DNA from: Caballeronia sp. NK8
GTDB taxonomy: Bacteria > Pseudomonadota > Gammaproteobacteria > Burkholderiales > Burkholderiaceae
Length of the DNA: 64,000 nt
Assembly (NCBI RefSeq): GCF_018408855.1
Contig: NZ_AP024322.1
Span: 434,001 to 498,000, forward strand
Reading direction: 5' to 3'
Made by a program: the position numbers and the translations under genes. Under the pieces are notes generated by a model that worked only from the letters and a program-made list of their open reading frames with translations, was not told the origin of the DNA and searched no databases. Within the stretch, counting starts at the first letter, position 1, and every line of letters starts with the position of its first letter. Positions 1 to 64,000 of the stretch are shown here, piece after piece.

Positions 1-1
1 C

Positions 2-1141
2 GAGTGGTTGTCGACGATGCTGGCCATCGGCACGTTCGGCATTTCGTTCCTGATGCGTCCGCTCGGCGCGATCGTGCTCGGCATCTACGGCGACCGCAAA
101 GGTCGCAAGGCCGCGCTCACACTCGCCATTCTGCTGATGATGGTCGGCACGCTCACCATGGCCGTGATGCCGTCGTACGCGCACATCGGCTTGGCGGCGC
201 CGCTTCTGATCCTGCTTGCGCGGCTCGTTCAAGGCTTCGCGGTCGGCGGCGAGTTCGGCAGCGCGACGGCGTTCATGGTCGAGCACAGCGAAGCGCGGCG
301 CGGCTATTACGCAAGCTGGCAGTTCGCGAGTCAAGGGCTCGCCGCGATCATGGCCGCGGCTTTCGGCTCGGTGCTGAGCGCGTGGCTGCCGCAGCCTCAA
401 CTCGAAAGCTGGGGCTGGCGCATTCCGTTCGTCTTCGGTCTGCTCGTCGGCCCGGTGGGCTACTACATCCGTTCGCATCTGGACGAAACGCCGGAATTTC
501 TCGCGACGCGCGCCGAAAACAAAGCGAGCGCGCCCGGCGTCTCGTTCTCGAATCAATGGCTGAACCTGTTGCTGGCCGTCGGCATCGTTGCGCAATCGAC
601 GGTCGGTGTGTACGTCTTGCAACTCTATATGCCGATGTATGCCGTCAAGCAGCTTCATCTTCCCGCGACGGCGTCGTTCGCCGTCGTGGTGCTCAATGGC
701 GGACTTCAGTTCATTTTCTCGCCGTTGATGGGCGCGCTCTCCGACCGTTTCGGACGCATTCGCATCATGCTCGGCACGTCGATTTTCATGGGCGTAACGA
801 TTTATCCGATGTTTGCGTGGCTGCAGTCACACCCGACGATCGCCTCGCTCGTCATGCTGCAATCGGTCGCGGGCATTCTCAAGGCGGCATATTCCGGTCC
901 GATGCCCGCGCTGATGTCCGAGATCTTCCCGACGCGCGTGCGCTCGACCGGTCTCTCGATCGGCTACGCGCTCGGCGTCACGCTGTTCGGCGGCTTCGCG
1001 CCTACGATCGTCGAGGCGTTCATCCACGTCACCGGCGACAAGCTCGCGCCGAGCTATTACGTGTTGCTGGCGGCGGTGCTGTCGGGCGTCTCGCTGGCGA
1101 TCGTCGCGTGGCGCATGCGCGCGGGGCGGCGCGCGATATAA
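2..1141 (+). CDS. MFS transporter, metabolite:H+ symporter type (5' end outside window)
   Basis: The reading frame is open from base 2, so the gene starts upstream; the in-frame TTG at 8 is not its start. The visible 379 residues hold about ten membrane segments. Both copies of the MFS loop signature are present: GDRKGRK after the second visible segment and SDRFGR in the second half. The stretch FAVGGEFGSATAF is typical of the metabolite:H+ symporter subfamily (citrate, alpha-ketoglutarate, proline/betaine carriers). Family members are about 430 residues long, so roughly 50 N-terminal residues are missing. The substrate cannot be told. Inner-membrane secondary uptake carrier. Confidence 0.85.
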   Translation, partial: EWLSTMLAIGTFGISFLMRPLGAIVLGIYGDRKGRKAALTLAILLMMVGTLTMAVMPSYAHIGLAAPLLILLARLVQGFAVGGEFGSATAFMVEHSEARRGYYASWQFASQGLAAIMAAAFGSVLSAWLPQPQLESWGWRIPFVFGLLVGPVGYYIRSHLDETPEFLATRAENKASAPGVSFSNQWLNLLLAVGIVAQSTVGVYVLQLYMPMYAVKQLHLPATASFAVVVLNGGLQFIFSPLMGALSDRFGRIRIMLGTSIFMGVTIYPMFAWLQSHPTIASLVMLQSVAGILKAAYSGPMPALMSEIFPTRVRSTGLSIGYALGVTLFGGFAPTIVEAFIHVTGDKLAPSYYVLLAAVLSGVSLAIVAWRMRAGRRAI

Positions 1142-1454
1142 CGGCCAGGTCTTCTCTCTGCATTTTCAGGCTCCAGGCACGAACTTCAGCGCGCGCGTGG
1201 CACATTTCATGCTGCAGTGCACCACTGGCCGCTCGCATCGAGACTCGTAAGAAATTGGCGCAAACGGAACCGGCGCGCCGCGCAGGAGTCTGTCCCCATG
1301 CCTGCAAACTCGTTGCGGGGCGGCTAAGATGGAAAAACCTGCCGCTTAACAATTGAAGTTAGAACGCCGGGACCGAATCGTTCGCGGCGTCGCCTGAACC
1401 TCGGCTTTTGCAGTTGGCCGATGGCGCGTTCAGTACCGCCTGGGAGCGCGATAT
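1142..1454. other. Intergenic, no gene seen
   Basis: There are 313 bases between the MFS gene and the ferritin-like gene. I see no convincing coding frame, tRNA or strong terminator. The promoter of the next gene must lie here, but no clear -35/-10 pair stands out. Confidence 0.5.
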
Positions 1455-2279
1455 ATGCACACAAACAGTACCCATGTGATGCCGTGGCGCATCGAAGACA
1501 TCGATCTCACGCGGATCGATCGCCAGAAGGCGGCATCCAACGAGCATCTTCTCTTGTTGTTGTGCGCCTGCTCGTTCATCGAGAGCGGCACAGATCTTTA
1601 TACGAGCAATCTCAGCAAGTATTTTCATGACGACCCCGAGATTTCGGCGTGGCTCAACAATGAGTGGGAGCCCGAAGAGATGCAGCACGGCAGGGCGCTC
1701 AAGACGTACATCAATCACGTGTGGCCCGAGTTCGACTGGGACACGGCGTTCAGGAACTTCTTCGCCGAATACTCGCTGACCTGCTCGTACGAGGAGTTCG
1801 AGAAGAAGCGCGCGCTCGAGATGGTGGCGCGCTGTGTCGTCGAGACGGGAACGGCCACGCTTTATCGCGCGATAAACGACTGCTCGGATGAACCGGTGCT
1901 GAAAGAGATCACGGACAACATCCGCACGGACGAAGTGCGCCACTACAAGCATTTTTTCCACTTTTTCAAGAAGTGGAACAAGATCGAGGGCAATGGCCGC
2001 ATGGCCGTGCTCGGCGCGCTCGTGCGGCGCGTGATGGAACTCAAGAGCGAGGATTCGGAGATCGCGCTGCGGCACGTCTTCGCCATTCGTTATCCTGAGC
2101 GTGCACAGGATGTGGAATACAACCGCGAGCTGTCCGCGCGCGTGAATGCGCTCGTGCGGCGCAATCTGTCGGCCGATCAGGCGATCAAGATGCTGCTCAA
2201 GCCGCTCGATCTGCCCGCGCGCATCCAGCCGGGCGTGCACTATCCGCTCTCAAAGATGACGCAGTTGTTCTTCCGTTGA
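1455..2279 (+). CDS. Ferritin-like diiron domain protein
   Basis: A 274-residue soluble protein. Two carboxylate/histidine motifs, EEMQHG near residue 75 and DEVRHYK near residue 160, match the paired E-x-x-H iron ligands of ferritin-like four-helix diiron proteins. A further glutamate lies in helix 1 (SFIESG). The ATG at 1455 is preceded by GGAG about 9 bases upstream. Diiron proteins of this build include oxidases, desaturase-like enzymes and rubrerythrin relatives; the reaction is unknown here. The gene is monocistronic and ends in a strong terminator. Confidence 0.75.
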   Translation: MHTNSTHVMPWRIEDIDLTRIDRQKAASNEHLLLLLCACSFIESGTDLYTSNLSKYFHDDPEISAWLNNEWEPEEMQHGRALKTYINHVWPEFDWDTAFRNFFAEYSLTCSYEEFEKKRALEMVARCVVETGTATLYRAINDCSDEPVLKEITDNIRTDEVRHYKHFFHFFKKWNKIEGNGRMAVLGALVRRVMELKSEDSEIALRHVFAIRYPERAQDVEYNRELSARVNALVRRNLSADQAIKMLLKPLDLPARIQPGVHYPLSKMTQLFFR

Positions 2280-2292
2280 AACCTACCCCACG

Positions 2293-2318
2293 ATGCCGGC
2301 CCGAAGCCGGCATTTTGT
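2293..2318 (+). terminator. Rho-independent terminator
   Basis: ATGCCGGC, loop CCGAA, GCCGGCAT, then TTTTGTT. The hairpin lies 13 bases after the ferritin-like stop codon. The ATG at 2293, which could otherwise be read as the start of the next gene, is part of this stem. Confidence 0.85.
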
Positions 2319-2319
2319 T

Positions 2320-2832
2320 ATGACCGATCCCAACGCGCCGCAGCCGTCGCTTTCCTCGCAATCCGTCTTCGACGAATGGCCGCCCGAGTTGCGCGCGCTT
2401 TTCGATGGCACGTTCGCCGTCGCCGAAGCCGGTTTCACGGCATCGCTGTGCGCGGCCGATCACGCTCATCGCGTGCGAACCGCGCTGCTGAGCGCAGGCG
2501 AACTCCTCGCGCCCGATGCGCGCACACTCGCGTTCGCGTTGTGGCCATCGTCGCGAACCGCGCAGGCGGTCACCGCGACGGGACGCGCGACGCTCGCCTT
2601 CGTTTTCGACGAAGCGTTTTATCAGGTCCATCTGGATGTGCGCCGCGTGCCGCTCGATGACGTGCCGCTCGCGTGCTTCGTCGGCACGATCGAGAGTGGG
2701 GAGGTGCAGCGGGTGGGATATGCGCGACTCACGAGCGGAATCGCGTTTGAACTGACCGAAGCGGAATCGGCACTCGCGCGCTGGCGCGAGCAGCTCGAAT
2801 GGCTGAAGCGGGCGGCGAGCGCCGCCGCCTGA
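2320..2832 (+). CDS. Conserved hypothetical protein
   Basis: A 170-residue protein starting MTDPNAPQPS. I chose ATG 2320 because the in-frame ATG at 2293 sits inside the terminator stem of the preceding gene. There is no signal peptide or membrane segment. The middle (residues 40-150) alternates strands and short helices and contains a possible pyridoxamine-oxidase-like (split-barrel) pattern, but no motif decides this. It is convergent with rhlE; a hairpin lies between the two stops. Function unknown. Confidence 0.7.
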   Translation: MTDPNAPQPSLSSQSVFDEWPPELRALFDGTFAVAEAGFTASLCAADHAHRVRTALLSAGELLAPDARTLAFALWPSSRTAQAVTATGRATLAFVFDEAFYQVHLDVRRVPLDDVPLACFVGTIESGEVQRVGYARLTSGIAFELTEAESALARWREQLEWLKRAASAAA

Positions 2833-2838
2833 AGCAGC

Positions 2839-2864
2839 GGTGCGACACGTTGGAGTGTCGCACC
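2839..2864. terminator. Convergent hairpin between hypothetical gene and rhlE
   Basis: A perfect 10-bp stem, GGTGCGACAC / GTGTCGCACC, with loop GTTGGA, lies midway between two convergent stop codons. Neither side has a long T tract, so it may act as a weak bidirectional terminator or an RNA-stabilising 3' end. Confidence 0.6.
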
Positions 2865-2878
2865 GGGAAATCTACGCC

Positions 2879-4390
2879 TTAGCGACTGCGCGTGCCCGAA
2901 CGCTGGGCATCGCGTCGGCCGCCGAGCAGCGCGCCGGGGTTGCCCGTAGGCGCCGGCTTGCGCGAATTCGCGGCATGGTTCGTCGGCGCCGATTCCGCGC
3001 GTCGCGGCGCGGGGTTCGCGCTCACGTTCGGCTTGCCGGCGTTGCGTGCATCGCGTGAGGGTTGGGCGCCCGCTTTGCCTCCATTGCCACCGTTGGCCGG
3101 CCGCGCGCCACGTGCGTCGCCGTTCGGACGGCCGCCTTCGCGGCGCGCTTCCCCATTGCGCGGAGCCTGACGCCCCTGGCCTTGCCCTTGCCCCTGTCCT
3201 TGACCGCGTCCCTGACTGCGACGCTGGATCGGCTCCGGCTTCGCGTTCGGATCCGGTTCGAAGCCGGGAATCACTTCGCTCGGAATCGGCCGCTTGATGA
3301 GGCGCTCGATGTCCTTCAGGAGCTGATGCTCGTCGACGCACACCAGCGAGACGGCTTCGCCTTCCGCGCCCGCGCGCCCCGTGCGGCCGATGCGGTGCAC
3401 GTAGTCTTCCGGCACGTTCGGCAGATCGAAGTTGACGACGTGCGGCAGTTGATCGATGTCGATGCCACGCGCCGCGATATCGGTCGCGACCAGCACCTGC
3501 AGCGTCTGATCCTTGAATTCGGCCAGCGCGCGCGTGCGGGCCGACTGGCTCTTGTTGCCGTGAATCGCGAGCGCGCTGATGCCATCCTTGCCGAGCTGTT
3601 CGGCGAGGCGGTTCGCGCCGTGCTTCGTGCGCGTGAAGACGAGCACCTGGAACCAGTTGTTGCCGCGGATCAGATGCGTGAGCAACTCGCGCTTGCGATC
3701 GCGATCGACCGGGTGAATCTTCTGGTCGACCTTTTCGGCCGTGGTATTGCGCCGCGCGACTTCGATGAGCGCGGGCGAGTCGAGCAGGCTGTCGGCGAGC
3801 GCCTTGATTTCGTCGGAGAACGTGGCCGAGAACAGCAGGTTCTGACGCTTCGCCGGCAGGCGCGCGAGCACGCGTTTGATGTCGTGGATGAAGCCCATGT
3901 CGAGCATGCGGTCGGCTTCGTCGAGCACGAGAATTTCGAGCTGCGAAACGTCGATCGTCTTTTGCTGCATGTGATCGAGCAGACGTCCCGGCGTCGCCAC
4001 GACGATATCGACGCCACGGCGCAGCGCGTCGATCTGCGGATTGATGCCGACGCCGCCGAACATCACCGTCGACTTGAGCTTCAGGTATTTGCCGTACGCG
4101 CGCACGCTTTCCTCGACCTGCGCGGCGAGTTCGCGCGTCGGCGTGAGGATCAGCGCGCGCACCGGGCGCTTGGCGCCAGCGGCGGCGGGAGCGAGTTGCG
4201 ACAGGCGCTGCAGGATCGGCAGCGTGAAACCGGCGGTCTTGCCCGTGCCGGTCTGCGCGCCCGCGAGCAGGTCGCCGCCTTTCAGGACGGCGGGAATCGC
4301 CTGGAGCTGAATCGGAGTGGGGCTGGAATAGCCGAGTTCGTTGACCGCGCGAAGCAAGGGTTCGGACAGACCAAGTGAATCAAAAGACAT
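2879..4390 (-). CDS. rhlE: ATP-dependent DEAD-box RNA helicase RhlE
   Basis: A 503-residue cytoplasmic helicase for RNA unwinding in ribosome assembly and mRNA turnover. Visible motifs in order: Q motif (SSPTPIQ, residue 22), Walker A AQTGTGKT (about 45), VLDEADRM (about 155), SAT box FSATFS (about 187) and [10 protein letters not shown] (about 335). After residue 380 comes a low-complexity tail rich in Gly, Gln, Asn and Arg with GQ repeats, as usual for RhlE in Burkholderiaceae. Start and stop are unambiguous. Monocistronic. Confidence 0.95.
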
Positions 4391-4627
4391 AAATTGGATG
4401 CTTATCGTTATATCGGGCGGCGCGGGTGCGAATCAGGGCTGCGGCGAGCAGAGCTCGGCCGGCCGCGCGCATACGCGACGCTCGGAAATAAATCGGGCGG
4501 CGGGCCATTCGGCGATCAGCGATCGCCGGGCGTTGCCGCAAGGTTCGACGTGCTATCAAGACACGTCATCTGACGCTAAGTTGCATCGAAGGACACTTCG
4601 ACGCGGCGGCGCCCGTTTCAGCAGGCC

Positions 4628-5248
4628 TCACGCGACATAGCGCGCGACGCTCACGAACTGGCACAGGCTGCCTGCGAGCACGAACAGATGCCAGATTCCG
4701 TGTCCGTGCCGGATGCGCTCGTCGTTGATGAAAAAATAAATGCCGGCGCTGTAAATCACGCCGCCCGCCACCAGCCATGCGGTTCCCGCGGCTGGCAGCG
4801 CCGTCACGAGCGGATGAACGGCTACGAGCGCGAGCCATCCCATCAGCACGTACAGCACCATCGACACGCTGCGGGTTCGACGCCCGAGCGTGAGTTCCTG
4901 CGTGATGCCGAACGCCGCGAGCCCCCAGCTCACGCCGAAGAGCGACCAGCCCCAGGGGCCACGCAAGGTCACCAGTGTATACGGCGTATAGCTGCCGGCT
5001 ATCAACAAGTAGATGGCCGAGTGGTCGCACTTCTGCAGTATCGCTTTCAGGCGCGGCGTGCGCGCCCAGTGATACAGCGTGGAGATGATGTAGAGCGCGC
5101 AGAGCATTGCGCCGTACACCGCGAAGCTGACGACCTTGTAGGCGTCGCCGTCGAGCGCGCCCATCGTGACGAGCGTCGCGAGCCCCGCCACCGACAGCAG
5201 CGCGCCGATCAGATGGCTGATGCTGTTGAAACGCTCACCTGCGTGCAT
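4628..5248 (-). CDS. Haemolysin III / YqfA-type seven-helix membrane protein
   Basis: A 206-residue protein with seven predicted membrane helices and the family signatures SHLIGA near the N-terminus, STLYHW near residue 57, CDHSAIYLLIAGSYTP near residue 74 and IRHGHGIWHLFVL near the C-terminus. The His and Asp residues in these form the conserved metal site of the PAQR/HlyIII superfamily. The role in bacteria is unclear (membrane homeostasis is suggested for YqfA). It stands alone between rhlE and the cytochrome operon. Confidence 0.9.
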   Translation of the reverse strand: MHAGERFNSISHLIGALLSVAGLATLVTMGALDGDAYKVVSFAVYGAMLCALYIISTLYHWARTPRLKAILQKCDHSAIYLLIAGSYTPYTLVTLRGPWGWSLFGVSWGLAAFGITQELTLGRRTRSVSMVLYVLMGWLALVAVHPLVTALPAAGTAWLVAGGVIYSAGIYFFINDERIRHGHGIWHLFVLAGSLCQFVSVARYVA

Positions 5249-5349
5249 GAATCCATTCCGCCAAAAGACAAGGGGCGCGGCCCCAAACTACACAGGCTGC
5301 GCCCCAAATGCGTATTGTACGCTCTATTGGCGGATGGTCGCCGCGGACC

Positions 5350-6648
5350 TCAATCGAGCGGCGCCGAGCGCAGATTGCTTACCTGCTGCGGCGACACCGG
5401 CGTGCCGTGGTTGCCCCACGACATACGGATGTACGTCACGACCGCCGCGACTTCCGTATCCGACAGCGACTGCGCGAAAGGCGGCATGCCGTGCGGCATC
5501 GGGTTGCCTTCCGTGCTCGGCGGATAGCCGCCATTCAACGTCATGCGGATCGGGTTGACGGCCGACGGCATCTGGATCGACTGGTTGTTGGCGAGCGGCG
5601 GATAAGCCGGCGGCTTGCCAAGACCATTTTCCTGATGGCACTTCGCGCAGTTTTCGGTGTAGACCTTCTTGCCCAGCGTGAGCAGCTCGCCGCCGAACTT
5701 GTCGGACGTCTCCAGCTGCATGACTTCCGGCGCTTCCTTCTTCTGCGGGATCGACTTGAGGTAGGTCGAAATCGCGTTGATGTCGGCGTCGGTCATGTAC
5801 TGCAGGCTGTTGTGGACCACTTCGGCCATCGGGCCGAACACCGCGCCGCGCTGCGACACGCCGGTCTTCAGCAGGTCGTTGATGTCCTTCAGGTCCCAGT
5901 CGCCGAGACCCGCTTCCTTGTTCGACGTCAGCGACGGCGCGTACCAGTTCTGCAGCGGGATCAGGCCGCCGGCGAAGGCCGCCGAGTTGACCGGACCGCC
6001 CATCGCGTTGATCGACGTGTGGCACATGCCGCAGTGGCCGAGGCCTTCGACCAGATACGCGCCGCGGTTCCATTCGACCGATTTGGTCGGATCCGGCTTG
6101 TACTCGCCTTCCGAGAAGAACAGCGTGCGCCAGCCGATCAGCAGGTTGCGGTTGTTGAACGGGAAGCGCAGTTCATGCGGACGGCTCGGTTCCGAAACCG
6201 GCGCGACCGAGCGCAGATACGCGTAGATCGCGTCGGAGTCGGCGCGCGTGACCTTCGTGTAGCTCGTGAACGGGAAGCCCGGATACAGCAGCGAACCGTC
6301 CTTCGAACGGCCGGTGTGCATCGCGCGATAGAAGTCGTCGGAGGTCCACTTGCCGATGCCGTATTGATCGTCCGGCGTGATGTTCGGCGTGAACATGGTG
6401 CCGAACGGCGTGGCCATCGGCAGGCCGCCCGCGAACTCCTTGCCGCCGCGCACCGTGTGGCACGCGATACAGTCGCCGGCGCGGGCGAGGTATTCACCTT
6501 GTTTGACGAGGGCGGCTTTATCAGCCGGCGTCGCCGCGATGGCGCCGCCCGAATGCAGATTGTCGCCGCCCGACCAGAGGACGGCGCCGGCTGCGACGGC
6601 TGCCACCACGACAGCCGAGGAAAGTGCGAACAGGGACTTGCGTTTCAT
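5350..6648 (-). CDS. Triheme cytochrome c, dehydrogenase-subunit type
   Basis: A 432-residue protein with an N-terminal signal anchor (residues 7-25) and three haem-binding CXXCH sites: CIACH (about 60), CGMCH (about 208) and CAKCH (about 337). This layout is that of the cytochrome subunit of membrane-bound gluconate or alcohol dehydrogenases, which passes electrons from a periplasmic dehydrogenase to quinone or an oxidase. No dehydrogenase subunit is adjacent, only a second cytochrome 21 bases upstream in the same direction, so the electron donor is unknown. Confidence 0.9.
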   Translation of the reverse strand: MKRKSLFALSSAVVVAAVAAGAVLWSGGDNLHSGGAIAATPADKAALVKQGEYLARAGDCIACHTVRGGKEFAGGLPMATPFGTMFTPNITPDDQYGIGKWTSDDFYRAMHTGRSKDGSLLYPGFPFTSYTKVTRADSDAIYAYLRSVAPVSEPSRPHELRFPFNNRNLLIGWRTLFFSEGEYKPDPTKSVEWNRGAYLVEGLGHCGMCHTSINAMGGPVNSAAFAGGLIPLQNWYAPSLTSNKEAGLGDWDLKDINDLLKTGVSQRGAVFGPMAEVVHNSLQYMTDADINAISTYLKSIPQKKEAPEVMQLETSDKFGGELLTLGKKVYTENCAKCHQENGLGKPPAYPPLANNQSIQMPSAVNPIRMTLNGGYPPSTEGNPMPHGMPPFAQSLSDTEVAAVVTYIRMSWGNHGTPVSPQQVSNLRSAPLD

Positions 6649-6669
6649 TATGTTGTCGCTCCAGACGCC

Positions 6670-7416
6670 TTATTGCAGTTCGCTGCCGCACTTGAGCGGC
6701 ATCTTCAACGAGCCAGCAGGCGCGGGCACCGGATTGGCGGGTGCTTGTTGCGTGGACAGCCAGGCGGCGACGGCGGTCACGTCGTCATCCGTCAGGCGCG
6801 AGGCGATCTGCTGCATGCAATCGGGCGCTTTCGCGTGACGCGTGCCCGACTTCCATGCGCCGACTTGCGCGCTGATGTAGTCCGAATGCAGGCCGACGAG
6901 ACCCGGAATGGCCGGCTGCATGCCGGTCAGACCCTTGCCGTGGCAGGCCGCGCACGCGGGAATGTTCTTCGACGCATCGCCGTTCAGCACGATCTGCTGG
7001 CCGCGCGCGAGCGTCGTGGCCGACACGTTCGACTTGGCGGGCGGCGGATACGGCGGACGCTGGTTCGAGAAGTACGTCGCGATCTGATGAAGGTAATCGT
7101 CCGAGAGATACGTGACGAGGTAGTTCATCGGCGGGTACTTGCGCCGGCCTTCGCGGAAATTCTGGAGCTGGTTGTACAGATAGTCGGCAGGCTTGCCGGC
7201 AAGACGCGGGAAGTAGTCGTTGTCCGTGCCTTCACCGTGAACGCCGTGGCACGCCGTGCAGCCCTGCACGCGCGCGGCCATCGTGTCCGGTGCGATCGGC
7301 TGGTTCTGCGCCTGCGCGGCGGAGCTGAAAACGCCAGCGCTGCCTACCAGAGCCGAGGCAAAAGCCATAGCGAGCAGCGGACGAAAAATGCGTCTTGAAA
7401 ACACGCGACACTCCAT
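6670..7416 (-). CDS. Diheme cytochrome c4-type protein
   Basis: A 248-residue secreted protein. The frame runs further upstream, but the ATG at 7416 gives a good signal peptide (basic MECRVFSRR, hydrophobic core, cleavage near SSAAQAQ), so I chose it. Two haem sites are visible: CTACH (about 55) and CAACH (about 148), each followed by the Gly-rich loop typical of cytochrome c4. It forms an operon with the triheme cytochrome (21-base gap) and probably carries electrons between a periplasmic oxidation system and a terminal oxidase. Confidence 0.88.
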   Translation of the reverse strand: MECRVFSRRIFRPLLAMAFASALVGSAGVFSSAAQAQNQPIAPDTMAARVQGCTACHGVHGEGTDNDYFPRLAGKPADYLYNQLQNFREGRRKYPPMNYLVTYLSDDYLHQIATYFSNQRPPYPPPAKSNVSATTLARGQQIVLNGDASKNIPACAACHGKGLTGMQPAIPGLVGLHSDYISAQVGAWKSGTRHAKAPDCMQQIASRLTDDDVTAVAAWLSTQQAPANPVPAPAGSLKMPLKCGSELQ

Positions 7417-7852
7417 GAAATTCGGGGACCTGCCGAGCTTCGTGCGGCTCGGTGCGAAGGTGGCGAACCACGGCCACGCAGGGGGCGGTGGGTGGCGGAC
7501 CACGGCCACAGCGGCTCGACGAGCCTCTGATGCGACGCGGCATTCTATCATCGATGCATGATGATGACTATTTGACACAATCTCGCTCTAAGTCCCGCTG
7601 CAGCGCATTCGCGACAATTTGCCGCGCGGCTCTTGACCATCCGCGACGAACTTCTCACGCGCGTTCGCTTCATTGCCTTTCGACAAAGATTCGACTCGAC
7701 GTGAAGCGCCTGCGCCGTTCCGATGTGCTCCATGCAGTTTCGGAAGCGCCGGGCAAAAATTCAAGGCGTTTCGCCGACCTTCGATGCTGTGCTGCAACCG
7801 GGCCTTCGTTTAGACTCCGCAGACTTTCTTCCTTCGACACTGCGCGCACGCG
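7417..7852. other. Divergent intergenic region, nothing identified
   Basis: There are 436 bases between the divergent cytochrome operon and copD. Both promoters must lie here. I see no clear repeat, operator, RNA gene or short coding frame that I can support. A TTGACA at about 7574 has no convincing -10 partner. Confidence 0.4.
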
Positions 7853-8782
7853 ATGAACGACGATCCCATCGGTCTGGCCCAGACCGCATTCGCGGCGCTC
7901 GCCGACGTCGCCTTTGCCTGCGTGCTCGGCTCGTTGCTCCTGAACGGCTGGCTGATGCGCGAACAGGCGTTCGCTCCCGTTTCGCCCGCGCGGGCCGGCT
8001 GGCGGCGTGCGGCGCGGGGCGGTCTGCTCGCCGCGCTCGCTTTGGTGCTGTGCAACTTCGTTTCGCTGTGGCTGCAGTCGGCGGCGATGAGCGGCGCGCC
8101 GCTCGCCGAAGCGGGCGCGTCCTTGTGGCTGGTCGCGACGGGCACGCATGCGGGCATCGGCTGGACGGTCGCGCTGGCGGGCAGCGTGCTCCTGGTGCCG
8201 GCGGCGAGCGGCGGCGCGCCAACGGTCGCGCGCATCGGATTTGCCGCGCTAGCGGCGCTGGTCGTCGCGGCGGGCAAGTCGGCGGTCGGCCACGCGGCCG
8301 ATGCGGGTGCGTTCTCCTTCGCGGAAGGCGTGCAAACGCTGCATCTGCTCGCGACGGCCGTGTGGGGCGGCATCGTCATCGCGGGTGCGTTCGTGTTGCC
8401 GGCGCTCGATACATCGGTGGCGCGCGCGTTGCTGATCCGCACGGTCGCGCGCATGTCGCGCACGGCGGCGATCGCGCTTGCGTTCGTCGTCCTGACGGGC
8501 GGGTTCAATGCGTGGCGCGGCGTCGGCGGCTCGCCCGCGGCGCTGACCGCGAGCGCCTGGGGTCAAGCGTTGCTCGTGAAGATCGCGCTGGTTGCGCTGG
8601 CGCTCGCGTTCGGCGCGCTGAATCGATGGTCGGCGCTGCCGCGTCTGCAACGCTCGGCATCGACGATCGACGCGCACACGGTCATCAACGTGATGCGTGT
8701 CGAAGCGGTGATGATGGCGGGTGTGTTCGTGGCGGCGGCCGTGTTGTCGCACAGCGTGCCGGGGTCGGCGCTCGGCGGATGA
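7853..8782 (+). CDS. copD: CopD family copper resistance membrane protein
   Basis: A 309-residue inner-membrane protein with about eight helices. The family pattern includes conserved histidines on membrane helices: GTHAGIGWT (about 100), SAVGHAADAG (about 147) and TLHLLATAVWGG (about 163). CopD is thought to bring copper across the inner membrane, usually together with CopC. No copC is adjacent. The convergent small membrane gene 13 bases downstream is not obviously linked. Confidence 0.85.
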   Translation: MNDDPIGLAQTAFAALADVAFACVLGSLLLNGWLMREQAFAPVSPARAGWRRAARGGLLAALALVLCNFVSLWLQSAAMSGAPLAEAGASLWLVATGTHAGIGWTVALAGSVLLVPAASGGAPTVARIGFAALAALVVAAGKSAVGHAADAGAFSFAEGVQTLHLLATAVWGGIVIAGAFVLPALDTSVARALLIRTVARMSRTAAIALAFVVLTGGFNAWRGVGGSPAALTASAWGQALLVKIALVALALAFGALNRWSALPRLQRSASTIDAHTVINVMRVEAVMMAGVFVAAAVLSHSVPGSALGG

Positions 8783-8795
8783 AACGACGCGCGTC

Positions 8796-9095
8796 TTACT
8801 CGTAGCCGAGCTTGTGAGAGACGATCGGCGCGCAGAAGAGCGCCACCGCGCAGCCGATGACCTTGCCTTGCAGTTCGACGAAGGCCGTATGCGAATCGGC
8901 GACGAAGACGACTTCGAGCAACTGCGGCAGGCAGAACACGAACGCCGCAACGATGAACCAGCGCGTCACCGCCGCGATGCGCCAGCCGTGCTGCGCGCCG
9001 ATGCCCGCGGCCACCACGCGCGCCACCCCCAGCGCGACGAGCGAGCCCACAGCCAGTTGGGCCCGGACGTATTCATCGGGAAGGACGTGCCACAT
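8796..9095 (-). CDS. Small membrane protein of unknown function
   Basis: A 99-residue protein with three hydrophobic segments (about residues 13-32, 41-62 and 74-92) and no recognised motif. Start ATG 9095. Convergent with copD. Function unknown. Confidence 0.6.
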   Translation of the reverse strand: MWHVLPDEYVRAQLAVGSLVALGVARVVAAGIGAQHGWRIAAVTRWFIVAAFVFCLPQLLEVVFVADSHTAFVELQGKVIGCAVALFCAPIVSHKLGYE

Positions 9096-9183
9096 GATCG
9101 TTCTCGCTCTTTTTAGTGACTTTTGGCAAGGGTACGTGCGGGAAGCCCGTCAGTATGTACGAGAAAACGCAGATCGTGAACGG

Positions 9184-9211
9184 GAATTTTAAACGCGGCC
9201 CGCAGGCCGCG
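9184..9211 (-). terminator. Terminator of panB
   Basis: Read on the minus strand: CGCGGCC, loop TGCG, GGCCGCG, then TTTAAAATT. It follows the panB stop codon within a few bases. Confidence 0.7.
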
Positions 9212-9216
9212 GGCGC

Positions 9217-10032
9217 TCAGAACGTGTGTTCCGGACCGGGAAAGCTGCCGTCCTTCACGGCGCGTACATACGCTTCGACGGCCGCGAAAATATTCGGCTG
9301 GCCTTGCATGAAATCCTTCACGAAGCGCGGCCGCTTGCCGTGGAAGATGCCGAGCATGTCGTGCAGCACGAGCACTTGCCCGGAACAGTCGATGCCCGCG
9401 CCGATGCCGATCGTCGGAATCGCGAGCGCCTCCGTGACTTCGCGCGCGAGCAGCGTGGGCACCGCTTCGATCACGATCAGTTGCGCGCCGGCTTCCTGCA
9501 GCGCGATGGCGTCGCGCTTCATCTGTTCGGCCGCCGCCTCGGACTTGCCCTGCACCTTGAAGCCGCCGAACGCATGCACCGACTGCGGCGTGAGCCCGAC
9601 GTGCCCGCACACGGGAATCGACCGCTCGACGAGAAAGCGCACGGTGTCCGCGAGCCATGCGCCGCCTTCGATCTTCACCATCTGCGCGCCCGCGCGCATC
9701 AGCTTCACGGCGTTCGCATAAGCGTCTTCCTTCGAGCCGATCGTGCCGAACGGCATGTCCGCGACGACGAGCGCGCTGCGGTTGCCGCGCGCGACCGCAG
9801 CCGTGTGATACGCGATGTCATCGAGCGTGACGGGCAGCGTCGTGCCATGCCCCTGCAGCACGTTGCCGAGCGAATCGCCGATCAGCATGACATCGACGCC
9901 CGCGCGTTCGAGCAGCGCGGCGAAGCTCGCGTCGTAGCACGTCAGCATCACGATGCGCTCGCCGGCCTCGCGCATGGATTGAAGTTTGGGTACGGTGATC
10001 GTCGAGCGATTCGTTTCCTGCAGATACGTCAT
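9217..10032 (-). CDS. panB: 3-methyl-2-oxobutanoate hydroxymethyltransferase
   Basis: 271 residues. It makes ketopantoate from alpha-ketoisovalerate and methylene-tetrahydrofolate, the first step of pantothenate synthesis; cytoplasmic. The length is normal for PanB. Visible signatures are [10 protein letters not shown] (about 29), the metal/substrate loop IGDSLGNV (about 51) with its aspartate, and [11 protein letters not shown] (about 184). It is the last gene of the run hda-HAD-pcnB-folK-dgk-panB, 38 bases after the kinase gene; panC is not present here. Confidence 0.95.
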
Positions 10033-10070
10033 GATCGTTTCACTAAAGAGGGCGTGGCCGCGCGGCGCGC

Positions 10071-10751
10071 TCAGACCGATACGCCTTTGACAAAGAATTC
10101 CTTGCGCCCGCGCATCGTCTCGATACGCTCGACGAGGAGCGTGAGATCGTCATCCGATGCAAGCGGGTTCAGGTGCTCCGCGTTCACCGTGAGCAACGGC
10201 GTCGCGTCATAGTGATAGAAGAACTCGTTATACGCATCGCAGAGCGCGCGCAGATATGAATCCGAGATCTGCAGTTCCATCGGCAGCGAGCGTTTCTGAA
10301 TGCGCGCGAACAGCACTTCCGGGCTCGCCTGCAGATAGATGACGAGATCGGGCGCGGGGCCGCTCGAACGAATGTGCGAGGCGACGTCCTTGTAGAGCTG
10401 GAACTCGTCGTCGGGCAGCGTGAGGCGCGCGAACAAGTCGCTCTTCTGCGTGAGAAAGTCCGTCATCAACGCCGCGCCGCTCGTCACGATATCGGCGGCT
10501 TCCTGCGTCTGCGATGCACGCTGCAACGCGAAGTTCAACTGCGTGGCGAGCGCATGGCGCGTAGTGTCGCGATAAAAGCGTTCGAGAAACGGGTTGTCCT
10601 GCGGGCGCTCGAACAGCGTGCGCATCGACCAGCGCTCGGCGAGCAGGGTCGCAAGCGTGGTCTTGCCAACGCCGATCGGCCCTTCGATTGCAATGTAACG
10701 GTGGGGCGGCCGCAGTTGCGGCGCGGTCACGGTGAGTGGCGGAACGCTCAT
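10071..10751 (-). CDS. Deoxynucleoside kinase (deoxyadenosine/deoxyguanosine kinase type)
   Basis: 226 residues starting [12 protein letters not shown]-loop [11 protein letters not shown] at about residue 26, then [13 protein letters not shown], the substrate-binding pattern of the deoxynucleoside kinase family, and a lid with arginines ([12 protein letters not shown]). It phosphorylates deoxynucleosides for salvage. The ATG overlaps the folK stop codon (ATGA), which fixes the start and implies translational coupling; the frame stays open far upstream but only as antisense to folK. Confidence 0.88.
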
Positions 10752-11302
10752 CGGCAGTCTGTCTTGTTGGAAGGGGCGGTGCTCGTGTCGGTGCCGCCGG
10801 ACGGCGTGCCGACCATGCACTGACACGCGGCGACTTTCTCGATACGCTGATCGGCAACGTCGGCGATGAACGAATCCGCGCGGCCGCGTTGAGGAAGAAT
10901 GAGATCGGGTTCGAGCTCCACGAGCGGCACCAGCACGAAGGCGCGTTGCGTCATGCGCGGATGCGGCACGACGAGATCCGCTTCGTCGATGCTCGATGCG
11001 CCATACAGCAGGATGTCGAGATCGAGCGTGCGCGGCGCATTGCGATACGGCCGCTCGCGCCCGAACTGCAACTCGATGTGATGACACAGACGCAAGAGCG
11101 CGCGCGCCGGCAGACTCGTTTCGAGCTTGACGACGCAATTGAAATAATCGTCGCCCGATGCATCGATCGGCGCGGTGCGATACACGCTCGATTTCGCGAG
11201 CACGGTGATCGTGTGCTGCTGGGCGAGACACACGACTGCGTCTTTCAGGGTCTGGCGCGCATCGCCGAGATTCGCCCCCAGGCCGAGATAAGCAATCGTC
11301 AT
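10748..11302 (-). CDS. folK: 2-amino-4-hydroxy-6-hydroxymethyldihydropteridine diphosphokinase
   Basis: 184 residues. It transfers pyrophosphate from ATP to the pterin in folate synthesis. Family landmarks are LGLGANLGD (start), the pterin loop with Tyr/Phe (DDYFNCVVKLET) and RTLDLDILLYG (about 90) with the metal-binding aspartates, followed by VPHPRMTQRAFVLVPL. The last 20 residues are a divergent tail that overlaps the kinase start. Coupled to the deoxynucleoside kinase; pcnB lies 78 bases upstream. Confidence 0.95.
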   Translation of the reverse strand: MTIAYLGLGANLGDARQTLKDAVVCLAQQHTITVLAKSSVYRTAPIDASGDDYFNCVVKLETSLPARALLRLCHHIELQFGRERPYRNAPRTLDLDILLYGASSIDEADLVVPHPRMTQRAFVLVPLVELEPDLILPQRGRADSFIADVADQRIEKVAACQCMVGTPSGGTDTSTAPSNKTDCR

Positions 11303-11380
11303 GGCAGAAGTCCTACGCGTGGGTCACAGCGACAAGCGGGAAAGCAACATCGCTCCTCGCTACTGTAACCAAAACCGGCG

Positions 11381-12949
11381 TTACTCGTTGTCGGCGCCTT
11401 CGCGCGTGTTCGGCGCACTGGATACGACGTCGCCCTCGCTGCCTGGCGCGCCCTGTTCCACCGACTCGCCCGTGCGGCGCTTCGCGTTGCTGCGACGGCG
11501 GCGCTTCTTCGGCGCGTTGCGGTCCTTGCCGCCTTCGGACAACAGCGCTTCGCGCGCGGCGTGATCGCCGTCGATGAAATCGCTCCACCATTGACCGATG
11601 GCCGCATCGAGCTCGCCCGATTCGCAACGCAGTAGCAGGAAATCATACCCCGCTCTGAATCTTTGGTGTTCCAGCAGCTTGAGCGCGCTGCGGCCGCGCT
11701 TTTCCAGCCGATGCTGAAGACCCCAGATCTCGCGCATGTCCGACGAGTAGCGCTTGTGGATCGCGAGTTTCTCGGTCTGCATGTCGAGCACGTCGTCCAT
11801 CGCGCGATGCAGCGCGGGCACCGGATATTCACCGTTCGCCGTGTATTGCTGCCAGCGCGTCTGCACGTCGTGCCACAGCAGCGTGGCGAAGAGAAAGCCC
11901 GGTGAAACCGGTTTGCCCGCGCGCACGCGCTCGTCGGTGCTGGTGAGCGCGAGCGTGACGAACTTCTCGCCGTGCGGCTGTTCGAGCACGACATCGAGCA
12001 GCGGCAGCACGCCATGATGCAGGCCTTCCTGACGCAGCCGCGTGAGACACGCGAGCGCGTGACCGGAGAGCAGCAGCTTCAGCATCTCGTCGAACAGACG
12101 CGCGGCCGGCACGTTGTTCATCAGATCGGCGAGGTCCTTGATCGGCGCGCGCGTGGCTTCGTCGATCTCGAAGCCGAGCTTCGCCGCGAAGCGCACCACG
12201 CGCAGCATACGCACCGGGTCCTCGCGATAGCGCGTGGCCGGATCGCCGATCATGCGCAACAGACGCGCGCGGATATCGGCCATGCCGTCGTGATAATCCA
12301 GCACGGTTTGCGTGGCCGGATCGTAATACATCGCGTTGATGGTGAAGTCGCGGCGCGTGGCGTCTTCGTGCTGCTCGCCCCAGACGTTGTCGCGCAGCAC
12401 GCGGCCGCTCGCGTCGACGGCATGCGTGCGGCCATCGAGCTCGCCGCGTTTCAGCCGGCGCGGCGGTTCGGCGGCCGGTTCCGGCGGAGCATCCATCAGC
12501 GCGCGGAACGTCGACGTCTCGATGATCTCCTGCCCGAACTGCACGTGCACGATCTGGAAGCGCCGCCCGATGATGCGCGCGCGGCGAAACAGCTTCTGCA
12601 CCTGATCGGGCGTGCCGTCGGTGGCGACGTCGAAGTCTTTGGGTGCGACGCCGAGCAGCAGGTCGCGCACCGCGCCGCCGACGATGAACGCGCGATGTCC
12701 CGCGTGCTGCAGGCCGTCGGTGACGCGGACCGCGTTCTTCGAGATCAGCGACGGATCGATGCCGTGAATCTCCGATGACAGGATGACCGGCACGCTCGGG
12801 TCGCGCTTCACGTGCGCGGCGGCTTTCTTGCGCGGGCTCTTGCGAGCCGGTTTGGCGTCGGGCGAAACAGGTGGCGTGTCGTTCGCTGCGCCTTCATCGG
12901 AATCGGCGCTGTCTTGCCCGAACAGCTTGCGGATGAGTTTTTTAATCAC
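11381..12949 (-). CDS. pcnB: Poly(A) polymerase I
   Basis: 522 residues. It adds A tails to RNA 3' ends, marking them for decay. The nucleotidyltransferase core begins near residue 85 (FIVGGAVRDLLLG) with the catalytic pair in FDVATD (about 108), followed by the RNA-binding region (ARRDFTINAMYYD; REDPVRMLRVVRF). Both tails are basic: K/R-rich at the N-terminus (KPARKSPRKKAAAHVK) and at the C-terminus (KKRRRRSNAKRR). The start is GTG at 12949, inside the end of the HAD gene. Confidence 0.95.
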   Translation of the reverse strand: MIKKLIRKLFGQDSADSDEGAANDTPPVSPDAKPARKSPRKKAAAHVKRDPSVPVILSSEIHGIDPSLISKNAVRVTDGLQHAGHRAFIVGGAVRDLLLGVAPKDFDVATDGTPDQVQKLFRRARIIGRRFQIVHVQFGQEIIETSTFRALMDAPPEPAAEPPRRLKRGELDGRTHAVDASGRVLRDNVWGEQHEDATRRDFTINAMYYDPATQTVLDYHDGMADIRARLLRMIGDPATRYREDPVRMLRVVRFAAKLGFEIDEATRAPIKDLADLMNNVPAARLFDEMLKLLLSGHALACLTRLRQEGLHHGVLPLLDVVLEQPHGEKFVTLALTSTDERVRAGKPVSPGFLFATLLWHDVQTRWQQYTANGEYPVPALHRAMDDVLDMQTEKLAIHKRYSSDMREIWGLQHRLEKRGRSALKLLEHQRFRAGYDFLLLRCESGELDAAIGQWWSDFIDGDHAAREALLSEGGKDRNAPKKRRRRSNAKRRTGESVEQGAPGSEGDVVSSAPNTREGADNE

Positions 12950-13628
12950 GTGTGTCGAACAGGTTCAGGATGCGCCAGCCTTTGGCTTGCGCGTGCGCGC
13001 GCAGGGTGTCGTCGGGATTGGTCGCGACCGGGTCGGTGACGCGCTCGAGCAGCGGGATGTCGTTGTGCGAGTCGCTGTAGAAATAGCTGTGCCTGAAATC
13101 GGAAAGCTTCTTGCCGCTCGCTGCGAGCCATTGCTCGACCCGCACGATCTTGCCTTCGCGATAGCTCGGCGTGCCGGTCGGCCGGCCGGTGAGCGCGCCG
13201 TCCGGATGATCGTCGACGGTTTCCACATCGCAGGCGATCAGGGTTTCGATGCCGAATGCTTCCGCGATCGGCGCGGTGATGAACGCGTTAGTGGCGGTGA
13301 CGAGGCAGCAGAGATCGCCGTTGTCCTGATGCTCGCGCACCAAGGTGACGGCGGCCGGCACGATGCGCGGATTGATCACCTCGCGCATGAATTGCGTGTG
13401 CCAGTCGGTGAGCTGCTCGCGCGAATATTTCGCGAGCGGCGCGAGCATCGCGTGCAGATAGGCGTTGATGTCGAGCACGCCCGCCTTGTAATCGGCGTAG
13501 AAGGCGTCGTTCTGGCGCGCGAAAGAATCCGCGTCGACGATGCCGAGCTTCACCATGAAGCGGCCCCATTCATGGTCGCTGTCGGTGGGAATGAGCGTGT
13601 GGTCGAGATCGAAAAGGGCGAGGTTCAT
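12942..13628 (-). CDS. HAD-IB family phosphatase (SerB/CicA-like)
   Basis: 228 residues with all HAD motifs: I DLDHTLIPTDSD (residue 7), II TATNAFIT (about 108), a conserved lysine near YREGKIVRV (about 158), III YSDSHNDIPLL (about 182). The subfamily contains phosphoserine- and histidinol-phosphate-phosphatase-like enzymes; the substrate is not determined by sequence alone. It overlaps the pcnB start by 8 bases and follows hda by 11 bases, so it is part of the same transcript. Confidence 0.85.
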   Translation of the reverse strand: MNLALFDLDHTLIPTDSDHEWGRFMVKLGIVDADSFARQNDAFYADYKAGVLDINAYLHAMLAPLAKYSREQLTDWHTQFMREVINPRIVPAAVTLVREHQDNGDLCCLVTATNAFITAPIAEAFGIETLIACDVETVDDHPDGALTGRPTGTPSYREGKIVRVEQWLAASGKKLSDFRHSYFYSDSHNDIPLLERVTDPVATNPDDTLRAHAQAKGWRILNLFDTRD

Positions 13629-13639
13629 GGGTGCGCATT

Positions 13640-14473
13640 CTACTTGAAGCGGGTCGGATCGTTGTCCGGCGCGGCCGGGCTGGAATCGGGAGCGATTGGA
13701 TCGCCGACGAGATCCTGCGCCGGCACGGGCACGGGCGCGAGCGGCGCGGCGCGGCCGGTTTGCTGGAGCATCGTGCGCAGGAGCGCGCGCGTCACCGCGC
13801 GTTTTTGCTCCAGCGAGAAGCGGTCGAGTTCGTCGAGCAGGGCCATCAGGCTCGGCATGTCGCGGCGGAAATGCGTGAGCAGATAGCCGGGCACGTCTTC
13901 CGCGAGCACGATGCCGCGTTCACGCGCCGCGTGTTTCAGCACCGATGCCTTTGCTTCGTCGGAGAGCGGCTGAAGGTGGAAGACGAGGCCCCAGCCGAGC
14001 CGCGTGCGCAGATCTTCGCGCACGGTGAGCGCGAGCGGCGCGTCGTTGCCGGTCGCGACGAGGGCGCTGGTCGGATGCGCACGCACTTCGTTGAAGAGAT
14101 TGAAGAGCGCGATCTGCTGCGCGGGCGAGAGGCGGTCGCAATCATCGACGGCATAGAGCGTCACGCGCGGATCGAAGCCGAACACGTTGAGCGCGCTTTG
14201 CGGACTCAGGTAGCGCGCGTGGCCGTCCGCCTCGTGCGTGAGCGCCTGCAGCAAATGGCTGCGGCCGCTGCCCGGCTCGCCCCAGACGTAGAACGTGCGG
14301 TCCGCGACCGGCCCGGCCGCGAGCGCATCTTCGAGCGCGCGCAGACGCGCGACCAGTTCGTGATTGCCGGCGGCGAAAAAGTTGTCGAAGGTGGCGGGCG
14401 GCGGCGTGCCCAGATCGAGCGTCAGTTGGCGTTGCACGGGGAGATCGGTATCGTCGGGCCTTGAGTCGGGCAT
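13640..14473 (-). CDS. hda: DnaA regulatory inactivator Hda
   Basis: 277 residues. It joins the DNA-loaded sliding clamp and promotes ATP hydrolysis by DnaA to prevent re-initiation. The N-terminal QRQLTLDLG is the clamp-binding motif. Walker A is the Hda variant [11 protein letters not shown] (about 69), Walker B is YAVDDCDRL (about 110), sensor 1 ALVATGND (about 136), and arginine finger region [10 protein letters not shown] (about 207). The C-terminus has a Pro/Asp-rich extension. First gene of the run down to panB and divergent from purM. Confidence 0.93.
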
Positions 14474-14688
14474 ATCTTGAAAACTGCCGGATGAGCCGAG
14501 GGTATACGCGCAAAGCCGCAGCGGATCGCCGTGTGCGCGAGGGGCTCCGGCGCTTTTCAGATCGCCTTCGATCTCGAAAAGGGCGCCTGCGCGGTGTCTG
14601 GCGAACGCGGGAAAATCCAGCCTGCCGACCGTCGTCGGGTCATCATCGGGTAAAATCGCATTTTACCGACCTTCTTGCTTCCCTCCCC

Positions 14689-15744
14689 ATGAATCAACCG
14701 AAATCCGCTCCAGACGCCCAAGGTTTGTCGTATCGCGACGCGGGCGTGGACATCGACGCAGGCGACGCGCTCGTCGACCGGATCAAGCCGTTTGCCAAGA
14801 AGACGATGCGCGACGGCGTGCTGGGCGGCATCGGCGGATTCGGCGCGCTCTTCGAAGTGCCGAAGAAATACAAGGAGCCGGTGCTGGTGTCGGGCACGGA
14901 TGGCGTCGGCACCAAGCTGCGCCTCGCGTTCACGCTGAACCGGCATGACACGGTCGGTCAGGATCTCGTCGCGATGAGCGTGAACGACATCCTCGTGCAG
15001 GGCGCCGAGCCGCTCTTTTTCCTCGATTACTTCGCGTGCGGCAAGCTGGACGTCGACACGGCGGCGGACGTCGTGAAGGGCATCGCGACGGGTTGCGAAC
15101 TGTCGGGCTGCGCGCTGATCGGCGGTGAGACGGCGGAAATGCCGGGCATGTACCCGGACGGCGAGTACGATCTCGCGGGCTTCGCGGTCGGCGCGGTGGA
15201 AAAAAGCAAGATCATCGACGGCAGCACGATCAAGCCGGGCGATGTGGTGCTCGGGCTGGCTTCGAGCGGTATCCATTCGAACGGCTATTCGCTGGTGCGC
15301 AAGATCATCGAGCGCGCGAATCCGGATCTGAACGCCGATTTCGACGGCCGCTCGCTCGCCGACGCGCTGATGGCGCCCACGCGTATCTACGTGAAACCGC
15401 TGCTTTCGGCGATGCAGAGCGTGACGGTGAAGGGCATGGCGCATATCACGGGCGGCGGTCTGGTCGAGAACATTCCGCGTGTGCTGCGCGAAGGGCTGAC
15501 GGCCGAGCTGGATCATCGCGCGTGGCCGCTGCCGCCGCTGTTTGCGTGGCTGCAGAAGCACGGCGGCGTCGCGGATGCGGAGATGCATCGCGTGTTCAAC
15601 TGCGGTATCGGGATGGCGGTGATCGTCGCGGCGGAAGATGCCGATGCGGCTATCGGGCTGCTGTCGGGTGCGGGTGAGCAGGTTTGGAAGATTGGTGTCG
15701 TGCGTGAAAGCAAGGAAGGGGAGGCGCAGACGGTGGTGGTTTGA
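14689..15744 (+). CDS. purM: Phosphoribosylformylglycinamidine cyclo-ligase
   Basis: 351 residues. AIR synthetase, which closes the imidazole ring in purine synthesis. Typical blocks: [12 protein letters not shown] (about 46), [14 protein letters not shown] (about 68), [12 protein letters not shown] (about 145), [13 protein letters not shown] (about 198) and [14 protein letters not shown] (about 255). I chose ATG 14689; the frame is open for 76 more codons upstream but without family similarity. It ends in a strong terminator and is divergent from hda. Confidence 0.96.
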
Positions 15745-15766
15745 GATCGACGGTTGCGCTGACGAG

Positions 15767-15797
15767 AACCCTCGCCGAGTGCGAGGGTTTTTAGTTT
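15767..15797 (+). terminator. purM terminator
   Basis: AACCCTCGC, loop CGAGT, GCGAGGGTT followed by TTTAGTTTTT. The T tract contains the stop codon of the convergent hipA gene (15791-15793), so the two genes abut with no spacer. Confidence 0.85.
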
Positions 15798-17008
15798 TTG
15801 GGATTTCGCCAATCCTCCCTTTCACGCTCGACCAGCACGAATCGACGACACAAATCGATATCGCGCCCGCTCACGCCTGAGGCTTCGAATGACGCTGGCC
15901 AAAGCGTCAGCACATCGAGCAAGCGATTGACCTCGTCGCGCGCTTCGGCCTGCGTCAGCATGAAACGGCCCGCATGGGAAAGCGCATTGGCGATAGTCGG
16001 CGTCTGAGCGTCATCCCCCACAATGAGTTGCTGATATCCGATGGCCTGAAGTTGCGGCTGAAGATCGTAGGCGGGCGAGAGTTTCCAGTTGCCGTCGCGA
16101 TTCAGAAAAGCGTGATTCTTCTCGTGGTCGTCGGTGTTTTCCATCAAAACGTTGAACACCATGCGCTGAAAGAGCTGACGGCTGTCCGCTCGCGACGCGG
16201 GTGAATAGCGCCGTGCGATTTCGGCGAGGTCGCCGTAAGACGCCCTGCTGATATCGATACCTTCTGCGATCAGCATCGTCCTCCCGCTGGCGAGATGATG
16301 CCGGCTGCCATTCATGTCCCGGTCGAAACGCTCGATAAGCAGAACGTTCTTTCCGCGAATCGACACGAGGCGCGTTTCCGGCACATCGATGCCGCATTCC
16401 TTCGCCAGACGCAGCGAAGCATATTCGACGGCGCTTACATCGATTTCGTCGCCTTCGGCGGGAAACTTCGCGATCCAGTAGCGGCCGTCATCCTCGACGA
16501 TCGCCTTCGGACGCGCGCCGCCCACGCTGCGCCCGGGTTGCAGCAGCCGACGCAGACGCTCGTCGATGGGTGCGTGGACTTCGATGGCATGCGCCGCTTC
16601 TGCTAGGGCTTGCAGATCGGCGACATGAAACGCCTGATCGGGCGGCGTTTCGTAAGCGTTGCTGGTCCAGGAGAAGCCGAGCGCGCCAATCCTGTTTTCG
16701 CCAGCAAGCGCGAGGTAATCGATCGGTGCGCGGCGCCTTGGCCGAAACACCGTATCGATGACTTGTCGGCCCCAACGGTCGGGTCCGGCATCCTCGAAGA
16801 CCGGATGTAATTCCAATCCTGGCGGAGGGTCGAACGTACCGGGGCGAAGCGGCAGGTCCGGCGAGAGAGCAAACGCATGCGCGTCGTTCAGCCAGTCTGT
16901 CGTGTAGGCGAAGAGACAACGGCGACCGCCAATCAACCGAAGTGCGCCGCACAAACGAGGCGCAAGCGCGCCGGGTGGATAAATCCATACGAAGAGTTCG
17001 TCGTTCAT
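15791..17008 (-). CDS. hipA: HipA family serine/threonine kinase toxin
   Basis: 405 residues, close to E. coli HipA (440). The kinase toxin phosphorylates glutamyl-tRNA synthetase in E. coli and stops growth. Visible here: the Gly-rich loop with the autophosphorylation serine, RSVGGARPKA (about 160), the N-terminal subdomain (residues 1-110), catalytic loop NTDDHEKNH (about 306) and metal-binding SPAYDLQP (about 327). It overlaps hipB by 4 bases (ATGA), so the two are co-translated. This looks like a complete, active kinase. Confidence 0.88.
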   Translation of the reverse strand: MNDELFVWIYPPGALAPRLCGALRLIGGRRCLFAYTTDWLNDAHAFALSPDLPLRPGTFDPPPGLELHPVFEDAGPDRWGRQVIDTVFRPRRRAPIDYLALAGENRIGALGFSWTSNAYETPPDQAFHVADLQALAEAAHAIEVHAPIDERLRRLLQPGRSVGGARPKAIVEDDGRYWIAKFPAEGDEIDVSAVEYASLRLAKECGIDVPETRLVSIRGKNVLLIERFDRDMNGSRHHLASGRTMLIAEGIDISRASYGDLAEIARRYSPASRADSRQLFQRMVFNVLMENTDDHEKNHAFLNRDGNWKLSPAYDLQPQLQAIGYQQLIVGDDAQTPTIANALSHAGRFMLTQAEARDEVNRLLDVLTLWPASFEASGVSGRDIDLCRRFVLVEREREDWRNPKN

Positions 17009-17325
17009 GGGCCGCTCTTCTTGCCCGCGAGATTGTGGAGCTCCAGCATCAACGCGGTTTCGTCTGCAGCCGGATCAGCGATGGTGGCAAGCAAATGCAC
17101 CCGGCCAATCAGCCAGAGCGCGGATGCATAGACGCCCATCGATACCGTGGGATCGCCTTTCTCCATCTTCTGGAGCGTCGGCACGGAAACCTGCATGCGC
17201 TCGGCGAACGTCGCGAGTGATTCGCGGCGGCGTTTGCGAGCGATGCGCAGGTTTGTTCCCAGCGCCTCGAGTGCGCGAGACGCGGGCCTTGGCAGCATGT
17301 CGGCGGCAGTGGCGCGGCGGGGCAT
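17005..17325 (-). CDS. hipB: HipB-type XRE antitoxin and autorepressor
   Basis: 106 residues from ATG 17325. An XRE helix-turn-helix occupies about residues 18-75 (NLRIARKRRRESLATFAERMQVSVPTL falls here; recognition helix around VSVPTLQKME). It binds DNA as a dimer, represses the operon and neutralises HipA. An upstream GTG in the same frame is possible but lies over the operator. The operon is inserted between purM and miaA, both core genes. Confidence 0.85.
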   Translation of the reverse strand: MPRRATAADMLPRPASRALEALGTNLRIARKRRRESLATFAERMQVSVPTLQKMEKGDPTVSMGVYASALWLIGRVHLLATIADPAADETALMLELHNLAGKKSGP

Positions 17326-17373
17326 AAAGAATAGAACCAAAAATCGGCGTTAGTTGAAACTATTCTTTATAGT
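17324..17373. promoter_or_regulatory. hipBA promoter/operator with paired inverted decamers
   Basis: The decamer TATTCTTTAT occurs at 17361-17370 and its exact complement ATAAAGAATA at 17324-17333, spanning the hipB start. The upstream copy is also inside a local palindrome, ACTAT-TCTTT-ATAGT (17359-17373). Two inverted sites around the start are what a HipB-type dimeric repressor would need. Confidence 0.7.
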
Positions 17374-17401
17374 ATGACTGTCGTTCCGAATTGGCAACTT
17401 G

Positions 17402-18346
17402 TCAAAGCGCCACGCGTTCCATGGCTCCCAAAGCCCGCTCCGTCGCATCCCCCGCGCAACAATCCACCACGACGCGCTCCGGCATCGCCCGCAACCACGT
17501 CAACTGCCGCTTGCACAGCTGCCGCGTCGCAAAGATGCCCTTGTCGCGCATCTCGTCGTAGCCCGTCGCGCCATCGAGGTATTCCCACGCCTGCCGATAA
17601 CCGACGCAGCGCATCGACGGCATCGCCACATCCAGATCGCCGCGCGCGCGCAGCCGCTTCACTTCGTCGATGAAACCATGCGCGAGCATCGCATCGAAGC
17701 GTGCCGCGATGCGCGCATGCAGAACCGCGCGATCCGACGGCTCCAGCGCGATCGGCACGAAGCGATACGGCGCATCCGTGTCCTGAACGCGCGGCGCGGC
17801 GAGCAGCGCGGACATCGGCTGTCCGCTCAGCATGAAGACTTCGAGCGCGCGCTGGATGCGCTGCGAATCATTGGGCGCAAGCCGCGCGGCGGTCTGCGGA
17901 TCGATCGCCGCGAGCCGCGCGTGCAGCGCGGGCCAGCCGTCACGGGCGGCGTCGGCATCGAGCGTGGCGCGCAGGTCGGCATCCGCGCCGGGCAGGTCGT
18001 TCAGGCCTTGCGTCAGCGCCTTGTAGTACAGCATCGTCCCGCCGACGAGCAACGGCACGTTCCCGCGCGCGATGATCTCGCCGACGATCCGCAGCGCATC
18101 CGCGCGAAACTGCGCGGCCGAATACGTCTCGGCAGGATCGATGATGTCGATCAGATGATGGACCGCCGCCGCGCGTTCCTCCGCGTTCGGCTTGGCCGTG
18201 CCGATATCCATCTCGCGATAGACGAGCGCCGAATCCACACTGACGATTTCGACCGGATGTCGCGCCGCGAATGCGAGCGCCGCCGCCGTCTTGCCGGACG
18301 CCGTCGGCCCGAGCAGACAGGCCACAGGCAAAGCGGTATCGCTCAT
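17402..18346 (-). CDS. miaA: tRNA dimethylallyltransferase
   Basis: 314 residues. It adds dimethylallyl to A37 of tRNAs reading U-starting codons. P-loop GPTASGKT (about 14), [16 protein letters not shown] (about 37), [10 protein letters not shown] (about 101), and the late signature [16 protein letters not shown] (about 242). The ATG at 18346 overlaps the mutL stop codon (ATGA), as is common for mutL-miaA. No hfq follows. Confidence 0.95.
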
Positions 18347-20307
18347 TGTCCGCGCATGAAAAGGCGGTCGAGATCGGCGAGCGTGAGCTGATACCACGTC
18401 GGCCGGCCATGATTGCATTGATCGGCGCGCTCGGTCGCTTCCATCTGGCGCAGCAGCGCGTTCATCTCGTCGAGCGTGAGCCGGCGGTTCGCGCGCACCG
18501 CGTTGTGGCAGGCGAGCGTGCCGAGCAATTCGTGCTGACGCTCGGTCAGCACGCGCGATCCGCCATACGCGTGCAGATCCGCGAGCACCGCGCGCGCGAG
18601 CGATTGCAGGTCGGCGTCTTTCAGCAGCGCGGGCACGGCGCGAATCGCGATCGATGTCGGCGAGAGCACCGCGAGATCGAAGCCGAGCGCATCGAGCGTG
18701 TCGCGCTCTTCCTCGACGACGCCGATCTCGACCGGATCGGCCGTCATCGACACGGGAATCAAGAGTGGCTGCACGGCGATCGCGCGATCGGCGATCGCGT
18801 GCTTGAACTGCTCGTAGAGAATGCGCTCGTGCGCGGCGTGCATGTCGACGATCACGAGCCCGCGCGCGTTCTGCGCGAGCACGTAAATGCCGTGAATCTG
18901 GCCGACGGCGAAGCCGAGCGGCTGCTCGTCGGCGTGATCGAGTGCGCTGTCGCTCGCGACGACCGGCGCCGATGGCCGCGCGCTCACGCTTGGATAGGGC
19001 GTATCGACGGTTGTCGCTGCGTTCGGCGTGCCCGCGCCGGTGTCCTTGCGGCCGAACAGCGCGTCATACAGCGCGAGCGGCTGCGCGACCGGCAGCGTGC
19101 CCTGCGTCATGCGCGATTGGCGCAGCCAGTTCGTGCCGTTCTCGCTTTTCAGATGCAGCGCGTCCGGCGTGCCGACGAAAGGCTTCGCACTGAACGACGC
19201 AGTCCCGGTCGGCTGCAACTGCGCCGCGTGCCCGCCCGAAGTCGTCTCCGGCGAAGCACCCGCATGCCGCGCGAGCGCGCGCTGCACGGCGTGAAAAACG
19301 TACTGGTGAATCGAGCGCGAATCGCGAAAACGCACTTCGATCTTCGACGGATGCACGTTCACATCGACCGATTCGGGCGGCAGATCGAGAAACAGCACGT
19401 ACGCCGGATAGCGATTGCCGTGCAGCACGTCTTCATACGCGGCGCGCACGGCGTGCGTAAGCAGCTTGTCGCGCACGAAGCGGCCGTTCACGAAGAAATA
19501 CTGCTGGTCGGCGCGGCCGCGGCTCGCGGTCGGCAGTCCAGCGCAGCCATACACGGCGAGCGGCCCGGCGCGCTCGTCGAGCGGCAGATGCGCGGTTTCG
19601 AACACCTCGCCGAGAATCTTCGCGACGCGCGTTTGCGGGTCGCTCGCGTTCCAGTGCTCGACGGCCTTGCCGTTGTGCATCACCGAAATCGCGACATCCG
19701 GCCGCGCGAGCGCCATGCGGCGGATCACTTCGAGGCAATGGCCGAGCTCGGTCTGCTCGCTCTTCAGGAACTTGCGGCGCGCAGGCGTGTTGAAGTACAG
19801 CTCGCGCACTTCCATGGTCGTGCCGACGGTGCCCGCGGCGGGCGAGAGCGCGCCCGTTTGCGCGTCGATGCGGGTTGCGTGCGCGCAGCTTTCCGTACGG
19901 CTCGTGATGAACAGTTCGGCGACCGACGCGATCGATGCGATCGCCTCGCCGCGAAACCCGAGCGTCGCGACGGCTTCGAGATCGGCGAGCGAGCGGATCT
20001 TGCTCGTCGCGTGACGCATGAGCGCGAGCGGCAGTTCGTTCGGCGCGATGCCGCAGCCGTCGTCGGCGACCACGATGCGTTTCACGCCGCCTTCGTCGAG
20101 CGTGATGCGCAGGGTCGTCGCGCCCGCATCGAGGGCGTTTTCGAGCAGTTCCTTGACGACCGACGCCGGCCGCTCCACCACCTCGCCCGCCGCGATCTGG
20201 CTGATGAGCTGATCGGGCAGCGGGGCGATGGCGCGCGAACGGCGCGCGCCATCGACTGTCAAAGCGGCTGTCAGGGCGCCGGCGGAAGGTTCGTTGAGAT
20301 CGGCCAT
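18343..20307 (-). CDS. mutL: DNA mismatch repair protein MutL
   Basis: 654 residues. The GHKL ATPase half shows [12 protein letters not shown] (about 42), DDGCGI (about 67) and GFRGEA (about 103). The C-terminal half carries [12 protein letters not shown] (about 490), close to the DQHA(X)2E(X)4E metal motif of endonuclease-active MutL, and ends with ACHNAV and [10 protein letters not shown]. This fits bacteria that lack MutH, where MutL itself nicks. I chose ATG 20307; the frame extends 15 codons further upstream. Couples to miaA. Confidence 0.95.
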
Positions 20308-20488
20308 GGCGAAATTATAACGATTCGCAACCTTGCGCCGCTTGCCCGCCAACGTGCTGGCGGATGGCGGCCAAAGACGGCTTTTTTAACAGACGCGACG
20401 CGCCACTTCGGTATCATGACGCGACTCCCGCATTCGTTGCCGACGCGCCGGATTTCCGGCGCCGGCTCAATTCTTTGAGGAAAGATTT

Positions 20489-21148
20489 TTGGACACGCTG
20501 CTGCAATTCCTGGGACTCATCCTACACATCGACAAATCGCTCGGTGTCTTCATCCAGAATTACGGCGCCTGGGTCTACGCGGTGTTGTTCCTGATCGTGT
20601 TCTGCGAAACCGGGCTCGTCGTGTTCCCGTTCCTACCGGGCGATTCGCTGCTGTTCATCGGCGGTGCGTTCGCGGCGTCGCACGAGATGGATCTGTTCGC
20701 GCTGATTGCGCTTCTGCTCGTCGCGGCGATCACGGGCAACACGCTGAATTACTGGATCGGCCGCGCGATCGGGCCGAAAGTCTTCGATACGAACATTCCC
20801 GTGCTCGAACGCTTTCTCGACCGGGCCGCGCTGCAAAAGACCCATAACTTCTATGAGAAGCACGGCGGCAAGACTATCGTGATCGCGCGCTTCGTGCCGG
20901 TGGTGCGGACCTTCGCGCCGTTCGTCGCCGGCGTATCGGCGATGAGTCACGCGCGCTTTCAGCTCTTCAATATTATGGGCGCGCTGATCTGGGTGCTGCT
21001 GCTCGTATTGCTCGGCTATTTCTTCGGCAATATTCCGTTCATCAAGCAGTATCTGAACGTGATCGTGCTGGTGGGGATCGGTGCGGCAGTCGTGCCGATC
21101 GCGCTTGGCGCGCTGTGGAAGATGAGCCGTCGCAATTCGAAGGCCTGA
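20489..21148 (+). CDS. DedA family membrane protein
   Basis: 219 residues from a TTG start with GAGGAAAG 5 bases upstream. Family marks: FPFLPGDSLLFIGG (about 50) with the conserved acidic residue, GNTLNYWIGRAIG (about 87), and ARFVPVVRTFAPFVAG (about 132) with the essential arginines. DedA proteins support membrane potential and lipid carrier recycling (undecaprenyl phosphate flipping has been shown for some). Inner membrane, about five helices. Confidence 0.92.
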   Translation: MDTLLQFLGLILHIDKSLGVFIQNYGAWVYAVLFLIVFCETGLVVFPFLPGDSLLFIGGAFAASHEMDLFALIALLLVAAITGNTLNYWIGRAIGPKVFDTNIPVLERFLDRAALQKTHNFYEKHGGKTIVIARFVPVVRTFAPFVAGVSAMSHARFQLFNIMGALIWVLLLVLLGYFFGNIPFIKQYLNVIVLVGIGAAVVPIALGALWKMSRRNSKA

Positions 21149-21205
21149 GCTTGATCGAGTCCGCGAGATCGCCGTGAGACGGTCTCGCGGGCGCCTTGAG
21201 TGCGC

Positions 21206-21463
21206 TTAACGGCGGAACAGGCGGATGATGAACAGCAGCACGACCGCACCGATCACAGCCGTGATCAGCGTGCCGAGGATCCCGCCGCCGAACGAAATGC
21301 CGAGCGTGCCGAAGATCCATCCGCCGACGACCCCGCCGACGATGCCGACGATGATGTCCACGATCACACCGAAGCCGCTGCCGTTCATGATGAGGCCGGC
21401 AAGCCAGCCTGCCACGCCGCCGATGATCAGGCTGAGGATGATGCCGTGTTGCATGAGGTGCAT
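21206..21463 (-). CDS. GlsB/YeaQ/YmgE family small membrane protein
   Basis: 85 residues, three hydrophobic helices full of glycine (GGVAGWLAGLIMNGSGFG; DIIVGIVGGVVGGWIFG). Typical of the transglycosylase-associated/YeaQ family, stress-induced, exact role unknown. An AGGAG box lies 9 bases before ATG 21463. Confidence 0.9.
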   Translation of the reverse strand: MHLMQHGIILSLIIGGVAGWLAGLIMNGSGFGVIVDIIVGIVGGVVGGWIFGTLGISFGGGILGTLITAVIGAVVLLFIIRLFRR

Positions 21464-21781
21464 ACGCTGAGACTCCTGTCAGAATTGAAGGTGCGGGATG
21501 CAGGCGAGACCTGCATCCGGGCGCGGGGAATGTAGCGGAAATGGCCGTCGGAAGGGGCTGTCAACTGTCAAGGATTGTCGATGCGGCCGCGCGCGAATGA
21601 CCCGGGCGGCAGGCAACGCATGGACCCGACCGTTTACGTCAAAAATTTAGAATGCCAAAGGGTTTGCGCTTTGGTTTCGTGAAGTGTGTCGTTTAGGTCA
21701 CTGTGGCGAAATTGTTTCTGTAATGTTTTATGCTGGCGGGATCGTGTTTCTTAAGAATCTGAGATTTACCTGGATGGGCGG

Positions 21782-21901
21782 GTGCGCGCGATTTCCGCAG
21801 TGTTGATCGCGCTTGCATTCGCGGCGTCGCTGACCGGCTGTGGCATCCTCCGATGCGGCGGCACGGCGGTGTACGGTGTGGCGATCAGCCTTTGCGCGTG
21901 A
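21782..21901 (+). CDS. Candidate 39-residue lipoprotein
   Basis: A GTG-started frame encodes a positive start (MRAIS), a hydrophobic stretch (AVLIALAFAAS) and the lipobox LTGC at residues 17-20, followed by 20 residues. The features match a lipoprotein signal, but the Shine-Dalgarno region is poor and the mature part is tiny. It stands 59 bases before the NlpD-like gene in the same direction. Confidence 0.45.
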   Translation: MRAISAVLIALAFAASLTGCGILRCGGTAVYGVAISLCA

Positions 21902-21960
21902 TAGAGACGCCGCGCGTGCGAATACGCGCCGGCGCGTTGAAATAGTTCAAGACGACAAGC

Positions 21961-22887
21961 ATGAGAAAGCGGGTGGTGGTGCACAAGGAAGGTTTCGGGA
22001 CGAACTCGCGCGGGGCGATCGCGAGCGTGGCGCTCGCGGCGGCGATGGCCGGCGGGCTGGCGGGATGTACGTCGACACCGCGCACGCCCGCGCCCATCGT
22101 CGAGAATTCAGCGTTGAGCGCGCCGCCGGTCGTGCAGAGCACGTCGCCGGGCGTGACGCCCGCGCCGGTCGTGCCGCTCGGGCCGGCGACCGCAGCGCCC
22201 GTCGAGCCGGGCTTCTATCGCGTGAAGCCGGGCGACACGCTCTACGGCATTTCGCGCACCTTCAAGCAGAAGCCCGACGATCTGGCGAAGTGGAACACGC
22301 TGCCTGAAAGCAGGCAGGTGAACATCGGGCAGGTACTGCGTGTCACGCCGCCGGGCGCGTCGGCGCCGGCATCCGTTGCATCGAAAGCCGCGCAGCCGCC
22401 GCTTCTGCCGACGCCGGAGAAATCGGCGGCGCACAAGCCCGCGGCCGATAAACCCGCGGCCGATAAACCCGCGCCGAGCGAAGAGCGTCAACCCGCGGTC
22501 GCCGCGACCGCGCCCAAGGGCACGTTCGCCTGGCCCGCGCATGGCGAAGTCGTGCACAAGTTCGGCGCGAGCGGCAACAAGGGCATCGATATCGAAGGCA
22601 AGGTCGGGCAGCCGGTCAAGGCAGCGGCGGCGGGCAAGGTGGTGTACGCGGGCAGCGGCCTGCGCGCCTACGGGCGCATGATCATCGTCAAGCACGGCAA
22701 CGACTATCTGACCGCCTACGCCTACAACGAGAAGCTGCTCGTGAAGGAAGGCGACACGGTGAAGCAGGGCGCCACCATCGCGGACATGGGTACCGGGCCG
22801 GGCGGCACGCCGGCGCTGCATTTCGAAGTGAGAAAGTCCGGCGCCGCAGTCGATCCGATGCCGTTGCTCGGCGCGGCGGGCGGCTGA
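21961..22887 (+). CDS. NlpD-like LysM/M23 lipoprotein
   Basis: 308 residues. Signal peptide with lipobox LAGC near residue 37, LysM domain (YRVKPGDTLYGISRTF, about 89, to VNIGQVLRV), a Pro/Ala/Lys linker with the repeat KPAADKPAADKP, and a C-terminal M23 fold (FAWPAHGEVVHKF to LHFEVRKSG). The M23 zinc ligands are changed: NKGIDIEG has no His before the Asp, and the HxH pair is AYAYN. This is as in E. coli NlpD, an activator of the amidase AmiC and not an enzyme. Outer membrane, cell separation. No rpoS follows. Confidence 0.85.
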   Translation: MRKRVVVHKEGFGTNSRGAIASVALAAAMAGGLAGCTSTPRTPAPIVENSALSAPPVVQSTSPGVTPAPVVPLGPATAAPVEPGFYRVKPGDTLYGISRTFKQKPDDLAKWNTLPESRQVNIGQVLRVTPPGASAPASVASKAAQPPLLPTPEKSAAHKPAADKPAADKPAPSEERQPAVAATAPKGTFAWPAHGEVVHKFGASGNKGIDIEGKVGQPVKAAAAGKVVYAGSGLRAYGRMIIVKHGNDYLTAYAYNEKLLVKEGDTVKQGATIADMGTGPGGTPALHFEVRKSGAAVDPMPLLGAAGG

Positions 22888-22914
22888 TCCGGCGCGCGAG
22901 AAGGGGAGTCGAAG

Positions 22915-23475
22915 GTGAAGAAGACCGTGATGGCCGCGCTGCTCGCGGTGTCGTCGATGTCGCTGCTGTCCGCCTGCGATCAGCAGCAGAGCGAGGAAGC
23001 GTTGAACAAGCTCAAGGCATTTTTCAATGCGGTGAAGCCGGACAATCTGCTGCTCAAGAATCTGCAGCCGGGCGTCACGACCGAGGCGCAGATCCGCGAT
23101 CAGATGGGCGAGCCGGAAACGGAGCGCGCATTCACGGACGGCAGCAAGCGGCTGGAGTATCCGCGCGGGCCGGCGGGCACCACGACGTACATGGTCGATC
23201 TCGACGCGAATGGCCGCTTCGTTTCCGCGACGCAGGTGCTGACCGCCGAGAATTTCGCGAAAGTGCGCCCCGGCATGACGATGGACGAAGTCCGCAGGCT
23301 GCTCGGCAAGCCGACCGAGATCGCGGAATATCGCCTGAAGAAGGAGCGCGTCTGGAGCTGGCACTGGCTCGAAGACGGCGTGAATCAGGACGCGATGTTC
23401 AATGCGCACTTCGGGCCTGACGGCATCGTCGTGACGACTTCGCGTTCCGAATCGATCCGCGGCGGCCAGCGCTGA
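22915..23475 (+). CDS. BamE/SmpA-like lipoprotein
   Basis: 186 residues from GTG 22915 with AAGGGGAG just upstream. Lipobox LLSAC ends at residue 20. Two repeats of the BamE-type fold are visible: LQPGVTTEAQIRDQMGEPE (about 51) and VRPGMTMDEVRRLLGKP (about 116). It probably acts at the inner face of the outer membrane; whether it belongs to the Bam complex is unknown, since canonical BamE is shorter with a single repeat. Confidence 0.8.
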   Translation: MKKTVMAALLAVSSMSLLSACDQQQSEEALNKLKAFFNAVKPDNLLLKNLQPGVTTEAQIRDQMGEPETERAFTDGSKRLEYPRGPAGTTTYMVDLDANGRFVSATQVLTAENFAKVRPGMTMDEVRRLLGKPTEIAEYRLKKERVWSWHWLEDGVNQDAMFNAHFGPDGIVVTTSRSESIRGGQR

Positions 23476-23492
23476 TTCCCAGGCATCCAGGC

Positions 23493-23888
23493 ATGAAAAC
23501 GATGACCGATTCCGTTACCAGCGACACGCGCCTTCGTCTGATGGACGAGGCGTCGAGCTATCGCGATCAGGCGCTGAGCGACCCCGGCGAGAAAGTGATT
23601 TCACGCTGGGATTGTGACCGGGGGCATCGCTGGGACAGGACGCTCGCGGTCGCGCAGAACGTGCGCTGCATGAATTGCGCGACCGAGCGGCGCGAGCTGG
23701 AGACCAAGCGCCTGCGCGAACTGGCGCAAGTGCGGGGCGGCGCGCTGCTGTCGCGCCGTTTCGTGGACGTCGCGACGCCGTTGCGCTGGCAATGCGCGTA
23801 CGGCCACGTGTGGGATGCCAGCGCCGACGCGGCGTCGCGCCGATGGTGCGTCGACTGCGCGCGGGACGTATTCGCCAGCTATCGCTGA
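23493..23888 (+). CDS. Small protein with two zinc-ribbon-like repeats
   Basis: 131 residues. Two similar units: SRWDCDRGHRWDRTL with CMNC (residues 37-62) and LRWQCAYGHVWDAS with CVDC (residues 96-123). The pattern W-x-C-x-x-G-H-x-W ... C-x-x-C is a treble-clef/zinc-ribbon seen in DNA-binding and endonuclease-associated proteins. Separated from the BamE-like gene by only 17 bases. Function unknown. Confidence 0.7.
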   Translation: MKTMTDSVTSDTRLRLMDEASSYRDQALSDPGEKVISRWDCDRGHRWDRTLAVAQNVRCMNCATERRELETKRLRELAQVRGGALLSRRFVDVATPLRWQCAYGHVWDASADAASRRWCVDCARDVFASYR

Positions 23889-23896
23889 TTTTCGGC

Positions 23897-24517
23897 TCAG
23901 GCGCCGTTCAGCGCCGCGAGCAGTTCGTCTGTCGCCAGCAACGCGTGCGCGTAGGTGCGCGCGTTGATTTCATGCGCGGCGTGCAGCGCTTCGTCGGAGA
24001 ATGCGGCGGTCGCGTCGCGCACGAGCGTCACGTGATAGCCGAGTTCGGCGGCGAAGCGTCCGGTCGCCTCGATGCAGGTATTCGCCACGAGTCCGATCAG
24101 AATCACATGCGACACGCCGCGCTGCTTCAGCAGGAAGTCGAGATCGGTGTTCGCGAAGCCGCTGCTCATCCAGTGCTCTTTCACGACAGTGTCACCGGGT
24201 TGCGGCGCGAAGTCGGGAAACCATTCGCCGCCCCAGGTCCCTTTGCCGAAGATCAGCGATTTCGCCGCTGTCTGCAAATAGGGCGATGGATGTATCCACG
24301 CATCGATGTCGCCCGGCTCGAAGCGACGATGCGGCACGATGAACACCGGCAAACCGCGCTCGCGCGCCGCCGAGGTGACGCGTTTCAGGTTCTCATGCAG
24401 ATGCGCGGCGTTGCGCGTGTGCGCGACGCGCGGCCAGAGCTTGCCGCCATCGGCGAGAAAGTCGTTGTAGGGGTCCACGAACAGCAGAGCCGTGCGGTCC
24501 TTTGGATAGACGCTCAT
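23897..24517 (-). CDS. Isochorismatase-like cysteine hydrolase
   Basis: 206 residues. Catalytic triad pattern: Asp in LLFVDPYNDF (about 15), Lys in VVKEHWMSSGF (about 112) and Cys in LIGLVANTCIEATGR (about 149). Enzymes of this fold cleave amides or vinyl ethers (nicotinamidase, biuret and oxamate hydrolases). No neighbour points to the substrate. Convergent with the zinc-ribbon gene, 8 bases apart. Confidence 0.85.
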   Translation of the reverse strand: MSVYPKDRTALLFVDPYNDFLADGGKLWPRVAHTRNAAHLHENLKRVTSAARERGLPVFIVPHRRFEPGDIDAWIHPSPYLQTAAKSLIFGKGTWGGEWFPDFAPQPGDTVVKEHWMSSGFANTDLDFLLKQRGVSHVILIGLVANTCIEATGRFAAELGYHVTLVRDATAAFSDEALHAAHEINARTYAHALLATDELLAALNGA

Positions 24518-24630
24518 GGTCTGTCTCCGCTCGCAACAGTGAGAAGCGCGCCAACGCGCGCGGCTTCATGTTACGCGCGCGGCGTGGCGAGCATCCGGAA
24601 ACGTGCAATGCCGGGGATGTCGCAAAAAGA

Positions 24631-24654
24631 AAAAGCCGGCAAATGCCGGCTTTT
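24631..24654. terminator. Bidirectional terminator hairpin
   Basis: AAAAGCCGGC, AAAT, GCCGGCTTTT. It lies in the 414-base space between the hydrolase start and the 163-residue gene's stop, and would end minus-strand reading from the latter. The rest of this space (24655-24931) shows no gene. Confidence 0.75.
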
Positions 24655-24931
24655 GAGCTTCTTTGTCGGAGCGCTGGCATCCTTCGCCTGCGACTCGCCG
24701 TATCGTTGGCAAAAAGGCGCGCTTTGATTTTTTTGTTGCGCGCTGCTTTTACCCACGACCCGGCGGAGTGCCGCCCATCCTGTTTGTCGGTCTCTCAGCG
24801 CGTTTTGCTGCTTCCCCCCGTGCGCTGGAACAAGTATTGCCAACCCCATATCCTATGAATGTACGGTCGCAAACACATCGGCTGAATGATAAGCCCATTG
24901 CGGGAAAGCCCTGATCCGCAGCGCGCTTTTT

Positions 24932-25423
24932 TCAACCGGCCGACGACACCGCCTGCGCGTGCCCGATGCCCGAGCGCATGTTCGCCGCGACGAGCGATTG
25001 CGTGACCATGCGCGCTTCGGCTTGCGCGATGTGTTCGAGCGTCGCGTCTTCGAGTTGCGCGGCGAACACGTCGAGCGCGGTGCACAGGCGCGCGTGTTCA
25101 TCGTCGTCGAGCGTCCAGGCGGCATCGGCGGAATGACGCGCATCCAGTTCCACCAGCGCTTCATGCGCGAGCGTGATGTCGTGCTCGCATTCGGGCGCGT
25201 GGCCGAACTGGCACAACTCTTCAGCGACCAGCAGATGACGGCACAAGGTCATGAAGAGCGCCTGCGAACCGTGCCCACGATGAAACGCGTCGAGCGCCGC
25301 GTAGCACTGCAGCAGCATGGCGTCGATCATCGGTTCGCGCGCCGCGCGGCTATAGGTCAACGCGCGCAATAGCGGCGACATCGAAGGACGGCCGGACTTC
25401 ATGTTCGTCGATTTCTTCTTCAC
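24932..25423 (-). CDS. Conserved hypothetical cytoplasmic protein
   Basis: 163 residues from GTG 25423, with GGGAG 9 bases upstream. Mostly helical, without membrane segments. Histidines and acidic residues are scattered (HDITLAHEALVELDARH). It resembles short hypothetical proteins common in Burkholderia, but I recognise no domain. Confidence 0.65.
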   Translation of the reverse strand: MKKKSTNMKSGRPSMSPLLRALTYSRAAREPMIDAMLLQCYAALDAFHRGHGSQALFMTLCRHLLVAEELCQFGHAPECEHDITLAHEALVELDARHSADAAWTLDDDEHARLCTALDVFAAQLEDATLEHIAQAEARMVTQSLVAANMRSGIGHAQAVSSAG

Positions 25424-25519
25424 GACAGTGCTCCCGGAGAGGGTCTCTTAGCGTCTGACATGCAACGCATCATCGCAGCGGAAAATTAGCTGTGCCTTAA
25501 GGCGATGAGGCGTCGAGGC

Positions 25520-26194
25520 TCATGCGGGCGTCAGCGTTTCGCCCGAGACATGCACCTTCTGGCCGACGGCCACGCCAGGCGCGGCCTCGTAGTTGAAGCT
25601 GCGCACGCTGCCGTCATTCATGCGGACCTGCACCTGATACGTCGTCGACTTGTGAACCACGTGTTCGATCTGATTGCCCGCGAGCCCGCCGCCGATCGCG
25701 CCGATGATCGTCGCCGCCGTGCGGCCGCGTCCGTTGCCGATCTGCGTGCCGGCGAGTCCGCCGACCACCGCGCCGCCGATCGCGCCGATGCCGGTCGTCG
25801 GCTGAGCGCTCTGCACCGCGTTCACGGCCGTCACCTCGCCTGCGTACGGATCGTAGGCGGGTGCGGGATTCGGCGTGTATGACGTGCTTTCCTGCGCGGG
25901 CGCGGGCCGATGGACCGGCGTCGGATGATGGCCGCGCACGGCGCGCGGCAGCGACGCGCTCTGCGTAGTCGCCGGCTGCGAAGCCTGCGCGGCGGGCGCG
26001 GGCCTGGCTGTTTGCGCTTCGACGAGCGGCGCGGCCGTGGCCGTGGCCGTCGTTGCGGTGGCTTTGGACGATGGCAGCAAGCCTGTCATTGCCGCTACGC
26101 CGGTGCCGCACGCGAGGATGATCGACACGGCGGCAGCCGCGACGAGCGGATGAATGCGGGACGGCTTGGTTTGAATCTCGGGAACGGCGTTCAT
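25520..26194 (-). CDS. Glycine-zipper envelope protein (SlyB-like)
   Basis: 224 residues from ATG 26194 with AGGAG 9 bases upstream; the longer frame has no support. One N-terminal membrane helix (about residues 16-37), an Ala/Thr/Pro-rich spacer (about 45-125), then a glycine zipper (GIGAIGGAVVGGLAGTQIG, about 137) and a C-terminal beta part (VQVRMNDGSVRSFNYE). This is the layout of outer-membrane SlyB/PcpY-type proteins, though here there is no lipobox. Confidence 0.8.
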   Translation of the reverse strand: MNAVPEIQTKPSRIHPLVAAAAVSIILACGTGVAAMTGLLPSSKATATTATATAAPLVEAQTARPAPAAQASQPATTQSASLPRAVRGHHPTPVHRPAPAQESTSYTPNPAPAYDPYAGEVTAVNAVQSAQPTTGIGAIGGAVVGGLAGTQIGNGRGRTAATIIGAIGGGLAGNQIEHVVHKSTTYQVQVRMNDGSVRSFNYEAAPGVAVGQKVHVSGETLTPA

Positions 26195-26316
26195 GACAGC
26201 GACTCCTGTGGGTGCCTGCCAGCTATAACGCCGCCCGGCGCGCGCGGTGGACGCGAATGCTGTGACATTTGTAAGCAAAAGTCGCGGCGCGCGCCGGCGA
26301 ACCCACGTCAGGGTGA

Positions 26317-26358
26317 ATACATATGTTGCATTTATTTTGTCAGTGGCAACATATGTAT
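26317..26358. promoter_or_regulatory. Inverted-repeat operator upstream of the binding-protein gene
   Basis: ATACATATGTTGC (26317-26329) and its exact complement GCAACATATGTAT (26346-26358) flank a 16-base spacer that ends 24 bases before the ATG at 26383. Each arm contains the core AACATATGT, which is also the centre of the palindrome at 29262-29275. Probable site of the RpiR regulator encoded at 29321. Confidence 0.7.
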
Positions 26359-26382
26359 CATTCCACCCGAACAGAGGACGCC

Positions 26383-27288
26383 ATGAAATCCACGCCGCTT
26401 TTCGCATCTGCCGCCGCGTTTGCTGCGCTAACGCTGGTCACGGGCGCGAGCTACGGCCAGGACGGCCAATCGACTCTCGCCAAGGTCCAGAGCGTGAACC
26501 TGATCGCGATCGGTCATCGCGAAACGTCGGTGCCGTTCTCGTATGTCGATGCGGGCAACAACGTCATCGGCTTTTCGCAGGATCTGTGCAACAAGGTGAT
26601 CGACGCGGTCAAGGCGAAAACCGGACATGCGGATTTACGCGTGCGCTTCATTCCGGTGACGTCGCAGAACCGTATATCGCTGGTGCAGAACGGCACCGTC
26701 GACCTGGAATGCGGCGTGACGACCAATCTCACGGCGCGGCAGAATCAGGTCGCCTTCTCCGATACCTTCTTCGTCGCGACGACGCGCCTCCTGACGAAAA
26801 AGGATTCCGGCATCAAGGACTTTCCCGATCTCGCGGGCAAGACCGTCGTGACGAATCAGGGCACGACGTCCGAGCGCATCCTGCGCAAGATGAATGAAGA
26901 AAAGAAGATGAACATGAGCATCATCAGCGCGAAGGACTATGGGGAAGGGCGCTCGACGCTGGAGACCGGACGCGCGGTGGCCTACATGATGGACGACGTG
27001 CTGCTGGCCGGTACGCGCTCGCTGACCGCGAAGCCCGCCGACTGGGTGCTGGTCGGCACGCCGCAGTCGTCGGAGGCGTACGGCTTCATGTTGCGCAAGG
27101 GCGATCCGGAATTCAAGAAGCTCGTCGACGACGCGATGAGCCAGACGATGAAAAGCCCCGAAATCAGGGCGATGTACGACAAGTGGTTCATGAAGCCCGT
27201 CCCGCCGAAGAGCATCAACTTCGATTTCCCGATGAGCGAGACGATGAAGAAGCTCTACGCCGAGCCGAACGACAAGGCGTTCGAGTAA
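26383..27288 (+). CDS. Periplasmic amino-acid binding protein (ABC transporter type)
   Basis: 301 residues with a signal peptide cleaved near GASYG|QDG. Family 3 solute-binding fold: GHRETSVPFSYVD (about 48), VDLECGVTTNLTARQNQVAFS (split around residue 105), LLTKKDSGIKDFPDLAGKTV and a C-terminal YDKWF. It is like glutamate/aspartate binding protein GltI. No permease or ATPase gene is adjacent, so it is an orphan subunit. AGAGGA lies 7 bases upstream of the start. Confidence 0.88.
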   Translation: MKSTPLFASAAAFAALTLVTGASYGQDGQSTLAKVQSVNLIAIGHRETSVPFSYVDAGNNVIGFSQDLCNKVIDAVKAKTGHADLRVRFIPVTSQNRISLVQNGTVDLECGVTTNLTARQNQVAFSDTFFVATTRLLTKKDSGIKDFPDLAGKTVVTNQGTTSERILRKMNEEKKMNMSIISAKDYGEGRSTLETGRAVAYMMDDVLLAGTRSLTAKPADWVLVGTPQSSEAYGFMLRKGDPEFKKLVDDAMSQTMKSPEIRAMYDKWFMKPVPPKSINFDFPMSETMKKLYAEPNDKAFE

Positions 27289-27296
27289 CGCTGCGC

Positions 27297-27851
27297 TTAC
27301 TCCGCGAAGGGCAGATCCGTTTGCCCTTCGGCGCGCATGCCGAAGGTGTTGAGCGTCATAGCGACGAGCGCGTAATAGCCCAGCAAGCCGACGAGATTCA
27401 CCACCACGACATGCCCGAAACGCGCAACGGCGGCGTCGTAGGTCGCGTCGCTCACACGTTTCGCTTCGTAGAGTTCGGTCGCGAAATCGAAGATGAGTTT
27501 GTCGTCGGCATCTGCGAACGTCGGGATTCGATTCGTGCGCAGCGCTTCGGCGATATCGGCGGAGAGGCCTGCGTCGAGCGCGATCGGATGATGGATGTGC
27601 CATTCCGCCTGCGAGCGCCAGCGCGCCGCCGTGACGAGAATCGCGAGTTCGGACAGGCGCAGCGGCAGACCGGTGTCGTAGCGGCAGAACGCGCCGAGCT
27701 TTTGCGCGTGCTGCGCGAGTTCGGGGCTGAAGATCCAGCCGAGGAACGGTCCGTTGAGATTGCCGCGCGGACCGCTCAGGATATCCTGCAGAACGGCTTT
27801 CTGTTCGTCGGAGGCGGTCGCGATCTGGAAGTCGGGGAGTCTCTTGTTCAT
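27297..27851 (-). CDS. Carboxymuconolactone decarboxylase-like protein
   Basis: 184 residues, all-helical AhpD/CMD fold: LSELAILVTAARWRSQAEWHIHHPIALDAG (split near residue 68-95) carries the E-x-x-x-H part of the family, but no CXXC peroxidase motif is present. It precedes nothing else and follows the aminotransferase by 12 bases on the same strand. A similar gene lies at 61761-62321. Its reaction is unknown; related proteins accompany catabolic dehydrogenases. Confidence 0.82.
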   Translation of the reverse strand: MNKRLPDFQIATASDEQKAVLQDILSGPRGNLNGPFLGWIFSPELAQHAQKLGAFCRYDTGLPLRLSELAILVTAARWRSQAEWHIHHPIALDAGLSADIAEALRTNRIPTFADADDKLIFDFATELYEAKRVSDATYDAAVARFGHVVVVNLVGLLGYYALVAMTLNTFGMRAEGQTDLPFAE

Positions 27852-27863
27852 GTCATGCCGCCT

Positions 27864-29207
27864 TCATGCCGTCTTCATGCCGATGACGCCGAGCGCGCCG
27901 TCGATGGCGTCCGAAAGCCGTTCGACGATCGTCTCGATCTGCGCGCTCGTCGTGATGAACGGCGGCGCGATAAGCACGTGATCGCCGATTCTGCCATCGA
28001 CGGTGCCGCCCATCGGATAGACCATCAGGCCGCGCTTCATCGCTTCGCTCTTGATGTGCGCGTGCAGCTTGTGCTTCGGATCGAACGGGGTCTTGCTGGC
28101 GCGATCCTGCACGAGTTCGACGCCGGTGAAGAGGCCACGTCCGCGCACATCGCCGATGAACGGATGATTCGCGTGACGCTCGCGCAATGCCGCGCGCAGT
28201 TGCTCGCCGCGCGCCTTCACGTTGTCGAGCAGGTTGTCTTCGGCGATGACCTTCTGCACTTCGAGCGCCGCCGCGCACGCCGTCGCGTGACCGATATACG
28301 TATGACCGTGCTGGAAGAAGCCCGAGCCGCCGACGATCGTATCGAAGATCTCGTTGCTGACGAGCGTCGCGCCGATCGGCTGATAGCCCGCGCCGAGGCC
28401 CTTGGCGATCGCGAGAATGTCGGGCGACACGCCGTCCTCCTCGCACGCGAACAGATAGCCGGTGCGGCCCATGCCCGACATCACTTCGTCGAGGATCAGC
28501 AGCACGCCGTACTTGTCGCAGACCGCGCGGATCTTGCGGAAGTATTCGCGCACTGGCGGCACCGCGCCCGCCGTCGCGCCGACGACCGTTTCCGCGACGA
28601 ACGCCGCCACCGATTCCGGCCCGAGTTCGAGAATCTTCGCTTCGAGTTCGTCGGCGAGGCGTTGCGCGAACGCAGCGTCGGTTTCGCCTGCCTGCTGCTC
28701 GCGATACGCGAAGCACGGCGTGACGTGATGCGCTTCGATCAGAATCGGCAGGAACGGCTCGCGCCGCCACGCGTTGCCGCCGATCGCGAGCGCGCCGAGC
28801 GTATTGCCGTGATAGCTCTGTCGACGCGCGATGAAGTGCCGCCGCGCCGCTTGCCCTTTCTCGACGAAATATTGGCGCCCGAGCTTGAGCGCCGCTTCCA
28901 TCGCCTCCGATCCGCCCGACACGAAATACACGTGACCGAGATTGTTGGGCGCGGCTTCGATGAGCCGGTCGGCGAGTTCCTCGGCCGGCTCGGTCGTGAA
29001 GAAGGACGTGTGCGCGTAGGGCAACTGCTGCACCTGGCGCTGAATGGCTTCGATCACGCGCGGATGGCTATGGCCGAGACACGAAACCGCCGCGCCGCCG
29101 CATGCGTCGATATAGCGTTTGCCGTTCGAATCGACGATCTCGATGCCGTCGCCGCGTACGGCGACGGGAAGCCTGGCGCGCGGCGCGCGATGAAATACCG
29201 TGGTCAT
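27864..29207 (-). CDS. Class III PLP-dependent aminotransferase
   Basis: 447 residues from ATG 29207 (AAGGCAGG just upstream). Fold-type I markers: CGGAAVSCLGHSHP (about 48), FVSGGSEAMEAAL (about 105), LILDEVMSGMGRTG (about 235) with the PLP aspartate, and AIAKGLGAGYQPIGA (about 267) with the Schiff-base lysine. Family members move amino groups from omega-amino acids or amines to pyruvate or ketoglutarate. It sits between a CMD-like gene and an RpiR regulator and has its own palindromic operator. Confidence 0.9.
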   Translation of the reverse strand: MTTVFHRAPRARLPVAVRGDGIEIVDSNGKRYIDACGGAAVSCLGHSHPRVIEAIQRQVQQLPYAHTSFFTTEPAEELADRLIEAAPNNLGHVYFVSGGSEAMEAALKLGRQYFVEKGQAARRHFIARRQSYHGNTLGALAIGGNAWRREPFLPILIEAHHVTPCFAYREQQAGETDAAFAQRLADELEAKILELGPESVAAFVAETVVGATAGAVPPVREYFRKIRAVCDKYGVLLILDEVMSGMGRTGYLFACEEDGVSPDILAIAKGLGAGYQPIGATLVSNEIFDTIVGGSGFFQHGHTYIGHATACAAALEVQKVIAEDNLLDNVKARGEQLRAALRERHANHPFIGDVRGRGLFTGVELVQDRASKTPFDPKHKLHAHIKSEAMKRGLMVYPMGGTVDGRIGDHVLIAPPFITTSAQIETIVERLSDAIDGALGVIGMKTA

Positions 29208-29261
29208 GGTGCCTGCCTTCGAATGCGCGTACAACACGCGATGCGTAATTCTAACGCCACA

Positions 29262-29275
29262 ACAACATATGTTGT
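29262..29275. promoter_or_regulatory. Palindromic operator upstream of the aminotransferase
   Basis: ACAACATATGTTGT is a perfect 14-base palindrome 55 bases before the aminotransferase start and 46 bases after the RpiR stop codon. It shares AACATATGTT with the arms at 26317 and 26346. Confidence 0.7.
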
Positions 29276-29320
29276 CAATGGCGAGCGTGCTATCCGCGGT
29301 GTTGCGAACGACGCGCCCGG

Positions 29321-30181
29321 CTAGTTTGCGGCGTAGGCGCCTTGCGAGTGGAGCGCGGCTTCGGCCTGTTCGAGATTGGCGATCGCGTCCTTGCCTTCGA
29401 GCGCGAGCAACTGCGCGACGAGCATCTCCGCGAGCGCCGATGCCGCGACGAGCGACGGAAAGAACGACGGCGATTCGTGCGCGAAGATCAGCGTGTGATC
29501 CGCGTTCAATGCAATGGGCGACACGGCGCTGTCGGTGAGCGCGATGAGTTTCGCGCCGCGCTCGATCGCCGCCTGCGCGACGCGCACCGCTTCGACCGAA
29601 TACGGCGCGAAGCTGACGACGACTGCGGCATGCCGCTTCTCGATGCCGCGCAGCTGCATTTCGAGCGTGCCGGCTTCACCGTTCACGAGGCTCACCGATG
29701 GGCGGAACAGGCGATAACCGTAGAGCAGACCGAACGCGATGGGATAGCACGACCGAAAGCCCGCGACGTGCACGTGCGACGCTTTCTTCAAGGTCTTCGC
29801 CGCGTCGATCACGCTGTCGGCGTTTTGCGCCAGCGTGAGTTCGAGATTGTGCGATTGCGCTTGTGCGAGGTCGCGGCCCAGATGAGTGTCGGCGCCGCCT
29901 TTGACTAGCGAGCGGGCGCGTGTCGTCAGTGGCTCGGGGCGCGTGCGCACGCGGCTCACGAAGATTTCGCGCAACTCGTTCCAGCCGGGGAAGCCGAGCT
30001 GTTGCGAGAGACGGACCATCGCGGCGGGCTGGACCTTCGCGCGTTCGGCGACCTTGCGCATCGAGAGGACGGCGACTTCGTCGGGATAGTCGAGCAGGAA
30101 GGCGGCGCCGGCCTGGAATTGCGGGCTCAGTTCAGGGAAACGGTCGCGGATGGTCGCGGCGAGTTGGTCGAAGGTGGGCAC
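29321..30181 (-). CDS. RpiR-type transcriptional regulator (HTH plus SIS domain)
   Basis: 286 residues from GTG 30181; the frame is open upstream to a TTG at 30259 with low-quality sequence. The N-terminal HTH (VLSMRKVAERAKVQPAAMVR, around residue 40) is followed by a SIS sugar/amine-phosphate domain (residues 115-260: HVHVAGFRSCYPIAFGLL, VVVSFAPYSVEAVRVA). It probably controls the aminotransferase-CMD unit and the binding-protein gene through the shared AACATATGTT sites. Confidence 0.87.
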   Translation of the reverse strand: MPTFDQLAATIRDRFPELSPQFQAGAAFLLDYPDEVAVLSMRKVAERAKVQPAAMVRLSQQLGFPGWNELREIFVSRVRTRPEPLTTRARSLVKGGADTHLGRDLAQAQSHNLELTLAQNADSVIDAAKTLKKASHVHVAGFRSCYPIAFGLLYGYRLFRPSVSLVNGEAGTLEMQLRGIEKRHAAVVVSFAPYSVEAVRVAQAAIERGAKLIALTDSAVSPIALNADHTLIFAHESPSFFPSLVAASALAEMLVAQLLALEGKDAIANLEQAEAALHSQGAYAAN

Positions 30182-30257
30182 GTTGATGTTTGATGAGGCG
30201 AACGTGCTATTTAAGCATGAGCGCGACGCGGGGCAGGCGGTCGCGTGAGTGCAAAGC

Positions 30258-30292
30258 AAAAAGCCGCTGTCCTTGTGGGACAGCGGCTTTTT
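30258..30292. terminator. Strong bidirectional terminator
   Basis: AAAAAGCCGCTGTCC, loop TTGT, GGGACAGCGGCTTTTT. It lies directly 3' of the tRNA-end fragment, as the original terminator of a minus-strand tRNA gene would. Confidence 0.9.
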
Positions 30293-30300
30293 CTTGAAAC

Positions 30301-30321
30301 TGGTGGCGAATCAGGGACTCG
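30301..30321 (-). other. tRNA 3'-end fragment, probable attachment site of the island
   Basis: Read on the minus strand, bases 30321-30301 end in GTCCCTGATTCGCCACCA: part of a T loop (CGAGT), the 3' half of a T stem, a 7-base acceptor strand, discriminator A and CCA. The rest of the tRNA is absent; the sequence upstream does not continue as TTCG. The fragment touches the terminator at 30258-30292 on one side and the recombinase region on the other. This is how tRNA-targeting islands look at the end that keeps the old 3' flank. The tRNA identity is not determined. Confidence 0.7.
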
Positions 30322-30515
30322 GGACGGCTACTATCAGAGCCCCAACCAGCTTGCGTTTCCGGCTGTTACACACCTACAGGATAGCAGCTGAAGGTAACAG
30401 GAGGAAGGATGAGATGTGGCAGCGAGCACATACCCAAACTAGCCGTTTCTGGTTGTCAATGACTTCTCAGATTCGTCAGATGGTTGGCCCTGACATCCTA
30501 TGGCCAAGTGGTGTT

Positions 30516-32498
30516 TCAGTGATTTAGCGCCGAGCCGATGGCGTTTAGATGCGCATCCAACCTATTAAAAGCGTCGTCCTGTCGGAGGTGCGCGTAGGCT
30601 CGCAGCACCGTTTCCAGCTTGTCGTGCAGAAGTTGAGCAACGGTGAGGAAGTCGTTGGGGTGCTTGCGAAGGTAATCGGTCGCTACCAAATGTCTTACCG
30701 CATGCGCCCCGAATCCTGGCGTCTGTGGAATGTGTTGGCGAGTGACCCTTCTCAACTGATTTCCCATCGTCTTGAATTTTGTTCCCGTTTTTGTGGGGAA
30801 CAGGAGCGAGCATGTTGGATTCTTTCGTACGAGTCGAGCCCGATACTCCATCACATACTCCTCGATTCGAGGTGCGAGAAAGGATGGAAGCGGAGCATCG
30901 TAATCTCTCTGGGCAGAATTTGGACTCGTCTTGAAGTCGTCAGCGTCGAAACGTAGTCGCCACCGCCCGTCTTCGCGTTGATGGAGGTTTCCGGTTCCTG
31001 CAGAGTTCCAGTTCATCAGAATGTAGTTCCGCGAGCGCAGAGGATTAGCCATAAGCATACTCAGCAGGAGCGCGTCCCGTTTGTGAATGGCTTCCTCAAG
31101 ACTTCCGGATGGCGATTGCGCAGAGAGATAATCCAGTGATTTAATCGCTTGGAAAAGCGGCGCAAGCGGTTCCGACAATACGAGCAGACCCTGAATCGGC
31201 TCATTGGGCTTACGCGACAAGTCGTTCGCTTCTGATTTCCATTGCGAGTAGAGACGGTGCGCTCGGGCACAGGTACTTACCCACTCACCATTTATAGTTT
31301 GGCCGGGCAACCTCGTCGCAAAATCTGGCTGCTGGGTAAGAAATCCGGTTTTGGGGTGGGTCAAGCTGGCACCGATTCCGCAGAATCCCCCATGGCCGTT
31401 ATGGACAGCCCCGTCTCCGCGTTCCGTCAAAAAGTTTAGGTAGCCATCAATCGCGCGGGGCACTGCGAACCAAGCCAGCGACTGAGCCTGCTCTTTCGGA
31501 AGGCCCAACCCGCCGTCCCGCTTAGGAAGCGCGAGATAACCAAAGAATGAGCGCAGCCGCTTCATCACAATATCAGCGGTCACGCATCCGCGATTATCTC
31601 GACGCGCGTAGGAGGGCACATCGGACGCGATTTTTGCGAGAGGCAGCATTCGCCATTTGCCTTTGCTGGCCCTTTCAAGAGCAGGACTGAGGCACGTTTT
31701 GTAATGGAAGAGACTTGCCCATTCCTCGGCAATGAAGGGCGACAGTTCCTCCTCTGGCATCCAGTATTGCTTCTGCACGTTTCTCTTTTGTCTCTCGCGA
31801 AAAGCTATTGAGGTCGCCGATTTTGACAAGTCGCGCGTGACCGTTGGGATTAGATGCACTAGGGCGTCGCGCTCAAGACCCAGAGCTTCTTCAATGCGGC
31901 GTACCGAGGGGTAGGCGCGCCTATTGGGGAATGCGCCTTTGAGCCATCGTGCAATTGCAGAGGTCGAAGCGCCGGCTTTCCGAGCTAGCGTTTTAGGTGC
32001 ACTCCCAGCGTTTGCGAGGGCCCGACGCAGCACTTGATGGAAGCTGCTTTCTGCCTTCGATTCAACTGCCTGCGTGGCTTTGGCGAGCAATTCCTCGACG
32101 GAGCGTTGCCAACCTCGAAGATGGCTGCGTCTGTCGCTTACGGTTCTCTCCGACAGTGATGAGGGCAAGGATTCAAGGTAAGAATCGCGCTTCTCAGCGT
32201 ACGCGGTGGTCATTTCTCGGCCGACCACCGCGTCATCGGTTTTCCCGCAAAACGCTAAAAACGAATGCAAAGTCGACAGATTGTTGCGGAAGACTTGCGT
32301 GTCCGCCGCATCAGATTCGTTTGCGTTCGCGTTGAGTCCGCTCTTCCGGTAAGCGATAAGGGTTTGATAGGTGATATGCAAGTCTGGCTCACTTGGATTA
32401 CCAATGAGCTGCCAGGCGTCGCCGCTGTCCTCGTTATGGCACAGCTTAACGTGGTAACGGAATGTTTTTACCTCATTGATTTCATTGCGATTTTTCAT
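30516..32498 (-). CDS. Tyrosine recombinase/integrase with internal XRE-like HTH
   Basis: 660 residues from ATG 32498, which has AGAGGA 4 bases upstream; a longer start at 32528 lacks one. The C-terminal catalytic domain shows Arg488 (NPLRSRN), Lys523 (DDFKTS), His599 and Arg602 (HAVRHL), His625 (LLHDKLE) and the nucleophile Tyr635 (VLRAYAHL). Residues 168-217 form an XRE/lambda-repressor-like HTH (LARKAGASTSAIARWLKG, then RRIEEALGLERD). It is about twice the usual phage integrase length. Its position beside the tRNA fragment makes it the likely integrase of the island. Confidence 0.88.
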   Translation of the reverse strand: MKNRNEINEVKTFRYHVKLCHNEDSGDAWQLIGNPSEPDLHITYQTLIAYRKSGLNANANESDAADTQVFRNNLSTLHSFLAFCGKTDDAVVGREMTTAYAEKRDSYLESLPSSLSERTVSDRRSHLRGWQRSVEELLAKATQAVESKAESSFHQVLRRALANAGSAPKTLARKAGASTSAIARWLKGAFPNRRAYPSVRRIEEALGLERDALVHLIPTVTRDLSKSATSIAFRERQKRNVQKQYWMPEEELSPFIAEEWASLFHYKTCLSPALERASKGKWRMLPLAKIASDVPSYARRDNRGCVTADIVMKRLRSFFGYLALPKRDGGLGLPKEQAQSLAWFAVPRAIDGYLNFLTERGDGAVHNGHGGFCGIGASLTHPKTGFLTQQPDFATRLPGQTINGEWVSTCARAHRLYSQWKSEANDLSRKPNEPIQGLLVLSEPLAPLFQAIKSLDYLSAQSPSGSLEEAIHKRDALLLSMLMANPLRSRNYILMNWNSAGTGNLHQREDGRWRLRFDADDFKTSPNSAQRDYDAPLPSFLAPRIEEYVMEYRARLVRKNPTCSLLFPTKTGTKFKTMGNQLRRVTRQHIPQTPGFGAHAVRHLVATDYLRKHPNDFLTVAQLLHDKLETVLRAYAHLRQDDAFNRLDAHLNAIGSALNH

Positions 32499-32601
32499 AT
32501 GTCCTCTGAGCATGTGCTTGGAAGGCATATGCTCGGCCGTCCGTTACGACACCTGCAGCACCATCGTTGACTGTTGATAGTGCTGGGTATAGGCAAAGAA
32601 C

Positions 32602-32847
32602 TTAAACGGATGACTCGTATACGATGGTCAGTAATGGTTGGCGTGACGTGTGCCGCGCCGCATTGATAGATTCGGCCAGCATGACAAGCGCGCAACCCTT
32701 GTGGTCATGGCGAATCGCCCTGAGCGTTACAAATGCAAGCCGCGCCGTTTTGGAATTTTGCAGCGCGCAGAGCACCTCGCGAGCCAGCCGTTCCCCGCTA
32801 CTAACCGCGATTCCATGGGCTACGACGAGACGGCCGTACCCCGGCAA
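32602..32847 (-). CDS. Hypothetical 81-residue protein in the integrase operon
   Basis: A TTG-started frame directly after the stop of the preceding interrupted gene (TGA TTG), 104 bases before the recombinase. The composition is ordinary for a globular protein (VAHGIAVSSGERLAREVL; FVTLRAIRHDHKGCALVM). No recognised domain. The opposite strand frame over the same bases is Arg-rich and less likely. A moderately supported gene. Confidence 0.45.
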   Translation of the reverse strand: MPGYGRLVVAHGIAVSSGERLAREVLCALQNSKTARLAFVTLRAIRHDHKGCALVMLAESINAARHTSRQPLLTIVYESSV

Positions 32848-33081
32848 TCAGCGGTAGTCGGCATGCCTTGCGAGAAAAAGCTCCGCGACCGCGCCCATGC
32901 TTTCAATCGCGTACCGCGCCTCGCTATCAGTGACCGACGCTTCCTACGGAAGACCGCGCCCAGTGTCCTCCTTGTTGCGAAGGCGATTCAGTGAAACCGC
33001 GAGGTTAAACATCGGCCTATCAAGCTGCCGCTGAACGGGTTTCACCTTCGGCAGCTGCCGAGCGGGGATGGGCAACGCCAA
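32848..33081 (-). pseudogene. Small gene interrupted by an in-frame amber codon
   Basis: A minus-strand frame open from 33141 reads from a possible TTG at 33081 (MALPIPARQLPKVKPVQRQ) through RPMFNLAVSLNRLRNKEDTG and GRGLP, meets TAG at 32944-32946, and goes on in the same frame as EASVTDSEARYAIESMG to LARHADYR and TGA at 32848-32850. Both halves look like protein, so I read it as one gene of about 77 residues with a nonsense mutation. Two separate tiny genes or stop read-through cannot be excluded. Confidence 0.45.
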
Positions 33082-33134
33082 ACCGAACGTAAGAAGACGG
33101 CCGCCAAAAGCCCCTCGAAATTCTTGCTGGCAGG

Positions 33135-33248
33135 TTATCCCTTAATGCGCTCGGTCAGAACATGAGCCGCTGCTGCCTCGAGGAGGTCCTTTTCCGTTCG
33201 TGTTATCGAAGCGGCATCGGGAGCACCCGCTTTTCGCGCGTTGAACAT
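33135..33248 (-). CDS. Tiny 37-residue open frame
   Basis: It begins ATGTTCAACGCG and encodes a short helical, Ala-rich peptide (EKDLLEAAAAHVLTERIKG at the end). No clear ribosome site. It is placed between the XRE gene and the interrupted gene on the same strand. Weak support. Confidence 0.3.
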   Translation of the reverse strand: MFNARKAGAPDAASITRTEKDLLEAAAAHVLTERIKG

Positions 33249-33327
33249 AGGCGCTTCGTGCTCGCGTGAGCTACGTCCCGGAGAGACCGTCGAGCAGCAA
33301 GCGGGCTTCTGCCAAGTTGGGGATGCT

Positions 33328-33567
33328 CTACAACTCTGGGTGCCGCTCCCGCGTTTCCTCCGCGAGCTTAAAAAGCCGCGAAAGCGGCACCTCGAGAGCA
33401 TCAGAAATGCGCTCCAGCGTGTCGAATTTTGGCGGTCTCAAAGCGGTTTCAACGGCGCTCAGAACGGTCGGATGAAGGCCTGCTATCTCCGCAAGTTGCG
33501 CTTGCGTGATTTTCCGTAATTTTCGTTCCGCGACAACCGCTAGGCCGAAAGCCTTGCTCAACTGCAT
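33328..33567 (-). CDS. XRE-family transcriptional regulator
   Basis: 79 residues. The helix-turn-helix spans residues 18-55 (ITQAQLAEIAGLHPTVLSAV) followed by the typical DTLERISDALEVPLSRLF helix. It stops with TAG, but the same frame stays open for 18 more plausible codons (SIPNLAEARLLLDGLSG) to a second TAG. First gene of the small minus-strand series that leads to the recombinase, so it may control integration. Confidence 0.75.
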   Translation of the reverse strand: MQLSKAFGLAVVAERKLRKITQAQLAEIAGLHPTVLSAVETALRPPKFDTLERISDALEVPLSRLFKLAEETRERHPEL

Positions 33568-33803
33568 GCAAATTTTAGAAATTATCGTGATGCGAGCAGT
33601 GTCGGGCTAAAAAGTCCTTGCGTACACAGCGTAAGTGCATAGAATTATGCTTAAGTGCAAAGTCAACCGAAAATCCGCGATTTTCTTGGCACATAAGCAG
33701 GCTGCGACAGGGCGTCACCGGTTCCATTGCTCTGAACGGTCGGCTTTTAGGTTGGCGAGCTTTTCAATATCACTGGCCGGCAAAGGCGTTTGATGGAGAA
33801 CTG

Positions 33804-34319
33804 ATGGGACCCGTGCACCTTCACTACGCCCCTGCTACCACGAGAACGATGATGGCGCGAGTCGGCGCTTACATCACGGTTGACGTCGAAGGGGAACGCT
33901 ATCGACTTTCGCCGCACGAAATGCCAGGTGAAGTCGAATGGCGCATCGACTTCATTCGATGGCTCATCCTCCGCACCTTTCATCAAGTCAGTGGACTGCC
34001 GGCAGCGAAGCGCGTCCAGACGCTCGTCAGCCTTGAAGTGGACTTGATGCGGAAGACGAACCTCCACCCCTACGAAGCGGAGGCTGTGGTCAGGGGCGCT
34101 TTGCACACACTCGATGAATACACTGCAGACGAGATTGCTGACATGAGTTCGAAACGGTCGTTCTATGACTCCAAGGTCGAGAGTGAAGGAGCCGTTCTTA
34201 TTGCGCGTTATCTCGACCTAGTTAGAAGCTACGGCAGGAAGAAGGATGAGATGGCTGTTGAGCGACATCCCGACGCGTCTCCGACGGACTGGCTTTGGGG
34301 GCAATTCCTTGATTGGTGA
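33804..34319 (+). CDS. Hypothetical protein, first gene of a cargo group
   Basis: 171 residues from ATG 33804 with GGAGAA 4 bases upstream; the frame extends to 33618 but without a ribosome site. The N-terminus is beta-rich (ARVGAYITVDVEGERYRL), the rest helical (VEWRIDFIRWLILRTFHQVS). No known domain. The metallophosphoesterase gene follows 146 bases later. Confidence 0.6.
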   Translation: MGPVHLHYAPATTRTMMARVGAYITVDVEGERYRLSPHEMPGEVEWRIDFIRWLILRTFHQVSGLPAAKRVQTLVSLEVDLMRKTNLHPYEAEAVVRGALHTLDEYTADEIADMSSKRSFYDSKVESEGAVLIARYLDLVRSYGRKKDEMAVERHPDASPTDWLWGQFLDW

Positions 34320-34465
34320 CAGCCATCTCGGTGGGCGAGTATCGAGCGCCAGCTTTCACCGAAGACGCGCATAACACACCGATTTTTGCGCGCACTCCGG
34401 TCAATGCTCCAAGTATTAGACTCCGCTCGCGCCGATTTCCGACTTCGTCTTGACGTGATTGAGCT

Positions 34466-35308
34466 ATGCGAATCCAGATTGCTTCCGCCCTACATCTCGA
34501 ATTGCTTTCAGACTCTTTTCCCGGCGAGACACTCATTCGACCCGCCCATGAAGCTGACGTCCTCGTGCTTGCAGGCGATATCGCTCACGGAAGCGGCGTC
34601 GTAGGTTTGTTCGGACGGTGGCCGGTACCTGTCCTCTTCGTTGCCGGCAATCACGAGTTCTATCACGGCCGCATCGAGGCTACGCTGGACAGCATCCGTA
34701 CTAAGGCGGCCGGGACCTCCGTGCGCTTTCTTGAAAGAGAAGTTGCCGACTTTGGCGGCACGAGATTTTTGGGCTGCACCCTATGGACTGACTATTTGCT
34801 GAACGGCGCGGAGTTGCAAACAACGGCGATGAAGGAAGCTGCTCGATTCATTCGAGACCATCGAGTCATCCGGATGAACTCGGGCGACCGCTTTCTGCCC
34901 GAGGATGCACTCGAGAATCACCGTAAATCACGTGCTTGGCTGCAAGAGCAACTCGCTACGCCATACGACGGCACAACGATTGTTGTCACTCATCACGCGC
35001 CACATGCGAACTCCGTCCACCCGCGGCATCTGAGGTCTTTGCTTGGTGGCCAAGGCGACAATCTAAACGCGGCGTTCGCAAGTGATGTGACCGAGCTTCT
35101 CGAGCAAGCTGACCTTTGGATTCACGGCCACGTTCAAGATAGCTTCCGCTATCAGATTAACGGTTGCCACGTCGTCGCAAATCCGGCTGGCTATGTGAGA
35201 GGCCGATTTAAGCTCTCAAATGTTGCGGGCTTGAAGTTTGAGAATCCGGACTTCGAGTTAGCATGTGTCGTCGACACAGCCGACCTCAGTCGGCTCAGCA
35301 GCGGTTGA
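34466..35308 (+). CDS. Calcineurin-like metallophosphoesterase
   Basis: 280 residues. Metal-site motifs in order: the first D-x-H is changed to SALHLE (residue 7), LAGDIAHG (about 35), VAGNHEFYHG (about 58), VVTHHAPHA (about 172) and WIHGHVQDSF (about 216). The altered first motif lacks the usual Asp but keeps the His. Family members cut phosphodiesters of nucleotides or nucleic acids. It is 15 bases upstream of the 365-residue gene, so the two are probably co-transcribed. Confidence 0.8.
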   Translation: MRIQIASALHLELLSDSFPGETLIRPAHEADVLVLAGDIAHGSGVVGLFGRWPVPVLFVAGNHEFYHGRIEATLDSIRTKAAGTSVRFLEREVADFGGTRFLGCTLWTDYLLNGAELQTTAMKEAARFIRDHRVIRMNSGDRFLPEDALENHRKSRAWLQEQLATPYDGTTIVVTHHAPHANSVHPRHLRSLLGGQGDNLNAAFASDVTELLEQADLWIHGHVQDSFRYQINGCHVVANPAGYVRGRFKLSNVAGLKFENPDFELACVVDTADLSRLSSG

Positions 35309-35323
35309 AGCGAAGGAGTTCTG

Positions 35324-36421
35324 ATGAAAGTTTCGACGCTGATTGCAAATTTAAGCGAGTTGGACCAGGACGCAGAGGTGCTGTTGCTCTCTGGGCCTGC
35401 TGACATCTCCGGCGCAGACCAGTTACGTCGCGTCGAACAGCAAGACGATTGGCGATGTGAAGTCCATTTTCGCGACGACGGACTCTCGCAATCGCTCTAC
35501 ACACCGAACTCCTTCGGTCAAAGCATGGGCTTCGATGAAGAATACGACAGAACCGTGCATGGACCGGTCGTCCTGCTTGCGGCGTACAACGCGAATTTAG
35601 ACCACATGTACGTCAACGACTTCGAACCCAAGGGCGGAAAGCTCAGTCAAGAATGGCTTGATAGCGAAGTTTTGCATAACCGGCGAGAGATGCTAGAAGA
35701 CGGCCGCCTCATTTCGCGTGAATTGCTGATGCGGCTCCTCGACGTAAATCACGAACAGCTGGAAGTCCTCGTAGAGCAAGGCCGCATCTTTGCCGTCATC
35801 ATCGACGGAGTGCCGTACTACCCGAGCATTTTTGCAAACCCGAGAGTAAATGCAGTGCGTTTGCAGTCAATCTGTCGGCTGCTTCAACCTATTTCAAATA
35901 CTTGCAAGCTCGACTTCCTGCTATCAGCGTGGGGCCACCTCGGTGCACGTCGTCCGATTGAAATGTTTGACGATGAAAAAGACTATAAGCGGGTTCGTCA
36001 GTCGGCGGCGGTGCGGGTGCAGGAGTCCACGAGAACTGTCATCAAAATTTTTCAGGGTCACCATGCGTCGCTTCCGCAAGCAGAGCCGCTCTACACCGCG
36101 GCAGCGGAGATTGAGCCTCGCCGGCCTCTCTGGTCTCGTGCTCGAGCGACGTTGAGCGAATTCGGTTACCAGTTCCCCTATGCGCCGTATCCGAGCTCAA
36201 GTCTTTTTACCGCCTTTGTAGAAAGGCACTTCGAAGGAACGTCCGACGGTGTGTTGGAAGGCGGTGTTTGTGTCCATTACGATGAGCAAACTTGGCGAAT
36301 TCTGGCCGTATGGCCGGCGGTTCCATCAGAGATGAATGAACCGAGTTTATGCGAGGAGCAGGACGTTGTGTCTGTCGCAAAGGCTGCGTTTGAGTATCTC
36401 AAAAAGCTAGGCACGACCTGA
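35324..36421 (+). CDS. Unknown protein with a possible ParS/MbcA-like segment
   Basis: 365 residues, AAGGAG upstream of ATG 35324. Residues 120-240 include helices ending in LLSAWGHLGARRPIEMFDDE and KDYKRVRQSAA, reminiscent of the toxin-binding domain of Xre/ParS/MbcA antitoxins (leucine-glycine-x-x-x-P-I/L then a short helix). The N-terminal part looks like an acidic beta domain (AEVLLLSGPADIS) that occurs alone in phage-like proteins. Function unknown; partner of the metallophosphoesterase by position. Confidence 0.55.
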   Translation: MKVSTLIANLSELDQDAEVLLLSGPADISGADQLRRVEQQDDWRCEVHFRDDGLSQSLYTPNSFGQSMGFDEEYDRTVHGPVVLLAAYNANLDHMYVNDFEPKGGKLSQEWLDSEVLHNRREMLEDGRLISRELLMRLLDVNHEQLEVLVEQGRIFAVIIDGVPYYPSIFANPRVNAVRLQSICRLLQPISNTCKLDFLLSAWGHLGARRPIEMFDDEKDYKRVRQSAAVRVQESTRTVIKIFQGHHASLPQAEPLYTAAAEIEPRRPLWSRARATLSEFGYQFPYAPYPSSSLFTAFVERHFEGTSDGVLEGGVCVHYDEQTWRILAVWPAVPSEMNEPSLCEEQDVVSVAKAAFEYLKKLGTT

Positions 36422-36451
36422 GCGCCATCACAAAACAGCGGGAGGTAAATC

Positions 36452-36952
36452 TTGAAGAAAAATTCGGTGGACAAGCAAGCCGACTCCGTTGGAGGTTCCG
36501 TCGAAGGAGACTTAGACGCTTCGGTTGTCGATGACGAGGCAAGACCATCGCAGGCCATCATCATAGACATATTTGACGGCCAAGTGCCCGACGACACTGA
36601 TGGTTCGAAGCGCCTCTGCAGCCTTGAAGGCGGCGTCCACAAGTTCGTCGAACCGCGATTGGAAACACTTCAGCAAGTCGCGAAGCTACTTGAAATCAGC
36701 TTCGAGAAATACGCCATGCCGACGCTCTCGGGTGACGCTATAGCCTTCGTCTCAGTACGCGCAGTAGACGGAGTCGTTCCATTTGCGCGAATTGACGGAA
36801 GGGTCGACAACGGCTACCGCTATGCGAGCCTCCAATTTGCCGATGGTTCTAGCCAGACCAGCCGGCCTGAGGTGGTCAGCCCTCACGACGATGTAACGGT
36901 TTTGATTCATCGCATCGTCGCACATGCGCAAACGCGGGCTTCGAATGGCTGA
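36452..36952 (+). CDS. Hypothetical acidic protein
   Basis: 166 residues from TTG 36452 with GGAGG 6 bases upstream. The acidic, low-complexity N-terminal 60 residues are followed by a compact beta-rich part (AIAFVSVRAVDGVVPFARID; NGYRYASLQFADGSS). No recognised domain. The same-strand spacing of 30 bases after the 365-residue gene suggests one operon. Confidence 0.55.
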   Translation: MKKNSVDKQADSVGGSVEGDLDASVVDDEARPSQAIIIDIFDGQVPDDTDGSKRLCSLEGGVHKFVEPRLETLQQVAKLLEISFEKYAMPTLSGDAIAFVSVRAVDGVVPFARIDGRVDNGYRYASLQFADGSSQTSRPEVVSPHDDVTVLIHRIVAHAQTRASNG

Positions 36953-37090
36953 TGTTTCAAGTGATTTGCAATGCGACGATTCGGGCTATGTACGTTGCTT
37001 CTGACCTAGTGAGCGTGCGACACGACTACCAGGTTTCCCGACACAGCTTCTCGGAGGTGTCTTCGTGCGTTCACCCCTACGGAAGACGGC

Positions 37091-37648
37091 ATGTTGACAG
37101 GAATGTCAGGCCCTTCTTTCGAAATTCCGCCGCCGCGGCAGCTCGGTGGACAAGTGCTCTATTGCGACTACGATGCAGTTTTGCATCCGCAGTCCGTCTA
37201 CGTGAAGCGGCGGGTCGGGCCTTTTCTATCGAATGCGCCAGGCCATCGGCTATTCGAGCACGTGGCGTTGCTCGAGGAGGTTCTGACTCCGTATCCCCAC
37301 GTGCGCATCGTGTTGTCGACGTCTTGGGTTCGTCGATATCGAGGAAGCATCGCCCGAGTGACCAAGCAGTTCACACCTAGCTTACGGGCGAGAGTCATCG
37401 GTGCGACTTATCACAGTCGGATGGACGATACTTCATTTGCAGGCGCGGCTCGAGGCATGCAAGTTTGGAGCGATGTCCTTCGACGCCGGCCTAGTGCGTG
37501 GCTCGCAATTGATGACGACGACCAGGGGTGGCCAGCCTGGTGTCATGACAGGCTGGTGAAAACGGACTTAATGCTCGGAATTAGTGAACCCGGGGTGCTC
37601 GCAGAGCTTCAATCAAAGCTCCGGTCGACCTTTGGACGGAAGGCATGA
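37091..37648 (+). CDS. HAD-like protein of the Swiss-army-knife RNA-repair type
   Basis: 185 residues. HAD pattern: VLYCDYDAVLHP (about 22) as motif I, VRIVLSTSWVRRY (about 68) as motif II, and WLAIDDDDQGWP (about 136) as motif III. This spacing fits the small HAD domain found in Swiss-army-knife RNA repair proteins, so a nucleotide or RNA-end phosphatase is possible. Its TGA overlaps the ATG of the following broken frame (ATGA). Confidence 0.7.
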   Translation: MLTGMSGPSFEIPPPRQLGGQVLYCDYDAVLHPQSVYVKRRVGPFLSNAPGHRLFEHVALLEEVLTPYPHVRIVLSTSWVRRYRGSIARVTKQFTPSLRARVIGATYHSRMDDTSFAGAARGMQVWSDVLRRRPSAWLAIDDDDQGWPAWCHDRLVKTDLMLGISEPGVLAELQSKLRSTFGRKA

Positions 37649-37871
37649 CAATCAAGCACACCGAAATCGCTGTCTTCGCTTACATCGATGGGCAGTGGCG
37701 GCCGTGTGGGCGAATTGTCCTTGGCGAAGACGATGTGAACCTTGTGTCGTCCACCTGGCGGTGGCCTTTGACGCATCCGGGGTAGAAGAGACGGATATGG
37801 GGACGGTGGCCCCAGCGTTTCGCGGCATCGATGACATCGCGAGTGAAGAATTGTGCCGCACGCTGCCATAA
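37645..37871 (+). pseudogene. Broken small gene, possible HipA N-terminal remnant
   Basis: From ATG 37645 the frame reads TEIAVFAYIDGQWRPCGRIV, similar to the first strands of some HipA-family kinases, and stops after 47 codons at TAG. A second frame over the following bases (to TAA 37871) reads plausibly as HLAVAFDASGVEETDMG and GIDDIASEELCRTLP, suggesting a frameshift near 37755. No kinase domain follows. It may be a decayed toxin or an unrelated small gene. Confidence 0.35.
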
Positions 37872-37979
37872 ACATGCCGGCCGCTTCGGTACGTGCCTGT
37901 CCTCGGAAAGCCCTGGCTGTGCTTGACGTTATGGCCGTTCGCGGGGAAATCGGGGGGGGGTGGACACCGGCGACGAAAC

Positions 37980-38020
37980 AGCCGCTATGCGGATAAAGCG
38001 GAGATATCCGCATAGCGGCT
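37980..38020. repeat. Perfect 16-bp inverted repeat, candidate operator
   Basis: AGCCGCTATGCGGATA (37980-37995), spacer AAGCGGAGA, TATCCGCATAGCGGCT (38005-38020). Each arm also holds a small palindrome, CCGC-TAT-GCGG, and the inner ends give GGATA...TATCC, the HipB recognition pentamer in inverted order. It lies 23 bases before the XRE gene and probably binds its product. A run of nine G residues stands at 37952-37960. Confidence 0.75.
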
Positions 38021-38043
38021 AAATTGACAATAACCGGATATAT

Positions 38044-38307
38044 ATGTCTGCCCCTCTCTTCTCTCAGCGTCTCGTGACTGCACCGCAACTCGGCCAGCCC
38101 CTCCGTACTCAACGCGAATCGCGAAAGCTAACACAGTCACAAATCGCGCAGCGCGTAGCCTGTAGTCAAAACCGCGTCTCGTGGCTGGAAAAGCATCCAG
38201 AGGACCTGAGCTTCAGGCAGCTTCTGAGTTGGTGCGCAGCTCTCGGCCTTGAGTTGCACCTGCAGTTGCCGGACCCGGCCGAGTCGAAGAGCATATCCGA
38301 ATGGTAA
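38044..38307 (+). CDS. HipB-like XRE regulator/antitoxin
   Basis: 87 residues with HTH at about 27-62 (LTQSQIAQRVACSQNRVSWL) and the C-terminal pattern SFRQLLSWCAALGLELHLQL typical of HipB-type antitoxins, which is a beta strand for dimerisation. Its stop overlaps the next gene's start by 7 bases. No HipA kinase follows. Confidence 0.8.
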   Translation: MSAPLFSQRLVTAPQLGQPLRTQRESRKLTQSQIAQRVACSQNRVSWLEKHPEDLSFRQLLSWCAALGLELHLQLPDPAESKSISEW

Positions 38308-38768
38308 GGGCAAGTTCCTCCACTCGCACACGCAAGTCTACGGTGGAGCAGCGAGTGTTGCGTTCACTTCGCCGGCGTTCCGACGTCGTGGTTCTCCGCT
38401 CAGACCTCATGAAGCTTGGAGGAAAATCGCAACTTACTCGCGTACTAGCGAAGCTCGTCACCTCTCGCACGCTCATTCGGGTCGGCCATGGCATTTACTG
38501 CAAGACGCGGCAAAATCGATTCACCGGTCGGCTTGCGCCCGCGGCCCCCTTTGAGACCATTGCTGCCGAAGCTTTTCGGCGCTTGGGTGTCGCGGTCAGC
38601 CCGGGCATGCTGGCTCTGGAGTACAACTCTGGTCGGTCCACGCAAGTTCCCATACAGCCAATCGTCAGCACTGGAAAGCGGCGCATTAGCCGGCGCATCG
38701 AAGTCGGAAGCAAAAGGGTGATATATGAGAAGCGCGCCCTCAGAGCGCGAAAGCACGCGGGTGGCTAA
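38301..38768 (+). CDS. AbiEi-like (DUF6088-type) winged-helix protein
   Basis: 155 residues, overlapping the XRE gene by 7 bases. An N-terminal winged helix (STVEQRVLRSLRRR; KLGGKSQLTRVLAKLVTSRT; LIRVGHGIYCKT) is followed by the AbiEi-type antitoxin segment (AEAFRRLGVAVSPGMLALEY, STGKRRISRRIEVG). The family normally represses and counteracts an AbiEii nucleotidyltransferase toxin. None is encoded next to it, and the protein is shorter than typical members at the C-terminus. Confidence 0.7.
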   Translation: MVRASSSTRTRKSTVEQRVLRSLRRRSDVVVLRSDLMKLGGKSQLTRVLAKLVTSRTLIRVGHGIYCKTRQNRFTGRLAPAAPFETIAAEAFRRLGVAVSPGMLALEYNSGRSTQVPIQPIVSTGKRRISRRIEVGSKRVIYEKRALRARKHAGG

Positions 38769-38934
38769 CTGAACCGCTCGAACTAGGGCACGCGCGGCAC
38801 GGCTGCGCAGCTCTTCGTCCTCAATGCCCGCTGCCGCCTCAGCCGGTTCCGTTCACGAATTATGCGCTCGATTTGCGCAGGCGCAGCCGTGGTCTGTGGC
38901 CTTAGGGTAAGAGGGCTCGCCTGCTCACCGTACT

Positions 38935-38952
38935 CAGTATGGAAGAATACTG
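38935..38952. promoter_or_regulatory. Inverted repeat upstream of the NTPase gene
   Basis: CAGTAT-GGAAGA-ATACTG, 65 bases before the ATG of the KAP-like gene. A possible operator; the binding protein is unknown. The 250 bases between 38769 and the gene show no other convincing feature. Confidence 0.4.
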
Positions 38953-39017
38953 GAAATCGGCAGTAACATTGGTCGTTGCGCTACGCCGCTGTTGCTCCGC
39001 TACCAGTGAGGTCCCTC

Positions 39018-40838
39018 ATGAGGCACGACGAAGCCTTGAAGGCGCTCCTTAGGTACTTACAGGACAAAAAAAGATATCCCGTGGTCGGACTGAAGGGTCA
39101 CTGGGGCAGTGGAAAGACCTATCTCTGGAAGGCGGCCGAACAGGCTCTGCATTCGAGTGCTCCGATGGCAGAAGTTTCGAGGGGAGAGGTTGCTCAAAAA
39201 GCTTTCGACTCGCCACCTCGGGTTCCGGCCTTGTACTGCTCGCTTTTCGGCCTTGGCAGCATCGAGGAAATTCGCAGCAAGTTATTGACATCGCATCTAC
39301 GCACTGCAGCACCTCGCGCTGCGGTGGTGCATGAGCAGTGGGGCAAGCTCAAGGACAAGCTCGGCCTCCTGTGGAACGCTGGCGGAGGCATCGGGAAGGC
39401 CGCTGGCGGTGCGGTGGACCTCGTGACGAGCGCCGCATCGGAAAGATACATGGACATTGTGCTCCAGGACAGGCTTGTGGTGCTTGACGACCTTGAGCGC
39501 AGAAGCATGTCACTAAGCATCATCGAAATCCTTGGATTTATCGAGTCGCTCAAAGCAGAAAACTGTCAAGTGCTAGTCATCTTCAACGAGGAGAAAATTC
39601 CCGATGAAGAATCTCGAAAGGCGCTTGCGTCGTTTCGCGAGAAGGTTTTCGACGTTGAAATTAGGTTGGCGACAGAGCCAGTAGAAGTTTTCTGTATCGC
39701 GGCCAAAGCTTACAACGGCTCGGATTTGGAGCCGTTTTCTCTCAGAGAAGATTTTCTTGAGGCGAGAATCACGAATATCAGAATCGCAAAGCGCGCAATC
39801 GATATCTTCGCCGATGTAGACCGAATTGCTGCAGCCGTGGGCGACGGCAACGATTGGTGGACCGTTAGGCCAATCTACGCGCGCGCAGTGGCGACCGCGA
39901 CAAACTTGTTTTATGAAGGAGAGGCGGACGGCCCGGCGCTGAAGGAATTGCTGCAGGCCATGCGCGCTGAGCATCCGGCGGTTTCTGACGCCCGAGTTCT
40001 AAGGTACTTCCCCAATGCCGAATATGAATTTGTGGAAGCAGTCGCGCAGCACTTAGAAACGGGTGCGTTGCCCGAGGCGGCCTATCGGAACGCCATCATG
40101 CTGGCCGTTTCCCGCGTAGGTCGGCGAATCGCTGACGAGACAGTCCGCGCCTGGATACGCTCGTGCTCGGACCCGACCACGAAAACGTACGACCTCACGC
40201 TCGAAATTACCAAGATACACCTACAAATTCCGTTGTTGAGTCCGGAAGTCCTTTCTGATTTCGTCTGCGCAGCCCGCACGGTAACAGATAAGCAGAATGT
40301 GCTCGAAGCACTTGCGATGGCTAGGCCCTTTGTCGAACTTCCGCCCGGCGTCGACGCCGCCGCGAAAGGAGAATGCGACGAACGTCAATTGTGGTGCGCA
40401 ATCGGCGCTTTTCTGAAGGTCGATACATGGCACGAAGACAACGACACCCGTTCGCCCTTCGACCCGCTCTGGGTGTTTTATGTGAGCGACAATCTCACGC
40501 AGTATGAGATTCTTGTCATCTTCATGACGGCTAGTGTCGATGCTTACTTCCATTTACTCATGGCCCCGAGCGAAGGAGAGCCAAATTTTCCAACGATGTT
40601 GGTGTTTTTGAAGAAATGGGCAGACGAGCGGGTCGGAGCGGGCGCAACTAACCTCGGGCGCGCTCTGGTGCGCGTGCGAGCACTGGGCACCCGACGCGCC
40701 CAACTCATCGAGGAATATCTGTCCGCAAGCGACGCGCGGGAGGTCATTGCTTCCATCACCGACGGTCAGCTAGGAGCAGCGCAAAGTTTGGACGAAGGTT
40801 CTCAGCGAGGACCCAGCGCGGAACTCCGCTCGCCTTGA
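39018..40838 (+). CDS. KAP-like P-loop NTPase
   Basis: 606 residues from ATG 39018 (GTGAGG upstream). N-terminal Walker A GHWGSGKTYLW (about 28), Walker B RLVVLDDLERR (about 154) with the extra aspartate of the KAP/STAND group, and a possible sensor at VLVIFNEEKIP (about 190). There is a Gly-rich segment before Walker B (GGGIGKAAGGAVDLV) which could be a membrane insertion, as in KAP NTPases. The C-terminal 350 residues are helical without a known effector. KAP-type ATPases occur in anti-phage systems. The next gene starts 0 bases after its stop. Confidence 0.75.
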   Translation: MRHDEALKALLRYLQDKKRYPVVGLKGHWGSGKTYLWKAAEQALHSSAPMAEVSRGEVAQKAFDSPPRVPALYCSLFGLGSIEEIRSKLLTSHLRTAAPRAAVVHEQWGKLKDKLGLLWNAGGGIGKAAGGAVDLVTSAASERYMDIVLQDRLVVLDDLERRSMSLSIIEILGFIESLKAENCQVLVIFNEEKIPDEESRKALASFREKVFDVEIRLATEPVEVFCIAAKAYNGSDLEPFSLREDFLEARITNIRIAKRAIDIFADVDRIAAAVGDGNDWWTVRPIYARAVATATNLFYEGEADGPALKELLQAMRAEHPAVSDARVLRYFPNAEYEFVEAVAQHLETGALPEAAYRNAIMLAVSRVGRRIADETVRAWIRSCSDPTTKTYDLTLEITKIHLQIPLLSPEVLSDFVCAARTVTDKQNVLEALAMARPFVELPPGVDAAAKGECDERQLWCAIGAFLKVDTWHEDNDTRSPFDPLWVFYVSDNLTQYEILVIFMTASVDAYFHLLMAPSEGEPNFPTMLVFLKKWADERVGAGATNLGRALVRVRALGTRRAQLIEEYLSASDAREVIASITDGQLGAAQSLDEGSQRGPSAELRSP

Positions 40839-41192
40839 ATGGCGGCTGAGCAAACCCGTCGCAGCATGAAGGCCAACAGCGCCGGGGTCGGCAAAAGGAA
40901 CGGAGATGTTGAGGAACGCACGCGGCATCTCGAAATCCGGAAGAGAGTGTTTCGAGCGTCAAGCATCGTCAAGAAGGCAGCGGACAAAGACGTCGCATCC
41001 GGCCGAGTCTTCCAAGTCGAGTTGAGGTCAAAGCCCTACTATCCAGCATTTTTCCTTTCGAACATAATTGACCGTAGGATGCTTGCGAGAGTCGTGCGTC
41101 GCTTGAGGGATACAGTTGGATGGAGCAAGTGGGACTCTTTCACTCCCCCGATTGAGTCGCTTGGCGGGTCTATGCCGTTGGGACTTCTCTGA
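40839..41192 (+). CDS. Small basic protein coupled to the KAP-like NTPase
   Basis: 117 residues; ATG follows the NTPase stop directly (TGA ATG), implying translational coupling. The N-terminal 60 residues are strongly basic (RTRHLEIRKRVFRASSIVKK) and could bind nucleic acid; the C-terminal part is mixed (YYPAFFLSNIIDRRML). No domain recognised. It may be the effector or adaptor of the NTPase. Confidence 0.6.
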   Translation: MAAEQTRRSMKANSAGVGKRNGDVEERTRHLEIRKRVFRASSIVKKAADKDVASGRVFQVELRSKPYYPAFFLSNIIDRRMLARVVRRLRDTVGWSKWDSFTPPIESLGGSMPLGLL

Positions 41193-41240
41193 GTGAACGA
41201 GGTGACGAGCGTGCTGAAGGCCGCTGAACTCTTCGCAGAA

Positions 41241-41272
41241 AAGAAGCCCGCGTGAAGCGGGCTTCTTTTAAC
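41241..41272. terminator. Bidirectional terminator
   Basis: AAGAAGCCCGC, GTGAA, GCGGGCTTCTT then TTAA. It lies between the convergent 117-residue gene and the HU gene and can serve both. Confidence 0.85.
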
Positions 41273-41285
41273 GACGCCTGATTAC

Positions 41286-41708
41286 TTACACCGCCGCGTC
41301 CTTCAGTTTCTTAAGCGCACGCACTTTCAGCTTGACCGAGGCCGGCTTGGCATCAAACCACCTATCCTGACCCGTGAACGGGTCTTTGCCGAAACGCCGC
41401 TTCTTTGCTTCCACTTTCTGCACGTTGATTTTCAGCAGGCCCGACAGCGTGAATTCACCGAGGCCCTTCTTATGAACAGAGCCCAGAATCGTGTCTTCAA
41501 GAGCTGCCAGCACTGCCTTCACCTGCTTCGGTTCGACGCCTGCCTGTTCTGCGACATACGTGGTCAGCGATGCCTTAGTGAACTGGTCTTTCACCGGCTT
41601 GAGCGTTGCACCGGCAGTTGCTACCTTCTTCGCCGGCGCTGCTGCCTTTTTCGTTGCGGTCTTGGTTGCAGCCTTCTTGGCTGCAGATTTCGCCGTCTTC
41701 GTTGCCAT
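41286..41708 (-). CDS. HU-type DNA-binding protein with Lys/Ala tail
   Basis: 140 residues from ATG 41708. The N-terminal 40 residues are an AAK-type tail (KTAKSAAKKAATKTATKKAA) like eukaryotic H1 and the tailed HU proteins of some Betaproteobacteria. The HU fold follows: LTTYVAEQAGVEPKQVKAVL, GEFTLSGLLKINV, KRRFGKDPFTGQ. The arm tip has GKDPFTGQ in place of the usual GRNPQTGE. It is probably a nucleoid protein of the island, and could silence or shape it. Confidence 0.88.
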   Translation of the reverse strand: MATKTAKSAAKKAATKTATKKAAAPAKKVATAGATLKPVKDQFTKASLTTYVAEQAGVEPKQVKAVLAALEDTILGSVHKKGLGEFTLSGLLKINVQKVEAKKRRFGKDPFTGQDRWFDAKPASVKLKVRALKKLKDAAV

Positions 41709-41997
41709 GTGCATCCTCATTGTCGTAGATTGAGAGACGCTTAAGACGAAGCACCCCGCAGCGCCGAGCGCTCGGCACATGCGCCGTCGTAAGCTGTCGG
41801 CTAGCGTAGCAACGGTTTATCTGGTGCGCAATCGGAAAAACGCTTGAAACATGGGCTTTTCTGCGTTTATCTCTCGAATACAACGCCAAAACGTGACGCC
41901 GAGAAGCAGAGGAGGGTGCGCGACGCAGTTCGACAGGTTTTCGGACCTGCAAAGGCCGCATTGATTGGCATCAGCGTAGGGCAGGCTCGACCTTGAA

Positions 41998-42357
41998 TCA
42001 GCGCTCGTCAAGTAAAATCCGTTCGAGCGCATCAGCACAGTAGTCTCGCGTCCATGCGCATGCGAGTGTTTTCATTGCTCGCGCGACGGGGTCCATCGGT
42101 AGTTCCTCCTCGCAGGCAAGTCCATCGTGCAGAGCTTCCGCGACGCTCTGTGCGCAAGTCAACCGGTCCAACGAGCGGCGAAGCCGTTCGCGCATCTCAT
42201 CTCGTATGCGCAGTTCTCGTGCGACCACTCCAATGTCGCGCATCGCGTCGGTCAGGAGAAGGTCGAGAAGCTTGCCGACCATCGCGGTCGATGCGCATGG
42301 TTGCCGGCGGGTCTCTTCGGAGTGGATTTCGGATTGGCTCATAACGCTTGTAGCCAT
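41998..42357 (-). CDS. Hypothetical helical protein
   Basis: 119 residues; start ATG 42357 or 42342. Strongly helical with many charged residues (RIRDEMRERLRRSLDRL). No membrane segment. No family recognised. The 289 bases between it and the HU gene hold no gene I can support. Confidence 0.5.
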   Translation of the reverse strand: MATSVMSQSEIHSEETRRQPCASTAMVGKLLDLLLTDAMRDIGVVARELRIRDEMRERLRRSLDRLTCAQSVAEALHDGLACEEELPMDPVARAMKTLACAWTRDYCADALERILLDER

Positions 42358-42607
42358 GCCCGTTTATCCGCTGAGTCGTCCGGTAGAGCACGGATGCGTT
42401 CGGTGCTGCGACGAGTAATCGACAATAGGACGACTTGACCGTACGCGCATCCCGAAGGCTTTCGCTGGAGCGTGCGCGGGATGCAACGGTGGGCCTACGC
42501 ATCCATCTCTATGCTGCTAATCTCTTCCAGCAAGGTCCCCCGGCGCGGCGTAGCATCTACAAGACTGCGCGGCTCGGCGCCTGCAAGCGACTTTGAAGGC
42601 AGAACGG

Positions 42608-42844
42608 ATGGAACCAGTGGACCGAAGGGCGGCGGAGGCCGCAGCGATTGCACGTGTCGCCGCAGCCGCACGCGACGTGCAGTCTGCTTCAGGCGCATTG
42701 GAGCAGCATTTCCGCGACGCGGAAGGAGGGCCGGCACCGACCTTGATGTTGGCAAGGCTGGCAGCGGCAATGTCCGAGTTGCAGTCAGCACGCGAAGCGT
42801 TCGACGTGCTGCTTGCGGCGAAAGGGCCGTCGGGAGGCGCCTAG
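42608..42844 (+). CDS. Small helical Ala-rich protein
   Basis: 78 residues from ATG 42608 (an in-frame TTG at 42593 is an alternative). Ala-rich amphipathic helices (EAAAIARVAAAARDVQSASG; LARLAAAMSELQSAREAF), probably a coiled coil. Function unknown. Confidence 0.5.
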   Translation: MEPVDRRAAEAAAIARVAAAARDVQSASGALEQHFRDAEGGPAPTLMLARLAAAMSELQSAREAFDVLLAAKGPSGGA

Positions 42845-43000
42845 AGCGACAATTGGATGCGCGAGCAGCGTGTGCGCTGAGGCGAATCAAATGCAAAGAC
42901 AAGCGTGCTCGTCTCGCATCTCGGTACGCACCGCTCTCTGAAATGCTCCATTTCAACGCGTGGCTTGAAAACGCCAGGCGCTAAGCTCTATATTGTCCGT

Positions 43001-43068
43001 GCGTTCTTGGGTTTTTTGCATGGAGCGCGCCCTCTCTTGTCCCGCCGTTCGCGGCGGGGATTTTTATC
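43001..43068 (+). ncRNA. Candidate small RNA with own promoter and terminator
   Basis: A sigma70-like promoter TTGAAA (42965-42970), 18-base spacer, TATATT (42989-42994) predicts a start near 43001. About 40 bases later comes an excellent terminator: CCCGCCG, TTCG tetraloop, CGGCGGG (43041-43058), then GATTTTT. No reading frame with a ribosome site fits between. It sits in the 242-base space between two hypothetical genes. Confidence 0.5.
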
Positions 43069-43086
43069 AATAGAGCGTGTCCGCGT

Positions 43087-43590
43087 TCAACGTGACGATT
43101 GCGCGAAGGGGTTGATAGGCTGAACCTTCTTCGCGTCTTGGACGCGCTCAAGCATCTGAACCTTGGCCCAATCTGCCGACACTGCTTCCAGCGCCCGCAC
43201 TACGTTTGATTCCAACGGTTGCAGCCCGGCGTCTCCGCTGAAATTTGATTTGAACGCAGTGTGGAAGCCATATTGAAGAAGGCCAGAGACCTCTTGTATA
43301 CGCTCCGGTGTACCGGAATCCGCGAACATCACAGACTTGCTCGAGAACGGGTCGTAGTAGATGACGTTCGGATGGTCGGCATTCACTGCGACCTTGGGTT
43401 CGTCGCTCACGAGTAGTGAGCCGACTAACTGCACGGCTCCTTTCATGCCCTTAGGGGTTTTGAAGACCCAGACACGACTTGGCAGCCTCGCTTTGAGTTC
43501 AAGAATCTTGGGGCTGTTAAAAGCGAAGTAGCCGACGCGACCGCTTTTCAAGTCTTGCTCGAGTTTTTGCCAGTAGTAAAAAATATCCAT
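43087..43590 (-). CDS. Hypothetical protein
   Basis: 167 residues from ATG 43590 (MDIFYYWQKLEQDL). The first half is beta-rich and contains RVWVFKTPKGMKGAVQLVGS, which has the feel of a PUA/EVE-like barrel, but key residues are not clear. The second half is helical. It stands alone. Function unknown. Confidence 0.55.
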   Translation of the reverse strand: MDIFYYWQKLEQDLKSGRVGYFAFNSPKILELKARLPSRVWVFKTPKGMKGAVQLVGSLLVSDEPKVAVNADHPNVIYYDPFSSKSVMFADSGTPERIQEVSGLLQYGFHTAFKSNFSGDAGLQPLESNVVRALEAVSADWAKVQMLERVQDAKKVQPINPFAQSSR

Positions 43591-44015
43591 TCCTTGCCCG
43601 TCCACCCTCGTCGGTTGTAGTCATATGCGACGACGTAATGGTACCAATTGCGTGCTGCGAGTCCGAAGAGGAGATTTCAGATTCGTCGCGCATACCCCGT
43701 ACTTATCGTGAGTGACCGGGTCCCGGCGATTAGCATGGTTGGGCGCCTCTCTGTCCGACAGACATGGCCGGAATGTTTCAACGTGACCAACAGAAGCTTT
43801 GTCGTGTGTCGCAATCAATCACACACGTCGACGCCGCGACTTGACATCCTAAAAAGGAGAAATCCAGAATTGTTCCAAGTAAACATAAAGTTAGGCCGTC
43901 GGTAGTGTCGGAGCTGTGCTTGGCACAGAACGTGGATATGGTTAAGCGAGCGAAAATTCGAACCGCTCAATCAAAATCCGTCCCTTGCCCCACACCACTT
44001 TTAGGGTGAATCGAA
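43591..44015. other. Intergenic, little seen
   Basis: There are 425 bases with no long coding frame. A TTGACA at 43841 and an AAGGAG at 43853 followed by an 11-codon TTG frame are visible, but I see no complete promoter. Low coding potential. Confidence 0.35.
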
Positions 44016-44207
44016 ATGAGCACACTGACTATTGTTGACCTGCATCACGAGGAAGAACTGTCTCGTACTGAGATGGCCCGCGTTGTCGGTGGGCATGATG
44101 TGGAAAAAGAAAAAGCGCTCGTTGAACTCTACGGCGTTATCAACTCGATGAACACTTTGGAGAACACGCCCGACCCGGCTCCAGGTCACGTGTCGATGAA
44201 ACTGTAA
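44016..44207 (+). CDS. Small peptide with double-glycine leader
   Basis: 63 residues; AGGGTGA lies 6 bases before ATG 44016. Residues 15-26 read LSRTEMARVVGG, matching the double-glycine leader rule L-S-x-x-E-M/L-x-x-V/I-x-G-G position by position. Cutting after Gly26 gives a 37-residue core with no cysteine, starting HDVEKEKALVELYG. Such leaders direct export and cleavage by C39-peptidase ABC transporters (bacteriocins, pheromones) or occur in RiPP precursors. No transporter or modifying enzyme is within the window. Confidence 0.65.
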   Translation: MSTLTIVDLHHEEELSRTEMARVVGGHDVEKEKALVELYGVINSMNTLENTPDPAPGHVSMKL

Positions 44208-44379
44208 CTATCGAACCTTGAGAAGGCATGGGCCTATTTCTTCGAGGAAATGCGTCCCGCGTGGCGTAGCGTCTGCACCGCTACGTCACGTGGCGCTTGC
44301 ACGCGAAGTTGCACGGCGAAGGCATGAACCCGGGGAAAAACATGAAACCGGCAAATTTAGGAACCGATGGCCTTTGTGG

Positions 44380-44652
44380 CTAGTCCTCAAACGGGTTGCT
44401 AGCGTCTTTCGTTTCGGTACTGAGGTTGTACTCCGCGCGCGCAGCTTTGAGCACGCGCTCGATGTCACGCTCGAAGCCGACTGCGTTCCCGAAGTTGGTC
44501 ATGTTCCAGTTGCAGCCTGTTTTATCCGGCTCTTGCAACAGGGGCCGCGGCACACGAATCTTCACTCCATCCTCGACGACTTCTTGCAGTCGATGAATTC
44601 GACGGTCGACCTCTTGCTGAAGCCGCGAAGCATTAAGCGTCTTGCGTATCAC
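44380..44652 (-). CDS. Hypothetical protein
   Basis: 90 residues from GTG 44652 with AGGAGA 5 bases upstream. N-terminal helices (SRLQQEVDRRIHRLQEVVED) then a motif region KTGCNWNMTNFGNAVGFERD. No known domain; it looks like a genuine small gene because of the ribosome site and even composition. Confidence 0.6.
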   Translation of the reverse strand: MIRKTLNASRLQQEVDRRIHRLQEVVEDGVKIRVPRPLLQEPDKTGCNWNMTNFGNAVGFERDIERVLKAARAEYNLSTETKDASNPFED

Positions 44653-44866
44653 CCGAGTCTCCTGTCGAGAATCTAAGCCAGTCTAGCGTATTGGGGGTGT
44701 TCCGCGACCCAGGGTCGATATGCGGCTTGCCTTCAGAAATCGCTCGATTAGTGGGTCAGGGAGCATCGCCAAATCAAAGCGCGGGAATTACGGTGTCGAG
44801 GCTGCCAATGGCTCGACCTTGATGCGCTGGCACGGATACCAACACCTTCGTTCGCCCGATGCGTCG

Positions 44867-45826
44867 TTACGCTGCAAGCCGGTGCTCATAGTACGGCCTG
44901 TCTCTATCATCAAGAATCGCATACATTGCCTTCAAATCCGAAGCTTCTGGGTCCAACCACGCGTCGATGTTTTCAGTCTTGATTGGCACAATGCACCTGT
45001 CGTGGCCGGCAGCCTCGACTTCTGGCGGCGGCTCATCAGTGATGGCAGCGAACGATAGCAGGTCGGGTTGCCCTGGCGCGGTCCATCTCGACCATAGGCA
45101 AGCAACGTGCATCAGTTGGCCGTTGTTCGGACGAAACTCGAGGACGACATTCTCGTCTTTCTCATGAGTCTCCAGCAACGTGCCTTCCATCTTTGCTTTG
45201 CTGACGTTCTCGTAGAAGACATCAACAAGTATCACGCCATGCGTGTAGCCGAAACACGGCTTCCAGAATCCTTCGAGGTTGTCGCGTCGTGCGTTGTAGG
45301 TGCCTGGATACTTCACGTCGTAGTTCGCCGGTTTGCCAGCAATTCGGCACTGGTAACGCATCGGCTTGACCACGTACTTGCCGTTCTCCATGACAAGCAC
45401 AGGTGCGTAGGTTCCAGGAAAAATTCGTGAGTCGCGTGGCTTCGCCTCGGTTCGGTTGATGTCCTCGAGGCGGCGCAGCGACGTGTCAATTTTGTCTGCC
45501 GCGATGCGCTTACTCTCCGTTGCGGCCTTGGTCACCTTGGTCTGCAGCGCTCGCTCAGCGTCCGCGAGGCGAGTCCGTTGTTTGAAAAGCTCCTGCTCAA
45601 GCTTGGTCGTTTGCTCCGCGTTGAACCGGTCGATAGACGCTTTGATTTGTCGCTCTTCATCTGTTTGCGGGTCGCGAAAACTGTCGTCGACCGCCTTCGG
45701 AATCTTTGCTCTGCTGCCCTCGGCTCGTTCGAAGTAGAGTCGCGCAAATTCTTCGATGTCCATGTGCGCGCCGAAGGTCTTCACGTACTTGCGATAGTCC
45801 GCTTGAATTTGGGCCGAATAACACAT
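44867..45826 (-). CDS. SRAP domain protein (HMCES/YedK-like)
   Basis: 319 residues. The mature N-terminus is MCYSAQ: Cys2 forms a thiazolidine crosslink with abasic sites in single-stranded DNA, shielding them. Further SRAP marks are YNARRDNLEGFWK (about 182), the catalytic glutamate region VDVFYENVS (about 206) and GHDRCIVPIK (about 280) with the active histidine. A coiled-coil insertion (residues 60-135, EQELFKQRTRLADAERALQ) makes it longer than YedK (222). It ends a three-gene operon pointing away from the LexA box, so SOS control is likely. Confidence 0.88.
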   Translation of the reverse strand: MCYSAQIQADYRKYVKTFGAHMDIEEFARLYFERAEGSRAKIPKAVDDSFRDPQTDEERQIKASIDRFNAEQTTKLEQELFKQRTRLADAERALQTKVTKAATESKRIAADKIDTSLRRLEDINRTEAKPRDSRIFPGTYAPVLVMENGKYVVKPMRYQCRIAGKPANYDVKYPGTYNARRDNLEGFWKPCFGYTHGVILVDVFYENVSKAKMEGTLLETHEKDENVVLEFRPNNGQLMHVACLWSRWTAPGQPDLLSFAAITDEPPPEVEAAGHDRCIVPIKTENIDAWLDPEASDLKAMYAILDDRDRPYYEHRLAA

Positions 45827-45863
45827 GCGTGGTCTTCCTTGGTTGATTAGCTGGCTGGCCAGC

Positions 45864-46208
45864 TCAGAGCGATTCCTTGCACAGCTTCATCATCTTCTGG
45901 ACCACCGTGCTTGCTCGATTGAGCGTCATCTCGCCGGTGAACAGTGCCGGCACGTCGCACTGCCGAACCGCGATGCCGGCGTCCTGCAACTCGCGCTTTG
46001 CAATCTTCAGCGCAAGCTGCCCGAGGAGCACTCGGTCGAGCCAGTCCATCGCCGCGGCGTTTCGCGCGAGCCAAATGCGACAGCTCTCGACAAGATGGTC
46101 GATTCGCCACTCATACGTCAGCGTGTGTGACGCAGCGACGGTTGCGACCAAAAAGCACAGAAGGTCGGCGCGCGCGCCTGGAAGGTCATCAATATCGAGT
46201 TTTTCCAT
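45864..46208 (-). CDS. Hypothetical protein of the SRAP operon
   Basis: 114 residues, mostly helical, with hydrophobic segment LLCFLVATVAASHTLTYEW near residue 18 that could be buried or membrane-associated. No known family. 37 bases before the SRAP gene, 42 after the 110-residue gene, all on the minus strand, so a single transcript is likely. Confidence 0.6.
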   Translation of the reverse strand: MEKLDIDDLPGARADLLCFLVATVAASHTLTYEWRIDHLVESCRIWLARNAAAMDWLDRVLLGQLALKIAKRELQDAGIAVRQCDVPALFTGEMTLNRASTVVQKMMKLCKESL

Positions 46209-46250
46209 TGTTCCAATTGCTCATTCCGCTGTTTCGTTCGAGGCTTTGGT

Positions 46251-46583
46251 TCATCTAAATACAGTTGCAGACGACGCGGCGAGATTCAACCGTATCGCGC
46301 CTGCCCCGTCGTCTGCGCTGCTGCATCGCACACCTGTTCCGACGCATGCGCCGTCGCAACTCTTGCAGTAGTGTCGGTCGCGCACGCTGCCGTCGACCGC
46401 CCAGCGATTGAAATCGTCAACAGGTTTCATGCCGACCGTTCGGCCAGCTTCCTGCGCGAAAAAGGTCGGCTCTCCGGCCTTGCCACGTGCGACGGCCTCG
46501 TCAATGGTCGCATCACCGAAGGCGTCACGCAGCTTCGACACGAAATCCGCAATTTCCGGCATCGGGTGCTTTCGCACAAGCAT
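46251..46583 (-). CDS. Hypothetical protein, first gene of the SRAP operon
   Basis: 110 residues from ATG 46583 (a TTG at 46589 is an alternative). The N-terminal helices (MPEIADFVSKLRDAFGDATI) are followed by a Cys-containing part (HYCKSCDGACVG). Its start is 68 bases from the LexA box. No recognised domain. Confidence 0.6.
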   Translation of the reverse strand: MLVRKHPMPEIADFVSKLRDAFGDATIDEAVARGKAGEPTFFAQEAGRTVGMKPVDDFNRWAVDGSVRDRHYCKSCDGACVGTGVRCSSADDGAGAIRLNLAASSATVFR

Positions 46584-46650
46584 ATCCAAACGCGTCTGCT
46601 CTGACGACCAAAAAGGGGCAATTCACTGCTTCGGATTTTGAGTTACGATA

Positions 46651-46666
46651 CTGTATAAATATACAG
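46651..46666. promoter_or_regulatory. LexA (SOS) box
   Basis: CTGTATAAATATACAG is a perfect CTG-N10-CAG palindrome with an AT-only core. It is 12 bases before imuA and 67 before the first gene of the divergent SRAP operon. A -35-like TTGAGT (46639) and -10-like TATACA (46660) overlap it, so LexA binding would block imuA transcription and possibly both directions. Confidence 0.92.
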
Positions 46667-46678
46667 TGCTTTCGCGAA

Positions 46679-47392
46679 ATGGCTGCCTTGCCCCAACACA
46701 TCGAGTCGATTCATCCGAGCCTCTGGCGCGGGTCTCAGCTCGCCCGTGCGTACGGCAAGACGGTCGATACGGGGTATGCGGCTTTAAGCGCCGAGCTGCC
46801 TGGCGGCGGCTGGCCACTTGGAGCGTTGGTGGAGTTGCTCGTCCAGCAGCCAGGGATAGGCGAGATGCGGTTGTTGAGGCCAGCGCTCTCCGAATTGAGC
46901 GCACGACCAGTGGTGCTTTTGCAGGCACCGCACGTTCCTAACGCCTTGGCGTTTTCGTTTCTCGGGCTGCCGATGAACAAGCTGATGAGACTGCGAGCGC
47001 CGAAGACGGCGGACGCGCTCTGGTGCGCCGAGCGCGTGCTTCAGGCCAAAACCTGCGGCGCCCTCATTTTCTGGCAGCAGCACATCCGGGTCGAGGCACT
47101 GCGACGGCTTCACCTCGCAGCGCAGGCGACGGAAACCTTGCTGGTGTTAATCAGGCCGCTGGCCAGCGCTCAAGACGCATCGCCGGCGACGCTCCGATTG
47201 GGAGTCAGACCGGCTGACGGCGGCCTCGTCGTCGATGTTGTAAAGCGACGAGGCCCGACACGAACCGAAACATTGTCCGTCGCCCTGCAACCGTCACCGA
47301 TTCTGCTCAGCCCTTATGGCCGTGTTCGTCGCCATCTTCCTGCCCCGGCTTTCGCTGGAGGTGTTCCGTCCGCGGTGGTCACCGCCGACTGA
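46679..47392 (+). CDS. imuA: ImuA, SOS mutasome RecA-like protein
   Basis: 237 residues from ATG 46679. RecA/SulA-like fold: GYAALSAELPGGGWPLGALVE near residue 35 corresponds to the Walker A region with no lysine, typical for ImuA. C-terminal VVDVVKRRGPT is the family signature. ImuA supports ImuB and DnaE2 in damage-induced mutagenesis. The predicted transcript start lies only a few bases before the ATG and no ribosome site is visible. It overlaps imuB by 77 bases. Confidence 0.85.
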   Translation: MAALPQHIESIHPSLWRGSQLARAYGKTVDTGYAALSAELPGGGWPLGALVELLVQQPGIGEMRLLRPALSELSARPVVLLQAPHVPNALAFSFLGLPMNKLMRLRAPKTADALWCAERVLQAKTCGALIFWQQHIRVEALRRLHLAAQATETLLVLIRPLASAQDASPATLRLGVRPADGGLVVDVVKRRGPTRTETLSVALQPSPILLSPYGRVRRHLPAPAFAGGVPSAVVTAD

Positions 47393-48779
47393 GCACGGGT
47401 GCGTCGTGCTGGAGCGCGACAAGGTGATTGTGATGGACGCAGTAGCGCGAGAAGCTGGGGTGCTCCCAGGAATGAAGCGAGGCGGAGTGACCACGCTCTC
47501 GCCTGACGCGGCGGTCTACGACAGAAGTGTAGAACGCGAGCGGGAGATGCAGCGCGAAGTCGCTTTCGGCTTATTGCGCTTCTCGCCGCAGGTTGCCGTT
47601 TGCGACGAAGAAACTATCGTAGTGGACGTGACGGCGAGCCTGCGTCTGTTTGGCGGCATCCGCAGTATCTGTTCGCAGTTGCGAAACGTTGTGAAGTCGA
47701 TAGGCGTGACAGCACGCATGAGCGTCGCACCAACCGGGCAAGGCGCATGGCTGCTCGCGAAGCGAGGCCGATGTCGCGTGCTCAAGATGCGCTCGCTCGA
47801 GCGAAATCTCGATGCGCTTCCGTTCATGGTCGTGCAAGAGGTTCGCGCCTACGCGGATTGGTTTCAAGGTCTCGGCTGCCGAGCGCTAAGTGACATCCGG
47901 CGCCTTCCGCGCGCTGGACTGAAGAAGAGGTGCGGTGTGGATTTGCTCGACTCTCTCGACCGCGCCTACGGTCTTTCGCCAGAGCTGTATCAGTGGCTCG
48001 ATGTGCCTCCAACCTTCAGCGCCCGAACCGAACTGCCCGACCGCGTCGAACACGCCGAAGCCGTGCTTTTCTCCGCGCGACGCCTCATCGTGCAGCTGTG
48101 CGGTTGGTTGAGCGCGCAGCAACTCGCGCTGACACACGCCACTGTATCCCTCGAGCACGAACGCGGCCGACAAGCCGTCGAGCCCACCATTCTTGAAATC
48201 GCTCTTGCAGAGCCGACCTGGCATGAAGAGCACCTCATGCGCTTGCTCAAGGAGCGGCTCGGGCGCACTGAACTGCCGGCTGCTGTGCTTGCCGTTCGAC
48301 TGACGGCCTCCAAAGTAGAGCCGGCCGAGCCGCCGAGCGACTCGCTGTTTCCTGACCCTGGTGGGTCTACCGAAGACCACAACCGCCTCATCGAACTCCT
48401 CGTTGCGAGACTCGGTGCCGAGAACGTGTTGCGGCCGGCGCCGACCTCCGACCACAGGCCGGAACACGCAAATCGTTGGGTCTCGGTTCAGGACGAGGCG
48501 AAGCCGACCATACCGCCGGTAGGACTGCCGCGTCCGACCTGGTTGCTCGATGAGCCCGTTCGCCTCATGGTGAAGAACCATCGCCCGTTCTATGGCTCGC
48601 CGCTCAAGCTCGTTTCAACTGGCGAGCGCATTGAAGCAGGATGGCACGACCGCGAACTGGTTACCCGCGACTATTACGTCGCCGAAGCGGCCGACAAGAG
48701 TTGCTATTGGATTTACCGCGAGCGACCGAGCGTGACGTCGGACGAAACGCGCTGGTTCCTCCACGGCCTGTTTGGGTAA
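47316..48779 (+). CDS. imuB: ImuB, Y-family polymerase-like protein
   Basis: 487 residues. Little-finger and palm order as in Y-family polymerases, but the catalytic acidic residues are missing, as in ImuB: the first conserved position reads AIFLPRLSLEVF and the VDVTASLRLFGG segment replaces the S-x-D-E motif. C-terminal half ends in YWIYRERP. ImuB tethers the mutasome to the sliding clamp. Start is inside imuA, translation coupled. Confidence 0.9.
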   Translation: MAVFVAIFLPRLSLEVFRPRWSPPTEHGCVVLERDKVIVMDAVAREAGVLPGMKRGGVTTLSPDAAVYDRSVEREREMQREVAFGLLRFSPQVAVCDEETIVVDVTASLRLFGGIRSICSQLRNVVKSIGVTARMSVAPTGQGAWLLAKRGRCRVLKMRSLERNLDALPFMVVQEVRAYADWFQGLGCRALSDIRRLPRAGLKKRCGVDLLDSLDRAYGLSPELYQWLDVPPTFSARTELPDRVEHAEAVLFSARRLIVQLCGWLSAQQLALTHATVSLEHERGRQAVEPTILEIALAEPTWHEEHLMRLLKERLGRTELPAAVLAVRLTASKVEPAEPPSDSLFPDPGGSTEDHNRLIELLVARLGAENVLRPAPTSDHRPEHANRWVSVQDEAKPTIPPVGLPRPTWLLDEPVRLMVKNHRPFYGSPLKLVSTGERIEAGWHDRELVTRDYYVAEAADKSCYWIYRERPSVTSDETRWFLHGLFG

Positions 48780-48791
48780 GCAGGTGTCGTC

Positions 48792-51700
48792 GTGGACTTC
48801 CCCTCGTTGGCGTTGCCGGATTACGCGGAGCTATTCGCGTTCACCAACTTCTCTTTCCTCCGTGGCGCCTCCCATGGCGAAGAACTGGTGTTGCGTGCTT
48901 CGCAACTCGGATATTCGGGACTTGCCGTCACCGATGAATGTTCGCTCGCCGGCGTAGTTCGCGCTCATGTACAAGCGAAGGAGGAGAAGCTTCCGCTCAT
49001 CATCGGGTCATTTTTTCAGCTTGTGAACGCGGACAAGAGTCCAGCGTTTGGTCTCATCCTGCTTGCCCAGAATCGCAACGGCTACGGCAATCTTTCCGAG
49101 CTCATCACGTTAGGGCGCATGCGAGCAGCCAAGGGCGAGTACCTTCTGACGCCGCATGACATCTCAAAGCCCGAGAGAGAGTACGCGCATCTCAAAGGTA
49201 TGCCTGATTGTCTCGCTATTCTGGTGCCCGATTTTCCCGCGAAGGAAGACGCGCTCGCTGTTCAACTCGAATGGATGAACGACGTTTTCGCTGAGCGTGC
49301 TTGGGTGGGGCTCACGTTGCACCAGCGCGCAATGGACGACATTCATCGCGGCGCCGTCGAGTTCGTGGCGGACCAGTACCGGGTACCCGTCGTAGCGACA
49401 GGAAACGTCGTCATGCACGTGCGCTCGAGGAAGCCGTTGCAGGACACGATGACGGCGATTCGAATCGGGAAGCCCGTTGCAGATTGTGGCTATGACCTCG
49501 CGCCGAACGCGGAAGGACATCTTCGGTCGCGACTGCGTCTTGCAAATCTGTATCCGCCGCACACGCTCTCGGAGACGCTCAACATCCTAGAGCGATGCAA
49601 CTTCTCCCTGGACGAACTTCGATACGAGTATCCGGATGAACTCGTGCCTGATGGGTTCACTCATGAAGCTTACCTACGTCAAGAAACTTACATCGGCGCG
49701 CATCGAAGATTTCCGGCTGGCATCCCGCACGCGGTTCAAGAGCAAATCGAGCATGAGCTACAGCTCATTCGGGAGCTCCAGTACGAGGCTTACTTCCTCA
49801 CGGTCTACGACATTGTCCGTTTTGCGCGCAGTCAGCACATCCTGTGTCAAGGCCGCGGGTCAGCGGCGAACAGTGCGGTCTGTTATTGCCTCGGCGTAAC
49901 CGAGGTCGACCCGTCGCGCGGCAACATGCTGTTCGAACGATTCATCTCGAAGGAGCGTGGTGAACCGCCGGACATCGACGTGGATTTCGAGCATCAGCGG
50001 CGTGAGGAGGTCATCCAATACATCTATCGGAAGTATGGACGGGACCGAGCCGCGATTGCAGCGGCTGTCTCGACGTATCGTCCGCGCGGCGCGCTCCGCG
50101 AAACCGGCAAAGCGCTCGGCATCGACCCGCAAATCGTCGATAGAGTCGCCAAGTCACATCAGTGGTTCGACCATTCGCAAGACCTTCTTCGACGGTTCGC
50201 TGAGTCTGGCCTGGACCCCGAGAATCCGCTCATCGGTTTGTGGGCGACGTTGGCAGCGCAAATCCTCAATTTTCCGCGCCATCTGTCGCAGCACTCCGGC
50301 GGCTTCGTCATCAGTCGCGGGAAGCTGACAAGGCTCGTTCCTGTTGAGAACGCGGCGATGGCGGACAGGTCGGCGATTCAGTGGGACAAGGACGACCTCG
50401 AAGCGCTTGGCCTGCTGAAAATTGATGTTCTTGCACTCGGCATGCTGTCGGCGATTCGTCGCACGCTCGACATCGTGTCGGAGCAGCGTGGCGAGCGGTT
50501 CGAGATGCAGGACATCCCGCCTGAGGACGACGCCACATACGAGATGATTTCTCGCGCAGACACGATGGGCGTCTTCCAGATTGAGTCGCGTGCGCAGATG
50601 AGCATGCTGCCTCGCATGAAACCGCGAGAGTTCTACGACTTGGTCATCGAAGTGGCCATCGTGAGACCAGGCCCAATCCAGGGCGGTGCAGTACATCCAT
50701 ATCTGCGACGTCGGCAAGGAATCGAACCTGTCACATATCCAAGCGAAGCATTAAAGGTCGCCCTCGGTCGGACGCTTGGGGTACCCATCTTTCAAGAGCA
50801 AGTCATGCAAGTTGCCATCCTGGCTGCTGGGTTTACTCCGGGCGAAGCGGACCAGCTCCGCAGAGCCATGGCAGCGTGGAAGCGCAAAGGTGGCCTCGAC
50901 CGGTACTACGACCGCATCGTCAACGGAATGATGGAGCGAGGATACGAACGCGATTTTGCTGAATCCATCTTTCAACAGATTCATGGCTTCGGCGAGTATG
51001 GCTTTCCAGAAAGTCATGCTGCATCTTTCGCGTTGCTCGTCTATGCGAGCAGTTGGTTGAAATGCCACGAACCGGAGGCATTTCTCGCCGCGATGCTGAA
51101 CAGCATGCCGCTTGGTTTTTACTCGGCATCGCAGCTCATTCAAGACGCCCAACGCCATGGTGTGAAGGTCCTACCCGCAGACGTCACAATCTGCGGCTGG
51201 GACTCGGTTCTCGAGAGCCATGATGCTCGAGTGAAGCCAGCAGTTAGACTCGGTCTGTCTCTGCTAAAGGGAATGAAGGATGGCGCGGCCGAGCGAATCG
51301 AAGCCGCGAGAGCGGTTAAGAGGTTTGCAAGCGTCAGCGATTTGGCAAAACGCGCTCAGCTGGACAGGAAAGACCTCCAGGTTCTTGCAGCCGCGAATGC
51401 GCTTTCATCATTGGCTGGCAATCGCCGCGAAGCGCTCTGGCAGTCGGTCGCCGCTGTGCCAGACCGCGACCTTCTCCTCGATGCGCGCGTAAATGATGGA
51501 ACGCCCGCGCTCGGCGCACCGTCCGAAGCGGAAGACATCATTGCTGACTTCAACGCCATGAGTCTTACGCTCGGCCGCCACCCACTTTCGCTTTTGCGGC
51601 CAACCCTCCTTGAGCAACGTCTTGTGCCTGCGTCAACGCTTATGACCTATCCGAATGGTCGGCTCGCTCGCGGATGCGGACTCGTCACAGTGCGACAGCG

Positions 51701-51941
51701 CCCAGGTACGGCAAAGGGCGTTATGTTCATGACTATCGAAGACGAGACGGGAAACGTGAACGTAATCGTTTGGCCTTCTCTGCTCGAGAAGTATCGGCGT
51801 GAAGCGCTCGGTGCGGCGCTACTTGCGGTGTACGGAACGTGGCAGTGCGAAGGCGAAGTACGACATCTCGTTGCGCAGAGACTCGTCGACATGTCTCACT
51901 TGCTCGGCGGTCTCACAACGGTGAGCCGCAATTTCTGCTGA
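48792..51941 (+). CDS. dnaE2: Error-prone DNA polymerase III alpha subunit DnaE2 (ImuC)
   Basis: 1049 residues from GTG 48792, 12 bases after imuB. N-terminal PHP domain (FTNFSFLRGASHGEELV, about 18), palm with PPDIDVDFEHQRREEV (about 392) holding catalytic aspartates, GRGSAANSAVCYCLG (about 354), and C-terminal OB-fold (VMFMTIEDETGNVNVI, about 975). Length is normal for DnaE2. It is the polymerase that copies across lesions in the ImuA-ImuB-DnaE2 mutasome; SOS-induced through the LexA box at 46651. Confidence 0.95.
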   Translation: MDFPSLALPDYAELFAFTNFSFLRGASHGEELVLRASQLGYSGLAVTDECSLAGVVRAHVQAKEEKLPLIIGSFFQLVNADKSPAFGLILLAQNRNGYGNLSELITLGRMRAAKGEYLLTPHDISKPEREYAHLKGMPDCLAILVPDFPAKEDALAVQLEWMNDVFAERAWVGLTLHQRAMDDIHRGAVEFVADQYRVPVVATGNVVMHVRSRKPLQDTMTAIRIGKPVADCGYDLAPNAEGHLRSRLRLANLYPPHTLSETLNILERCNFSLDELRYEYPDELVPDGFTHEAYLRQETYIGAHRRFPAGIPHAVQEQIEHELQLIRELQYEAYFLTVYDIVRFARSQHILCQGRGSAANSAVCYCLGVTEVDPSRGNMLFERFISKERGEPPDIDVDFEHQRREEVIQYIYRKYGRDRAAIAAAVSTYRPRGALRETGKALGIDPQIVDRVAKSHQWFDHSQDLLRRFAESGLDPENPLIGLWATLAAQILNFPRHLSQHSGGFVISRGKLTRLVPVENAAMADRSAIQWDKDDLEALGLLKIDVLALGMLSAIRRTLDIVSEQRGERFEMQDIPPEDDATYEMISRADTMGVFQIESRAQMSMLPRMKPREFYDLVIEVAIVRPGPIQGGAVHPYLRRRQGIEPVTYPSEALKVALGRTLGVPIFQEQVMQVAILAAGFTPGEADQLRRAMAAWKRKGGLDRYYDRIVNGMMERGYERDFAESIFQQIHGFGEYGFPESHAASFALLVYASSWLKCHEPEAFLAAMLNSMPLGFYSASQLIQDAQRHGVKVLPADVTICGWDSVLESHDARVKPAVRLGLSLLKGMKDGAAERIEAARAVKRFASVSDLAKRAQLDRKDLQVLAAANALSSLAGNRREALWQSVAAVPDRDLLLDARVNDGTPALGAPSEAEDIIADFNAMSLTLGRHPLSLLRPTLLEQRLVPASTLMTYPNGRLARGCGLVTVRQRPGTAKGVMFMTIEDETGNVNVIVWPSLLEKYRREALGAALLAVYGTWQCEGEVRHLVAQRLVDMSHLLGGLTTVSRNFC

Positions 51942-52196
51942 AGCGTAGTGCCGAAAGACGAGCGGCCTTTTGCAACTGACAGCGCGCAACCCTCGAAGCT
52001 GTTTCCTTCTTACTAATTTTTGAGCCGTCAAGGGAGAATGTGCTGCAGGCTCCCTCGAGTCTGTATGCGCCGGCGGATTAGACAAAAGGCGGCCAAACTT
52101 ATTTTGCGCATTGCCGACTCCAACTTGCCCGGAAATGTTATCAACCTACCTTCTGGCGTGGGAAAATAGTACGTCGCGTGAGGAAGGCGAGACGAC

Positions 52197-52454
52197 ATGT
52201 TGACGAACGAAGGCGCTGATGACGCTGAAATCATCATTCGACCTGCCGAAGGCGGGGTCTGGCATGTCGAGATTCCCCATGAAGGCAGTGTAGTCGTCAA
52301 GGTTGCGAACAACCAAGATGAAGCGCTTTTGCTGGCGAGAAGCCTGTGTCCTGGATTCCAAATCCGCTTCTTGCCGGCAGGTGAGTCTTCCGAGACCCTT
52401 CACGACGACCTGTCTCGTGCAAATAAGCCGCACGGGAGAATCGACTCTGCCTGA
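52197..52454 (+). CDS. Small hypothetical protein
   Basis: 85 residues; GAGGAAGG 6 bases before ATG 52197. Pattern GGVWHVEIPHEGSVVVKVAN followed by a helix (NQDEALLLARSLC) suggests a small alpha/beta domain like DUF2188 proteins. The 255 bases before it, after dnaE2, hold no gene I can support. Confidence 0.6.
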   Translation: MLTNEGADDAEIIIRPAEGGVWHVEIPHEGSVVVKVANNQDEALLLARSLCPGFQIRFLPAGESSETLHDDLSRANKPHGRIDSA

Positions 52455-52584
52455 AAAGCCGGGCTGAAGTTCTCCGCGGCATCCGAACGTGGTAGAGAGA
52501 AGAAGAATAAGAACGCGTGAGAGGACCTTGGCTGCAGACCTCACCCGTCTTCTCGGCCATCAAACCGTCCGACGGTTAATTCCC

Positions 52585-53049
52585 TCAAATGGGCGTGGAG
52601 TGCGCGGCGTGTGGACGGAAGCGTGGAGGCGCTTCGTTCAAATGGCCCCACATAGACCGGATACTGGCGACGTCGCGGCGAAACTCGCCAAAGTCCGCGG
52701 CTTTGACTATGTATCCGTTGATTCCGAGTTCGTAGGCGCGAACGATGTCCAACTCTTCGCGTGAAGACGTTAGTGCAATCACCGGGATGTGTCGAAATTC
52801 GGGGGCCGCACGCATGGCAGCGAGGACCTCAAGCCCCGTCACGCGAGGCATTTTTATATCGAGCAGAACAAAATCGGGGTGACCTGCTGGCCGCGAACTG
52901 AACTGGCCGCGGTGGTTCAGGTAGTCCAGTGCCTCCTGACCGTCATCGACTGAAACAATGGGCTGTCTTGTATTGCAGCGCTCAAGGGCGAGATGAAGGA
53001 GCTCAAGGTCACTTGGGTTATCTTCGGCTACAAGAATCGGGCGATTCAT
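52585..53049 (-). CDS. Single-domain response regulator (Rcp1-like)
   Basis: 154 residues. REC domain: acidic pocket VAEDNPSDLE (residue 7), phosphorylated Asp in FVLLDIKMPRV (about 65), Thr in VIALTSS (about 93), Lys in YIVKAADF (about 115). The loop after motif one is long (DDGQEALDYLNHRGQF), as in Rcp1-type regulators served by phytochrome kinases. No output domain and no kinase next to it. Confidence 0.85.
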   Translation of the reverse strand: MNRPILVAEDNPSDLELLHLALERCNTRQPIVSVDDGQEALDYLNHRGQFSSRPAGHPDFVLLDIKMPRVTGLEVLAAMRAAPEFRHIPVIALTSSREELDIVRAYELGINGYIVKAADFGEFRRDVASIRSMWGHLNEAPPRFRPHAAHSTPI

Positions 53050-53320
53050 TTTTCAACGTGAATAGGTTGTCCTTGCTTGCCATTTTACGCTTTGGTGGAT
53101 ATACCCGCCCCGGGTCTACTCTAGCCGTACTGTTGCGGGGGATGGGTCGAAGTCTCAGTCAAAACTTCCGGTCTGCGAACCTGAAAAGTGGAAATCGCTA
53201 CCTGCGATGCCACTAAAGCGATGCCCGAAAGGCAAAGGAAAAGCGTCTGCTTTGCTAGATGCGGCTCGGGCATGCGCCATGCGGCGCATTCAAAATCATA
53301 TAGCTTTCCGAGGCCCAAGA

Positions 53321-53719
53321 ATGTCGTTCTCTGATGGTCCTCTGACATCGCGTTCGCCCGCTGTGTTGCTTATCGACGATGAGCCGGACATTCGGAATGT
53401 CTGGGCGATGGTGCTCGGGATGGAAGGCTTGACGGCAAGCACCGCGGCGAATGGACGAGAGGGGCTGGAGAAGGCACGCAACCTTCGGCCCGATGTAGTC
53501 ATCTGCGATTTCATGATGCCTGGATTAAACGGGCTCGAGGTCTGTCGCCTGATACGGGAAGACGTTTCACTGAAGGATGTCGCGGTCATCTTGTGGTCAG
53601 CGGCACGAGGCATTGATGCTGACGGCTGTGCCGACCTGGTCGTCGAGAAGCCCGTGCACATCGAAGCTTTCCTTGCGGACATCAAATCGCTCGCCCGCCG
53701 AAGCGCGGAAGAGAATTGA
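53321..53719 (+). CDS. Single-domain response regulator
   Basis: 132 residues from ATG 53321 with GAGG 8 bases upstream. REC domain: LLIDDEPDIRNVW (about 15), VVICDFMMPGLNG (about 60) with the phosphorylated Asp, ILWSAARG (about 89) with Ser in the Thr position, and VVEKPVHIEA (about 106). No output domain. Divergent from the first response regulator; the 271-base space between holds nothing else I can name. Confidence 0.85.
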   Translation: MSFSDGPLTSRSPAVLLIDDEPDIRNVWAMVLGMEGLTASTAANGREGLEKARNLRPDVVICDFMMPGLNGLEVCRLIREDVSLKDVAVILWSAARGIDADGCADLVVEKPVHIEAFLADIKSLARRSAEEN

Positions 53720-53766
53720 CCGGTATGTTCCGTGAGCAGCCTCGCAATCGCGGCTCAAAGCCTTGG

Positions 53767-54180
53767 CTACGCTGCTGCCATGTCAATGGCCTCCTTGAGC
53801 GGAACGCGACGGTGGGTCTGCGCCTGCCTCAGAAAAATCTCCGCAATCCCCTTGGTTGGAATGCTCGCCTCCATGCGGCGTAACTCCTCTAGACGGCACC
53901 ATTTGCATCGCGCAATTTCGTTCGCGGGTACCGGCTCCGCCTCGGGACCAACGCGCGCGATGAACACAAAGTGCCGAGTCTGCAAGCCGCGAAACTGGAA
54001 CGCATATCGGACATGCACCGCATCGAGCCCCGTCTCTTCTTTCAGCTCGCGAACGGCTGCATCGGAGAACTCCTCGCCGGGCTCCGCTCGGCCGCCGGGA
54101 AAGGCCCACCGACCTCGTGCTCGTGCGACGAGGAGAACTCGTCCATCGCGCTCACAAATGACCGTCGCTCTGCGTTTCAT
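53767..54180 (-). CDS. NUDIX hydrolase
   Basis: 137 residues from ATG 54180 ([13 protein letters not shown]); the frame reaches 54246 but the family starts here. Nudix box [20 protein letters not shown] then ETGL (residues 27-50) is complete, so the Mg site for pyrophosphate cleavage is intact. Substrates could be oxidised nucleotides, which would suit the SOS neighbourhood. The 3' end overlaps no gene. Confidence 0.87.
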
Positions 54181-54315
54181 AGACTCAGCGTTTAGTTGGA
54201 CGTGCAGGCCGGCTTCACTCGTCATTGCCAACAAAGGCGGGACCATGAATGACGGGCGGCCAAATTCCGAATGATATAGCCTAGAGACTTCTGAGGTTCT
54301 TTCGCGAGCTCCGTA

Positions 54316-54660
54316 ATGAAGTCGCGCTCAGGCATCGAAATCAGCTTGCCGGCCGCCATACTCGGCACGGCCTGCCTTATATCTCTGCCGACCCTAGTGT
54401 TGGCTTTACTCTGGCTCTTCGTCGGAGCGGTCTGCATCGGGCATCGCGACCTGGAGAGCTTTCCTACCGATGGAGTTCCAAGCCGTTGGCGGACCGGTGC
54501 CCGCGGTTGGATTCTCTGGATTTATCACATCGCGTGGTGGCCTTGGTACATGCGAGCGGAGATATTGCAACTCCTCCGCACCGTCAAGGCACGGCTCTCG
54601 AAGCCCTCGCGGCGTGCGAAGTCGGAGGACGTGCCGGACGACAAGTCCGAATCGCATTAG
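54316..54660 (+). CDS. Small membrane protein
   Basis: 114 residues with a hydrophobic segment at about 11-42 and an aromatic-rich second one ([16 protein letters not shown], about 65-80), then a basic tail ([15 protein letters not shown]). No family recognised. AGCTCCG upstream is not a strong ribosome site. Confidence 0.55.
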
Positions 54661-54746
54661 AACCAGGGCCGTAAGGTCAGCTCAATCAGACGTGGTGGTC
54701 AGTGCCAGTATGCCCGGCTGAAGGTCGCTCTGGTCTCGTCTAATGC

Positions 54747-55007
54747 TCACGCCAGGAGGTCATCCAGCATTCTGTTGGCGGCATCGACACCCGCTGACAG
54801 GGCGGCCGACTCATTGTCGAAGGCGTTTCCGCTGTCATCGCCCAGCATCAAGGGTGGGAACACTGGAGCGGCCATAGACGATAGAGAAATTGAAACGACC
54901 GCTACGAACCCGGCCGTGATAGGACGCGTCGATTCAATGACTGCACCGTGGAAATCCTGCACATGTACGTTCAGCGCGTATGGCTCGCGCGCCCAAAAAG
55001 TCTGCAT
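54747..55007 (-). CDS. Hypothetical small protein
   Basis: 86 residues from ATG 55007 (MQTFWAREPY) with GGAGG 5 bases upstream. Beta-rich, acidic C-terminus (DNESAALSAGVDAANRMLDD). No known domain. Confidence 0.55.
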   Translation of the reverse strand: MQTFWAREPYALNVHVQDFHGAVIESTRPITAGFVAVVSISLSSMAAPVFPPLMLGDDSGNAFDNESAALSAGVDAANRMLDDLLA

Positions 55008-55158
55008 GTTCGCCTCCATTCTGACGAAAAACGCGCGACCGGGACCGACCGGAATCACGGCTGCCCGGACATTAAAGTCGGCTGATCAGCGTGTCAAGTC
55101 GAGAAGTTGGCGAGGAACAAACCTTGCGGGTAGCCACGATTCCAACGCAGGAGAATCT

Positions 55159-55419
55159 ATGACTACAGGGAAACTACGCACATTTGTTGCGGCGGCGATA
55201 CTCGCGGGGGCGTCGGTGGCGTATGCCGACACGCCCGGACCGGACTGGATGCCGAAGGAGCAAGCGATACAAAAGCTCGGCGAGCAAGGCTACGCGAACG
55301 CTTATTTGAAGGCAGACGACGGTCACTGGGAAGGCGAAGCGACGAAAGGCGGGCGAATCTACGAGTTGCATGTCGACCCACATTCCGGCGCAATTACCAA
55401 GAGCGAGCCGAAGCACTGA
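55159..55419 (+). CDS. Secreted PepSY-like small protein
   Basis: 86 residues from ATG 55159 with CAGGAGA 6 bases upstream. Signal peptide cleaved near VAYA|DTP. The mature part matches a single PepSY-like repeat: PKEQAIQKLGEQGYANAYLK, then GHWEGEATKGGRIYELHVDP and GAITK. Periplasmic; such domains often inhibit or sense proteases, role here unknown. Confidence 0.8.
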   Translation: MTTGKLRTFVAAAILAGASVAYADTPGPDWMPKEQAIQKLGEQGYANAYLKADDGHWEGEATKGGRIYELHVDPHSGAITKSEPKH

Positions 55420-55479
55420 CAGCATGTAGACGCACGCGCGCCGGAGGCGGATAAACTCTTCGTCACCTTCTCTTCCGCG

Positions 55480-55731
55480 CTACGGCTTGAGGTCAGGCCA
55501 CGCCTTCGCTTGGGCGAGCCAAGCTTCCTCCGAGCCCTCCGGCGCCAGGTAATCGTCGCAAACGGCGATAGCTCGCGTCACATCTGTCGATTCAGCGTCG
55601 CTCCGGGCCAATAGCTCTTTGCGCCACATCAGGACGTCCTCGCGCCCTCGATGGTTCATCTCCCAAACCATCCAGTCAAGAAGGTGGACAAGTTCTCGGC
55701 TGGGGATTTCGGTCAGTTCTGTGCTGGTCAT
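55480..55731 (-). CDS. Hypothetical small protein
   Basis: 83 residues from ATG 55731 (GGAAGAG 5 bases upstream). Helical and acidic (LVHLLDWMVWEMNHRGRED; ESTDVTRAIAVCDDYL). Unknown family. 23 bases downstream of the membrane protein gene on the same strand. Confidence 0.6.
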   Translation of the reverse strand: MTSTELTEIPSRELVHLLDWMVWEMNHRGREDVLMWRKELLARSDAESTDVTRAIAVCDDYLAPEGSEEAWLAQAKAWPDLKP

Positions 55732-55754
55732 GACTCTTCCTTCGTTTGGCAGCA

Positions 55755-56534
55755 TTAAGCGTTTCGGCTGCAAATCTCCGAAGCCGTATTTGCAATCATT
55801 CGTGTGCTCCATTGCACGAGCATCGACAGCACTAGCGCGATGCCGAAAGCAATACTAATGCCGTGGATGGGCAGCAGAACGGCGAGCGCCAGACAGAATG
55901 CGGCAAAAGAGAATCGGCCCAGTACCATGCCTCGCAGCAACGAAACAACAAATTCTGAACCGTGAGCACGGTGCGATGATACCGACAGGATGCTTCCGAG
56001 CAGTGGAAAGACCGCGAGCAAGCCACTCCACTTCGGCCCGACCGCGGCAGCTAGGTAGGTGACTACCAACGTGAGCAAAGCACCCAGGACCATCCGCATA
56101 GTCAAGTCTCGACGTCGAAGCGGTAGTCCCGGTGTCTCGACTGTGCTGCGCGGAAGAAATCGCTGACCGATTACGACCGCCGCAAGCGCGACACCGATGC
56201 ACCACGGCAGAGTAGCGGGCAATTTGGACAGCGCAGATGCGACTAAGAGCCAGCAGACAAGGGCTAGCGCAAAAGCCGTCGGCCATCTCGCCGTTCGGCA
56301 CGCCCACCCGTAAGCGAAGTTGAACGCCTCAGAAGCGCAGATTGCCGACACAGAAAGCATCGCCGCCTGCGCAGCAAATTCCGGCCCCTTCTCCATTGCA
56401 AGCAGAAAGAGTATCGGCCCGGCCACAACGGGAAAGCCGCCGAGCCATCCCGCCGCCTTGGGTCCCCACCATTTGCCCGACATCGAGATGAACCAGAGGA
56501 AAGCGGGGACTAGAGCGAGCTTCAGAACAAGCAT
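55755..56534 (-). CDS. Eight-helix membrane protein of unknown function
   Basis: 259 residues, nearly all hydrophobic with about eight segments. Characteristic pieces: KWWGPKAAGWLGGFPVVAGP (about 21) and PKWSGLLAVFPLLGSILSVS (about 167) look like an internal duplication: each has K-W-x-G then a glycine/proline loop. Probably a transporter or channel with inverted or tandem repeats; no family named. Confidence 0.7.
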   Translation of the reverse strand: MLVLKLALVPAFLWFISMSGKWWGPKAAGWLGGFPVVAGPILFLLAMEKGPEFAAQAAMLSVSAICASEAFNFAYGWACRTARWPTAFALALVCWLLVASALSKLPATLPWCIGVALAAVVIGQRFLPRSTVETPGLPLRRRDLTMRMVLGALLTLVVTYLAAAVGPKWSGLLAVFPLLGSILSVSSHRAHGSEFVVSLLRGMVLGRFSFAAFCLALAVLLPIHGISIAFGIALVLSMLVQWSTRMIANTASEICSRNA

Positions 56535-57259
56535 GAAATGGCTCGTACGTTAAAGATGAATTTTATCGACTTCGACCAGAACCTTGCGCTCAGCGAAATC
56601 GCGACGAGTGCGGTTGTCGGCACCGGCCGAATAGCTTGACAGTTGGATGGTCAAACTCAGACGAAGCGGGCGGTAGCCGTAGACGCGCGCTCGTATCGCC
56701 CTACTGCTGCTCAGCAAATATTTCGTCGAAATTCTCTCGCGTAGGCCGAGACTTTTCTCGAATTCCTGGGCCGCGGGCAAATCATGGCCCTGTCAGCGAC
56801 GTATCCATTGGGCAGCCTACCTATTTGGTCAGCTGCCGCATGGCTGGTCGGACATCAACGACGGCGGCTGTGGGATAACCGGTACCGTGGGATAGTCTTG
56901 AGACACCGGATAGGGTGGCGAAGTGAGCGCCCTGAGACGAACGGCTGACGGGCGACGCTGGCTCCGAGGGGCATCTCATGATGCTATGGAACGTGTCTGA
57001 AGGCCTGGCTTAGGATAATGCTGGGCTCTACTCCACCAAGGGGCATTCAAAAAGCGAAATATGTAAGCAGCACGGTTAACCTCGCAACCCACCTCCCGGG
57101 AAGAAAATATGGTGCGACAGTCGTGGCTCAATGGGCAGCTGTCGGCCCGGTCGCGGCGCACTTCAGAGAAGGCGGCATCCTAACGCGAACCCTTAGCCGA
57201 TTAAAGTTCATCGTTCACACTGCCGTAATTCAGAGCGCCTTCAACTTCAGAACAAAAAA
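56535..57259. other. Stretch without a supported gene
   Basis: There are 725 bases. A minus-strand frame at 56550-56780 has a plausible C-terminus (RRDFAERKVLVEVDKIHL, rather OmpA-like) but no start or domain. The part near 56880-56960 has an IS-end-like feel (GTGGGATAGTCTTGAGACAC) that I cannot confirm. Probably decayed DNA. Confidence 0.35.
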
Positions 57260-57451
57260 ATGCGCGCTTTTATCTCCTTGGCAGTTGCGGTTCGAGCTTG
57301 GTTCTCCTCTCCGGTTGCTCGACGACTCAGGATGTCAAGACGGGGACCGCAGGTCAAGAGCGCGGCGTTGTCCACCGCTTGCTTCACGCCTCACGGAGGC
57401 AGAGCGTCGGATATGGATGCCGCATATGTCGATTTGCCCGACGCAGCATAA
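57260..57451 (+). pseudogene. Frameshifted small lipoprotein
   Basis: ATG 57260 starts a signal-like MRAFISLAVAV, after which the good continuation is in another frame: VLLSGCSTTQDVKTGTAGQ, with lipobox LSGC. The first frame returns later as GGRASDMDAAYVDLPDAA before its stop at 57449. No single frame holds all three parts, so at least two indels have broken a lipoprotein gene of about 60-70 residues. Confidence 0.5.
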
Positions 57452-57464
57452 TAGGATTTGCTCC

Positions 57465-58319
57465 TTAGCAAAGGGAATGACTAATTATTGCGACTTGCGT
57501 TACTTGCGGGTCGGACGGAAGCAAGCCGTTCCTCGACATCTTGATAACAGTATCGACATGTTCCAAACCGAGGCCTCTCACCTGGTCAGCGAGAGTTTGG
57601 ATACCAGGTATGTCGATACGGACAAGCTTACTCGTGTAACGCCGAAGCAAGTAGTTGATTAGCATCATACCGTTCGTCGAGTCACAACTGGCGGACGTAA
57701 TGACTGGCCCAATCGCGAACCCCCGACCAAAACGTCGAATTAAGGCGAAGCCGATTAGAACGCCGTCACTGTCTAGCGCTATGCCATTAGCAATCTTAAG
57801 CACCGAAGGAAGCAGTTGGCGCCGGTCGAGCCCGCTCGCTTGCGAAGATAGTTCAGCAAGACGCGCGGCGTCGCTCGCACACAGCGGCCGGAACCGAAGA
57901 CCCTTCGTCGGAAAGCATTCTGGCGCGTGATGAACTGCACCCTGATATTGCTCAACGTGACCAATTTCCCGAAAGCCCAGCTGTTCGTAGTCCCGCACCT
58001 TCGCCTCCGGGGCGTTGAGAACTACGGTCCTTCCCAGCGTCGCGCCAGCTATATGTTCCATCAGGCGACGTTCCACCGTCGATTTGTTCAGCTCGGTTGA
58101 CCCAGTTACCAGTCCGACCGTTGCCGCGCTAGCGCCGCAATCCCAATGAACGGCAGTTCCGACAACGCGTCCGGAATGCTCCGCCACATGCACATGTCCT
58201 GTCTCCGCGGCGAAGCGCCATTCTTCTATCCGATGTGGCCAGCCAAGACTTGCAGATAGCTGGTGTGCGCGCGCAAGCTCGTTCCTACGGATACGCCTAA
58301 AGTTGAGTTCTTCGGACAT
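57465..58319 (-). CDS. Tandem GNAT-type acetyltransferase
   Basis: 284 residues from ATG 58319; the frame is open upstream without similarity. First GNAT domain residues 5-135 (HVHVAEHSGRVVGTAVHWDC; acetyl-CoA loop region around KVRDYEQLGFREIGHVEQYQ), second, C-terminal domain 150-270 of the YitI/DUF1248 type (ALDSDGVLIGFALIRRFGRG; GLGLEHVDTVIKMSRN). Substrate unknown. Similar proteins accompany amino-acid or amine catabolic genes. Confidence 0.8.
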   Translation of the reverse strand: MSEELNFRRIRRNELARAHQLSASLGWPHRIEEWRFAAETGHVHVAEHSGRVVGTAVHWDCGASAATVGLVTGSTELNKSTVERRLMEHIAGATLGRTVVLNAPEAKVRDYEQLGFREIGHVEQYQGAVHHAPECFPTKGLRFRPLCASDAARLAELSSQASGLDRRQLLPSVLKIANGIALDSDGVLIGFALIRRFGRGFAIGPVITSASCDSTNGMMLINYLLRRYTSKLVRIDIPGIQTLADQVRGLGLEHVDTVIKMSRNGLLPSDPQVTQVAIISHSLC

Positions 58320-58879
58320 AACTGTTGTTTTCCCTCGTGGAGTCAAAGAAATAGTCCGAGACGGGCGCTCCCGTATAGGACGATTCAACTGTTTCCGCGC
58401 ACAGGTGTGACAGGTCGTTCCGGCATTTCCCCCGGGCCCAGTGACTTGCGCATTGCTGACAGACTTGGCCGGAAGCAAATCTGGCAGAAGCGAGGGAAGC
58501 GGGCGGTACGGTTTAGCCGAGCGAAGTGGCTGGCGCCATTCCGCTTGCGCTGACCCGAGAGTGCGGCCTGAACAATCGCGACGTTGTATTGAGGTCAACG
58601 AATTTTGACTTCGAGCATCACCTCGCAAACGCAAAAGTTACGCTCGTTGCGTTGGCAGCACGTGCCGAGTTAGCGTCGAACTACTTTGTGGTCGCCGGTC
58701 GTTTGTTATCTATGCTTCTAAAAAGCTCACGCGCCAGTGAAGCCCTTTTGCAAACCCAGGAATCAAAAGGAATTTCTTATAGTTGTTGGTTGGACTCTTA
58801 ACTGATTGAACTCATCACGAGAGTAAGCAGCTTTTGCATCTGTATATTCAGCCGTGGAGCGGCCAGGCGACGGAGGTGG
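58320..58879. other. Stretch without a supported gene
   Basis: There are 560 bases before the predicted small RNA. A 91-codon plus-strand frame at 58526 contains a helix-like part (LANAKVTLVALAARAELASN) but has no ribosome site or family. Nothing else stands out. Confidence 0.35.
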
Positions 58880-58913
58880 TTGCAAATCGCGAATCAGGGT
58901 TTATACTGACCTC

Positions 58914-58971
58914 GTCTCCGCCATGTCTCCACTGATATGGATTCAGCCCGCTACTGAGCGGGTGCTTTTTT
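58914..58971 (+). ncRNA. Candidate small RNA with sigma70 promoter and terminator
   Basis: TTGCAA (58880-58885), 16-base spacer, TATACT (58902-58907) predicts a start near 58914. About 30 bases later a terminator follows: CCCGCT, ACTG, AGCGGG (58947-58962), TGC then six T. The transcript would be close to 58 bases and contains no reading frame with a ribosome site. It also contains CTGATATGGATTCAG, a short imperfect stem. Confidence 0.55.
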
Positions 58972-59141
58972 GGGGACACGCCAGAGTTTCAGAGGTTCGG
59001 CGGAGCCGCGACCAGGTGTTCCGCGGAAGATGTCTTTGAACGTTCCCGCCGCTGAAGCCAAGGGACTCTGCGCCGCATAGTTCCTTTGATTGTTTCGTTG
59101 CAGGCGCACCGGTGGGCTGTGCTGGATGTCGGAGCGTGTTG

Positions 59142-60101
59142 CTAGTGCGGCTGGTTGGCTATGTCGCTATCGAGCCAGACAATATCTTCTTTCCATTTCT
59201 CGCTACCCACAAACCCCGTTAATTTCTCTCGAAGCATCGCCATCCAGTCGGTTGCAAACCTCGATAGCGGGTTTTCACGCAGGGTAGTTATTGCGACGGT
59301 GGACCGTATAGACGGCCGCGTGATGGCTTCCGCAACCAGGTCTCCGCTTGCCACTTCATCACGAATCGCGATTGACGTGAGAATGGAATATCCAACACCT
59401 GCTTTGACGAGTTTCTTCGTGAGCGCAACACTGTCGACCTCGAGCTCCACGCGAAGACGAATGCCGTTCTGCACTGCGGCGTGTTCGATGACTCGCCGAT
59501 TACTGTGCGGCATCCCGGGAAGAATGAGGGGGAGGCTGGCGAGGTCTCTTATCTGAAACCCATCCTTGGGAATCGGCGTTCCTGGCGGAGCGATTAGAAT
59601 CATTGGCTCGCTGTAAAGCGGCCGAACCTGAAAGGCGTCCAAGGGTGGTTGGTTATAGACGACTGCTAAGTCGACACGGCGGTCGGCGACCCATTCTTGC
59701 AACGAACTGCTTTGTCCCTCTCGGATGTGAAGCGCGACACGCGGATACACTTCGCGAAAATCCCGCACGAGCTCAGCGCCAATGAGGGCTCCCATCGTCG
59801 GCGGCAATCCGACGGCTAGGTAGCCGCGCTCCTCGTCGGCAGTCGCGCGGACGTGTTCCCCGGTTTCACTCACCATGTTGGAAATCATCTCTGCTCGTTC
59901 GAGCAGGCGAGCGCCGGCCGCCGTGAGCCGGACACCTCGACCATGGCGTGCCAGCAATTCGACCCCAATTTCCTCTTCCAGCTTCGCTATTTGCCTGCTT
60001 AACGCGGGCTGGGCGATGTACAACTCAGCTGCCGCCCGGCTGAAACTGCCCGCGCGAGCAACATAGATAAAGCTGCGCAGCTCGCGAATGTCCATGCTCA
60101 T
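59142..60101 (-). CDS. LysR-family transcriptional regulator
   Basis: 319 residues (ATG 60101; ATG 60095 is an alternative). Winged HTH at 1-60 (LRSFIYVARAGSFSRAAAEL, IAQPALSRQIAKLEEEIG), effector domain 90-300. The pattern LPPTMGALIGAELVRDF and LPLILPGMPHSNRR resembles the CbbR/NAC/CatM-like group. Divergent from dctA with a 331-base shared control region, so it probably regulates the dctA operon in response to its substrate. Confidence 0.9.
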   Translation of the reverse strand: MSMDIRELRSFIYVARAGSFSRAAAELYIAQPALSRQIAKLEEEIGVELLARHGRGVRLTAAGARLLERAEMISNMVSETGEHVRATADEERGYLAVGLPPTMGALIGAELVRDFREVYPRVALHIREGQSSSLQEWVADRRVDLAVVYNQPPLDAFQVRPLYSEPMILIAPPGTPIPKDGFQIRDLASLPLILPGMPHSNRRVIEHAAVQNGIRLRVELEVDSVALTKKLVKAGVGYSILTSIAIRDEVASGDLVAEAITRPSIRSTVAITTLRENPLSRFATDWMAMLREKLTGFVGSEKWKEDIVWLDSDIANQPH

Positions 60102-60103
60102 GT

Positions 60104-60174
60104 CCTATGCCGTTGGAGCATAGGTTGGTATCAAAACTTGGCCTTTGTCAAGCAATCTCCGCTCACCTATGCTC
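60104..60174. promoter_or_regulatory. Candidate LysR operator half-sites
   Basis: Three copies of CCTATGC or its complement: CCTATGC (60104), GCATAGG (60118) and CCTATGC (60166). The pair at 60116-60125 GAGCATAGGT and 60165-60174 ACCTATGCTC is a perfect 10-bp inverted repeat, 39 bases apart. They lie beside the LysR start codon, as for autoregulated LysR regulators. The rest of the region to 60432 shows no gene. Confidence 0.65.
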
Positions 60175-60432
60175 TGGATTAACGAACAGAACTAAAAAAT
60201 TGAACGGAGACGCAAGTGTGACGTTCCCCTCACCGGCGTGGCTAAGTTGCTTTTGGGCAACTCATCCTGAACCGGCGTTGTTCGCGATGTGGCCGTATCG
60301 CCGGCGCTGTCGCGGACCAGGACTTCTCCGCTTCTTCCAGTTTCAAGACAAAACTTCGGTACTGGTCCGAGGGCAGATGACGCGGTCACGCGTCATCTCC
60401 AAGGTACATTCGATTCGAACGTAGGAGACGAG

Positions 60433-61740
60433 ATGAGGCGGTTAAAGCAACTACATGTGCAAGTCCTTATCGGCTTGGCTTGCGCAATCGTGTTAGGGAT
60501 GGCAAAGCCTGACTGGGCGGTGGCAATGAAGCCTCTTGGAGTGGGGTTCATTGCCTTGCTCAAGATGATGCTGGCGCCCATCATTTTCTGCACGCTGGTT
60601 CAGGGCATCGCACACGTCAAAGACCTGCGCATGCTGGGACGGATGGGCGTCAAATCGCTCGTCTATTTCGAGGTGGTCAGCACTGTCGCAATGATTCTCG
60701 GATTTGTGATGGTGAACGTGTTCCAGCCGGGTGCAGGTCTCCATGCGACGAACATCGCCGAAAGCCAAGCAGCCGTCAAGGCAACTGCGAGCGCTGGCGG
60801 AATCTCTGCTGTCGACTATCTGTTAAGCCTGATTCCTCATACTCTGGTCGACGCGTTCGCAAAGGGCGACATCGTCCAGGTTCTCATAATTTCGCTGCTG
60901 GCCGGTCTCGCACTCAACATGGCGGTCGGTCCCGATTCGGTCCTTCTTCGAGGTATCGACGAAGCGCAATCGGTTCTCTTTCGCATGCTCGCTTTCATCA
61001 TGAGACTTGCGCCGCTGGGAGCTTTTGGTGCAATGGCAGCAGCGATTGGTAGCTACGGTAGTGTGACGCTTATGTACCTTCTGAAGGTCATCGTGTTGTA
61101 CTACGCCGCTTCTCTGCTGTTCGTGTTCGGTGTGCTTGGCAGCATTAGTTGGATGATTGGTCTCCCGTTCTTTAGCATCCTGCGGCTCATTCGCGACGAA
61201 CTGCTGCTGATTTTTGGAACGGCGTCCAGCGAAGTTGCACTGCCTCGCCTTATCGAGAAACTGCAGCGTTCTGGTTGCGACGAAGCGGTGGTTGGCTTCG
61301 TTCTCCCAGCCGGCTACAGCTTTAACCTCGACGGTACGTCGATTTACATGGCGATTGCCATCGGCTTCATTGCTCAGGCAACCGACACCCCGTTTTCCCT
61401 GTGGCAGCAGCTTGGACTGTTGGCCATTCTGAGTCTCACCTCGAAGGGCGGTACCACGGTCGCAGGCGGTGCCTTCGTGAAGCTTGCAGCAACGCTCCAA
61501 TCGGTCCGAACGCTCCCTCTGAGCGGCCTGGGTCTCTTGTTCGGCATCGACCGCGTAATGGCCACGGCTACTGCGCTTGTGAATGTGGTTGGTAACACCC
61601 TTGCGGTATTCACCATCGCCCGCTGGGAAGGTGCGTTCGACGCAAAGGCTTTCGAACAGGAGACTGGCGCAAGGCCCCGTCGGTTCTGCCTGCAGCAAGA
61701 CAAGAGCGCTGCAACCACTGCGACTGCCCAGTCTCATTGA
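60433..61740 (+). CDS. dctA: Dicarboxylate:cation symporter, DctA type
   Basis: 435 residues from ATG 60433 (AGGAGACGAG upstream). Eight membrane helices and two re-entrant loops with the family motifs: serine-rich LIFGTASSEVALPRL (about 260), PAGYSFNLDGTSIYMAIA (about 296), SKGGTTVAGGAFV (about 338) and FGIDRVMATATALVNVVGN (about 373) with the substrate Arg. Imports C4-dicarboxylates or related acids with Na or H. First gene of the right-hand operon. Confidence 0.93.
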   Translation: MRRLKQLHVQVLIGLACAIVLGMAKPDWAVAMKPLGVGFIALLKMMLAPIIFCTLVQGIAHVKDLRMLGRMGVKSLVYFEVVSTVAMILGFVMVNVFQPGAGLHATNIAESQAAVKATASAGGISAVDYLLSLIPHTLVDAFAKGDIVQVLIISLLAGLALNMAVGPDSVLLRGIDEAQSVLFRMLAFIMRLAPLGAFGAMAAAIGSYGSVTLMYLLKVIVLYYAASLLFVFGVLGSISWMIGLPFFSILRLIRDELLLIFGTASSEVALPRLIEKLQRSGCDEAVVGFVLPAGYSFNLDGTSIYMAIAIGFIAQATDTPFSLWQQLGLLAILSLTSKGGTTVAGGAFVKLAATLQSVRTLPLSGLGLLFGIDRVMATATALVNVVGNTLAVFTIARWEGAFDAKAFEQETGARPRRFCLQQDKSAATTATAQSH

Positions 61741-61760
61741 ACTACCGAGAATCGACCCAA

Positions 61761-62321
61761 ATGACACGTCTTTCACCCATCGACCCGGCGCAACTTGACC
61801 CTGAGCAACGCGCCGTCTACGACGCAATCGCAAGCGGTCCACGAAAAGGCGTCAGAGGCCCGCTCGCAATCTGGCTGCACCGACCGCAACTTGCCGACCG
61901 CTCCCAAGCCTTGGGTCGCTATTGCCGGTATGACAGCAGCATCCCGGCCCGTCTCTCGGAGCTTGCCATCATGTTCATGGGCCGGTACTGGCTCGCGGAA
62001 TACGAATGGGCCGCGCACAAGCCTTTCGCTCTCGAGGCCGGCGTTTCGAACGAAGTCATCGACGCAATCCGGGATGGAAAGGCGCCTCCCTTCGCGAAAC
62101 GGGATGAGGAACTGGTGTTCGCCTTTCTCACCGAACTGCATGAACAGCGCAAAGTGCCCGACTCTCTATACCAAGAGCTGGTGAATGAAATCGGGAAGGA
62201 TGGCGTAGTCGACCTCGTTGGCATTGCCGGCTACTACACGTTGATTTCGATGACCATCAAAGTGTTCGAAGTGCCGCCCCCGGAAGGCGCCACACCGGAA
62301 CTCCCCCAAGAATCGAACTGA
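61761..62321 (+). CDS. Carboxymuconolactone decarboxylase-like protein
   Basis: 186 residues from ATG 61761. Same fold and motif spacing as the protein at 27297: RLSELAIMFMGRYWLAEYEW, then DGVVDLVGIAGYYTLISMT, without CXXC. No clear ribosome site; a start in the dctA stop (TTG 61737) is possible. It sits between dctA and the SDR gene, so it probably acts in the same degradation path. Confidence 0.83.
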   Translation: MTRLSPIDPAQLDPEQRAVYDAIASGPRKGVRGPLAIWLHRPQLADRSQALGRYCRYDSSIPARLSELAIMFMGRYWLAEYEWAAHKPFALEAGVSNEVIDAIRDGKAPPFAKRDEELVFAFLTELHEQRKVPDSLYQELVNEIGKDGVVDLVGIAGYYTLISMTIKVFEVPPPEGATPELPQESN

Positions 62322-62331
62322 GGAACATCAA

Positions 62332-63165
62332 GTGGAAACTTCACAAAATCTCTTAGATGGCCTGAATTCAGGACGCCTAAATGGAAAGGTCGCCATTGTC
62401 ACGGGCGCGGGCTGCGTCGGCTCTGGATGGGGAAACGGCCGCGCGGTTGCGGTGCTCTTCGCCCAGGCAGGCGCCCGCATCTTCGCTGTCGATAAAAATC
62501 CGGACGCGATGGAAGAAACCGTACGGCGCGTGCGCGAAGTCGGTGGCGACATCACGGCGTACGGTTGTGACGTCACGGACTCGGACGCAGTTAAGGATAT
62601 GGTCGAGGCATGTCGCGAGACGTACGGTCGCGTCGACGTTCTGGTGAACAACGTTGGCGGCTCGGCGGCCGGCGGACCCGTGGCCCTTTCTGAAGAGGCC
62701 TGGGACGCTCAGGTTGCCTTCAATCTCAAGAGTGTCTATCTCACTTGCAAGCACGTCCTTCCCGTTATGGAAGCGCAAGGCAGCGGTTCAATCATCAACA
62801 CCGCATCGACATCCGGTATCCGCTGGACGGGCTCGGCGCAAGTCGCCTACGCAGCCTGCAAAGCTGGCGTGATTCAACTGGGCAAGGTGGTCGCAGTCGA
62901 GTACGCGAAGAAGGGCATCCGCGTGAACACCGTGGTCCCGGGCCAACTGCACACGCCGATGGTAGAAGCGCGATTGGCGGGTCAGCGGACAGGCGGCGAC
63001 GTAGACAAGTTGTTGGAGACCCGGGTCGCGCGCATTCCGTTGGGCTTCATGGGTGACGGCCGCGATACGGCAAACGCCGCGTTGTTCCTTGCTTCCGACG
63101 AGGCTCGGTTTGTCACCGGCACGGAAATCATCGTAGATGGCGGCATGACGGCACGGTGCGACTGA
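62332..63165 (+). CDS. Short-chain dehydrogenase/reductase
   Basis: 277 residues from GTG 62332 (GAGGAACA upstream). SDR marks: GAGCVGSGWGNGRAVAV (about 27, an unusual long glycine loop), VLVNNVGGSAAG (about 105), catalytic Ser in INTASTSGIRW (about 155), YAACKAG with Tyr and Lys (about 169), C-terminal TGTEIIVDGGMTARCD. It oxidises or reduces an alcohol with NAD(P). Its stop overlaps the next start (TGATG). Confidence 0.9.
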   Translation: METSQNLLDGLNSGRLNGKVAIVTGAGCVGSGWGNGRAVAVLFAQAGARIFAVDKNPDAMEETVRRVREVGGDITAYGCDVTDSDAVKDMVEACRETYGRVDVLVNNVGGSAAGGPVALSEEAWDAQVAFNLKSVYLTCKHVLPVMEAQGSGSIINTASTSGIRWTGSAQVAYAACKAGVIQLGKVVAVEYAKKGIRVNTVVPGQLHTPMVEARLAGQRTGGDVDKLLETRVARIPLGFMGDGRDTANAALFLASDEARFVTGTEIIVDGGMTARCD

Positions 63166-63992
63166 TGGACAGCCTCCACGTGAACGGTGGCCGCTGGGAT
63201 TGCCACACACATATCTATGGACCTTGGGAAGATTTTCCGCTTCCAGAAAGCGCAGTGTATCGGCCTGCAGCAGCGCCGATGGCTGCACTTCTCGAAATGC
63301 ATCGAAAGTTGGGCATTTCCCACGGTGTCCTGGTGCAAGCAGCCTGCTACGGGACAGACCATTCCGCGTTACTCGACGCGATTGCCGGCACGGGGGGGCG
63401 ATATAAAGGCGTAGCGCTGCTCAACGGCTCTGAAAGCGACACTCATTTGGAGGCGCTCGACGCCGGAGGGGTTCGCGGTATCCGATTCAATTTCATGGGA
63501 CACCTCGCCGAAGGGCAGAACATAAGCGAACTCAAGGCGCTGGCGGAGCGTGTGGGCTCATTAGGTTGGCACGTCCTGCTCCACGGCAAGCTCGGGCAGA
63601 TTCTGCCTATTCTCGACAGTTGGCGGAGTTTGCGCACCACGTTGGTAATTGACCATATGTCACGTCCCGACCCTGCTCTCGAGACGGACAGAGAGGGGCT
63701 TGTGGCTTTGCACAGATACCTTGATAACGAGCGCCGTTGGATAAAGCTCTCCGGTATCGACCGCATGATGAGTGGGTCGAACGAGCCGTGGTCCCGAGCG
63801 CTTCCTCAAGTTAGAGAGTTGCTCGCGGCAGCGCCGGACCGGGCTATCTGGGGCAGTGACTGGCCTCATCCGAACATTCAAGGCGACGTGCCGGATGATT
63901 CAAAGCTTCTCGCCTTTGTCGAAGAGGTCTGCGGCGACCCCGAGGCGGCGGATGCGGTGCTTGTCCACAATCCGCGACGGCTTTATCTGTAA
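63165..63992 (+). CDS. Amidohydrolase-2 family lactonase (LigI-like)
   Basis: 275 residues; ATG 63165 overlaps the SDR stop codon. TIM-barrel hydrolase with metal ligands CHTHIYGP (residue 13), substrate-binding Arg in GVRGIRFNFMGH (about 107), VLLHGKLGQ (about 142), IDHMSRPDP (about 165) and WGSDWPHPN (about 229). It resembles 2-pyrone-4,6-dicarboxylate lactonase LigI and sugar-acid lactonases. With dctA, CMD-like protein and SDR it suggests use of an aromatic- or sugar-derived diacid. GGAAC after the stop suggests another gene beyond the window. Confidence 0.85.
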   Translation: MDSLHVNGGRWDCHTHIYGPWEDFPLPESAVYRPAAAPMAALLEMHRKLGISHGVLVQAACYGTDHSALLDAIAGTGGRYKGVALLNGSESDTHLEALDAGGVRGIRFNFMGHLAEGQNISELKALAERVGSLGWHVLLHGKLGQILPILDSWRSLRTTLVIDHMSRPDPALETDREGLVALHRYLDNERRWIKLSGIDRMMSGSNEPWSRALPQVRELLAAAPDRAIWGSDWPHPNIQGDVPDDSKLLAFVEEVCGDPEAADAVLVHNPRRLYL

Positions 63993-64000
63993 GGAACACC

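What the first reader, a model, noticed from the sequence alone, without database searches (positions are those of the whole stretch)
44016..44207. Orphan peptide with a textbook double-glycine leader
LSRTEMARVVGG fits the leader consensus at every key position and has a good ribosome site. The 37-residue core has no Cys and a helical, charged start. No C39 transporter is near, so export would need one elsewhere. It may be a bacteriocin, signal or RiPP substrate.
Basis: partly seen in the sequence, partly recalled or inferred. Interest (0 to 1): 0.7.

Follow-up and report, generated by a model that had tools for sequence, protein, structure and literature searches.

The report
Double-glycine peptide with a distant exporter
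A small gene in a soil bacterium makes a peptide that is probably cut at a Gly-Gly site and pumped out by one exporter encoded elsewhere in the genome, as one of a scattered set of such peptides that seem to share a control switch; the peptide's task outside the cell is still unknown.

Summary
ORF 44016-44207 (63 aa) is a conserved gene: two searches gave 49 homologues, those with names from four Burkholderiaceae genera and one MAG, and all 49 keep GG. It stands alone, but the genome has one C39 exporter with the catalytic cysteine, a cNMP-C39-ABC protein in an apparent operon with TolC, FHA, HlyD, PpiC and a sigma54 activator. All 17 of 299 family genomes with the peptide carry it, against 103 of 299 overall. 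Fifteen genes of this genome share the leader; two flank the exporter genes. Such genes often have TGTYGG/CCRACA boxes above a sigma54 -24/-12 promoter; in ten related genomes 12 of 38 paired boxes sit just upstream of leader genes, 0.015 expected. The window gene has this layout with a changed -12. Best reading: a precursor exported in trans as part of a sigma54-type set. Lack of a gene that travels with it, and a conserved acidic core, favour a matrix or signal peptide over a bacteriocin; this last step is inferred.

The parts
44016..44207 (+). precursor gene, 63 aa plus stop
44016..44093 (+). double-glycine leader, 26 codons ending in VVGG
44094..44204 (+). core, 37 codons, predicted helix then Pro-rich tail NTPDPAPGHVSMKL
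44005..44009 (+). ribosome binding site GGTGA
43948..43968 (+). GAGCG...CGCTC hairpin that falls at the predicted 5' end of the transcript; one compensatory change in the B. stagnalis locus L034 (GAGCAG...CTGCTC)
43921..43935 (+). sigma54-type -24 element TGGCAC with GTGG at the -12 position (TGC in the Cupriavidus and B. stagnalis copies)
43881..43893 (+). AAACATAAAGTTA, IHF-like (consensus recalled, 11 of 13 positions here); similar stretch conserved in much of the family
43787..43792 (+). CCAACA box, presumed half-site of the activator
43806..43826 (+). second, diverged dyad GTGTCGC...ACACAC where relatives have TGTYGG/CCRACA boxes

Best explanation
The gene encodes a double-glycine precursor of a secreted peptide. 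A sigma54 activator, most likely the one encoded with the exporter, binds TGTYGG/CCRACA boxes roughly 90-165 bp above a -24/-12 promoter and switches on a set of leader-sharing precursors scattered over the genome, this one included. The single cNMP-C39-ABC protein recognises the shared leader, cuts after GG and exports the 37-residue core through HlyD and TolC, perhaps helped by the PpiC protein. Outside, the conserved acidic core most likely acts as a surface, matrix or signalling peptide. Shown by sequence: gene, leader, GG conservation, shared leader class, single C39 with Cys, co-occurrence, boxes and promoters of the set. Inferred: cleavage, export, which activator, activity of the changed -12, and all of the outside function.
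For: 49 of 49 homologues keep GG. 15 genes of this genome match the leader model at E <= 6e-4 (15 of 19 rows; 4 rows at E > 1 set aside), two of them flanking the exporter genes (C2:806220, C2:819330). Of three C39-domain proteins only L066's has the Cys (DCG; the others read DPG and DYG). 17 of 17 peptide genomes carry the full exporter against 103 of 299 (Fisher 5e-9; in the genus 13 of 13 against 29 of 41, 0.004; kinship not corrected). 37 of 38 partial (mostly leader-only) matches lie in exporter genomes, 12 of 38 within 17.4 kb of it. 12 of 38 paired boxes in ten other genomes lie within 327 bp upstream of one of 78 leader genes, 0.015 expected. 31 of 57 other leader genes have TGGCAY-N6-TGC in -160 to -30, shuffles 1 of 1140. 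Boxes in 25 of 27 family loci against 0.107 in random windows.
Against: At the -12, the window copy and most Caballeronia and Paraburkholderia copies have TGA, TGG or TGT, not TGC: with the strict GG-N10-GC scan only 3 of 26 family rows score 8 or 9 of 9, so this promoter may be weak or may use another sigma factor. One search's strict pattern missed the window gene. Box spacing at C2:806220 differs and its best -24 reads CGGCA. 26 of 38 paired boxes are not upstream of a listed leader gene; the reversed control gave 14 places, whose positions were not listed. The ten genomes are congeners and some hits are orthologous, so they are not independent. Nothing measured shows export, and the link from activator gene to boxes rests on neighbourhood alone.
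Confidence: 0.66

Rival explanations
1. Bacteriocin or microcin: the exported core kills relatives, the producer being protected by an unlinked or unrecognised immunity protein.
For: Leaders of this kind serve class II bacteriocins and microcins (recalled); the Pfam Mersacidin model matches the leader at 16.8 bits, below its cut-off of 27.6. The peptide is patchy: 17 of 299 family genomes. Two small genes beside it recur in 11 and 10 of 31 regions, all Caballeronia, and could be partners there.
Against: No neighbour is shared across genera. The core is conserved, median dN/dS 0.15 against 0.22 in the leader. It is acidic, has no Cys, and its helix is not amphipathic beyond shuffles.
Confidence: 0.17
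2. Extracellular signal: the core is sensed by the producer, for instance by a histidine kinase or by feeding back on the sigma54 set.
For: Core conserved across four genera; two or more copies in several genomes; FHA protein and activator encoded with the exporter and a PP2C gene beside it; a histidine kinase gene lies downstream in the B. stagnalis locus.
Against: The kinase is not a shared neighbour; no receptor was identified; no transcriptional test.
Confidence: 0.25
3. Precursor of a modified peptide (RiPP), with modifying enzymes in trans.
For: Weak leader matches to RiPP models, all below cut-off (TIGR04149 14.2 bits against 25; 20.1 for the 64-aa relative). The PpiC protein matches TIGR04500 at 88 bits, cut-off 180.
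Against: No modifying enzyme among the exporter genes scanned or shared near the gene; no Cys in the core.
Confidence: 0.07
4. Not exported: a small intracellular protein whose N-terminus resembles a leader.
For: No export has been measured; the whole protein is conserved.
Against: The same leader class precedes seven cores that look different in this genome, two beside the exporter genes (compared by eye); 17 of 17 co-occurrence.
Confidence: 0.05

Closest known systems
EbfG1-4 with PteB, Synechococcus elongatus (PMC4997328, PMC9981879; passages read)
   Same: Several small GG-motif proteins and a C39 transporter whose conserved Cys is needed for their efficient secretion; biofilm and matrix role shown there.
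   Different: ebfG1-4 are cotranscribed in a cyanobacterium; here the genes are scattered, in betaproteobacteria, with sigma54-type promoters. Cores were not compared, and no role was tested.
Long-type C39 transporters with N-terminal CAP_ED domain, with HlyD and SurA, cyanobacterial groups I, II and VI (PMC3140520; passages read)
   Same: Same domains in the exporter and the same partners, HlyD and a rotamase protein. In the plasmid collection the exporter's relatives include Nostoc HK-01 at 44% over 70% of it.
   Different: Here also TolC, FHA and a sigma54 activator, with PP2C beside; most leader genes lie away from the exporter.
HetC, Nostoc PCC 7120 (PMC10986499; passages read)
   Same: cNMP-C39-ABC exporter with no GG gene found beside it.
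   Different: HetC's substrate is unknown; here a candidate substrate set is in hand.
NHLP, NHLP-Burk and N11P precursors (PMC2887384; passages read)
   Same: Peptide precursor families of Burkholderiales and cyanobacteria.
   Different: Nitrile-hydratase- or Nif11-related leaders, many beside TOMM enzymes; the window peptide hit none of those models at E <= 10.

Membership tests
double-glycine substrates of C39 exporters | short leader with set hydrophobic positions, ending in GG | tested here: met
   49 of 49 homologues keep GG
double-glycine substrates of C39 exporters | a C39 exporter with catalytic Cys in the genome | tested here: met
double-glycine substrates of C39 exporters | cleavage after GG and secretion | not testable with these tools
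   needs mass spectrometry
sigma54-type set of leader genes (as proposed here) | TGTYGG/CCRACA boxes above the promoter | tested here: met
   25 of 27 family loci; 12 of 38 places in ten other genomes
sigma54-type set of leader genes (as proposed here) | -24 GG and -12 GC | tested here: inconclusive
   -24 kept; -12 GC only in the Cupriavidus row and two B. stagnalis rows
class II bacteriocin or microcin | immunity gene with the structural gene | tested here: inconclusive
   no neighbour shared across genera in 31 regions, two recur within Caballeronia; ORFs under 50 aa not compared
class II bacteriocin or microcin | killing activity | not testable with these tools
   none
EbfG-type matrix protein | role in biofilm; amyloid in EbfG1-3 | not testable with these tools
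   precedent only, PMC9981879
NHLP, N11P or other RiPP precursor | model hit over the curated cut-off | tested here: not met
   four hits up to E 10, all below cut-off

The most novel reading that the evidence does not exclude
Soil Burkholderiaceae run a dispersed GG-peptide secretome: one exporter with a cNMP-binding domain and its own sigma54 activator serve about fifteen precursors with several different cores at some eight places in one genome, tandem arrays included, so that peptide export is turned on as one programme (matrix or signalling). The window peptide is a strongly conserved single-gene member found at many chromosomal places, with a hairpin at the predicted transcript start and a lineage-specific change at -12.
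Probability: 0.45. Interest if true: 0.72.

Novelty: new variant of a known kind. Interest (0 to 1): 0.55.

Why it matters
Substrates of C39 exporters that lie away from their exporter are hard to find; HetC's is still unknown (PMC10986499, passages). Here leader, exporter, co-occurrence and a shared upstream signature point the same way, which gives a testable list of substrates, one candidate activator and one peptide conserved across four genera. The ten paper searches made (open-licence PMC only, listings capped at 10-20) showed no description of this set in Burkholderiaceae; subscription papers, such as the 2004 screen by Dirix and others that these papers cite, were not seen.

Tried and rejected
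Phage or plasmid cargo: no phage match; one match in the plasmid collection, on an 873-kb B. stagnalis replicon typed non-mobilizable.

Conserved neighbour (immunity, enzyme, receptor): over 31 regions the widest cluster beside the gene itself (23 regions) fell apart under stricter linking; the widest was an antisense shadow of the gene itself (16), then the two flanking genes (11 and 10 regions, all Caballeronia), then common families such as LysR regulators at varying distance.

The -24 element alone (up to 2 mismatches) was uninformative: 63 hits, 44 in the reversed control. The strict box-to-promoter pattern gave 5 hits, control 1, one of them above the 99-aa leader gene next to the exporter genes; it missed the window gene because of the -12. 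The box pattern was set after seeing three of the genes it recovers (3 of 6 places, control 3), hence the test in ten other genomes; one of the 12 hits there is a copy of the window family. Azoarcus paper PMC3262810 (passages) is not about this. Amphipathic helix: not supported. Annotation of the exporter region in named records: none given there.

Mended on checking: one search's leader dN/dS (0.281) was inflated, because four loci have a one-residue insertion in the leader and were aligned from GG without a gap. Without them (19 loci) it is 0.217 for the leader and 0.147 for the core. Odds of the best reading moved from 0.68 to 0.66 and of the bacteriocin rival from 0.15 to 0.17 for that.

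Rows left out: L010, L011 (as the window) and L070-L072; one search used 24 loci and misplaced the -24 in L016; L031 appears twice in the family rows, and one relative (L046) was counted there among the 'other' genes; one search kept 83 of 88 genes after removing near-identical upstreams. In one search one of the 38 partial matches (G243, residues 13-43 in a 730-aa frame) is probably chance. The partial exporter match of G242 (916 bits) was not counted among the 103.

Full report
Observation. The ORF at 44016-44207 is as described: leader of 26 residues to VVGG, Cys-free core of 37, RBS GGTGA. 42 homologues came from the whole-protein search and 7 more from a search with residues 24-63. Alignment A1 has 43 rows with M20, G25, G26, D28, K31, E32, A34, L35, V36, P52 and P54 invariant; the 7 new ones also keep GG. 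Where a source gives a name it is Caballeronia, Paraburkholderia, Cupriavidus or Burkholderia, apart from one MAG labelled Bacteroidota (P0039); many have no name.

Selection. One search gave median dN/dS 0.281 for the leader and 0.139 for the core helix over 23 loci; the leader value was inflated by four loci with a leader insertion. Over the 19 loci without it the medians are 0.217 (150 of 171 pairs usable) and 0.147 (80 of 171). Synonymous change in the core is near saturation (mean pS 0.71), so its figure is rough. Both parts are constrained, the core somewhat more. The predicted structure is one main helix, 29-50, and a loose tail, with modest confidence.

Context. 26 loci came from genome contigs. 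The two genes that flank the window gene recur in up to 11 and 10 of 31 regions, all Caballeronia; elsewhere the neighbours differ. In B. stagnalis they are a phospholipase D family gene and a histidine kinase. In the window the neighbours are an unnamed gene upstream, and an unnamed gene then SRAP downstream, all on the other strand. The gene thus looks like a single-gene unit.

Exporter. PF03412 finds three places in the genome. L066's protein carries cNMP, C39, ABC membrane and ATPase domains and lies in an apparent operon TolC - FHA - HlyD - PpiC - C39 - sigma54 activator with gaps of 138, -23, 37, 23 and -4 bases. Its C39 has EEMDCG, GYHYI and ADPA; the other two C39 proteins lack the Cys, as HlyB-type transporters do (catalytic pattern and HlyB comparison recalled). 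In 299 family genomes the exporter is present over 1600 bits in 103, counted from the rows. The peptide is present full length or nearly so (residues 9-63 in G136) in 17, all of them exporter genomes. Kinship is not corrected for.

A leader class. Besides those, one search gave 38 partial matches, nearly all to the leader alone; 37 are in exporter genomes and 12 within 17.4 kb of the exporter. A nine-row leader model found 15 genes in this genome at E <= 6e-4: the window gene, its paralogue (81%), proteins of 64, 71, 79, 99 and 108 aa, and eight copies of an 85-aa protein in two arrays on C6. The 99-aa gene lies about 0.3 kb upstream of the TolC gene on the same strand. The 108-aa gene lies about 1.5 kb beyond the other end of the exporter genes, with the PP2C gene between.

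Upstream signature. Across family loci with different neighbours some 280 nt upstream show the same elements: CCAACA/TGTYGG boxes, an IHF-like site (consensus recalled), TGGCACAGAACGTG, a GAGCG/CGCTC hairpin and the RBS. Boxes are within -262 to -170 in 25 of 27 loci (21 with two or more; a few loci are near-identical), against 0.107 and 0.009 in random windows. A pattern set from this family alone, before the upstream DNA of any other leader gene had been looked at, CCAACA-N8-20-TGTTGG, gave 5 places in the genome (control 2), one of them 0.3 kb above the 108-aa leader gene by the exporter. Other leader genes have canonical sigma54 elements: 31 of 57 with 9 of 9 and 13 of 57 with 8 of 9 scored positions, against 1 and 19 of 1140 shuffles. 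In ten other genomes of the genus CCRACA-N13-14-TGTYGG lies at 38 places (reversed control 14, positions not listed); 12 of the 38 are within 327 bp upstream of one of 78 leader genes, against 0.015 expected. The ten genomes are related, so the hits are not independent.

The promoter of the window family. The -24 element and spacing fit sigma54 (consensus recalled), but the -12 GC is present only in the Cupriavidus row and the two B. stagnalis rows; elsewhere it is GA, GG or GT. Counting 12 nt on from the -12 (rule recalled) puts the transcript start at about 43945. The hairpin begins at base 3 or 4 of the predicted transcript in 22 of 24 loci; the other two are L016, whose -24 the script misplaced, and the Cupriavidus locus L028, which lacks it. 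That agreement, and a compensatory change in B. stagnalis, support the start site. Whether sigma54 still serves the changed -12 is open.

Mechanism and function. The steps from transcription to export are set out in Best explanation. The outside role is inferred: the precedent for several small GG proteins with one C39 exporter is EbfG/PteB, where they enable biofilm (PMC4997328, PMC9981879; passages). For the bacteriocin and RiPP readings the expected partner genes were not found here. Novelty is judged as a new variant of a known kind: GG precursors and cNMP-C39 exporters are known, while the scattered set with a common sigma54-type signature was not seen in the papers searched.

Noticed in passing
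46487-51941: A protein without a Pfam hit (ImuA-like by position, recalled), then an IMS-family protein and a DnaE-type polymerase: looks like an imuA-imuB-dnaE2 cassette (name recalled), near an SRAP gene at 44867-45826.
   Followed up: partly
38976-40838: KAP-family P-loop NTPase gene.
   Followed up: no
41286-41780: HU-type DNA-binding protein with a Lys/Ala-rich N-terminal extension.
   Followed up: no
L163 3753-4600 and 14797-16665: Two arrays (3 and 5 copies) of 85-aa GG-leader genes, mostly 296 bp apart, with Asn-, Ser- and Gly-rich cores that look like matrix-type proteins.
   Followed up: partly
L067 9744-11894; L068 8772-10337: Two C39-like ABC proteins without the catalytic Cys; two tandem 333-aa paralogues follow the one in L068.
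   Followed up: no
window 43935 and relatives: The C of the -12 GC is kept in the Cupriavidus and B. stagnalis copies and changed in the other copies examined.
   Followed up: partly
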